Below are positions 1 to 32,099 of a stretch of 32,099 bases of DNA, piece by piece. This stretch comes from a virus, in the IMG/VR virus record IMGVR_UViG_3300032287_001444, positions 1 to 32,099 of that record; one strand, written 5' to 3'. The notes beneath the pieces are model-generated. The model did not search any database. It was not told where the DNA came from and worked only from the letters and a program-made list of their open reading frames with translations. The position numbers and the translations under genes were made by a program. The stretch's first letter is position 1. The number at the start of each line of letters is the position of its first letter.

Positions 1-123
1 CGGCTGGTGACACACTGAGCGCCAACATCATTGACGCCGCAAAGCAGCGTATGCAGGGCGGTGCAGATACGATCCTTGACGAACGCACTTTGAAGGCGGC
101 AGCGGAAAAGGCCGGCAAGACGC
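1..123. repeat. left copy of 123-bp terminal direct repeat (contig closure)
   Basis: These bases are identical to the last 123 bases of the window (31977-32099). The tape measure reading frame passes through both copies in the same phase. This shows that the contig is circular or circularly permuted, with a unit of 31,976 bp. An exact short overlap like this is typical of assembly closure, so it need not be a physical terminal repeat of the virion DNA. Confidence 0.95.
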
Positions 124-1925
124 TTGGCGAGTATATCGCTATCGAAACCGGCCAGTCGATCACGGCGCTGGAAAAGTCGTTTAAATTTGACGATAGCGTG
201 TTCAAGGACGCTGGAAAGCGGCTGCAAGAAATTGCTGATATTGGCAGCGCCGCGCGCGCAGAGGCCGCAAGGCGAGCCAACGAAGATATACAAAACAGCT
301 TGAAAACCTTTAGCGATGTTATGGGCGGCATCGGTGATCTGTTTGGCCAGAAGATTGGCGGCACGGTTGACCGCCTAGGCAATTTGATGAAGCGCACCTT
401 CCCGGCGTTTTCGGCTGATATGGGCAAGATGTTTAAGGGCATCGGTAAAAGCATTGATGGCGTGCTTGCCGGCTTTGGCACTAGCTTGAATCAGCTTGGC
501 GGCGCTGCCGCGTTTGGCTCGACTGTGGGTGGCATTGTTGGCAACGGCAATAAGGGCGCGCAAATTGGCGGCGCGATTGCCGGCGCTGGTGGCATGGCCA
601 TCGGACAGACCATCGCGGCCTTGGGTAGTGCAGGCGGGCCGATTGGCATGATTATCGGCAGCGTTATTGGTTCTTTGGTCGGCGGTCTGTTCAAGGGCAA
701 AAACAACTTTGCGGATGTGATGTTGTCAGGCACCGGGCCGGGCAGCGTGTTCAATCAGCGCGGCGGCGCACAAAGCACGCAAACTGGTTTGCAGCTTGGC
801 GGCGCTTTCAGCCAGCAGCTAAACACGATTGCTATGGCACTGGGCGGCAAGGTGGCTGGCGGTCAGTCATTTGGCAGCCTAGGTTTCAGCGGTGAAGAAT
901 TTTATTTCAACGCTATGGGCGGCGACTTTAAGGCGACGGGCGCACAGAAGTTTGCCAGCGCAGAGGAAGCGGTTGCGGCGGCGATCAAGAATGCTGTTAC
1001 CAAAGGCGCATTTGAGGGCTTGAGCGCAAGCAGCAAGTCTTTGGTTGAAAAACTTGCCAGCCTTGGCGCTGATGAAATTATGAAGGTGCTGGAACAGGTC
1101 ACCACAGCACGATCACAGTTGACCGATGCTTATAACCGCGAGGCTGCTGCAATCACCAACACTTTGGAACGGTTCCAGAGCTTCACCGCTAACCTTGAAA
1201 GTTTCCGCGCATCCTTGGCCGAACAGCTTATGACGGCAGAGGAAATATATCAGGCTGCCCGCGTTCGCTTTGATGAAATCAGTGCGGCGGCGATCAAGGG
1301 CAACGAAGATGCGATTGCCCAGCTTGTTGGCGTCTCACAAAATTACCTGAACGCTGCCGCCAACTTCTTGACGCCGGAAGAATATAACCGCGAAATTGAA
1401 AACGTCATGAAGGCGGTTGACCTGGCTATCGTCCAAACAAAGACGATGGAAGCCTACGCACAGGAACAGCTTGATGCGCTGAATGCAAGCGTTGAGGGAC
1501 TGATTACGCTGGATCAAAGCGTTTTGAGCGTGGCCGATGCAATCAAGAACTTGCAAGGCATTTTGACTAGCATTGCCACGCGGGCCGCTGCGTCCTACGT
1601 CAATCCGCTTTATGGGCAGGGTGATGCGTATGCCGGCACTGGTGGAACACCGCCTCCATTTGCCAATGGCGGTATGCATAGCGGCGGCTTGCGGATGGTT
1701 GGCGAGAATGGCCCTGAAATTGAGGCGACGGGCGCAAGCCGCATCTATAACGCCAATCAGACCGCAGACATCATGGGCGGCGGCCTGACAACGGCTAACC
1801 AGATTTCCGCGTTGCGCGATGAGATGCGCGCCAGCCTTTACGCCATCGCCAAAAACACCGGCAGGACGGCTAATCAGCTGAACCGCTGGGATGGCGACGG
1901 CTTGCCAGAGGCAAGGAACTACTAA
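1..1925 (+). CDS. tail tape measure protein, C-terminal part (5' end lies at the right end of the window)
   Basis: This is the 3' part of a gene that begins at 30761 and wraps round the contig end. The first complete codon is at base 3, and joined across the overlap the protein is 1046 residues. Tape measure proteins are stretched inside the tail tube and set its length. At the usual 0.15 nm per residue this predicts a tail of about 150 nm. A long helical, Ala-rich sequence surrounds a Gly-rich hydrophobic stretch at about bases 480-700, with many GxxxG spacings; this could act in membrane penetration. The stop overlaps the next start (TAATG, 1923-1927), so the two genes are translationally coupled. 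The tape measure call rests on length, composition and position after the tail chaperones. Confidence 0.9.
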   Translation, partial: AGDTLSANIIDAAKQRMQGGADTILDERTLKAAAEKAGKTLGEYIAIETGQSITALEKSFKFDDSVFKDAGKRLQEIADIGSAARAEAARRANEDIQNSLKTFSDVMGGIGDLFGQKIGGTVDRLGNLMKRTFPAFSADMGKMFKGIGKSIDGVLAGFGTSLNQLGGAAAFGSTVGGIVGNGNKGAQIGGAIAGAGGMAIGQTIAALGSAGGPIGMIIGSVIGSLVGGLFKGKNNFADVMLSGTGPGSVFNQRGGAQSTQTGLQLGGAFSQQLNTIAMALGGKVAGGQSFGSLGFSGEEFYFNAMGGDFKATGAQKFASAEEAVAAAIKNAVTKGAFEGLSASSKSLVEKLASLGADEIMKVLEQVTTARSQLTDAYNREAAAITNTLERFQSFTANLESFRASLAEQLMTAEEIYQAARVRFDEISAAAIKGNEDAIAQLVGVSQNYLNAAANFLTPEEYNREIENVMKAVDLAIVQTKTMEAYAQEQLDALNASVEGLITLDQSVLSVADAIKNLQGILTSIATRAAASYVNPLYGQGDAYAGTGGTPPPFANGGMHSGGLRMVGENGPEIEATGASRIYNANQTADIMGGGLTTANQISALRDEMRASLYAIAKNTGRTANQLNRWDGDGLPEARNY

Positions 1926-2815
1926 TGAAAATCGTCACGCCCCAGCCGATCACGTCTGCAACGCTGACCGCCTCTAATGTGGCAATCACGGAAACGCTGT
2001 GGACGGCTGGCACCTATACGCTTGGCCAAGAGCGTTATGTCGGCACACGGCTTTATAGAGTCATCGTTGCCAGCACTACGGACAATCCCACAGTCGGCGT
2101 GACGTTGACGCCGCCAAGCTGGCAGGACATTGGCGCAATCAACCGCTTTAAAATGTTTGATGACGTAATCAGCACTCAAACAACGCGCACCGGCACTATC
2201 GTTGTGACCGTTGACCCGACTCAAATCATCAACGCCGCCGCGTTCTTTGGCCTGGCGGGCAACACGATCAACGTGACCATGAACGATCCGGTTAGCGGAG
2301 TTGTCTATAATCAGACAAAGACGTTGCAGGACAACACGCTGATTGTTGATTGGTATGCCTATTTTTTCGAGCCAATTTATCCGCTTACCGATGCGGTTTT
2401 CACCGATCTGCCCACATATCTGAATGCCACCATCACGGTGACAATTGACGCTGGCGCGGCCACGGCGGCTTGCGGCGAAATGGTGATCGGGCGGCAATCA
2501 CTAATCGGCGTGGCTAACTTTGGCACAAGCGTTTCGATTCAAGATTATTCGATCAAGACGACCGATGCCTTTGGCAACACGGTGGTTGAACAGCGCCGCT
2601 TTAGCAAGCGGGCCGATTACGATGTGACGGTGGAAAGCAGCCGCGTTGCCACGGTGCAAAAGCTGTTGGCCGATATTCGCACAACGCCGACCGTGTTTAT
2701 CGGTGAAGATGATCGGCCCGAAACTGTGGTTTATGGGTTTTACAAGTCATTCGATATCGTGATATCAACGCCAAGCATCTCTGATTGCGCCATTGAGGTG
2801 GAAGGACTAACCTAA
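1925..2815 (+). CDS. tail tip protein, distal-tail-like (296 aa)
   Basis: This is the first gene after the tape measure, where siphophages usually encode the distal tail or tip protein. The 296-residue sequence is beta-rich with few charged residues. Residues about 24-52 hold a short aromatic/Gly module with a TAGTYTLGQ...GTRLYR...P..W spacing, resembling small carbohydrate-binding (CBM5/12-like) modules. The C-terminal half carries Thr/Val-rich strands of the sort found in tail adaptor proteins. It starts on an ATG overlapping the tape measure stop and ends directly against the next start. I cannot assign a named family, so the tail-tip role comes mainly from position and strand-rich composition. 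Confidence 0.6.
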   Translation: MKIVTPQPITSATLTASNVAITETLWTAGTYTLGQERYVGTRLYRVIVASTTDNPTVGVTLTPPSWQDIGAINRFKMFDDVISTQTTRTGTIVVTVDPTQIINAAAFFGLAGNTINVTMNDPVSGVVYNQTKTLQDNTLIVDWYAYFFEPIYPLTDAVFTDLPTYLNATITVTIDAGAATAACGEMVIGRQSLIGVANFGTSVSIQDYSIKTTDAFGNTVVEQRRFSKRADYDVTVESSRVATVQKLLADIRTTPTVFIGEDDRPETVVYGFYKSFDIVISTPSISDCAIEVEGLT

Positions 2816-3154
2816 ATGCCCGCACCGACTATCACGCCGCTGCCTCCCGCACCGTCGCGTTCAACCGATCCAGCCACCTTTGCGACTGAAGCGGATGCCT
2901 TTGTCGGTGCGCTGCCGACATTTGGCACTGAGGCAAACGCTTTAGGAATTTATATTGATGCGGCGGCGGCGCTTGGGCAAGCAGCGATTGCCAATTTCAA
3001 AGGCGCTTATGCTGCCGGCACCACATACCAGATTGGAGAGTCTGTTTTATACAATGACTTTTTCTGGATGGCGCTAACAATCAACACAGGCGTTACGCCG
3101 GTTGAAGGTGCAAACTGGCGCAATGTTTCAATTGTTGACGGAGGCACATTCTAA
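2816..3154 (+). CDS. small tail fibre-associated protein with CBM5/12-like module
   Basis: This 112-residue protein has two parts. Residues 1-60 have a Pro/Ala-rich start followed by the DPATFATEADAFVGALPTF type of sequence that is common near the start of phage tail fibre proteins. Residues 64-103 form a compact module with Y..GTTY..GE.V.Y...FW.....N.G..P.....W spacing, like small chitin/cellulose-binding modules. It abuts the gene before it and overlaps the next by TAATG. It is probably a fibre or tip accessory that contacts a surface glycan. The ligand cannot be read from the sequence. Confidence 0.6.
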   Translation: MPAPTITPLPPAPSRSTDPATFATEADAFVGALPTFGTEANALGIYIDAAAALGQAAIANFKGAYAAGTTYQIGESVLYNDFFWMALTINTGVTPVEGANWRNVSIVDGGTF

Positions 3155-4632
3155 TGCCGACCATTATCAAAGTTAAGCGCGGCACAGAAGCCAATCGCGC
3201 AGCCGTAACGCCTGCCTCTGGCGAATTTCTGTTTACCACTGACAACAAGAAAGTTTTCATTGGTGACGGCACAACGGCTGGCGGCGTTTCTGTGGGCGGC
3301 GCTGTTGCGTTTGAACAGTCAATTAAGGCTGTAAATTATACGCTTGTGCTGCAAGACGCTGGAAGGCAGATTTTTCACCCGGCATCTGATGCGACAGTCA
3401 GGACATATACAATTCCTGCCAATTCTGCTGTGCCGTTTCCTATCGGCACGGTTGTGCTATTTACAGTGGAAAATGGCGGGACGTTAGTAAACGTAGCCAT
3501 AACCAGCGACACGTTGGTGTTTGGCAACGGCACAACAGGCACAATTTCTGTTCCCGTAAACAATACACTAATGTGCATTAAAGTTACCGCAACAAAATGG
3601 ATGGCTAACTACCTTTACCAAACAGGCGCTCCAGTATCGCAATCTTTAGCTGTAGCCCATACAACAACACCTTTTATTACGGCTTATCCTTGGTCTACTA
3701 GCGGATTCGGAACTAAGTTTGCCAATCCAGCTACGTTGCCAGGCACTCTCGGAAATGGAGTAGCCTTTAACTCATCTGGCAATGCTATCGCAGTAGCTGA
3801 CCAAGGCTCACCTTCTATAAAGGTGTATAATTGGTCTAATAATGGTTTTGGCGCAAAGTTTGCAGACCCAGCTACATTTCCGGCTGGCAATAGCTTTGGC
3901 GCAGCATTTAGCCCCTCTAACAACGCTATTGCGGTAGCACACGCAACCACACCTTTTGTTTCTGTTTACCCTTGGAGTGCTATTGGCTTCGGAGCTAAAT
4001 ACACTGACCCCGCTACGCTGCCGACTGGTTCTGGCTCAGAAGTAACTTTTAGCCCATCCGGAAACACTCTTGCCTTAGCACACAGTGTTTCGCCATTCAT
4101 TTCGGCATACCCTTGGAGTGTTAGTGGCTTCGGGACTAAATTTACCGACCCTTCTACGTTGCCGACGAATGTGGGCCAAGCAGTAGCCTTCAACCCAGCC
4201 GGTGATGCTATCGCTGTTGCACACGTTACATCGCCATTTATCTCTGTATACCCTTGGAGTGGTTCTGGATTTGGCACTAAATTTGCTAACCCTGCCACGC
4301 TGCCAACAGGTTCGGGTAATGGTGTAGCATTCCACCCGTCTGGCACTGCCATTGCAGTATCTCATGAAACAACGCCTTTTATCTCTGTCTATCCTTGGAG
4401 CGGTTCTGGTTTTGGGACTAAATTTGCCAACCCAGCGACATTGCCTGTGGGTAATGCCTATGGCGTTGCGTTTAATGCTTCTGGCGATGCTATTGCCGTG
4501 GCGCACCTGACCACACCTTTTGTTTCCGTCTATCCTTGGAGCGGCAGCGGTTTTGGCACTAAGTTTTCTAATCCGGCGACACTGCCTGCGGGTGCTGGTT
4601 CTGCCGTAGCGTTCACACTTAGCTCGCAATAG
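3154..4632 (+). CDS. tail fibre / receptor-binding protein with predicted seven-bladed beta-propeller
   Basis: This 492-residue protein starts with a module (residues 1-48, K.KRGT.ANR...P..GE..FTTD.K..FIGDGTT) like the N-terminal attachment domain of Mtd-type phage fibres. A beta-rich linker follows to about residue 160. Residues about 165-492 are seven consecutive repeats of about 47 residues, each with the pattern AVAH.T.PF.S.YPWS.SGFG.KF.NPATLP.G....VAF..SG.AI. Seven WD40-like repeats are the expected number for a closed seven-bladed propeller. The last three repeats are nearly identical. The repeat region looks more A+T-rich than its neighbours, which fits acquisition or repeat-driven evolution. 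It probably binds the host receptor at the tail tip. Confidence 0.75.
   Translation: MPTIIKVKRGTEANRAAVTPASGEFLFTTDNKKVFIGDGTTAGGVSVGGAVAFEQSIKAVNYTLVLQDAGRQIFHPASDATVRTYTIPANSAVPFPIGTVVLFTVENGGTLVNVAITSDTLVFGNGTTGTISVPVNNTLMCIKVTATKWMANYLYQTGAPVSQSLAVAHTTTPFITAYPWSTSGFGTKFANPATLPGTLGNGVAFNSSGNAIAVADQGSPSIKVYNWSNNGFGAKFADPATFPAGNSFGAAFSPSNNAIAVAHATTPFVSVYPWSAIGFGAKYTDPATLPTGSGSEVTFSPSGNTLALAHSVSPFISAYPWSVSGFGTKFTDPSTLPTNVGQAVAFNPAGDAIAVAHVTSPFISVYPWSGSGFGTKFANPATLPTGSGNGVAFHPSGTAIAVSHETTPFISVYPWSGSGFGTKFANPATLPVGNAYGVAFNASGDAIAVAHLTTPFVSVYPWSGSGFGTKFSNPATLPAGAGSAVAFTLSSQ
3646..4629 (+). repeat. seven tandem ~141-bp coding repeats (propeller blades)
   Basis: Within the fibre gene, units of about 141 bp encode the YPWSGSGFGTKFANPATLP blade motif. 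YPWS or YNWS recurs seven times. The units between about 4220 and 4629 are closest to one another at the DNA level, so homologous recombination could change blade number or content. Confidence 0.85.
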
Positions 4633-4639
4633 GAAATTT

Positions 4640-4945
4640 ATGAAATACGAACAACTTCCAACACACTACAAATACGACACTCTTGCGGATGCGCTATATG
4701 CTCGTGAGGTCGAATATTTTCATTATGACTTCGACGCCAAAAACTTCGAGCATTTGTTAGCCAATGCCACAGACAACGAATTTGCGGCTAACGTAGCGGA
4801 GCGCCTTGACACTACTCGCAAGCAAATGGGCAACGTCATGGCTGTTGTGGAAGCACTAAAGGCACAGATTGACGATCAAGCGGAATACGAGGCGGCGGTG
4901 GTTCGAGTCACAGCCAAGCGCAAAGCAAAGGAAGCTGAAGGATGA
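4640..4945 (+). CDS. hypothetical tail-region protein (101 aa)
   Basis: This 101-residue acidic, helical protein lies between the receptor-binding fibre and the fibre-assembly chaperone. AGGAAATTT lies just before the ATG and gives a good ribosome binding site. The N-terminal half is rich in Tyr, Phe and His (HYKYDTLADALYAREVEYFHYDF). The C-terminal half looks like a long helix ending in Lys/Glu repeats. Its last codons overlap the next gene by ATGA. I do not recognise a family. Its position suggests a small chaperone or fibre-associated protein, but that is only inference. Confidence 0.7.
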   Translation: MKYEQLPTHYKYDTLADALYAREVEYFHYDFDAKNFEHLLANATDNEFAANVAERLDTTRKQMGNVMAVVEALKAQIDDQAEYEAAVVRVTAKRKAKEAEG

Positions 4946-5403
4946 GCCTTTATTACGTCCAAGCCCAAGGCGACACCTTCATCCGGCACATCCATGATGT
5001 TGAGCCTACGCGCTGGGACGAGGATAACTTCTGCCGCGTGGTCAAGCTGACGCCTGAACAGGTTGTGCAGTTCGGGATTCATCAGTTGAAGCTGGTCACG
5101 CCGCCCTACTTCGATCCCGCCACCCAAAAGCGCGAGCATGGCCCCGCGTTGCTGATCGACGGCGTGTGGACGCAAAACTATATCGTCACCGATTTGGACG
5201 GCGGGGAAGCCGCAGCCAAGGTCGATGAGCAGTGGGCGATTGTCCGTGCGGAACGCAACGCCAAGTTGCTTGCATCAGATTGGACGCAAGTCTTGGACGC
5301 GCCTGTTGATGCCGCCGCATGGGCGGAATATCGCCAGGCTTTGCGTGACATCACGGAACAGGCCGATCCGTTTGCGATCATGTGGCCGCCCATCCCAGCC
5401 TAA
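4942..5403 (+). CDS. phage tail (fibre) assembly chaperone
   Basis: The last ~55 of 153 residues match the typical tail assembly chaperone ending (Phage_tail_APC-like). The pattern is RAERN.KLLASDWTQ..DAPVD..AWAEYRQALRDI..Q.DPF...WPP.P. Such proteins fold or join tail fibres and usually lie directly downstream of the fibre gene, as here. The N-terminal half, rich in strands and aromatics, is less conserved and may recognise the specific fibre. The start overlaps the previous stop by ATGA. It is the last gene of the tail block. Confidence 0.8.
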   Translation: MSLYYVQAQGDTFIRHIHDVEPTRWDEDNFCRVVKLTPEQVVQFGIHQLKLVTPPYFDPATQKREHGPALLIDGVWTQNYIVTDLDGGEAAAKVDEQWAIVRAERNAKLLASDWTQVLDAPVDAAAWAEYRQALRDITEQADPFAIMWPPIPA

Positions 5404-5460
5404 TCCAATTGAACGGAATCGCCGGCTGTAGTATTGTTGCGCGAACCTAGGAGCCAACGC

Positions 5461-5649
5461 ATGTCAAGCCCGGCGCATACCATCATGGAAAGCATGAAAC
5501 CGGCTGGTGACATTCTGTCGATTGGCGTTGTGCTGGCCACCTTGGCGTCATGGCTGCCTTCGGTTGCGGCGATCTTCACGATTATCTGGACGGCAATCCG
5601 CATTTACGAAACGCAAACGGTGCAGCGACTTCTAGGCAAGGCTACATAA
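5461..5649 (+). CDS. holin-like small membrane protein (62 aa)
   Basis: The start chosen is the ATG at 5461, because AGGAG lies at 5449-5453, seven bases upstream. A longer TTG-started frame from 5434 would put that site inside the gene. The 62-residue protein has two closely spaced hydrophobic segments (about residues 14-30 and 33-48) joined by a short LP.. turn. It ends RIYETQTVQRLLG, like many small phage holins with a two-helix hairpin. It opens the lysis block, where a holin is expected to permeabilise the inner membrane. Confidence 0.75.
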   Translation: MSSPAHTIMESMKPAGDILSIGVVLATLASWLPSVAAIFTIIWTAIRIYETQTVQRLLGKAT

Positions 5650-5696
5650 TCCGCTGATCGTCGCAGGGCCGTCCTGTCGCAGCTAATGGGTGAGAC

Positions 5697-6863
5697 GTGC
5701 CGCGCAATCAACACGAAATCGATCCGGCACAGGATGCTGAGATTTATGCGGCTTATGTAGAGGCTGGCAATAGTGCGCGGGCATTGGCCAGGGCAGGCCG
5801 CTATGGCAGCAAAACCGGCATCCTGTCAGCGGTGCGGCGACACAAGGCAACGCAGGGCGAAGCCTATGGCACTGGCGGCATCGGGCAAGGTGCGGAACGC
5901 GACGGGCATAGCCCCTACGTTATCAAAGGCGTTTCGACATACTTTGATGCAGACGGCAATCAACGCGCCCAATGGGTGAAAACCCGGCTAGATGATGAGC
6001 AACGGCAAGAGGCGATCCGCGCGGCAGCGGAAGCCTTGGCCCAGGACATACCGCCAGCGGAACCTGTCACGCCACCGACTGCAACGCTGGCCGATCTGCT
6101 TAATCTCTATGTTTTCACCGATTACCATGTCGGGATGCTGGCGTGGCACCGCGAAGGCGGCCAAGATTGGGACTTGGCCATTGCCGAACGCCTAATCACA
6201 AACGCCTATCGCCATATGATCGACAACGCGCCAGCGGCTAAGGTTGGCATCGTCTGCCAGCTTGGCGATTGGTTCCATTATGATTCATTCAAGCCGCTAA
6301 CGCCTGCAAGCGGGCATTTGCTAGACGCTGACAGCCGGTTTCCCAAGATGATCGAAGCTGGTGTTCGCATCTTGCGGCGGATCGTCGGCATGGCGCTGGA
6401 ACGGCATGAGCAAGTGATCGTGCTACATGCGGAAGGCAATCACGATGAGGCGTCATCAGTCTGGCTTCGCGTCATGTTTAAGGCGCTGTTCGAGAATGAG
6501 CCGCGCGTTACGGTAGAGGATTCGCCGCTGCCGTTCTATGCCTATCAGCATGGGGCGGTAATGCTGGCGTTCCATCATGGCCACAAGGTCAAGATGGATG
6601 GACTGCCGGCACTGTTTGCATCCCAATTCCGCGAGATGTGGGGCCAAACAACAATGGCCTATGGCCATAGCGGCCATTATCACCATGAAGTGGTGAAAGA
6701 GTTTTCCGGCATCAAATGGATGCAGCACCCGACACTTGCAGCCCGCGATGCCTATGCGGCGCGTGGCGGTTATCATGCGGAACGGGCAGCCTATGCAATC
6801 ACCTATCACGCCAAATACGGGCAAGTCAGCACCTTGACCGTCAAGCCGGAAATGTTTGAGTGA
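5697..6863 (+). CDS. calcineurin-like metallophosphoesterase with N-terminal HTH-like region
   Basis: This 388-residue protein starts at a GTG with GGGTGAGA just upstream. The two-metal phosphoesterase motifs are in order: D142-x-H144, GDW with D191, GNHD at 247-250, HHGH at 293-296 and GHSGHYHH at 323-330. Residues about 10-52 look like a helix-turn-helix (EIYAAYVEAGNSARALARAGRYGSKTGILSAVRRH), so it may bind nucleic acid. The family hydrolyses phosphomono- or diesters; Mre11/SbcD nucleases and many phage enzymes belong to it. Its place between a holin and the candidate endolysin is odd. The substrate is unknown. The next gene starts on an overlapping GTGA. Confidence 0.85.
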   Translation: MPRNQHEIDPAQDAEIYAAYVEAGNSARALARAGRYGSKTGILSAVRRHKATQGEAYGTGGIGQGAERDGHSPYVIKGVSTYFDADGNQRAQWVKTRLDDEQRQEAIRAAAEALAQDIPPAEPVTPPTATLADLLNLYVFTDYHVGMLAWHREGGQDWDLAIAERLITNAYRHMIDNAPAAKVGIVCQLGDWFHYDSFKPLTPASGHLLDADSRFPKMIEAGVRILRRIVGMALERHEQVIVLHAEGNHDEASSVWLRVMFKALFENEPRVTVEDSPLPFYAYQHGAVMLAFHHGHKVKMDGLPALFASQFREMWGQTTMAYGHSGHYHHEVVKEFSGIKWMQHPTLAARDAYAARGGYHAERAAYAITYHAKYGQVSTLTVKPEMFE

Positions 6864-7129
6864 AAGCCCGCATTCCTTGGGAGGCGCTTAAGCCAGACGC
6901 TTTTGCCGATCATGCCGATGATGTGGCGCTAATCTATTGCCACAAGTTTGCCAGTGAGGCGGCCAAAGAGGCCGCATGGATGGCCGGCGTTATGGCACGG
7001 CATGGAAACCCACCCGAAACCATGATACAAGCGGTGCTTGTGAGGGCGTTGCGCCTGGCGGCTTTGGAGTTGGAAGTGGCGTCATGTTCGATCCACTCTG
7101 GCACTGGGCCATCAATTACGGACGACTGA
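6860..7129 (+). CDS. hypothetical protein (89 aa) in lysis region
   Basis: The GTG start overlaps the phosphoesterase stop (GTGA), so the two are probably translationally coupled. The 89-residue protein is mostly helical with an Ala-rich core (ASEAAKEAAWMAGVMARHG) and has no membrane segment or known motif. It is followed after three bases by the transpeptidase-like gene. I do not recognise a family. Tight packing on both sides supports a real gene. Confidence 0.7.
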   Translation: MKARIPWEALKPDAFADHADDVALIYCHKFASEAAKEAAWMAGVMARHGNPPETMIQAVLVRALRLAALELEVASCSIHSGTGPSITDD

Positions 7130-7132
7130 CCG

Positions 7133-7513
7133 ATGTGGACGTGGGATCAAAGCGCCGGAACATTGTCACGCGATGGCGTTGTTATCTCGCGCGGCTATTC
7201 CGGCAAAGGCGCGGGCAAGAATAACCCGGCAATGGAGGCTGTGCGTGGCACTGGCCCGTTGCCGCGCGGGCGCTATCGGATCGGCGCGCCGCGAACTTCT
7301 GCCCGCACTGGCCCATTCGCAATGGACTTGTTTCCGGTGGATGCCACGCCTGGCGACACGCGCCACGATGCCACCGGGCGCAGCGCCTTCCAGATTCACG
7401 GCGATAGCGTCAAAGCGCCCGGCACCGCTTCCAGCGGTTGCATTATCCTGCCGCGCGCCGTGCGGGAACGCATTTGGAACTCTGGCGATCATGTCATTGA
7501 GGTGGTGGAATGA
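7133..7513 (+). CDS. Tlde1/L,D-transpeptidase-like protein, candidate endolysin
   Basis: This 126-residue protein has the short architecture of DUF2778/Tlde1 proteins: an N-terminal W.WDQS.G.LS.DG..I..GYSG start, GTGPLPRGRYRIG, and the catalytic segment FQIHGDS (H89) followed by ASSGCIIL (C103). His and Cys are the signature residues of L,D-transpeptidase folds, which in this family can cleave or exchange tetrapeptide stems in peptidoglycan. There is no signal peptide, and it sits between holin-like genes and spanins with no lysozyme or amidase nearby. It is therefore the best endolysin candidate. It overlaps the next gene by ATGA. Confidence 0.8.
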   Translation: MWTWDQSAGTLSRDGVVISRGYSGKGAGKNNPAMEAVRGTGPLPRGRYRIGAPRTSARTGPFAMDLFPVDATPGDTRHDATGRSAFQIHGDSVKAPGTASSGCIILPRAVRERIWNSGDHVIEVVE

Positions 7514-7713
7514 TCGAATGGATTAAATCCAGATTGCATGAGCGCAGCACCTGGGCCGGCATTGTCGCCATTGCGTTAGCCATCTCGCTGCTTGTGATTC
7601 CGGTAATCATGCCGGCTGATGCTGCGGCGCTGGCCAGCCAAAACGTCCAATGGCTAATCACCGCGCTGTTTGTCGGCGGGCTGGGCGGCGTTGTTTGGCA
7701 TCGGAAAATCTGA
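7510..7713 (+). CDS. second small membrane protein, holin/antiholin-like (67 aa)
   Basis: This 67-residue protein has a short amphipathic N-terminus (MIEWIKSRLHERS) and two hydrophobic segments (about residues 15-34 and 45-62) and ends in HRKI. Its start overlaps the transpeptidase-like gene by ATGA, and the spanin gene follows at once. Size, topology and position fit a second holin or an antiholin, similar to the two-membrane-protein lysis cassettes of other phages. Which of the two small membrane genes is the holin cannot be decided from sequence. Confidence 0.7.
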   Translation: MIEWIKSRLHERSTWAGIVAIALAISLLVIPVIMPADAAALASQNVQWLITALFVGGLGGVVWHRKI

Positions 7714-7715
7714 CC

Positions 7716-8087
7716 ATGTTTGTGCCAGCCTGGGCTTTGCGGATCGCGCCTTATGTTGCCGGCTTGCTGCTTGCTGTGGCAGCCTATGCGTGGGCCTATG
7801 GCAACGGGCGTGAAGCGGAACGGGCAAAGTGGCAAAAGCGTGAAGCCGCCGCTGTAGAGGCCGCACAGGTCAAAGAACGGGCATTGCAGGCGCAAGTTGA
7901 CGCTGCCGGCGTGGCGCTGTCAGAACAGGCGGCTGCGATTGATCGGATAACCCATGTTCAGAAACTGAACACAAGGACGTTTTATGTTCAGAATCCTGCT
8001 GCCAATGTCGCTTGCCTTGATGCTTCCCGCTTGCGGCACATCTCGGAAAGTGACACCGCCGCTACGGCTGCCAGCGCCGCCAAGTGA
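7716..8087 (+). CDS. Rz: Rz-like inner-membrane spanin (i-spanin)
   Basis: The frame is open from 7650, but the ATG at 7716, just after the previous stop, is chosen because the protein then begins with its membrane anchor. It has 123 residues: hydrophobic residues about 7-28, then a long Ala/Glu/Gln/Lys-rich coiled coil (about residues 31-80) and a periplasmic tail. This is the i-spanin topology. A lipoprotein gene is nested in its 3' part in the +1 frame, the classic Rz/Rz1 arrangement. Together they span the periplasm and disrupt the outer membrane at lysis. Confidence 0.8.
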   Translation: MFVPAWALRIAPYVAGLLLAVAAYAWAYGNGREAERAKWQKREAAAVEAAQVKERALQAQVDAAGVALSEQAAAIDRITHVQKLNTRTFYVQNPAANVACLDASRLRHISESDTAATAASAAK

Positions 8088-8226
8088 GGCATTGCAGCCC
8101 TGCACCATTCCCGCCATTGTGGATGGTGATGCGGCTGGCGTTGAAACGGCGTTGATCGAACGCGGTGCAGAGATTGCCCGTTGCGAGGCAAAGCGGCGGG
8201 CGCTTGTGCAGGGCTGGCCGCAGTGA
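7984..8226 (+). CDS. Rz1: Rz1-like outer-membrane lipoprotein (o-spanin), nested in Rz
   Basis: This 80-residue protein is encoded in the +1 frame relative to the i-spanin gene and overlaps its last ~100 bases. It starts with a signal sequence (MFRILLPMSLALM) and a lipobox L14-P15-A16-C17, so it should be lipidated at C17 and anchored in the outer membrane. The region after it is Pro-rich (PPLRLPAPPSE), as in other Rz1 proteins. The nested layout and lipobox make the call firm. Confidence 0.85.
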   Translation: MFRILLPMSLALMLPACGTSRKVTPPLRLPAPPSEALQPCTIPAIVDGDAAGVETALIERGAEIARCEAKRRALVQGWPQ

Positions 8227-8235
8227 GGTGATGAC

Positions 8236-8517
8236 ATGGCGAAAGACCCAAGACTAAAGGCGGTGGGCGTGGAAGGCTATAACAAGCCGAAACGCACACC
8301 GACCCATCCGACGAAAAGTCATGTCGTCGTTGCCAAGGAAGGCGACGAAATAAAGACGATCCGCTTCGGCCAGCAAGGCGTTAAGGGATCGCCGCCGCGC
8401 GAAGGTGAAAGCAAAGCCGACAAGGCAAGGCGCGCTGCCTTCAAAGCCCGCCACGCTGAAAACATTGCCAAGGGCAAAATGTCGGCTGCCTATTGGTCAA
8501 ACAAGGTGAAATGGTAA
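8236..8517 (+). CDS. small basic phage protein (93 aa), function unknown
   Basis: This 93-residue, Lys-rich protein ends in RFGQQGVKGSPPREGESKADKARRAAFKARHAENIAKGKMSAAYWSNKVKW. That C-terminal pattern recurs in many unrelated phages, often near structural or packaging genes, but has no known function as far as I know. GAGGTGATG lies just before the start. Its stop overlaps the next start by TAATG. The high positive charge suggests nucleic acid binding, which is inference. Confidence 0.75.
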   Translation: MAKDPRLKAVGVEGYNKPKRTPTHPTKSHVVVAKEGDEIKTIRFGQQGVKGSPPREGESKADKARRAAFKARHAENIAKGKMSAAYWSNKVKW

Positions 8518-8663
8518 TGCCACTCAAGATGGGATATAGCGCCAAGAGCGTGAGCGCCAACATCAAGGCGGAAATGAAAGCCGGCAAGCCGCAGAATCAG
8601 GCTGTTGCCATTGCCCTGTCGGTTGCGCGCAAGGCTAAGAGCAAGGCCAAGAAAAAGAGCTAA
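8517..8663 (+). CDS. small basic protein (48 aa), DUF6496-like
   Basis: This 48-residue protein starts on the A of the previous stop codon (TAATG). The sequence MPLKMGYSAKSVSANIKAE...GKPQNQAVAIALSVARKAK ends in a Lys-rich tail. The NI..EM.AGKPQ.QAVAIAL pattern is a recurrent small phage protein family whose function is unknown; the DUF6496 name is from memory. Its stop overlaps the end of the convergent minus-strand gene by four bases, so no terminator separates the two operons here. Confidence 0.7.
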   Translation: MPLKMGYSAKSVSANIKAEMKAGKPQNQAVAIALSVARKAKSKAKKKS

Positions 8664-9052
8664 CTGGCGTCCATTGCTGTTGGCGTCATCAGATTAGCAT
8701 CGGCGCGCTTTCGGCCATTGGCGCGGGCAGCCTCATAAATAGCGCGGCGATGCCGGCGCAACGCATCTGTGAAGCGGTAGACGCTGCCCCAGCCAAAATG
8801 ATGCGCCAATTCGGTTAGTGTCTTGTCACCGATGTCACGATCAGCGGCGGGCAGCGTGGGCGCAGTGCCGGGCGGGCGCGGCGGATTGTTCGTGCGGCGC
8901 GGCGGCGCTTCCTCATTGGCCATTCGCACTTCCACCGATCTAACTTGTGACAGATGCGCCCGAATGCGTTCGTTAGCATAAATTCGAACCATGCGCCCAT
9001 CGGGGTAGAGATTCCAAAAGCGCCGATCATGAATAATGACTTTCGGCTTCAT
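8660..9052 (-). CDS. hypothetical DNA-binding-like protein (130 aa)
   Basis: This is the last gene of a minus-strand cluster of small proteins. Residues 1-45 are basic and strand-rich (IIHDRRFWNLYPDGRMVRIYANERIRAHL). A Pro/Arg-rich linker follows at about 50-72. Residues about 77-112 look like a helical DNA-binding unit (LTELAHHFGWGSVYRFTDALRRHRRAIYEAARANGRK). No family is recognised. Its start lies one base beyond the upstream gene's stop, so it is co-transcribed. The stop overlaps the convergent + gene. Confidence 0.65.
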   Translation of the reverse strand: MKPKVIIHDRRFWNLYPDGRMVRIYANERIRAHLSQVRSVEVRMANEEAPPRRTNNPPRPPGTAPTLPAADRDIGDKTLTELAHHFGWGSVYRFTDALRRHRRAIYEAARANGRKRADANLMTPTAMDAS

Positions 9053-9053
9053 G

Positions 9054-9341
9054 TCACAGACTCGCGGGCTGGCGGTTGGCGGAATGCTTGATCATTGCGG
9101 CCAGCACGGTTTGATTGGCTGGGCGGCGGCGGCGCTGCAACTGCCATGTGTAAATCGGCTGTCCCTCACTGGTTACGGCGCGATGCCACATGGCGAAAAT
9201 ATAGCCCTCATCATCTAGCAGCCTCACAAACCGGCCAAGATCACCGGGAATTGAATGGGTGGCATCGCTGACAATCTTGGCGACGATGTTGCCTTCCGGC
9301 GCTTCCATCACCCAGCTTGCAACTTCCTTGGCGCTATACAT
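9054..9341 (-). CDS. hypothetical protein (95 aa)
   Basis: The start is set at 9341, where AAGGAGACGCACA precedes the ATG. The longer open frame upstream of this has no ribosome site. The protein (MYSAKEVASWVMEAPEGNIVAKIVSDATHS...) is mixed alpha/beta with a basic C-terminal third. I do not recognise a family. It belongs to the minus-strand cluster of small genes, each with its own GGAG-type site, that looks like an accessory module for host interaction. Confidence 0.65.
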   Translation of the reverse strand: MYSAKEVASWVMEAPEGNIVAKIVSDATHSIPGDLGRFVRLLDDEGYIFAMWHRAVTSEGQPIYTWQLQRRRRPANQTVLAAMIKHSANRQPASL

Positions 9342-9352
9342 TGTGCGTCTCC

Positions 9353-9418
9353 TTAGATCATTGCCAGCAAGGCAAGGCAGATAAACAGGCAGGCCATTGG
9401 TAGAGCTTCGCGTAGCAT
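9353..9418 (-). CDS. 21-residue hydrophobic micro-protein
   Basis: This short frame encodes MLREALPMACLFICLALLAMI and then stops. AGGAG lies ten bases upstream of the ATG, in the same style as its neighbours. It fills exactly the space between two supported genes in the same cluster. It would be a single membrane-spanning peptide, perhaps a small inhibitor or lysis modulator. It was too short for an ordinary gene search, and coding status rests on the ribosome site and position alone. Confidence 0.45.
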   Translation of the reverse strand: MLREALPMACLFICLALLAMI

Positions 9419-9433
9419 GGTGTGTGTCTCCTG

Positions 9434-9634
9434 TTATCGAGCGTGAGTGGTGCGGGCGAGGCCAGCGGCGACAGCCGCTTCGCGGGTGGGGTATTCGCCG
9501 CCATCCCAGCGCAGCCCGCGACTGCATACCAATGTCAGATCGAAATGCTCATCAATGCTGACCAATGGCGCGTTGACACCATAATGGGCGGGGAACGTTG
9601 CTGCCGGGATGTGGCGGATTTTAAAGGCATTCAT
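9434..9634 (-). CDS. hypothetical protein (66 aa)
   Basis: The start at 9634 is chosen because GGGAG lies upstream and the sequence before it lacks a site. The protein reads MNAFKIRHIPAATFPAHYGVNAPLVSIDEHFDLTLVCSRGLRWDGGEYPTREAAVAAGLARTTHAR. The ending GGEYPTREAAVAAGLARTT, a helix after a Gly turn, resembles other small phage-encoded DUF-like proteins. I do not assign a family. It is the second gene of the minus-strand small-protein cluster. Confidence 0.6.
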   Translation of the reverse strand: MNAFKIRHIPAATFPAHYGVNAPLVSIDEHFDLTLVCSRGLRWDGGEYPTREAAVAAGLARTTHAR

Positions 9635-9674
9635 GGTGGTCGTCTCCCGTTGTTGGTTGGTTAGTGAAAGCAAA

Positions 9675-9854
9675 TCAGTCGTTGATCCAATCGTGCGCCG
9701 CGATGCCAGCCCAATCTTTGGTGCCGCCGCTCTGCACCTTGGCGGCCTTAAACTGGCCAGCCCAGCCAAACGCAACCGCATATTTGCCGCGCGCAAGATG
9801 AGTGATCTTTGCCCATTTGCCGTTGCTGCGGATGTATTTTTCGCTGCCGATCAT
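9675..9854 (-). CDS. hypothetical protein (59 aa), first gene of minus cluster
   Basis: This frame runs from ATG at 9854, preceded by CGGAGACGATTACA, to TGA at 9675. It encodes 59 residues beginning MIGSEKYIRSNGKWAKITHL and ending AGIAAHDWIND. It is rich in Gly, Lys and Trp and probably forms a small beta-barrel-like fold (GKYAVAFGWAGQFKAAKVQSGGTKDW). It is the promoter-proximal gene of the small-protein operon facing the divergent control region. No family is recognised. Confidence 0.6.
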   Translation of the reverse strand: MIGSEKYIRSNGKWAKITHLARGKYAVAFGWAGQFKAAKVQSGGTKDWAGIAAHDWIND

Positions 9855-9980
9855 TGTAATCGTCTCCGTCCTGTGGGGCGCTGCCCCGTTGTTGTTGACG
9901 CCACCCTGCCAATCTCCCGGCTATGCGTCAAGCATGAAAATATGCTTGCAGCATTTTATTTTGACCCCTATGGGCAGCGC
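9855..9980. promoter_or_regulatory. divergent control region between minus small-gene cluster and HTH gene
   Basis: These 126 bases separate two divergent operons. They contain a 7-bp inverted pair, TTGACGC (9895-9901) and GCGTCAA (9925-9931), each of which includes a good -35-like TTGACG on its own strand. A second palindrome overlaps its right arm (9929-9948). No convincing -10 boxes could be fixed, so exact promoters are not assigned. The layout is that of a repressor-controlled genetic switch. Confidence 0.5.
9929..9948. promoter_or_regulatory. candidate operator palindrome CAAGCAT-N6-ATGCTTG
   Basis: A perfect 7-bp inverted repeat with a 6-base centre lies about 30 bases before the HTH gene start at 9981. 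The size and symmetry fit a dimeric Cro/CI-type repressor site. It is most simply explained as autoregulation by the adjacent HTH protein. Confidence 0.5.
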
Positions 9981-10190
9981 ATGAGCAAAATCATGACCCA
10001 TGCAATGCGCGCTGCTGGCCTAAATGATGTCACGCTGGCCGCGCTAATCGGCTGTTCGCAGTCGCATATCAACCGGATTCGTAACGGCAAAATGGTGCCG
10101 CGACGGGTGATGGCCAACGCTATCGAACGCGCGTTAAGCGTTCATGGCCTGGCTGATGAACTAACCAAAAAAGAGAGGGACAACGCATGA
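9981..10190 (+). CDS. small Cro/CI-like helix-turn-helix regulator (69 aa)
   Basis: This 69-residue protein has the sequence AGLNDVTLAALIGCSQSHINRIRNGKMVPRRVMANAIERAL, a typical helix-turn-helix with recognition helix near SQSHINRIR. The frame is open far upstream, but the ATG at 9981 is chosen because the ATG at 9942 would lie inside the palindrome. No strong ribosome site precedes either. It is probably a Cro-like repressor of the divergent promoters. Its stop overlaps the next start by ATGA. Confidence 0.7.
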   Translation: MSKIMTHAMRAAGLNDVTLAALIGCSQSHINRIRNGKMVPRRVMANAIERALSVHGLADELTKKERDNA

Positions 10191-10639
10191 CGCTAAAAAA
10201 CTGGACGCCAGACGAAGATGCAATTCTTACCAGCATGATGCAGGCCGGTGATACCTATGCACAGGTTGCAGCCGCTTTGCCGGGCCGGAATATTTCAGCG
10301 ATCAAATGCCGCGCTTACCGGCTGAATTGCAGCAATACGCGAGTTGATGGGCGCTGGTATGGGAAGGCTGATGCCACGCTGCGGCAAATGTGGTCTGATG
10401 GCGCGACAATTATGGAGATTGCGGATCGGTTGGGCGTGGCCCACACATCGGTTCGCCGCCGCATTGAGCGCATCAATCTGCCGCCGCGCAAGTCAGCGGT
10501 TCGCGCAATCGGCACCGGCTGGGCGGCCAATGATCTTGCTATTGAACGCAGCATCCGCCAAGCCACGGCGGCGTTCGAGCGCCATTTTCGCACCGTAGCA
10601 GACAAGAGGCGATGGCATGTCTGGAACTATGCAGCGTAA
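10187..10639 (+). CDS. tandem GcrA-like/Myb-like DNA-binding regulator (150 aa)
   Basis: Two related helical units are visible. Residues 5-48 read WTPDEDAILTSMMQAGDTYAQVAAALPGR.ISAIKCRAYRL. Residues 57-98 read WYGKADATLRQMWSDGATIMEIADRLGVAHTSVRRRIERINL. Both resemble the N-terminal DNA-binding domain of GcrA, the alphaproteobacterial cell-cycle regulator, and the SANT/Myb-like HTH of phage proteins. It may mimic or compete with host GcrA, or control phage promoters. It is coupled to the HTH gene by ATGA and is followed by a terminator. Confidence 0.7.
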   Translation: MTLKNWTPDEDAILTSMMQAGDTYAQVAAALPGRNISAIKCRAYRLNCSNTRVDGRWYGKADATLRQMWSDGATIMEIADRLGVAHTSVRRRIERINLPPRKSAVRAIGTGWAANDLAIERSIRQATAAFERHFRTVADKRRWHVWNYAA

Positions 10640-10646
10640 TGTTTTG

Positions 10647-10674
10647 GCGGCGGGCTTAAAAACCCGCCGCTTTT
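10647..10674. terminator. bidirectional rho-independent terminator
   Basis: An 8-bp G+C stem, GCGGCGGG (10647-10654) and CCCGCCGC (10663-10670), is followed by TTTT on the + strand. On the minus strand the stem is followed by CAAAACATT, with an A-rich loop. It lies between convergent genes. The stop codon of the minus-strand VRR-NUC gene sits in the loop. Confidence 0.75.
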
Positions 10675-11015
10675 ATGTGCGCTTCTATCTGGCGCTTGGC
10701 ATCGTCTGCACCATAGCAAACCAACACCGTCTGGCCGATTGATGCTAGGTATAGATGCCAGCTTTTCTGGTCTGGCGACAAACGCCCACCTTGCGTTCGC
10801 TTCATTTCCACCCACAAGCCCCAGGCCGGCACGAAAAGATCGGGAACGCCACGGCTAACGCCTTCGGCTTTCAGCTTGGCCGCAGTGGCGCGGGATCGCC
10901 AGCCGCCGTTCGGGATCGCAAATATGCGAACATCGCTAAACTTGCGGCGGAACCAGAACACGATTTCACGCTGTTCTTCATGCTCTGTCGGCAGTGGCTG
11001 CGCCCGCTCCTTCAA
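10656..11015 (-). CDS. VRR-NUC domain nuclease (119 aa)
   Basis: The start is set at a TTG (11015) because GGGAGGT lies five bases before it. That TTG also overlaps the upstream stop as TTGA. The resulting 119 residues have the VRR-NUC pattern: IPNGG at 34-38, EGVSRGVPDLF at 51-61 with D59, and WVEMKR with E70 and K72. These are the metal-binding residues of this PD-(D/E)XK-type nuclease fold, seen in phage Holliday-junction or flap nucleases and in FAN1. It is the last gene of the minus-strand recombination operon and ends inside the terminator loop. Confidence 0.85.
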   Translation of the reverse strand: MKERAQPLPTEHEEQREIVFWFRRKFSDVRIFAIPNGGWRSRATAAKLKAEGVSRGVPDLFVPAWGLWVEMKRTQGGRLSPDQKSWHLYLASIGQTVLVCYGADDAKRQIEAHIKAAGF

Positions 11016-11224
11016 AACGGCACCTCCCTTGGCTGCACATCGTATGGATCGAACGCCTTCCAATCCTGACATGCGCTTGGCGTTCCCTGAAATTGATCCG
11101 GTGGCGTTGCGGCGTGTTTGTGGCAATGGTTCGTTTCCCGGTGAAAATAGTTGCAGTCCCAGCACAGCTTAGGCCGGGCAGCTTCCCAGTCAATCAGCGC
11201 AGCCGGCTTTGTTGCCATACTCAT
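11012..11224 (-). CDS. Cys/His-rich mini-protein, likely zinc-binding (70 aa)
   Basis: The start at 11224 overlaps the previous stop by ATGA; an alternative ATG lies at 11218. The 70 residues contain CWDCNYFHRETNHCHKH and a later C, giving a CxxC...CxH...C arrangement typical of small zinc-binding modules. It lies between a PAPS-reductase-like gene and a VRR-NUC gene and overlaps both, so it is translated in step with them. No named family is recognised. A nucleic-acid or partner-protein adaptor role is inferred. Confidence 0.7.
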   Translation of the reverse strand: MSMATKPAALIDWEAARPKLCWDCNYFHRETNHCHKHAATPPDQFQGTPSACQDWKAFDPYDVQPREVPF

Positions 11225-11964
11225 GCCTTCATGTCCTGTTCTGCAATATGGCAAAGAAAGTCACAGGCTGGCGCGATTGGGTTTAGCGTTGGCCAATCTG
11301 CCGGCACTTCATCAATAAACACCCGCACATCGCCCGGCATCCGCGCCAAGCGCGCTCCAAGTTCGCGTGACAGCTTCACCATGCGGTCAAAGTCGGCGGG
11401 AAAGTGCAGGCGCATCGCGGCCCAGTAGTTCGGGCTGGTCGCTTTTGGGCATGGGATGCAGTTGTTGTTCTGAAAGCCCAACGCATACATGGGCGGCAGT
11501 TCAATCCCCGCGCTTTGCAGCATGGCAAGGCAGGCTTGTTTTGTAATACCGCGTTCAATAAGCGGAAATCGCACCAGCAATTCAGGATTGTGCAGATTAA
11601 AGCGTTCGGCGCGCTCCACGTCTTCACTGTCGGCGGTATAGCCAAAAACATGCACGTCACCGGGTTTCTGGAATGCAATGCGCGGCTGCTTTTTTAATGC
11701 CCCGGTGCATGGAGCGCCCGCGATGCCGGCAATGTAACGGCGTTGCTCCCACACATCCCAAGTGTCAAGATATTCAGGGTTGGATAGCCGCTTAATCGGC
11801 GCGTTAAACCACCGCACACAATCGGCCATAAACCGCTCGTTGTCAGGGTGTTCGCTGCCGGTTTCACAATATGCAACCACGGCAGTAGGCTGTTCAGACA
11901 GCATCAGCTTTGCAGCAACCGCGCTAGCGGCACCGCAGCTAAACCAAATTATATTTCTACTCAT
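11221..11964 (-). CDS. phosphoadenosine phosphosulfate (PAPS) reductase-like protein (247 aa)
   Basis: The N-terminus IIWFSCGAASAVAAKL (S9-C10-G11-A12-A13-S14) is the phage-type variant of the SGGxxS ATP-pyrophosphatase loop. GAPCTGALKK near residues 83-92, FGYTADSEDVERAERF, and C169-x2-C172 complete the PAPS-reductase/DndC-like pattern. Members use ATP-type chemistry for sulfur or nucleotide reactions; DndC takes part in DNA phosphorothioation. I chose the second of two ATGs (11964), which overlaps the helicase stop and has GGGAGG upstream; the first is 11970. No DndA, D or E partner is present, so the role is unknown. Confidence 0.8.
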   Translation of the reverse strand: MSRNIIWFSCGAASAVAAKLMLSEQPTAVVAYCETGSEHPDNERFMADCVRWFNAPIKRLSNPEYLDTWDVWEQRRYIAGIAGAPCTGALKKQPRIAFQKPGDVHVFGYTADSEDVERAERFNLHNPELLVRFPLIERGITKQACLAMLQSAGIELPPMYALGFQNNNCIPCPKATSPNYWAAMRLHFPADFDRMVKLSRELGARLARMPGDVRVFIDEVPADWPTLNPIAPACDFLCHIAEQDMKA

Positions 11965-13541
11965 CCCCATAGCCTCCCAATGATGCGATAATATTTGCCA
12001 TCGCGTTTATATGTTATGCCGGTTGGCGGCTTGCCACCGCTTAGGATCGCCGCAACTCCGTCTAGCGTCATGGACGGCTTAAGCGCAACGCCGGCATTGC
12101 TGGCGATGATGCCAAGCGTGGCCACCGCTTTCTCCCCGGCATAACCTTCGTGCGTGACCGTTAGATATTCCTTCACGCCAGGATCCGACAGAGCGCCATA
12201 ATAGGTGACTTCCAGCATATCCTTGCCGCTGGTCTTGCTGGTGTGTTTGCGCCAGCGCCATGACGTGACAGGCATTTCGGACGGCGCAAAGCCCATAATA
12301 TCGTCGTTGTGCAGCCGGTAGGTTTTAGGCTCTGGCGCGGGAAACTCTGAGCCGCAAGCCGGGCAGATTTTTACGCTGGGATGGCATAGCTCATCGCAAA
12401 ACTCGCAGACTTTCACCGGAGCTTCACCGTCGCCTTTGCCGGCTTTGGTTGGCGGCTGCACAGCAGTGATCGGGCCGTGTGTAGCTACAACGCCGGCAAA
12501 GTCTAGAACAAGGCAATCAGCCTTGCCCGGCGCAACGCGAAGCCCGCGCCCAGCCATCTGCACATAAAGTGCCGGCGACATGGTGGGCCGCAGCATGGCA
12601 ATCAGATCAATTGCCGGAAAGTCAAAGCCGGTGGTCAAGACTTGGGCATTGGTTAGCGCCTGAATCCGCCCAGCTTTGAAGTCGGCAATCATGCGCTCCC
12701 GTTCCGCCTTTGGCGTTGCGCCAGTCACGCAATTGGCTGCAATGCCGCGATCATTAAGCAGATCGGCAATGTGCTGGGAATGTTCAATTCCTGTACAAAA
12801 CAGCAGCCAATGTTTACGATCTGAACCAAGCGCCATGATTTCAGCCACGACGGCGCTGTTGTTGTCGTCGGTATCAACCGCCGCCTGCAACTCGCTTTCG
12901 ATAAATTCGCCGCCACGTTTGTGGACGCCATCTAGGTCAAAGCGGGCCTTCGTCACCTTGCTGCGAAGCGTGGTCAAAAATCCTTTGTAAACCAGTTCTT
13001 CAATGGTCACCGGATCAATCAAACCATCAAACAGCGCCGGCTTGTCAGTAATAAGGCCATGCCCCAAGCGGTAAGGCGTGGCGGTCAGGCCCACGACACG
13101 CAACGCCGGATTTATGGCCAGCAAGGCGTTTAATAGCGTCCTATACCCGCCCTCATCCTTGTGGCTGACAAGGTGGCATTCGTCGATAATGACAAGATCA
13201 ACATGCCCTAGCAGATGCGCCTTTTCTCGCACCGATTGGATGCCTGCAAACGTGATCGGCTCCCCAAGCTGGCGTTTGCCAATGCTGGCGCTGTAGATGC
13301 CCAGCGGTGCGCCAGGCCAATGTTCGCGCATTTTGGCGGCGTTCTGTTCAATAAGTTCCTTCTGGTGCGTCAACATCAGCACCCGCGTTTCAGGCCAGTT
13401 TTGCAGCCCTTCCTTGCAAAGTGTAGCTACAATGTGACTCTTGCCCGCGCCGGTTGGCAGCACAAGGCACGGATGCCCATCGTGTGACCGCATCCAATCG
13501 TAAAGATCGTCAAGAGATTTTCTTTGATAATCACGAAGCAT
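11961..13541 (-). CDS. SF2 DEAD/DEAH-box helicase with zinc ribbon (526 aa)
   Basis: The start MLRDYQ at 13541 overlaps the upstream nuclease gene by 11 bases; the longer frame to 13574 is less likely. Motifs of superfamily 2 helicases are in order: PTGAGKS at 29-35, DECH at 120-123, TATP at 153-156, TTGFD near 303-307 and QMAGRGLR at 328-335. A zinc ribbon follows with C379, C382, C393 and C396. This is the common phage recombination or replication helicase (UvsW/RadD-like architecture). It remodels DNA branches beside the nuclease and Sak4-like ATPase. Confidence 0.9.
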   Translation of the reverse strand: MLRDYQRKSLDDLYDWMRSHDGHPCLVLPTGAGKSHIVATLCKEGLQNWPETRVLMLTHQKELIEQNAAKMREHWPGAPLGIYSASIGKRQLGEPITFAGIQSVREKAHLLGHVDLVIIDECHLVSHKDEGGYRTLLNALLAINPALRVVGLTATPYRLGHGLITDKPALFDGLIDPVTIEELVYKGFLTTLRSKVTKARFDLDGVHKRGGEFIESELQAAVDTDDNNSAVVAEIMALGSDRKHWLLFCTGIEHSQHIADLLNDRGIAANCVTGATPKAERERMIADFKAGRIQALTNAQVLTTGFDFPAIDLIAMLRPTMSPALYVQMAGRGLRVAPGKADCLVLDFAGVVATHGPITAVQPPTKAGKGDGEAPVKVCEFCDELCHPSVKICPACGSEFPAPEPKTYRLHNDDIMGFAPSEMPVTSWRWRKHTSKTSGKDMLEVTYYGALSDPGVKEYLTVTHEGYAGEKAVATLGIIASNAGVALKPSMTLDGVAAILSGGKPPTGITYKRDGKYYRIIGRLWG

Positions 13542-14514
13542 CAAACGCACTCGCCAAAGCCTGCACCGTTTCATTTAGCAACTGGCGCGATGTCAGCCCG
13601 CCAACGCCATTCCGCAGGCGGCTTTGACCAATCAGCCAAGTGACAGACAAGCCATCGTCAGAACCTTCCATTTGCCACGGCACAAGGTCAGGATGGAAAA
13701 CATGGTCATTACATCCGTCATACTGAGCATCGGGCGGAATCGCCATGTCCCACCGGGCGCAATGCCAAGTGCTATCCTCTTTCGCCGTCGCATGGGCGCA
13801 TGTGCGGCAATTCACTTCCTTCGTCGGTTGTGACTTGTGGCACATCGCTTTTGCGGGACACCATCCACATTGATACCATGTCGGATCGGTCGAGATAGGG
13901 GGGGGTATCCTGTCGGCCAATGCAATGGCCCGGCCTTTGGCAATGGCGGCATCCGCAACATCTTTATCAAAGCGCACCCGTTCGCAGTGCAGCCGATCAT
14001 CGTCTTTGCAGACTGCCACATAAAGCGCCCGCGTCAAGCCAAGCCCGGCCATGTAAACCTGCATCTGCACATAGTGCTGCCACTTGGACAGGCGAACGCC
14101 TTTGGCCGCCAGATCGTCAAATGACTTTTTGCCGTGAGTTTTGAACTCCAACAAATGCTCCGTTTTTGGCGCTTCGGGAATGCCAACGCCAATCCCGTCA
14201 ATGCTGCCGCTAACATGCGCGCCAAAATCGACGCGGTTTTGCTGGCCGCGAACGGTGATGCCCACCGCTTCCAGATCGGCAATAATCGTGGCTTCCTCAT
14301 TGTGGCCACGGCGAAACAAGCGCAGAGTGCGGCCTTCGAATTGCTCAATGACAGCCCAGCGAAACGATAGCCAAAGCCAGCGATCACAATGATGGCCCAA
14401 GAGGCTTGCGCCAAGGTGCGGGCGTGGCCGTTCACGCTTGGCAGCGTGGTGAGCATCTATCAGGCTTGCAACGGCGCTTTGATCGGCTATAATCGTCTCT
14501 GGCAGCTTTGCCAT
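13531..14514 (-). CDS. PD-(D/E)XK exonuclease, Cas4/RecB-like with Fe-S cysteine pattern (327 aa)
   Basis: The ATG at 14514 has GGGAGGAG upstream; the longer open frame beyond it is spurious. Residues 34-49 (LGASLLGHHCDRWLWL) carry the first Cys (C43). GSIDG (D106) and LEFKTHGKK (E123, K125) are the catalytic PD-(D/E)XK residues, and QHYVQMQVYM follows. C216-x2-C219-x5-C225 near the end completes the four-Cys pattern of Fe-S nucleases such as Cas4 and AddB. An extra Cys cluster (C236, C239, C252) follows and is unusual. It is likely the exonuclease of a phage recombination pair with the Sak4-like protein. Confidence 0.85.
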   Translation of the reverse strand: MAKLPETIIADQSAVASLIDAHHAAKRERPRPHLGASLLGHHCDRWLWLSFRWAVIEQFEGRTLRLFRRGHNEEATIIADLEAVGITVRGQQNRVDFGAHVSGSIDGIGVGIPEAPKTEHLLEFKTHGKKSFDDLAAKGVRLSKWQHYVQMQVYMAGLGLTRALYVAVCKDDDRLHCERVRFDKDVADAAIAKGRAIALADRIPPPISTDPTWYQCGWCPAKAMCHKSQPTKEVNCRTCAHATAKEDSTWHCARWDMAIPPDAQYDGCNDHVFHPDLVPWQMEGSDDGLSVTWLIGQSRLRNGVGGLTSRQLLNETVQALASAFDAS

Positions 14515-14540
14515 GTTGTGTCTCCTCCCGTGAACAACTT

Positions 14541-14571
14541 GGGGCTGGTGATGAGCCAGCCCCATTTTTTT
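14541..14571. terminator. strong hairpin GGGGCTGG/CCAGCCCC with T-run on the + strand
   Basis: GGGGCTGG (14541-14548) and CCAGCCCC (14556-14563) form an 8-bp stem with a 7-base loop, followed on the + strand by ATTTTTTT. The flanking genes run on the minus strand, so the T-run is antisense to them. In minus RNA the hairpin has an A-tract before it instead. It may block antisense transcription or stabilise or process the operon mRNA. The same stem recurs at 27183. Confidence 0.6.
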
Positions 14572-14575
14572 GTTG

Positions 14576-15082
14576 TTATTTTGCCCAGGGCGGTTTGGCG
14601 CTAGTCGCAGCCGGTGCGGCGGCAGCCTTGGCAGCAGACAGCGCAGGAAGCCCACCGCCAGCCAGAGCGCGATAACCGCCGACTTCGTTGCGGGCTTGGC
14701 TATAGCCGCGCGCCACATCATCCGGCGACGGATGCTTAATCTTCACCTTGATCTGCAACTGGCCACCAACAAGCTGGTCGCTATCTTCAACGCGAGGCAG
14801 GCCGATGGCGCGCATAATCTCGCCAAGCTGCTGGCGGCCAATTTCTTCGGCCTTGGCCGATTGGTTGCGGATGTTGATCGCCGCAAAGATGACCCGGCCC
14901 TGATGTGTCGGCCCGGTGATGTCGAGACGCAAATCAATTTTCGTGCCGGTGCCGGATTTAGTCTGTCCGACTTCCGCCTTGGCGATCATGGCCGAATAAA
15001 GCCCTTCCGGCAGCAATTCATATTCGCCACTATTGCCGGTGGGCAGATCGTCGGCGTTAAAACTTTCTCCAAGGTTAGCCAT
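14576..15082 (-). CDS. DUF669 family protein, likely ssDNA-binding (168 aa)
   Basis: This 168-residue protein begins MANLGESFNADDLP and has LPEGLYSAMIAKAEVGQTKSGTGTKIDLRLDITGPTHQGRVIFAAINIRNQSAKAEEIGRQQLGEIMRAIGL. That is the characteristic DUF669 core, an OB-like beta fold. It ends in a flexible Ala-rich tail and PPWAK. DUF669 genes regularly accompany Sak/Erf-type recombinases and are thought to bind single-stranded DNA. AAGGA precedes the start. It fits the recombination operon around it. Confidence 0.85.
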   Translation of the reverse strand: MANLGESFNADDLPTGNSGEYELLPEGLYSAMIAKAEVGQTKSGTGTKIDLRLDITGPTHQGRVIFAAINIRNQSAKAEEIGRQQLGEIMRAIGLPRVEDSDQLVGGQLQIKVKIKHPSPDDVARGYSQARNEVGGYRALAGGGLPALSAAKAAAAPAATSAKPPWAK

Positions 15083-15084
15083 TG

Positions 15085-15468
15085 TTAGATTTCCTTCTTG
15101 CTGATGTTGAATGTCGGGCGACCGGGTGTGGATGTGATGGCATCCAACAGCGGTTCAGTGATGGTTGCAGCAGCAGCTTTCCATGCCGTCGCGTTGATTT
15201 CCGGCTTCCAGCGGAAAAGGCTGGGCAGATGATCGGCAAGGCCATGCTCTGCCGCCAGCGATTGCAGCTTGTCGGAATCAATCTTGCGATTGATGCGGCC
15301 AACAATCTTCACCGCATAGCCATCACGGTCATAATTGCTGGTGCCGTCAAGATTGGCCGGCAAAGCCAACTCAAACGCCATTGCATCTTCCAGATCACGG
15401 CGCGTCTTAATGGCGGCTTCCTCCACCGCCTTGGCGTTTAGCCATTGCTGATAAATTGGCACGGTCAT
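15085..15468 (-). CDS. conserved phage protein of recombination operon (127 aa)
   Basis: This 127-residue protein reads MTVPIYQQWLNAKAVEEAAIKTRRDLEDAMAFELALPANLDGTSNYDRDGYAVKIVGRINRKIDSDKLQSLAAEHGL. It is a helix-rich N-terminus with a short beta segment, a pattern found beside DUF669 and Sak4 genes in other phages but without a known function. It starts on an ATGA overlap with the small membrane protein gene before it and has GGAAGG upstream. It may be a partner of the ssDNA-binding or ATPase protein. Confidence 0.75.
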   Translation of the reverse strand: MTVPIYQQWLNAKAVEEAAIKTRRDLEDAMAFELALPANLDGTSNYDRDGYAVKIVGRINRKIDSDKLQSLAAEHGLADHLPSLFRWKPEINATAWKAAAATITEPLLDAITSTPGRPTFNISKKEI

Positions 15469-15632
15469 TGCATACCTTCCATTGCAAGGACGTAGGCGGT
15501 CACGCTAAACAGCAAACAGGCAAATATGCTGCCCCAAGCTGCATTGACGTGCCGATCACGAATGTTGCCATTGATCACCGGCAAAGCGCCGATGGCGAAT
15601 ATTGCTTGTGCGATAGCGAGGGCGATCAGCAT
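15465..15632 (-). CDS. small membrane protein (55 aa) inside recombination operon
   Basis: This frame runs from ATG at 15632, with GGAG eight bases upstream, to a TGA that overlaps the next start by ATGA. It encodes MLIALAIAQAIFAIGALPVI, a polar loop (NGNIRDRHVNAAWG) and a second hydrophobic segment SIFACLLFSVTAYVLAMEGMQ, so two membrane helices are predicted. It also overlaps the previous gene by seven bases. Overlaps on both sides strongly support translation. A membrane protein inside a recombination operon is unexpected. Function unknown. Confidence 0.65.
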   Translation of the reverse strand: MLIALAIAQAIFAIGALPVINGNIRDRHVNAAWGSIFACLLFSVTAYVLAMEGMQ

Positions 15633-15874
15633 TTGCGTTGCTCCAACATGGCATCAGCAATCTCATAGACCGCACGGGGGATGCGCTTAAGAACTTCTTC
15701 CCAAGTTTCTGGATCATCTTTATCGCCTGGGTCTGCGATAAAGCCAATCAACGCCATGCCCGCAAACCAATCGCGTTTTGTTAAACCCACGTCCTCATGT
15801 GTAAACACACAGCCAAGACGTTCGGCGCTTTCTGGTGAAACAGGAAACGCCGGCCCGAAATTATCAATGCTCAT
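15626..15874 (-). CDS. hypothetical protein with GLTKRDWFAGMAL motif (82 aa)
   Basis: This 82-residue acidic protein contains GLTKRDWFAGMALIGFIADPG. The G.(S/T).RDWFAG.AL motif recurs in small phage proteins of unknown function. It overlaps the upstream ATPase gene by ATGA and the downstream membrane protein gene by seven bases, so it lies inside one coupled operon. No enzymatic motif is visible. Confidence 0.75.
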   Translation of the reverse strand: MSIDNFGPAFPVSPESAERLGCVFTHEDVGLTKRDWFAGMALIGFIADPGDKDDPETWEEVLKRIPRAVYEIADAMLEQRKC

Positions 15875-16548
15875 GACGCACTCCCAATTTTAGCAATGAT
15901 CGCGCCCAAGTCTGGCGCTTCCCACTGGGCCAGCTTGCCGGAACGATCCTTAGCCTGCCAAAGCCCATCGCTGTCGGTAAGCAGCGCACGGTGGGCGTTG
16001 CCATCGGCATCGCGTTCAACACGCAGCGCCATGACGAGATCGAAGAAATAAGGCAAACCTTGCGTTAGGCTCTTGCCCGGCATGGAGGCATTGTAGAGAA
16101 TGCGCCCCATCTCATCCTGAGATTTTTCCAGCTTGGCAGACATATAGACATGCTTGCCGGGCAGATCACGGAAGGCGCGAATGAGTTCGTTCATCTTTGT
16201 GCTGAGTTCACCGTATGCCGCGCGGCCATCTTTGTTGGCTTTGAGTTCAGCGTTCAGCACCACTTCGGCGACTTCGGAAAGGCTGTCGATAGCCACCGAC
16301 TGAAAGCCTTTGGCTTCCTCGCTGCCGGTAAGCCACGCATAGGCATCGTGCAGATCGGCAAGGCTTTTGACTTCGATATAAGGCACATCTGCACCCGCAA
16401 TAGAAAGCAAGCCGCCTTCTGCACTGATTGCCACGACATTGGGCAAGGTCGAAATCAGGCTAGTTTTGCCAGCGCCTGCCTGGCCATATACGCACAGCTT
16501 AACACCATTAACGGATAGACCGCCTGTTCTCTTTAGGTTGATAGCCAT
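15871..16548 (-). CDS. Sak4-like/AAA_24 RecA-fold ATPase (225 aa)
   Basis: This 225-residue protein carries a Walker A at GQAGAGKT (residues 22-29) and a Walker B-like hydrophobic strand ending D88-S89 (SVAIDSLSEV). It then has KHVYMSAKLEKSQDEMGR, typical of the phage AAA_24/Sak4 family. These are short RecA-fold proteins that pair single-stranded DNA with the help of an SSB. It is the first gene of the minus-strand operon, with GGAG upstream, and is followed by DUF669, nuclease and helicase genes, the usual partners. Confidence 0.85.
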   Translation of the reverse strand: MAINLKRTGGLSVNGVKLCVYGQAGAGKTSLISTLPNVVAISAEGGLLSIAGADVPYIEVKSLADLHDAYAWLTGSEEAKGFQSVAIDSLSEVAEVVLNAELKANKDGRAAYGELSTKMNELIRAFRDLPGKHVYMSAKLEKSQDEMGRILYNASMPGKSLTQGLPYFFDLVMALRVERDADGNAHRALLTDSDGLWQAKDRSGKLAQWEAPDLGAIIAKIGSAS

Positions 16549-16664
16549 TGTCTTTCTCCAACACCGCAGTCGGCTAATCCGGTCGCGGTGTGATTGAGGG
16601 CTTTACAGGGCTTCGCGGCGGCTGTAAAGCGGAAAAATGCAGAAACGGAACGGAGCCGCAAAAA
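16549..16664. promoter_or_regulatory. divergent control region of the recombination and early operons
   Basis: These 116 bases separate the Sak4-like gene (minus) from a small HTH gene (plus). They hold two inverted repeats, each spanning 31 bases: ACACCGC-N17-GCGGTGT (16561-16591) and GCTTTACAG-N13-CTGTAAAGC (16600-16630). The first would form a hairpin in the leader RNA of the minus operon. The second is the candidate promoter/operator listed separately. Confidence 0.55.
16600..16630. promoter_or_regulatory. symmetric promoter/operator GCTTTACAG-N13-CTGTAAAGC
   Basis: The perfect 9-bp inverted repeat places TTTACA-N17-TAAAGC on both strands, so the same symmetry gives a -35-like and a weak -10-like box in each direction. 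It could be a bidirectional promoter covered by a dimeric repressor, most simply the HTH protein encoded at 16665. Confidence 0.5.
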
Positions 16665-16838
16665 ATGCTAACGCTTGATGAAATCAGGGCCGGGCTTAAG
16701 GATCGCCAGCCTGGCAAGGTCGCCGCTGCGGTGGGCGTCCATCCGACAACGATCAGCGCAATCCGTGAAGGCCGGCGTTCGCCGCGTTATGAAGTGGCGA
16801 AGGCCTTGTCAGATTATTTGATGGGGAGGGTGGTCTAA
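16665..16838 (+). CDS. small helix-turn-helix regulator (57 aa)
   Basis: The start at 16665 follows CGGAG; the frame is open further upstream but would run through the inverted repeat. The 57 residues (MLTLDEIRAGLKDRQPGKVAAAVGVHPTTISAIREGRRSPRYEVAKALSDYLMGRVV) are almost entirely one HTH domain with recognition helix HPTTISAIREG. It is a Cro-like repressor candidate for the divergent promoters immediately upstream. Confidence 0.75.
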   Translation: MLTLDEIRAGLKDRQPGKVAAAVGVHPTTISAIREGRRSPRYEVAKALSDYLMGRVV

Positions 16839-16858
16839 AATTATTTTTCCACCCCCTG

Positions 16859-16887
16859 TTGACGCGGGCAAAATGTCCGTCTATAAA
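16859..16887 (+). promoter_or_regulatory. strong sigma70-type promoter TTGACG-N17-TATAAA
   Basis: The -35 TTGACG (16859-16864) and -10 TATAAA (16882-16887) are separated by the ideal 17 bases. An A+T-rich stretch (AAAATTATTTTT) lies upstream like an UP element. Transcription should start near 16894, leading into the 92-residue early gene at 16937. This is the best-looking promoter in the window. Confidence 0.8.
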
Positions 16888-16936
16888 CAACACATGGCAA
16901 CGGGCAATTACGCCCATCCCCAGAAAGGAGCTTGTC

Positions 16937-17215
16937 ATGCACTACTCTCTCGCTTCCGCGCTCACTGAAGCCACTCCGATGGCTTGCGCTGCTTTGCTTG
17001 CTCAAGGCATCACCCACATTGTTTGCGTGGAAACGCGCACTGGCGCTTGGACGCTGCTTCACGCTGATAGCGTGAGCCATGCTCACAATCTTGCCCGCGC
17101 ATGGGTGGATAACATGGAGGCGCGTGGCGCTTCTGTTCGGCGGATTTACAAGGAAGGGCCGCACACAAAGCCGTGCTTCACGGTTTATGAGCAATTTGGC
17201 ATGGAGGAAGCATGA
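16937..17215 (+). CDS. strongly expressed early protein of unknown function (92 aa)
   Basis: The ATG at 16937 has AAAGGAG six bases upstream. The 92 residues (MHYSLASALTEATPMACAALLAQGITHIVCVETRTGAWTLLHADSVSHAHNLARAWVDNMEARGASVRRIYKEG...) look like a small alpha/beta protein with a central VCVETRTGAW strand pair. The first codons use CTC, TCC, GCT and CAC more than neighbouring genes do, in a style seen in highly expressed genes. With the strong promoter, this suggests abundant early expression. No family is recognised. It could be a host-takeover or anti-defence protein. Confidence 0.7.
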   Translation: MHYSLASALTEATPMACAALLAQGITHIVCVETRTGAWTLLHADSVSHAHNLARAWVDNMEARGASVRRIYKEGPHTKPCFTVYEQFGMEEA

Positions 17216-17412
17216 CTCCCGATGCACTACGCGCAGCACCGGCAGCCCTTGGCCTATCTGGCCGGGGGCTTGCCCGCGCTCTTAACGTGAATGAGAAAAC
17301 GTGGCGACGATGGGTGGCGGGACAAGTTCCGATCCCTCGCAGCGTTGCATTAGCGGTGCAAGCCATGCTTGATGGCTGGCAACCGAAACCAGAGGCGATG
17401 AACAATGGCTGA
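17212..17412 (+). CDS. helix-turn-helix protein (66 aa)
   Basis: This 66-residue protein has LGLSGRGLARALNVNEKTWRRWVAGQVPIPRSVALAVQAML, a standard HTH with recognition helix near NEKTWRRWVAG. The start overlaps the early gene stop by ATGA and the end overlaps the primase-helicase gene by eight bases. It is therefore translated along with the replication gene and may control it or bind the origin. Confidence 0.75.
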   Translation: MTPDALRAAPAALGLSGRGLARALNVNEKTWRRWVAGQVPIPRSVALAVQAMLDGWQPKPEAMNNG

Positions 17413-19447
17413 TCTAACCAACATTTTCGGCGGCGCATGGTCACCGCCAGCAGCGCCGCAGTATGATCCACCAGAGGCGCAACTAGCCGCCGCGATGGAG
17501 CGGGCGGGCATAACCCCGCCGTCACATATCCAGCTTGATGGCAAACTGCACCGTTTCAACGGCAAAACCAAAGGCAAGCCCGGCCATGATGTGCCATCGT
17601 GGTATTGCGCTTTTGGCGATGGAGTTCCGGCTGGGCGGTTTGGTGATTGGCGTCTAGGTGTTGAAATTACATGGCGCGCCGATGTGGGCCGGACTTTAAC
17701 GCCAGCAGAAGAGGCGATCAATGCGCGGCGTTTGGCGGAAGCGAGGAAGGTGCGAGAGGCTGAATTGCAACGCCAGCGTGAGGTTGCATCAAACACGGTA
17801 GAAGATATTTGGTCGAAAGGAATGCTGGCAGAGTCGTGGCATCCATACCTTGAGCGCAAGGGCATTGCTGGTCACGGTTTGCGTGTTACAGGCGACGGTC
17901 GCTTAATGGCACCAATCTTTACGGCAGATGGCAATCTATCCAGCTTGCAATATATTCAAAACGAAGGCGAAAAACGGTTTCACCCTAGCGGCCAAACAAG
18001 CGGTTGCTTTTGGATGGTCGGCACAATGGATGAGCCTGGGCCATTGTTTATTGCCGAAGGCTTTGCAACTGCCGCAACCATCTTGGAATCGACCAATCGG
18101 CCATGTGCCATTGCCTACAGCGCCCACAATTTGCCAAGCGTAACAGGCGCATTGCGTGATCGTTATGGGAGCGGGCAAGAGATCATTGTTGTGGCAGACA
18201 ATGACAAGTCTGGCGTCGGCATGGCGTATGCAACGCAAGCTGTCGCGAAGCATGGAGGCCGCGTGGTGATGCCTCCGCAGGAAGGCCAAGATGCCAACGA
18301 CTACCGGGCGGCTGGTGGTGATCTTAAGGCATTGCTCTTGCCGACCAGTGGCACGGAGGCCATGCGGCGGCTAGAAGTGCAGTTTGGCGATGAACTGCCA
18401 GCCGAATATGAACCGCCAGACGAACTGGTCGAAGATGTGATGGTGCGCGGCAAATCCACCGTGATCTATGGGGACAGCAACAGCGGCAAGACGTTTTTTG
18501 CGCTTGGCCTAGCCGCTGCCATTGCCGAAGGACGCGAAGCATATGGCAAACGCACCGATCCCGGTATCGTTGTGTATCTGGCGTGTGAAGCGCCTGGCAG
18601 CATCAAAGCCCGGCTAAAGGCCATTGCCAAATTTCAGAACGTCTCGCTTAAGCGCATTGCCGTTGTGCCAGTGCCGCTCAATTTTTATACCGGCGATGCA
18701 GACGCGGCTGCCGTTATTGCTGCGATCCGAGAGATTGAGGCTATCAAAGGCCAAGCGGTTAAACTGGTGATCGGCGACACCTTGGCCCGTATGTCATCCG
18801 GTGCAAATGAAAACAGCGGCGAAGATATGGGGCCGGTCATGGATCGGTTTGAGGAAATTTGCCGCGCGACTGGTGCAGCTATGCTGATCATTCACCACAA
18901 CGGCAAAGACGCAGCCAGAGGCGCGCGCGGCTGGTCGGGCATCCGCGCCCATATCGACACTGAGATTGAGGTGGTGGAAAAAGACGGCCAGCGCAGTGCG
19001 ACCATCACGAAGCAACGCGAGTTGGCTTCTAAGGGTGAGATCATTTATTTTAAGCTGGAAATAGTGGAGATGGGCGAAACCAAATTCGGCAAGCCCGCCA
19101 CCACATGCGTTGCGGTTCTGGATGAGGCCGCCACCGAAAACGAACCATCCAAAAAGCCTAGCAAGCATGACGAAACAGTCAGGCTGTGGGAGGCTGCATG
19201 GTGGGACGGTGGCGCGGAAGTAGAAGGCAGCTATCCTTATATCAGCCGCAGTTTCATGCGGACATATCTGGTAGAAAAGCGCCGCTATGCTGACAAGACC
19301 GTTCGCAACAAACTAGACCCAAGTCGTGATGATGGCATGGTGATGCCGATGGTCAACGCCGGCATTTTGCAGGCACACCAACATGGCTGGCAGATCGTCT
19401 GCCCGGTCAAATCTAGCGCGCTTTTGGCGATCAAAAAGGCCAAGTGA
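17405..19447 (+). CDS. TOPRIM primase-helicase / RepA-like replication protein (680 aa)
   Basis: Residues 61-96 have the WYCAFGDGVPAGRFGDWRLG.E.TWRA signature of phage and mobile-element TOPRIM proteins. The TOPRIM core is LFIAEGFATAATI (E218) and VVADNDKSG (D265, D267), followed by DANDY. A second half is a RecA-like ATPase: GDSNSGKT (356-363), VIGDTLARM (D458) and IIHHNGKDAARGARG (near 495-510), as in hexameric RepA/DnaB-like helicases. It is probably the replication initiator-primase. No zinc-finger primase motif is evident at the N-terminus. The repeat cluster lies just downstream. Confidence 0.85.
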   Translation: MADLTNIFGGAWSPPAAPQYDPPEAQLAAAMERAGITPPSHIQLDGKLHRFNGKTKGKPGHDVPSWYCAFGDGVPAGRFGDWRLGVEITWRADVGRTLTPAEEAINARRLAEARKVREAELQRQREVASNTVEDIWSKGMLAESWHPYLERKGIAGHGLRVTGDGRLMAPIFTADGNLSSLQYIQNEGEKRFHPSGQTSGCFWMVGTMDEPGPLFIAEGFATAATILESTNRPCAIAYSAHNLPSVTGALRDRYGSGQEIIVVADNDKSGVGMAYATQAVAKHGGRVVMPPQEGQDANDYRAAGGDLKALLLPTSGTEAMRRLEVQFGDELPAEYEPPDELVEDVMVRGKSTVIYGDSNSGKTFFALGLAAAIAEGREAYGKRTDPGIVVYLACEAPGSIKARLKAIAKFQNVSLKRIAVVPVPLNFYTGDADAAAVIAAIREIEAIKGQAVKLVIGDTLARMSSGANENSGEDMGPVMDRFEEICRATGAAMLIIHHNGKDAARGARGWSGIRAHIDTEIEVVEKDGQRSATITKQRELASKGEIIYFKLEIVEMGETKFGKPATTCVAVLDEAATENEPSKKPSKHDETVRLWEAAWWDGGAEVEGSYPYISRSFMRTYLVEKRRYADKTVRNKLDPSRDDGMVMPMVNAGILQAHQHGWQIVCPVKSSALLAIKKAK

Positions 19448-19448
19448 C

Positions 19449-19709
19449 ATGGACATGAGTTATAGCGACAGCTTGGATGATGGCGTTTGGATTGAGGAGT
19501 TAAGTTGCTTTCTATGCCGCATGGAAATTGACATGATAGCAAAAGTGGTGCGGTTTAGTCTGGCTTGGATGAATGCGGCAGACAGACGCGGGGCAATTGC
19601 TATCGCCAAAAAACACCTGCCAGACGTAAAAATTATTGTGATTGTTGCGCCGCGAAAAGCACTTTATGAATTGCGATTTGAGCATGGCGAATGGCTGAAA
19701 TATGCATAA
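19449..19709 (+). CDS. hypothetical protein (86 aa)
   Basis: The start at 19449 follows the primase-helicase stop by one base; no clear ribosome site is seen, so translation may be coupled. The 86 residues begin acidic (MDMSYSDSLDDGVWIEEL), contain a CFLC pair, and end with a beta-like segment VKIIVIVAPRKALYELRFEHGEWLKYA. No family is recognised. It ends just before the repeat cluster. Confidence 0.55.
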   Translation: MDMSYSDSLDDGVWIEELSCFLCRMEIDMIAKVVRFSLAWMNAADRRGAIAIAKKHLPDVKIIVIVAPRKALYELRFEHGEWLKYA

Positions 19710-19856
19710 AAGAACCATGCCCCTAATGCCCCTTTTTGCCCCTAGGGGCATCAGGGGCAAAAGCGGAAAAAAGGCCGAAATTATGCCCCTCCCTGCCCCT
19801 GCACCCTATAGGGCAGGGGCATAGGGGCATCGGCATTCAGACAGGGAAGGTGAGCA
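19710..19856. repeat. iteron-like cluster of nine WTGCCCCT repeats (candidate replication origin)
   Basis: The 7-mer TGCCCCT occurs five times on + (19718, 19727, 19737, 19784, 19794) and four times on minus (19744, 19753, 19815, 19823) within 112 bases. They make two large cruciforms. One is TTTTGCCCCT (19734-19743) with AGGGGCAAAA (19753-19762). The other nests TGCCCCT around CCCTATAGGG near 19794-19821. An A-rich stretch lies between them. The region is non-coding and next to the primase-helicase gene, as origins often are. A transcription terminator or repressor-site array is the alternative. Confidence 0.6.
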
Positions 19857-20033
19857 ATGTTTGAGATTGGTTTAAAGGTTGTGGTGCTAGACGCTTCCAA
19901 CCTGCCTTGCAAAGCTGGCGATGCTGGCGTGGTTGTGGAAGTCAGGCAAAGCGCACGGGACTTTCCCATTGGCGTGATGCTGGGCGATCATGTCGAATGG
20001 TTTCGGGAAAATGAGTTGAAGGTGGTGGCATGA
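19857..20033 (+). CDS. small beta-rich protein (58 aa), SH3/KOW-like
   Basis: This frame begins at ATG 19857 with AAGGTGA upstream and ends at 20033, overlapping the next start by ATGA. It encodes MFEIGLKVVVLDASNLPCKAG, GDAGVVVEVRQSARDFPIGVMLGDHVEWFRENELKVVA. The pattern G..V.V.D........G..G.V......G..V......EWF...EL..V is that of small SH3-like barrels. The function is unknown. Ribosome site and overlap support it as a real gene. Confidence 0.65.
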   Translation: MFEIGLKVVVLDASNLPCKAGDAGVVVEVRQSARDFPIGVMLGDHVEWFRENELKVVA

Positions 20034-20263
20034 CCCGCAACGACCAGATCGGCGGTGATCACTACGCCAGCAAGGCGGTGCAGCCTTGGGATGCGATGGA
20101 GGCGTGGATGCCGCGTGAAGCGTTCATTGGCTATCTGTGGGGCAACGTGATCAAATACATGGCGCGGTGGAAGGACAAAGGCGGCTTGCAAGACTTGGAC
20201 AAAGCGGCGCACTATCTGGCCAAGATGCGCGAGGTGGTTGCGGAAAGCGGCCAGAAGGCTTAA
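20030..20263 (+). CDS. DUF3310 (SaV-like) protein (77 aa)
   Basis: This 77-residue protein reads DQIGGDHYASKAVQPWDAMEAWMPREAFIGYLWGNVIKYMARWKDKGGLQDLDKAAHYLAKM. It matches the DUF3310/SaV family (HY....QPWD...F..GN.IKY..R...K....DL.KA..YL), also present in T7 gp1.7-type nucleotide kinases. The family may act in nucleotide metabolism, but short members have not been assigned a firm role. It overlaps the small SH3-like gene by ATGA. Confidence 0.85.
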   Translation: MTRNDQIGGDHYASKAVQPWDAMEAWMPREAFIGYLWGNVIKYMARWKDKGGLQDLDKAAHYLAKMREVVAESGQKA

Positions 20264-20272
20264 TTTGAGCGG

Positions 20273-20596
20273 ATGCAGCCCGTAATTAAAACTGAGCAAA
20301 AACGCAAAGTGGGTGATGGCACTCCCGGCCCTGGCCGCCCGAAAGGGTTGCAGAACAAAACGACTGTCACGATCCGCGAGGCGATCCTAAAGGCGTTCGA
20401 CAAGGCTGGTGGTGCGGATTATCTGGCGCGCATGGCAGACGAACAGCCAGTTGCGTTCATGGCGTTGTTGTCTAAGGTGCTGCCAACGCAAATCAATCTT
20501 GGCACCAAAGCCGATGGCATCAAGATTGTGATCGAGCGGGCAGCACCGGCCAACGGTGACGATGCTAAAGTGATTGACATAAAGCCGAATGCATGA
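20273..20596 (+). CDS. terminase small subunit-like protein (107 aa)
   Basis: This 107-residue protein has PGPGRPKGLQNKTTVTIREAILKAFDKAGGADYLARMADEQPVAFMALLSKVLPTQI. That is the usual sequence of short phage small-terminase or DUF5681-like proteins: a basic PGRPKG start and a helical core. It lies immediately before, and overlaps, the large terminase gene, as small terminase normally does. It would recognise the packaging site on the DNA. Confidence 0.75.
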   Translation: MQPVIKTEQKRKVGDGTPGPGRPKGLQNKTTVTIREAILKAFDKAGGADYLARMADEQPVAFMALLSKVLPTQINLGTKADGIKIVIERAAPANGDDAKVIDIKPNA

Positions 20597-21839
20597 GGTG
20601 AAAATCCAGCTAACGGAGCCGCAAGAGGCTTTCGTTTTCAGCAAGGCCCGTCATCCGGCGATGGTGGCGGGCTTTGGCGCTGGCAAGTCTGAGGCCGCCG
20701 TGGTGCGCCTGGCGTTGCTTGCCCTGCAATATCCTCGCATGGACTTTGCGTTTGTCGAACCAACCTTTGACTTGGTGCGGCTGATTGCATGGCCGCGCTT
20801 TGCCGGCATCTTTGAACGCTGGGGAATCGGCTTTGAGCTAAACAAAGGCGACAACATCGGAACGCTGGAAAACGGCAGCCAGATCATTTTCCGTTCAGCA
20901 GACGCACCGGAACGGCTGGTTGGCTTTGAAGTGGCCGACGCGATCATTGACGAAATCGACACGCTTAAGGAAGCCCATGCGTCTGATGTGTGGACAAAGA
21001 TGTTGGGCCGGTGCCGGCAATCAAAGCCTGATGGTGCAGTCAACACGCTGGCTGCCGTGTCAACGCCGGAAGGCTTCAAGTTTGTCTATAAGACTTGGGG
21101 CCGCGATCCGAAGCCCGGTTATGAATTGATCAAAGCGCCGACTAACTCAAATCCATATTTGCCTGCCGGCTATGTCGAACAGTTGCGGGCTGCCTATTCA
21201 TCGGCGCAGCTTTCCGCCTATCTTGATGGGGATTTCGTCAACCTTGTTAGCGGCAGCGTATATTCAGAGTTTGACCGGCAGGAAAACGGCACCTTCGAAA
21301 CGATCCGCGTTTCTGAGCCGCTGCATATCGGCATGGACTTTAACGTGGGCAACATGTCTGCGGTTATCGGCGTGATGCGCCAAGGCAATCCGATGGCGCT
21401 TGATGAGCTAACCGGCGTTCGTGACACGCCAGCCATGATCGACACGATCAAGAGCCGCTACAAAGGCCACGCGATCAACATCTATCCAGACGCCAGCGGC
21501 GGATCGCGCAAGTCGATCAACGCCAGCCTGTCGGACATTGTGCTGTTGCGGAACGCCGGCTTTACGGTGCTGGCCCATGCGTCTAATCCGCCCGTCAAGG
21601 ATCGGGTGCTGGCGCTTAGTCAGATGATTCATAATCAAGGCAAGCGCCGCCTGCTAGTCAATCCAGATCGCTGCCCGTCATTGACTGAGGCGCTAGAACA
21701 GCAAGCCTATGACAGGAACGGCGAACCGGACAAGGCCAACGGGCTTGACCACTTAAACGATGCGCTAGGCTATTTCATATTCTACAAATATGGCATATCA
21801 CGCGGGCCGGTTCGCTTCGCGCAGATCATGGGCGCTTGA
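20589..21839 (+). CDS. terL: terminase large subunit (416 aa)
   Basis: This is the DNA-packaging motor. The ATPase half has Walker A GFGAGKS (28-34) and Walker B AIIDEID with catalytic E122. The nuclease half has GMDFNVG (D250), YPDASGG (D301) and LDHLNDALGY (D387 and D391). The size of 416 residues is usual. It starts eight bases inside the small subunit gene and is followed by the portal gene. Its subfamily, and hence headful versus cos packaging, needs a phylogeny. Confidence 0.95.
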   Translation: MHEVKIQLTEPQEAFVFSKARHPAMVAGFGAGKSEAAVVRLALLALQYPRMDFAFVEPTFDLVRLIAWPRFAGIFERWGIGFELNKGDNIGTLENGSQIIFRSADAPERLVGFEVADAIIDEIDTLKEAHASDVWTKMLGRCRQSKPDGAVNTLAAVSTPEGFKFVYKTWGRDPKPGYELIKAPTNSNPYLPAGYVEQLRAAYSSAQLSAYLDGDFVNLVSGSVYSEFDRQENGTFETIRVSEPLHIGMDFNVGNMSAVIGVMRQGNPMALDELTGVRDTPAMIDTIKSRYKGHAINIYPDASGGSRKSINASLSDIVLLRNAGFTVLAHASNPPVKDRVLALSQMIHNQGKRRLLVNPDRCPSLTEALEQQAYDRNGEPDKANGLDHLNDALGYFIFYKYGISRGPVRFAQIMGA

Positions 21840-21844
21840 TGCCT

Positions 21845-21873
21845 TTGCCGCGCGGCGCGCCTTGTGCTAATGT
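21845..21873 (+). promoter_or_regulatory. possible promoter before portal gene (TTGCCG-N17-TAATGT)
   Basis: TTGCCG (21845-21850) and TAATGT (21868-21873) are 17 bases apart in the intergenic gap between terminase and portal. Each matches the sigma70 consensus at four of six positions, so this is a weak call supported mainly by its place. Confidence 0.3.
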
Positions 21874-21905
21874 GGCGGGCGCAATGTATCACCGGGGCTT
21901 GCCTA

Positions 21906-23402
21906 ATGGCCGTCAATAACACACACAAACAATATGACGCTTACCGCTGGCGCTGGCGGCGTTGCCGTGACGTGATCGCGGGCCGCGATTCCGTGTTGCA
22001 AAATGGCCGCCAAGGGCAGCGATTCCAAGGCAGCCTTTACGATCCGGTTTTCACGCAAGAGATTTATTTGCCGCGCCTGAGCGGGCAGTCGGAATCTGAA
22101 TATCGCACTTATGCTGAACGTGCGGCGTTCTTCAACGCCAGCGGGCGCACAGTGGACGCATTGACCGGCCTCATCTTCGCCAAGAATCCGCAGATGGAGT
22201 TGCCGCCCGCGATTGATCGCTTCACCGATGACATTACGCTGTCAGGTGATAACTTGCGTGAGTTTAGCGAACAGGTGGTTGAAGAACAGACCGCCGTGGG
22301 CCGTGTTGGCATCATGGTGGATTATCCCGCCGATGTGCCAACGAACCTTTCCGTGGCCGCCGCAGAGGCGCTTAACATCCGCCCATTCATGCGGTTGTAT
22401 AAAGCTGAAACAATCCTGAATTGGCGCACGGCGAATGTCGGCGGCATCAAAATCTTGACGATGGTCGTGCTGCAAGAAACGCATGACGTGCCGGAGGATG
22501 ACTTCACCACACAAGAGGTGACGCGGTATCGGGTGCTTGATCTGACAGAGCAAGGTTATCGCGTTCGCCTGATGACGCAACAGGGCGAGACGGTTTCCGA
22601 AACCTATCCGCTTATGCGTGGCCAGCCGATGCGGCGGATTCCGTTTATCGTGCTGGGCGCGAATAGCTCTGGAACGGACGTGCAAAAGCCGCCGCTGCTT
22701 GACCTGATTGATGCCAATATCGCGCACTATCGCAACAGCGCCGATTATGAGCATGGCTTGCACTTCACCGGCTTGCCGACGCCTTATGTGGCCGGCGTCC
22801 AGCTTGACGAAGGCCAGACGCTAAACTTGGGCAGCAAGACCGCTTGGGTGTTTCCCGATCCGTCTGCCAAGGCATCGTTCCTTGAGTTCACTGGCCAAGG
22901 CTTGTCAACGATCCGTGAGGCCATGAAGGACAAAGAAACCCGCATGGCCAGCTTGGGCGCGCGTTTCTTGGCTGATGACAAGCGCAGCGGTGAGGCGTTC
23001 CAGACGCTTGAACTTCGCACTAGCGGCGAACGGTCAACGCTGGCCAGCATTGCCCGCGCGGCATCTGATGCGCTGTCAAAGGCGCTTAACATCATGGCGG
23101 CTTGGGTGGGCGCACCCGAAACGGCGCGTTATGATCTAAACACCGAATATGTTTCCAGCACCATGTCACCACAAATGTTGCAACAGCTAGTGATGGCCTA
23201 TCAGACCGGCGCAATGCCGCTGTCTGTGCTGTTCCAGAACATGCAGAAGGGCGAGATTGTCAGCGATGCCATGACGTTCGACGCCTATCAAGCCCAGCTT
23301 GAAGATGCCGGGCCAAGCATGGCGAACGACGATGATGAAGATGATGCACCGCCGATTGAAAGCGGGACATTGGCGGCAATCAGGGCGCGGCTTGGGCTGT
23401 AA
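21906..23402 (+). CDS. portal protein, DUF4055-like (498 aa)
   Basis: The start is set at 21906 (MAVNNTHKQYDAYRWRWRRCRDVIAGRDSV); upstream codons are open but lack conservation-like sequence. The YLPRLSGQSESEYRTYAERAAFFNASGRTVDALTGLIFAKNP stretch is typical of DUF4055 phage portal proteins. The C-terminal acidic tail is usual too. It forms the dodecameric DNA channel at the head vertex. It lies between terminase and head genes as expected. Instead of AGGAGG it has the unusual GGGGCTTGC shared with the tape measure gene start. Confidence 0.85.
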   Translation: MAVNNTHKQYDAYRWRWRRCRDVIAGRDSVLQNGRQGQRFQGSLYDPVFTQEIYLPRLSGQSESEYRTYAERAAFFNASGRTVDALTGLIFAKNPQMELPPAIDRFTDDITLSGDNLREFSEQVVEEQTAVGRVGIMVDYPADVPTNLSVAAAEALNIRPFMRLYKAETILNWRTANVGGIKILTMVVLQETHDVPEDDFTTQEVTRYRVLDLTEQGYRVRLMTQQGETVSETYPLMRGQPMRRIPFIVLGANSSGTDVQKPPLLDLIDANIAHYRNSADYEHGLHFTGLPTPYVAGVQLDEGQTLNLGSKTAWVFPDPSAKASFLEFTGQGLSTIREAMKDKETRMASLGARFLADDKRSGEAFQTLELRTSGERSTLASIARAASDALSKALNIMAAWVGAPETARYDLNTEYVSSTMSPQMLQQLVMAYQTGAMPLSVLFQNMQKGEIVSDAMTFDAYQAQLEDAGPSMANDDDEDDAPPIESGTLAAIRARLGL

Positions 23403-24439
23403 TGGAACCGGAGATCATCGCAAGTTTGGTCGAGGCTGTTGCCGCGCTAAATCGGCGCGTCAATGATCTGGGCAGCTTTGAATTGATCGCAGGGCCGCAA
23501 GGCCCAGCCGGTGAGAATGGTGAGCCTGGCCCGCCGCCGACTGATGAGGCAATCCGCGATGCCGCTACGGCTTGGCTGTCGGCTAACATCACACAGCCCG
23601 CCGATGGCCAGCCGGGCGCGGAAGGGCCGCAGGGGCCGCAAGGTGACATTGGCCCGCAAGGGCCGCAAGGCCGCCCGCCAACAGAACAGGAGATTGAACT
23701 TGCCGTCTCTATCTGGATGGAAGCAAACCGCGCGGGATTGCGTGGAACTGATGGCCGCAGTGGTAATGACGGCGCTGATGGCCGTGATGGTGCTGATGGT
23801 CGGCCTGGCCCTGTTGGCCCTGCTGGCCCTACTGGCAGTCAGGGAATTGGCATTGCGCTGGTGGAACAGCGTGACGAAGGATCGTTCTGGATCACGCTAG
23901 AAGATGGCCGAGAGTTTGAAATTGAACTGCCCAAGGCCGCCACGCAAATCATAACTGGCGGCGGTGGCAAAGACTTGCCGGCCTATCTGTCAGCTTATAG
24001 CAGCACAACGCAAACCGAAGTTCCCAACGTGGCCGCGCCGATGCGATTCGAGAATGTCGTTGAAGGCGTTCGCATTACGATCACCGATGACGTGAAGGTG
24101 ACGTTTTCACAGCCTGGGATTTACAACATCCAATTCAGCGCCCAGTTAGTCAACACGCAAAGCCAAGAGCATGACGTTAGCATCTGGCTGATGCGTAACG
24201 GCACAGCGGAGCCTGATAGCTGCACTGATATTACGGTGCCGGCAAGGCATGGCTCCGTTGACGGCGCAGCGGTTGCGGCATGGAATCTGTTTTATCGTGT
24301 CAGTGCAGGCGAATATTTCCGGCTGATGTGGTCTGCCAGTAGCGCAAACGTGACGCTTGGCGCGATACCGGCGCGCATTAATCCAACGCGCCCTGCCACG
24401 CCGTCAATCATCTTGACTGTTAATCGGGTGGCACCGTGA
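23402..24439 (+). CDS. collagen-like fibre protein inside the head module (345 aa)
   Basis: Residues 1-25 form a short coiled coil. Gly-X-Y triplets follow at 31-45, 69-91 and 112-150, with GPQGPQG and GADGRDGADG runs. The triplets are broken by two related helical inserts, PPTDEAIRDAATAWLSANI (46-63) and PPTEQEIELAVSIWMEANR (92-110). The C-terminal ~160 residues are beta-rich, with FSQPGIYNIQFSAQL and a jelly-roll (C1q/TNF-like) look. It would be a trimeric fibre. It lies between portal and MuF-like genes, so it may decorate the head. It overlaps both neighbours (TAATG, GTGA). Confidence 0.75.
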   Translation: MEPEIIASLVEAVAALNRRVNDLGSFELIAGPQGPAGENGEPGPPPTDEAIRDAATAWLSANITQPADGQPGAEGPQGPQGDIGPQGPQGRPPTEQEIELAVSIWMEANRAGLRGTDGRSGNDGADGRDGADGRPGPVGPAGPTGSQGIGIALVEQRDEGSFWITLEDGREFEIELPKAATQIITGGGGKDLPAYLSAYSSTTQTEVPNVAAPMRFENVVEGVRITITDDVKVTFSQPGIYNIQFSAQLVNTQSQEHDVSIWLMRNGTAEPDSCTDITVPARHGSVDGAAVAAWNLFYRVSAGEYFRLMWSASSANVTLGAIPARINPTRPATPSIILTVNRVAP

Positions 24440-25461
24440 ACGCCGCCGACCGCTTGGCTGATCTTTATACGATCCGCCAGCTAATCCTTAACCGGCTGGC
24501 GGCTGGTGAACAGGCGCGGCTTAATCGCCAGTTGCTTGAAGTGTCACGCGAGATTGAAAAGCGGATCAAGACCGGCAAGCCGCTAACCAGCTTTCAGGGC
24601 AAGCGGCTGGATCGCGCCATTGCTGACTTGCAAAAGCTGGTGAAGATCACGCAACCGAACCTAGGCGAATTGGCGGCGCTAGAGGCGGCGTTTGCCCGGC
24701 AGGCTTTCGCCACCATTTCCATTGATGCCGTGTTGCCCGGTGCGTCTGTGATTGACCGGATCGCCAGCACAAGCCTGGTGCAAGGCGCGACGATGGGCCA
24801 ATGGTTCCGCCGCATCCGTGACCAAATCGCCTTTGACATTGAGCGGGCCGTTAAGACCGGCGTTGCGCTTGGCGACACCAATGAGCAGATTGCCCGATTA
24901 ATTGTTGGCGACGGAATGCGCGGGCCAGAAGCGTTCCCGCGTGGCCGGCGTGACGTCATGGCAGTGACCCGAACGGCGGTGCAGACGGTGGCCAATGATG
25001 CCCGGCTTGCCACGTTTGAGGCCAACACCAACGTGATCAAGGCGGTGCAGTGGATCAGCACCCTAGACAGCCGCACTAGCGACATTTGCATTGCACGATC
25101 CGGCCTTGTTTGGACGCTGCCCGGCTATAAGCCGCAGGGGCATAACATTGAATGGCAAGGGCCGCCGCCCGCGCATTGGGCTTGCCGATCCACCATCATC
25201 CCGATCACCAAAACATTCCGCGAACTTGGCCTAGACATTGATGAAGTGCCGGCATCCACTCGCGCCAGCATGGACGGGCAAGTCGCCGCCGATCTGACTT
25301 TTGGCGATTGGCTGAAAGGCAAGCCAGTAGAGTTTGCCGATGAGATGCTAGGCAACGGCCGCGCCCAGCTTTGGCGTGATGGCAAGATCACGTTGCAGGA
25401 CTTGCTAAACGCGCAAGGCGTTCCGCTAACGCTGCGGCAGTTGCGTGAGAAATACGGCTAA
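24436..25461 (+). CDS. Mu F-like minor head protein (341 aa)
   Basis: The GTG start overlaps the fibre gene stop (GTGA). Residues 209-252 carry the head morphogenesis signature: TLDSRTSDICIARSGLVW....KPQGHNIEW...PPPAHWACRS. A helical N-terminus precedes it. MuF-like proteins are minor capsid proteins that are packaged or bind near the portal and normally follow it. Here the collagen-like gene is inserted between the two. Confidence 0.85.
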   Translation: MNAADRLADLYTIRQLILNRLAAGEQARLNRQLLEVSREIEKRIKTGKPLTSFQGKRLDRAIADLQKLVKITQPNLGELAALEAAFARQAFATISIDAVLPGASVIDRIASTSLVQGATMGQWFRRIRDQIAFDIERAVKTGVALGDTNEQIARLIVGDGMRGPEAFPRGRRDVMAVTRTAVQTVANDARLATFEANTNVIKAVQWISTLDSRTSDICIARSGLVWTLPGYKPQGHNIEWQGPPPAHWACRSTIIPITKTFRELGLDIDEVPASTRASMDGQVAADLTFGDWLKGKPVEFADEMLGNGRAQLWRDGKITLQDLLNAQGVPLTLRQLREKYG

Positions 25462-25476
25462 TCCGCCACCTTGTTA

Positions 25477-25504
25477 TTGACATCATAGTTTGTTAAAGTA
25501 TCGG
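25477..25504 (+). promoter_or_regulatory. possible promoter before scaffold/capsid genes (TTGACA-N16-TATCGG)
   Basis: A perfect -35 TTGACA at 25477-25482 is followed after 16 bases by TATCGG, a weak -10. It lies in the 113-base gap before the scaffold gene, in an A+T-rich stretch that stands out here. The remaining gap up to 25574 shows no other feature. Confidence 0.45.
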
Positions 25505-25574
25505 CGCTTGCAGCATGGGTTGCGCCCATGTTGGAGTTAACGGCCAGTGGCCATCAGTCCAGAGGACGCCAAGA

Positions 25575-26183
25575 ATGAGCGAAGGCAATAGCGAGATTGA
25601 AGAACTGAAAGCGGCGGTAGACGCACTGAGTGCGAAAAACCGGGAACTGCTAGGCGAATTAAAGACGGTCAAAGCGAAGGCGCGGGGCGCTGACATTGAC
25701 CCGAATGAATTTGCAGCCTTGCAAAGCGCCAATGAGGAACTTTTCGCCAAGCTGACCAAAGTCGAAAAGGAAAGCGGCAGGACAATCGAAGGACTGCAAA
25801 AAACATTGCAGACCAAAGATGCCACCTTGCAAAGCTATCTGATTGATAACGGTTTGTCTGATGCCTTGCTAAAGGCCAACGTGAGGCCCGAACTGATGCC
25901 GGCAGTTAAGGCGATGCTTCGTGCAAATGCCAAACTTGCCGACGAAGGCGGGCAATACAAAGCCATTCTTGGGGATAAGCCGCTGTCCGATGCCGTTATG
26001 GAATGGGCAGCCACCGATGAGGGCAAGCATTTTGTTGCAGCGCCCGCAAATGCTGGTGGCGGTGCATCTGGTGGCAATTCGGGCGGCAACAACATTCAGC
26101 CCAAGGGCAACCTTGGCGGTGACAAGACGCAACGAGTCAACGCCATCGCTTCCCGATTCCCCGAACTTGCCAATAATGGCTAA
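25575..26183 (+). CDS. capsid scaffolding protein (202 aa)
   Basis: The ATG at 25575, with GAGG upstream, is chosen over a longer open frame. The 202 residues start with an acidic coiled coil (SEGNSEIEELKAAVDALSAKNRELLGELKTVKAKARG), have a helical middle (QSYLIDNGLSDALLKANVRPELMPAVKAMLRAN), then a Gly/Asn-rich linker and a basic end. This layout is typical of phage scaffolds that bind the capsid protein with their C-terminus. It lies directly before the major capsid gene. Confidence 0.8.
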   Translation: MSEGNSEIEELKAAVDALSAKNRELLGELKTVKAKARGADIDPNEFAALQSANEELFAKLTKVEKESGRTIEGLQKTLQTKDATLQSYLIDNGLSDALLKANVRPELMPAVKAMLRANAKLADEGGQYKAILGDKPLSDAVMEWAATDEGKHFVAAPANAGGGASGGNSGGNNIQPKGNLGGDKTQRVNAIASRFPELANNG

Positions 26184-26197
26184 CTAAGGATTACGTC

Positions 26198-27169
26198 ATG
26201 TCTCTTTCGCAGATGCAGGTTTTCAACCAGTATGTGATGCCAGCGACCATCGAAACGCTGGGCCAGATGGTTGACAAATTCAACGCCGCTTCCAACGGCA
26301 CCATCCGTCTGACCACTGCCGGTTTTGATGGCGATTTCCTTCAGGAATCGTTTTTCGCCGCCATCCACTCGGCCCAGCGCCGCGTTGATCGCTATGCCGC
26401 GCAGGGTGCTGCCAGCCCGACCGATCTGACCCAGCTTAAGCATGTGTCGGTGAAGGTTGCCGGTGGTTTCGGCCCGATCCGTTTCGAGCCGTCGCAGTTG
26501 ACTTGGCTCCAGAAGCCGACCGCCGAAGGCATCGAAGTGGCCAGCCGCAACTTTGCCGAAGCCCTGCTTCGTGACCAGCTTAACACCGCCGTTGCGGCGC
26601 TTGTGGCTGCCATTGAGAACCAAGCAACTGCCACCAATGACGTGTCGGCTGGCACCAATGCCGTTGTGACTTACAACGTCATCAACGGCGCACATGCCAA
26701 GTTTGGTGATCGTTCGATGGACATCCTGGCCAACGTGATGACCGGCTCCATGCTGCACAAGCTGGTTGACCAGAACCTGACCAACACCGCGCGCCTGTTC
26801 TATGCACAGGGCGTTCAGGTGGTGGACATTCTGGGCAAGGCCGTGATCGTGACCGATGCGCCTGCCCTGTCCGTGGCCGGTTCGCCGGGCAAGGATAAGG
26901 TGCTGGGCTTGGTGTCTGGCGCTGCGACCGTGTTCGACGGTGGCGATGTCATCAGCAACATCGACACGTCCAACGGTCAGACCCGCATCGAAACGACGAT
27001 GCAGGTCGATTACAGCTTCGGCCTTGGCCTTAAGGGGTATGCTTGGGACGAAGCCAACGGCGGCAAGTCTCCGACTGATGCCGAACTGGCGACCGGCACC
27101 AACTGGGACAAGGTTGCTACCGACATCAAGAACACCGCTGGCGTTATCGCCATCGGCGACATGTCGTAA
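26198..27169 (+). CDS. major capsid protein (323 aa)
   Basis: This 323-residue protein lies after the scaffold gene, with AAGGA upstream. It shows the short-leader capsid pattern MSLSQMQVFNQYVMPATIETLGQMVDKFNAASNGTIRL, then an FDGDFLQESFF segment and a C-terminal beta region with IETTMQVDYSFGLGLKGYAWDEANGG. This agrees with HK97-fold phage coat proteins. Codon choice is more biased (GTG, CTG, GGC, ACC, CGT) than in its neighbours, as expected for the most abundant protein. A hairpin follows the gene. Confidence 0.9.
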   Translation: MSLSQMQVFNQYVMPATIETLGQMVDKFNAASNGTIRLTTAGFDGDFLQESFFAAIHSAQRRVDRYAAQGAASPTDLTQLKHVSVKVAGGFGPIRFEPSQLTWLQKPTAEGIEVASRNFAEALLRDQLNTAVAALVAAIENQATATNDVSAGTNAVVTYNVINGAHAKFGDRSMDILANVMTGSMLHKLVDQNLTNTARLFYAQGVQVVDILGKAVIVTDAPALSVAGSPGKDKVLGLVSGAATVFDGGDVISNIDTSNGQTRIETTMQVDYSFGLGLKGYAWDEANGGKSPTDAELATGTNWDKVATDIKNTAGVIAIGDMS

Positions 27170-27182
27170 GACGTGATGGTGA

Positions 27183-27208
27183 GGGGCTGGCAGGGAGTGG
27201 CCAGCCCC
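27183..27208 (+). terminator. hairpin after major capsid gene (GGGGCTGGC / GCCAGCCCC)
   Basis: GGGGCTGGC (27183-27191) pairs with GCCAGCCCC (27200-27208) in a 9-bp stem, followed by AAACCTTTT. This is a weak terminator or attenuator and probably raises capsid mRNA relative to downstream genes. The 8-bp arms equal those of the hairpin at 14541. Confidence 0.6.
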
Positions 27209-27228
27209 AAACCTTTTGAGGGCGACAA

Positions 27229-27438
27229 ATGAAGATTGCATACGAACCGCATCCTGTGAGCGCAGCCCGCAAGGCCGAACTGCGCGCTGGCGGTTACAAG
27301 ATTTTAGATGCCCGTTTCAAACCGCCCGGCGCTGTTGTTGAACAGCCCAAGCCTGTGGTAGAAGCGAAGGCGGAACCAATCGCGCCAGCATTGGCACCAA
27401 TTCTGGCAAAGCGTGGCAGGCCGCGCAAGGGAAGCTAA
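27229..27438 (+). CDS. hypothetical protein with AT-hook-like C-terminus (69 aa)
   Basis: This 69-residue protein begins MKIAYEPHPVSAARKAELRAGGYKILDARF. Then comes a Pro/Ala/Glu-rich linker (PKPVVEAKAEPIAPALAPIL), and it ends KRGRPRKGS, like the minor-groove-binding AT-hook core (RGRP). Small proteins of this shape often follow major capsid genes. It may bind packaged DNA or the connector. No family is assigned. Confidence 0.65.
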   Translation: MKIAYEPHPVSAARKAELRAGGYKILDARFKPPGAVVEQPKPVVEAKAEPIAPALAPILAKRGRPRKGS

Positions 27439-27441
27439 AAG

Positions 27442-27954
27442 ATGGCGTTTGTTGTCGAAACCGGAGCCGGCCTTGCAAACGCTAACAGCTTTGCCAGCGT
27501 GGCGGCGGCTGATGCCTATGTGGCGGATCGCGGCATTACGGGTTGGTCGGCTTTAACAACGCAAGCCAAGGAACAGGCGCTAATCCGCGCCACTGACTTT
27601 CTAGAAGCCACCTATCGAAGCGCATGGAAGGGATTCCGCAACACCGAAGCGCAGGCTTTGGCGTGGCCGCGTTATGACGTTTGGGTGGAGATGTTCCTTG
27701 TCGATAGCGACACAGTGCCATCCGCCGTGGTTCGCGCCACGATTGAAATGGCGCTTAGGGCCACGACGAACACCGATCTGATTCCCGACACTGGCCGCAC
27801 GATCACCCGCGAAAAGGTGGACGTGATCGAAATCGAATATAGCGAGTTTGGGCCGCGCGGGACGCAATTCACAGAGATTGCGCGCATCCTGTCACCTTAC
27901 ACCAATTCAAGCAGTGGCGGCGCGTTTGCCTCTGTGACGGTGATCCGCACTTGA
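27442..27954 (+). CDS. head-tail connector / DnaT-like adaptor (170 aa)
   Basis: This 170-residue protein starts MAFVVETGAGLANANSFASVAAADAYVADRGI..W and then has QALIRATDFLEATYRSAWKGFRNTEAQALAWPRYDVW. This is the sequence pattern of the DnaT-like/gp6-type head-tail adaptor group that sits under the portal. Position after the capsid gene fits. The stop overlaps the next gene's TTG start (TTGA). Confidence 0.8.
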   Translation: MAFVVETGAGLANANSFASVAAADAYVADRGITGWSALTTQAKEQALIRATDFLEATYRSAWKGFRNTEAQALAWPRYDVWVEMFLVDSDTVPSAVVRATIEMALRATTNTDLIPDTGRTITREKVDVIEIEYSEFGPRGTQFTEIARILSPYTNSSSGGAFASVTVIRT

Positions 27955-28304
27955 CGGGCATTGCAGAACGCGCGGCGCTTTTGCTTGCCCGCGAGGGCGA
28001 GACGGTTAGCATTGCGTTTCCCGGCACACCCGCGTTCAATCCGATCACAGGCGAGGCACAGACGCCGACCGCCGCAACAACCGTCAACGCCAAGGGCTAT
28101 CCTGGCCAATACCGCAAAAACGAACTTGACCAGACGACCGTGCAATCTGGTGACATCCGCTTGACGCTGGAAAAGATCACGCCGCGACCGGAAGTCAATT
28201 GCACCGCGACCGTTGACGGTAGAACATACCGCGTGATGGACGTGAGGCCGATCCGCAAGGCCGGCGCTGATGTGATTTACATTTGTCAGTTGAGGGCAAA
28301 CTGA
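27951..28304 (+). CDS. head closure / head-tail joining protein (117 aa)
   Basis: A TTG start overlaps the upstream stop (TTGA). The 117 residues are beta-rich and polar (ETVSIAFPGTPAFNPITGEAQTPTAAT..NAKGYPGQYRKNELDQTTVQSGDIRLTLEK...GRTYRVMDVRPIRKAG..VIYICQLRAN), as in head completion or stopper proteins. It lies between the adaptor and tail terminator genes, where the stopper is expected. It overlaps the next gene by TGATG. Confidence 0.7.
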   Translation: MTGIAERAALLLAREGETVSIAFPGTPAFNPITGEAQTPTAATTVNAKGYPGQYRKNELDQTTVQSGDIRLTLEKITPRPEVNCTATVDGRTYRVMDVRPIRKAGADVIYICQLRAN

Positions 28305-28483
28305 TGAGCGGTGAGATGCTTCAAGTCGGCGGTGACATTTGGTTTCCAGTGCAGTGGGAGCGCGGCACTGTCGAAGCTATCATTGCAGACGGCGAGGAAA
28401 TCACGACCGTGCTAATCCGCAAGGCTGATGGAACGCAAATTGCGCTTGATTATGCAGACGGCGAAACGGTGACGGTGCAATGA
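28304..28483 (+). CDS. hypothetical neck-region protein (59 aa)
   Basis: The start at 28304 is chosen because the preceding stop overlaps it (TGATG). The 59 residues are strand-rich and acidic (GGDIWFPVQWERGTVEAIIADGEEITTVLIRKADGTQIALDYADGETVTVQ), like a small beta barrel. It overlaps the tail terminator gene by ATGA. No family is recognised. It may be a small neck accessory. Confidence 0.65.
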   Translation: MSGEMLQVGGDIWFPVQWERGTVEAIIADGEEITTVLIRKADGTQIALDYADGETVTVQ

Positions 28484-28875
28484 GCCAGACAAGCATCAGC
28501 GCCGCCCTAAGCGCCCGTCTGGCCACGCTTGCTGGCTATCAGGTGCAGTGGGAAAACGCGCCGTTTAATCCGCCTGCCGGCGTTTATCTGGCAGAGGCAT
28601 TCTTGCCAGCCGCGACGATGGCTGTGGGCGTGGCCAGTGCGTCAAGCGATGAATATAGCGGCATTTATCAAGTGAGCGTGATGGCTCCCAAGGGCGCGAC
28701 TAAAGGGCCGCCAAGGGTAGCTGCTGATGCGGTGCTGGCGTTGTTCCCGCGCGGGCTGCGGCTAACGCGCGATGGCATTACGGTGGCTGTGTTGCGGGCC
28801 AGCATGGGGCCGGCGCTGATGGACGGTGATCGCTACACGGTGCCGCTGTCAATCGAATATCGGGCATTTGCATGA
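28480..28875 (+). CDS. tail terminator-like protein, DUF4128 (131 aa)
   Basis: This 131-residue protein reads ISAALSARLATLAGYQVQWENAPFNPPAGVYLAEAFLPA, then GIYQVSVMAPKGATKGPPRVAADAVLALFPRGLRL, and ends VPLSIEYRAFA. This is the DUF4128/gpU-like tail terminator pattern. The protein forms a ring that ends tail tube growth and joins the head. Tight overlaps on both sides place it in the neck block. Confidence 0.8.
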   Translation: MSQTSISAALSARLATLAGYQVQWENAPFNPPAGVYLAEAFLPAATMAVGVASASSDEYSGIYQVSVMAPKGATKGPPRVAADAVLALFPRGLRLTRDGITVAVLRASMGPALMDGDRYTVPLSIEYRAFA

Positions 28876-29327
28876 GCGCGGGCGGCGACTTTGCGCTTGA
28901 TCTAAGCAAGTTTGCCGAAAAGGCAGGCGAAGCGGCTAATGCCCAGATTAGCAAAATCTGCCTTGATCTGACTTATGCCATTGTCTTGAAAACGCCGGTT
29001 GACACTGGCCGGGCGCGGGCAAACTGGCAGGCCAGCATCGGGCAGCCCGTTAGCCATACTATTGAATTTGGCGGTGACACTGGCAGCAATGCAGTGGCCC
29101 CGAACAAAAGCCGGGCATCAGAATTTGCAAAAGCAAACGCAGAGGCAGCGGCCTTTCAGGCACCCGGCAACGTCTTTTATATCACGAACAATCTTCCCTA
29201 CATCGCTTCGCTAGAATTTGGCCTATACCGCCCAGGGCCAAACACAGTTGGTGGCTTTTCAAAGCAGGCTCCAAGTGGTATGGTGCGGATTAGCATTAAC
29301 GAAATCAGCCGCGCGCTGCGACTGTAG
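28872..29327 (+). CDS. HK97 gp10-like tail completion/neck protein (151 aa)
   Basis: This 151-residue protein has TPVDTGRARANWQASIG and FYITNNLPYIASLEFGLYRPGPNTVGGFSKQAPSGMV, the conserved (T/S)PVDTGRAR.NW and Y...LE.G signatures of HK97 gp10-like minor tail proteins. It lies between the tail terminator and major tail protein genes. It overlaps the terminator gene by ATGA. Confidence 0.8.
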   Translation: MSAGGDFALDLSKFAEKAGEAANAQISKICLDLTYAIVLKTPVDTGRARANWQASIGQPVSHTIEFGGDTGSNAVAPNKSRASEFAKANAEAAAFQAPGNVFYITNNLPYIASLEFGLYRPGPNTVGGFSKQAPSGMVRISINEISRALRL

Positions 29328-29338
29328 GAGGTCGAATT

Positions 29339-29791
29339 ATGTCTGACGTTGTTTCTTCTGTTGGCACTATCGTTTCGGTCGCCAACGCATCGCCGGCAAC
29401 CTATAACTCTGCCGGCTTTGCCGCGCTGACTTGGATTGCCTGCGGCGAGCTTGCAGAACTGCCCGCCTTCGGTGCAGAAGCCGCGCTTGCCACTCACACC
29501 CCGCTGGCGACCGGCATTGTTGCCAAGCGCCGTGGTTCGCTTAACTACGGCTCCGTAGCTTTGACGATGGCCGTGTCGGATGACGATGCTGGTCAGACGA
29601 TCTTGCAGGACGCTGCCGAAGCGGCTGCCGGCACCGACGCACAGGTTGCGGTCAAGGTGCTGCTGGTGAATGGTGAAATTCAGTATTTCACCGCACAGGT
29701 CATGAGCTACAAGGTGAACGTGGGCAACGCCGACGCCATCACGATGGCCGAAGTGACGCTTGAAATCGACAACAAGGTTATCAAGGTCTAA
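29339..29791 (+). CDS. major tail (tube) protein (150 aa)
   Basis: This 150-residue protein follows a strong GGAGG site. It shows the tube protein pattern: a long beta-rich sequence with SVVSSVGTIVSVANASPATYNSAGFAALTW, ...GSVALTMAVSDDDAGQTILQDAAEAAAGTDAQVAVKVLLVNGEIQYFTAQVMSYKVNVG. Position between the neck genes and the tail chaperones is as expected. A structured non-coding stretch follows. Confidence 0.85.
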   Translation: MSDVVSSVGTIVSVANASPATYNSAGFAALTWIACGELAELPAFGAEAALATHTPLATGIVAKRRGSLNYGSVALTMAVSDDDAGQTILQDAAEAAAGTDAQVAVKVLLVNGEIQYFTAQVMSYKVNVGNADAITMAEVTLEIDNKVIKV

Positions 29792-29799
29792 CACCGAAC

Positions 29800-29862
29800 G
29801 CCAGCGGCTAGGGTAGCACCCGAAAAGCGGATCGCCCGCCGCCTGCCGCTGGCACTTTCGGG
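29800..29862 (+). ncRNA. structured leader, possible RNA pseudoknot ahead of tail chaperone gene
   Basis: Two interleaved inverted pairs lie in the 90-base gap. GCCAGCGGC (29800-29808) pairs with GCCGCTGGC (29845-29853), and CCCGAAA (29819-29825) pairs with TTTCGGG (29856-29862). The order 1-2-1'-2' is that of an H-type pseudoknot. A small GCGG/CCGC hairpin fits in the middle. It ends about 20 bases before the next start, so it could control that translation or end tail-tube mRNA. Confidence 0.45.
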
Positions 29863-29881
29863 CTGACATGAAAGGGCAAAC

Positions 29882-30286
29882 ATGGACTTGAACACGCTAA
29901 AGGCCGTGAAGGCCGACGAAGGCGCTGTGCTGCAAATCGCGCACCCTGAAACCGAAGAACCGATTGATGGTATGACCATCACACTGCTGGGCCAGGATAG
30001 CGTCATGTATCGCAAAATCCAGATGGCGAAGCAGCAAGCGGCCTTGAACCGTCTCGCCAAGGGCAAGCGGGCAACTGCCGATCTAGATGCCGAAAAGCTG
30101 GCTGGCGACATGATTGACGATCTGGCCAAGCTGACCGTTTCATGGACGGGATTCGAGTTGGACGGCAAGCCGCTTAAGTGCGACAAATCCAACGCTGTAA
30201 CTGTCTACACGGATTGGCCGTGGATTCGTGAACAGGCGCAGGAGTTTGTCGCTAATCGCGCAAACTTCTTTCGCGGAAACGATTGA
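29882..30286 (+). CDS. tail assembly chaperone, gpG-like (134 aa)
   Basis: This 134-residue protein has an early GAVLQIAHPETEEPIDGMTITLLGQDSVMYRKIQ segment, helical Lys-rich middle and WTGFELDGKPLKCD..NAVTVYTDWPWIREQAQEFVANRANFF end. This is the gpG-like chaperone pattern that precedes tape measure genes. The gene is overlapped by a second frame that runs to 30716, as in lambda G/GT. GAAAGGGC precedes the start. Confidence 0.75.
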   Translation: MDLNTLKAVKADEGAVLQIAHPETEEPIDGMTITLLGQDSVMYRKIQMAKQQAALNRLAKGKRATADLDAEKLAGDMIDDLAKLTVSWTGFELDGKPLKCDKSNAVTVYTDWPWIREQAQEFVANRANFFRGND

Positions 30287-30716
30287 AACGCTGTCGGTTT
30301 ACGTCAAGCAAATCGCTTGGCTAAACACCATCCCCGAAAAAGAAAAGCGGCCAAGGCGTGACACGGTGGGCGGCGATCTGCCGCCCATCACCGCTGGCGG
30401 CTATTTGCTAGACCTACTGTTTGAGATTGGCCCAGCCCAGCCGCTTGCCATGAGTAGCCCGGTGGCCATTAGTGAGCTTGAAATAGCTGCTTGGCAGAAC
30501 AATCGCGGCATCAGCTTGTCGGCATGGGAAGCCGGCACGATCCGCCGCCTATCGCATGATTATGCCTCTGCACTGGCGAAGGCTGGCCAGGCATCTTGCC
30601 CACCGTTCTACATGTCACCGGAACGCATGACCGCAGATCGGCGCGACAAAATCAGCAAGGCGATGTCGTCCTGGGCTGACAAAGTGAACGATGGTAAGGG
30701 CGCTTTGCAAAAATAG
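30228..30716 (+). CDS. tail assembly chaperone, T-like extension, possibly made by +1/-2 frameshift (162 aa)
   Basis: This frame is open from 30201 and overlaps the end of the gpG-like gene. The coding-like sequence QTSFAETIETLSVYVKQIAWLNTIPEKEKRPRRD...GGYLLDLLFEIGPAQPLAM starts near 30260. No good independent ribosome site is seen for GTG 30228 or TTG 30246, so a fusion by ribosomal frameshift is likely. Relative to the gpG frame the shift needed is +1 or -2, not the usual -1. GT-type proteins help assemble the tape measure and tube. Confidence 0.65.
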   Translation: MNRRRSLSLIAQTSFAETIETLSVYVKQIAWLNTIPEKEKRPRRDTVGGDLPPITAGGYLLDLLFEIGPAQPLAMSSPVAISELEIAAWQNNRGISLSAWEAGTIRRLSHDYASALAKAGQASCPPFYMSPERMTADRRDKISKAMSSWADKVNDGKGALQK

Positions 30717-30760
30717 CCGCGCTGTGGCATAGATAGCATGAACAGAATGGGGCTTGCTTA

Positions 30761-32099
30761 ATGGCCGAACTTGCAAGGCTTCGGATCGCAGTAGACAGCA
30801 CAAGCGCCAAGACCGCCGAACGCGATCTTGAAGGGCTTGCGTCTGCGGCTGGCAATACTGGCCGCGCTGTTGATGCGATGATTGCCGGCCAAAAGCGCAT
30901 GACTGACGCCATGCAATCGGCTCACAAGCCGACGCTTGATGCGGTGCGCTATCTGGATTCGCTTAACCGTGAGCTAGAAACGATTGGCAAGTCGTCGCTG
31001 CAAATCAAGGCGATGGAAATCAAGATGGCCGCTGCGGCGGCTCCCACCGCCGAACTGGCGCGTGAAATCCGCAACATGGGCGCTGCACTTATTAATGCCG
31101 AACGCGCGGCCATGACTAGCACACCGCACATCACCAGCATGGGCAACAGCACGAAGCTGGCCAGCCATCACACGCAAAACTTGGCCTTCCAGTTGCAGGA
31201 CGTTTTTGTTGGTCTGACAAGCGGCCAAAAGCCAATGACCGTGTTTTTCCAACAGGGCAGCCAAATCGGCCAGATCATGATGCAATCTGGCCTGAGCGTT
31301 AAGACGTTTGCCGCAGAAGTTGCCGCAATGACGGGCCGCGTTGCGGCGGCTGTTGCGATGAATCCTTATTTTCTGGCGTTTGCCGCTGCGGCTGGCACTG
31401 CGTTTGTGGCGTTTCAAGACTTTCAGGCGGAAGTGGGCAAGACCGGCGAACTGGAAAAGTTTCAGGCCAGCCTTGGCTTGACCCGAAAAGAGCTTAAGGA
31501 ACTAGAAAAGGAAGTCGGCCCGGCTGCCATCACGATGGGTGATGTGTTCAAGGGACTGGGCAAGACCATTTCGGACGCCTTGAACCTTGGCCCGGCTTTT
31601 GATGCGTTCAAGGAAGGCTTCTTTGCAACCTTCCGCTTTGTGGCGGAATTGGGCAGCGATGTGGCGGCTGGCATCTATGCGGCGTTCGTCGGCACCTATC
31701 AGGGCATTATTGAGACGTATAAGATGCTTCCCGCCGCAATGGGCGATGTGTTGACCCAAGCCGTCAATGGCATGGCCAGGGGCTTGGAGACATTCCTTAA
31801 CGGCTTCATTGCGTCAACAAACACGATCCTTGGCAAGTTCCAACTGCCAAAGATTGATCTAGTCGTTGACATCCCCGAACTGCAAAACCGCTACGCTGGC
31901 GCGGCTAACGCTGCCGGCACGGCGTTCACAGGGCAGATCAAGCAGGCGTTCAAGGACGCTAAAGACGGATTTAGCGCGGCTGGTGACACACTGAGCGCCA
32001 ACATCATTGACGCCGCAAAGCAGCGTATGCAGGGCGGTGCAGATACGATCCTTGACGAACGCACTTTGAAGGCGGCAGCGGAAAAGGCCGGCAAGACGC
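30761..32099 (+). CDS. tail tape measure protein, N-terminal part (continues at base 1)
   Basis: The gene starts at ATG 30761 with the unusual GGGGCTTGCTTA context and runs off the window end. Because of the 123-base overlap it continues in frame at bases 3-1925 to give 1046 residues in all. The N-terminus (MAELARLRIAVDSTSAKTAERDLEGLASAAGNTGRAVDAMIAGQ) and the segment TQNLAFQLQDVFVGLTSGQKPMTVFFQQGSQIGQIM are typical of phage tape measure proteins. A hydrophobic stretch lies at AMNPYFLAFAAAAGTAFVAF. Confidence 0.9.
   Translation, partial: MAELARLRIAVDSTSAKTAERDLEGLASAAGNTGRAVDAMIAGQKRMTDAMQSAHKPTLDAVRYLDSLNRELETIGKSSLQIKAMEIKMAAAAAPTAELAREIRNMGAALINAERAAMTSTPHITSMGNSTKLASHHTQNLAFQLQDVFVGLTSGQKPMTVFFQQGSQIGQIMMQSGLSVKTFAAEVAAMTGRVAAAVAMNPYFLAFAAAAGTAFVAFQDFQAEVGKTGELEKFQASLGLTRKELKELEKEVGPAAITMGDVFKGLGKTISDALNLGPAFDAFKEGFFATFRFVAELGSDVAAGIYAAFVGTYQGIIETYKMLPAAMGDVLTQAVNGMARGLETFLNGFIASTNTILGKFQLPKIDLVVDIPELQNRYAGAANAAGTAFTGQIKQAFKDAKDGFSAAGDTLSANIIDAAKQRMQGGADTILDERTLKAAAEKAGKT
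31977..32099. repeat. right copy of 123-bp terminal direct repeat
   Basis: Identical to bases 1-123. See the left copy for its meaning. Confidence 0.95.

Follow-up and report, generated by a model that had tools for sequence, protein, structure and literature searches.

The window, by which we mean the whole 32,099-nucleotide stretch of viral DNA analysed here (IMG/VR record IMGVR_UViG_3300032287_001444, positions 1 to 32,099), begins and ends with an exact 123-bp direct repeat (1–123 and 31977–32099), and because of this terminal repeat we take it to be complete, a unit of 31,976 bp that is either circular or circularly permuted. It encodes a 680-aa primase-helicase, and a dense cluster of short repeats lies beyond the 3′ end of that gene (Table 1). 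The AAA_25 helicase domain of the protein has a single solved relative, RepA of plasmid RSF1010 (1g8y, E 4e-8). The start of the gene (17405) is overlapped by a helix-turn-helix (HTH) gene (17212–17412), as the initial annotation of this DNA had noted. That annotation also placed the repeat array straight after the replication operon, which is true of the close relatives L003–L005, where the array sits at the primase-helicase stop, and not of the window, in which a 108-aa open-reading frame (19383–19709) with no PHROG or Pfam match, one that L003–L005 lack, intervenes.

Table 1. Coordinates of the primase-helicase gene, its neighbours and the components of the repeat element in the window.
Feature	Position	Strand	Basis or remark
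HTH regulator gene, 66 aa	17212..17412	+	Judged not to bind the array
Primase-helicase, 680 aa	17405..19447	+	Toprim_3 aa 214-305; RSF1010-RepA-like AAA_25 aa 320-503; C-terminal winged helix (modelled) ~aa 577-680
C-terminal winged-helix domain, proposed iteron reader	19131..19444	+	AlphaFold model; natural swap breakpoint 19131; co-variation with iteron
Predicted recognition helix DKTVRNKL, aa 630-637	19292..19315	+	Model; N635 aligns with specificity residue
108-aa ORF between primase-helicase and array	19383..19709	+	Found in some close relatives only
Origin-like element, whole conserved unit	19708..19859	+	Block shared with L003-L005; sole iteron cluster of the genome
Iteron copies 1-3, TGCCCCT direct	19718-19724, 19727-19733, 19737-19743	+	Exact copies
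Iteron copies 4-5, inverted, end of block 1	19744-19750, 19753-19759	-	Exact copies, dyad arms
GGGGCAAAAGC box, fused in the window to iteron copy 5	19754..19764	+	Family-invariant GGGCAAAA box
Iteron copies 6-7, direct	19784-19790, 19794-19800	+	Exact copies
Dyad centre CCCTATAGGG, CTATAG at 19806-19811	19804..19813	.	CT(A/T)TAG-type centre in relatives
Iteron copies 8-9, inverted, end of block 2	19815-19821, 19823-19829	-	Exact copies, dyad arms

The repeat cluster

The nine copies of TGCCCCT/AGGGGCA, in both orientations, that had been reported within 112 bases are all exact (19718–19829, order +++--++--), and only one further copy of TGCCCCT is found in the window, at 25136. Dinucleotide shuffles yield 5.1 copies per 32 kb, which corresponds to ~0.018 expected per 112 bp and a Poisson probability of ~5e-22 for at least nine copies in that length; the array is also the only place in the genome where GGGGCA occurs in a cluster of at least four copies. 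The longer iteron WTGCCCCT, as first proposed, describes eight of the nine copies and fails for copy 7, which reads CTGCCCCT. Both of the large hairpins that had been claimed, one centred on a repeat and one around CCCTATAGGG, were located: the arms of block 1 (19718–19733 and 19744–19759) are complementary at 15 of 16 positions and hold copy 3 inside a 10-nt centre, and the arms of block 2 (19782–19793 with 19812–19823, and 19794–19802 with 19813–19821) are nested round CCCTATAGGG. Folded as a single strand, the array reaches -72.7 kcal/mol (z -4.1). Between the two iteron blocks the window has a spacer of mild AT-richness, a bias that the family profile does not show consistently.

Comparison with L003–L005 delimits the element, which is 97–98% identical between the window and these three relatives, whose genes on either side differ, and the resulting unit (19708–19859) nearly equals the interval first marked (19710–19856). 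The primase-helicase gene itself is ~96% identical in the three relatives, and a different gene start lies downstream of the array.

The same layout with other repeat words in relatives

Relatives of the 680-aa primase-helicase were gathered from viral contigs, bacterial genome contigs and annotated phages, most of them being uncultured contigs; the non-redundancy of loci was judged by k-mers of the element itself, and iteron types were assigned by simple counting. In 97 of 104 non-redundant loci, the first 450 nt beyond the primase-helicase stop contain an array, a CT(A/T)TAG-centred dyad or both; in 87 the array could be clearly assigned to an iteron type, and 85 have the dyad. The repeat word differs by lineage and includes GGGGCA/GGGGCG, GGTGA, GGTAAC, GGAAC, AGGGGGC, GGGTCA, GGGACA, GGTACA, GGTTCA and GGTATA, besides others, and in each of five whole records the array is the only cluster of its repeat word in the genome. 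Two iteron sets are found in relatives as in the window. The dyad is centred on CTATAG, CTTTAG or the like, with arms that vary freely (49 distinct dyads): among the inner seven pairs of these dyads (n = 343) there were 314 Watson-Crick pairs, 4 G-U, 11 A-C and 14 others, and since G-U is not commoner than other mismatches the family dyad suits a DNA dyad rather than an RNA hairpin. Allowing one mismatch at most, the GGGCAAAA box was present in 66 of the 85 dyad-anchored elements on the array strand against 8 on the opposite strand, ~45 nt 5′ of the dyad centre (47 elements share one 5-nt bin), and a GATGCRG box lies ~25 nt past the dyad centre. Both boxes stay constant while the repeat word changes.

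Four loci (L006–L008 and L013) have an almost identical core without an obvious array, and in L083 and L031 likewise no array was seen; a search for an array at another place within the L006–L008 loci found none. The array region had no blastn match among the annotated phages, and an exact search of the viral contigs with the window dyad returned close relatives only, so no separate satellite carrying the window array was seen. Four whole phage records were inspected, and none annotates an origin or a repeat at the place of the element; the element was also not described in the literature covered by a partial search.

The repeat word and the C-terminal domain

The C-terminal domain of the primase-helicase is confidently modelled (AlphaFold pLDDT 87.8, order of elements H-E-H-H-H-E-E-H) as a winged helix, in which residues 630–637 would form the recognition helix. 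Comparison of this domain with Pfam and PDB sequences gave nothing convincing, Foldseek gave no match to the model at E ≤ 0.001, and VIA returned generic winged-helix neighbours only (best Z 7.0). On a tree of the C-terminal domain the iteron type changes 22 times (minimum 15, shuffled 58), compared with 44, 40, 31, 32 and 30 times on trees of five other 110-aa segments; by this count the repeat type tracks the C-terminal winged-helix domain better than any other segment of the primase-helicase. Mutual information per column was left out, being dominated by two helicase classes.

For one pair of repeat words the association narrows to a single residue. Between phages with GGTAAC and those with GGAAC iterons, one alignment column of 671 separates the types in 32 of 32 cases and is the only perfect column; it corresponds to Q627 of L060 and N635 of the window, falls in the predicted recognition helix, and holds Q in the GGTAAC phages and V, T or K in the GGAAC phages. 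Residue and iteron type change together in six of six independent pairs, where p = 0.03 is a post hoc value, the residue having been found by scanning.

Natural recombinants that exchange only the C-terminal domain have a changed or lost array. L053 and L061 are 98–100% identical save for the C-terminal domain (50%), and their iterons are GGAAC and AGGGGGC, respectively. The window and L006/L008 are 96–98% identical in DNA over 17404–19131, that is up to codon 576, and then unrelated up to 20224, so that the C-terminal domain and the array were replaced together and the array is gone in L006. The block that takes their place in L006–L008 (L006:9513–10248) contains a second open-reading frame and no iterons; the N-terminal part of its product resembles, by eye, the winged helix of the primase-helicase (TATNVLTPSRKGSMINTLLADGVIEHHGPLGYRI), it has no Pfam or PHROG match, and it is possibly a separated origin reader. 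The other end of the protein is also exchangeable: L032 (1634–3526) has a Prim-Pol/PriCT primase instead of TOPRIM and retains the helicase, the C-terminal domain and the layout of the element, and because all three are kept with another primase type the element belongs with the helicase and C-terminal domain.

Evidence for origin function and alternative explanations

Perfect DnaA boxes (TTATCCACA) are ~39-fold enriched next to the primase-helicase, with 71 in the 41 kb adjoining the stop and 31 in the other 711 kb. They are present in 39 of 105 elements and recur at offsets +6, +18, +197 or +130. Inserted genes in L051 put the element 1 kb from the primase-helicase, and there the DnaA boxes still flank the array; the genome of ct3Oc712 has three DnaA-type boxes, two of which flank the element. 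Neither the window nor its closest relatives have a DnaA box. Cumulative GC skew, proposed earlier as a check, reaches its minimum in the window 2.7 kb upstream of the array, at the divergent promoter, and does not change sign at the array; in four of five genomes the minimum lies at a divergent promoter 1–3 kb away, a position at which skew is confounded with transcription, and the check is uninformative.

From the conserved element and its conserved position, the co-variation of iteron and C-terminal domain, the natural domain swaps and the enrichment of DnaA boxes, all observed here, we infer physical binding, helicase loading and a start of replication at the element. The repeat cluster is in our judgement very probably the replication origin of the phage, with the C-terminal domain of the adjacent primase-helicase as its reader, and two of the options first put forward, a phage origin and a binding array for the TOPRIM-helicase, would then be one and the same thing. 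We propose that the C-terminal winged-helix domain would bind the AGGGGCA(A/T) iterons in both blocks, that the RepA-type, presumably hexameric helicase would thereby be loaded at the CTATAG-centred dyad and GGGGCAAAAGC box, and that the fused TOPRIM domain would prime synthesis. Host DnaA probably helps in many of the relatives via the boxes flanking the array, and the window clade, which lacks them, presumably depends on its own initiator. Against the origin reading speak this lack of DnaA boxes in the window clade, the GC skew that does not switch at the array, the spacer that is not consistently AT-rich, and the loci such as L006–L008 and L013 that keep the core and show no obvious array.

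The most serious competitor, to which we give a small but real chance, is that binding of the C-terminal domain to the array serves regulation, of the downstream genes, of copy number or of incompatibility by handcuffing as at P4 crr, with replication starting elsewhere. All the evidence for binding (the swaps, the co-variation and the residue column) fits this equally well, and the downstream genes begin ~30 nt past the array; however, those genes vary widely whilst the element stays, the DnaA boxes keep fixed offsets, and none of the five whole records has a second iteron cluster.

Three further explanations are much less probable. The array might consist of operators for the product of the HTH gene that precedes the primase-helicase gene, an option of the initial annotation that draws on the usual position of the HTH gene at the head of the operon; it is very unlikely, as the array is unchanged where another HTH gene (L002/L003) or a methyltransferase gene (L004/L005) occupies that place and no other TGCCCCT site lies near the operon promoter. 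The suggestion of a complex terminator, or of a structured RNA at the operon's 3′ end, has the fold (z -4.1) in its favour and is still harder to maintain, given that no T-tract follows the hairpins, G-U pairs (4 of 343 in the 49 dyads) show no RNA signature, an Rfam scan gave no match at the array, and a DNA-binding domain changes in step with the repeat word. Hardly credible at all is a packaging (pac/cos) site: the terminase genes do lie 0.4 kb downstream of the array in the window, but in two cultured relatives terS is farther off, 1.8 kb away in Salicola phage CGphi29 and ~6 kb away in Alteromonas phage PB15, and it is the primase-helicase, not the terminase, that the array follows.

Comparison with known replicons

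In SaPIs and SCCmec, the C-terminal domain of a helicase reads iterons directly 3′ of its own gene (PMC7581432, PMC6092414). The putative origin described here resembles the SaPI/PICI rep-ori and SCCmec Cch2 systems in lying directly 3′ of the initiator-helicase gene, and in its iteron sets, its predicted C-terminal reader and its element-specific words (PMC6092414, PMC7581432). It differs from both in the helicase, which belongs to the D5_N/Primase_C or DUF927 kind there and to the AAA_25 RepA type in the window; in the CTATAG-centred dyad, the GGGCAAAA box and the GATGCRG box of the family elements and the DnaA boxes often found with them; and in the setting, which for the family is an entire tailed phage.

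P4 and pRN1 share this plan more loosely. Phage P4 alpha, like the protein of the window, combines a TOPRIM primase, a helicase and a C-terminal winged helix (here modelled) in one protein and uses iterons. The helicase of P4 alpha belongs to SF3, and its ori and crr are separate sites; unlike these, the helicase of the window is a RepA-like AAA_25 domain of RecA type, and each of the five whole records has a single iteron cluster per genome. The oriV of RSF1010 shares with the window a RepA-family helicase (the 1g8y relative) and iterons with hairpins at the origin, a putative one in the window; RSF1010, however, divides the work of iteron binder, helicase and primase among three separate proteins, RepC, RepA and RepB′ (PMC4234260), whereas these functions would be fused in one 680-aa polypeptide in the window phage. 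ORF904 of pRN1 offers a stem-loop origin directly 3′ of a primase-helicase ending in a winged helix, but it is an archaeal prim/pol with an SF3 helicase and has no iterons (PMC4234260). The best reading is an initiator, helicase and primase in one self-contained protein, followed directly by its cognate origin; the pair would work in the manner of SaPI and P4 with a helicase of the RSF1010-RepA type, and because of that helicase we keep the element apart from the SaPI/PICI, SCCmec, P4 and pRN1 families.

We consider it rather likely that these loci represent a class of phage origins that is widespread and unannotated. In this class a single polypeptide, comprising primase, RepA-type helicase and winged-helix reader, would form with the adjacent origin a cassette that sets specificity and can be exchanged; reader and iterons would co-evolve by domain swaps and single recognition-helix substitutions whilst the CTATAG-type dyad and the GGGCAAAA and GATGCRG boxes remain fixed. 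If this is true, iteron words could be predicted from protein sequence, and there would be a sequence rule for locating the replication origins in a large group of phages, both cultured and uncultured, whose records have no marked origin. The recombinants would be natural experiments in which initiator and origin shift specificity together with function retained, and the predicted single-residue specificity switch (Q versus V, T or K) is directly testable.

Other features of the window

Away from the array, a PAPS-reductase-like gene (11221–11970, minus strand) lies in the replication/recombination region. An int-alpA RNA (Rfam RF02996; 29801–29863, 50.6 bits against a gathering threshold of 35.8) sits between two tail-region genes, just ahead of a tail assembly chaperone gene. 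A further tail gene (3154–4632) encodes an Mtd_N (major tropism determinant) domain and contains a 141-bp repeat (47 aa) in seven copies; its product could be a propeller-like receptor-binding protein.
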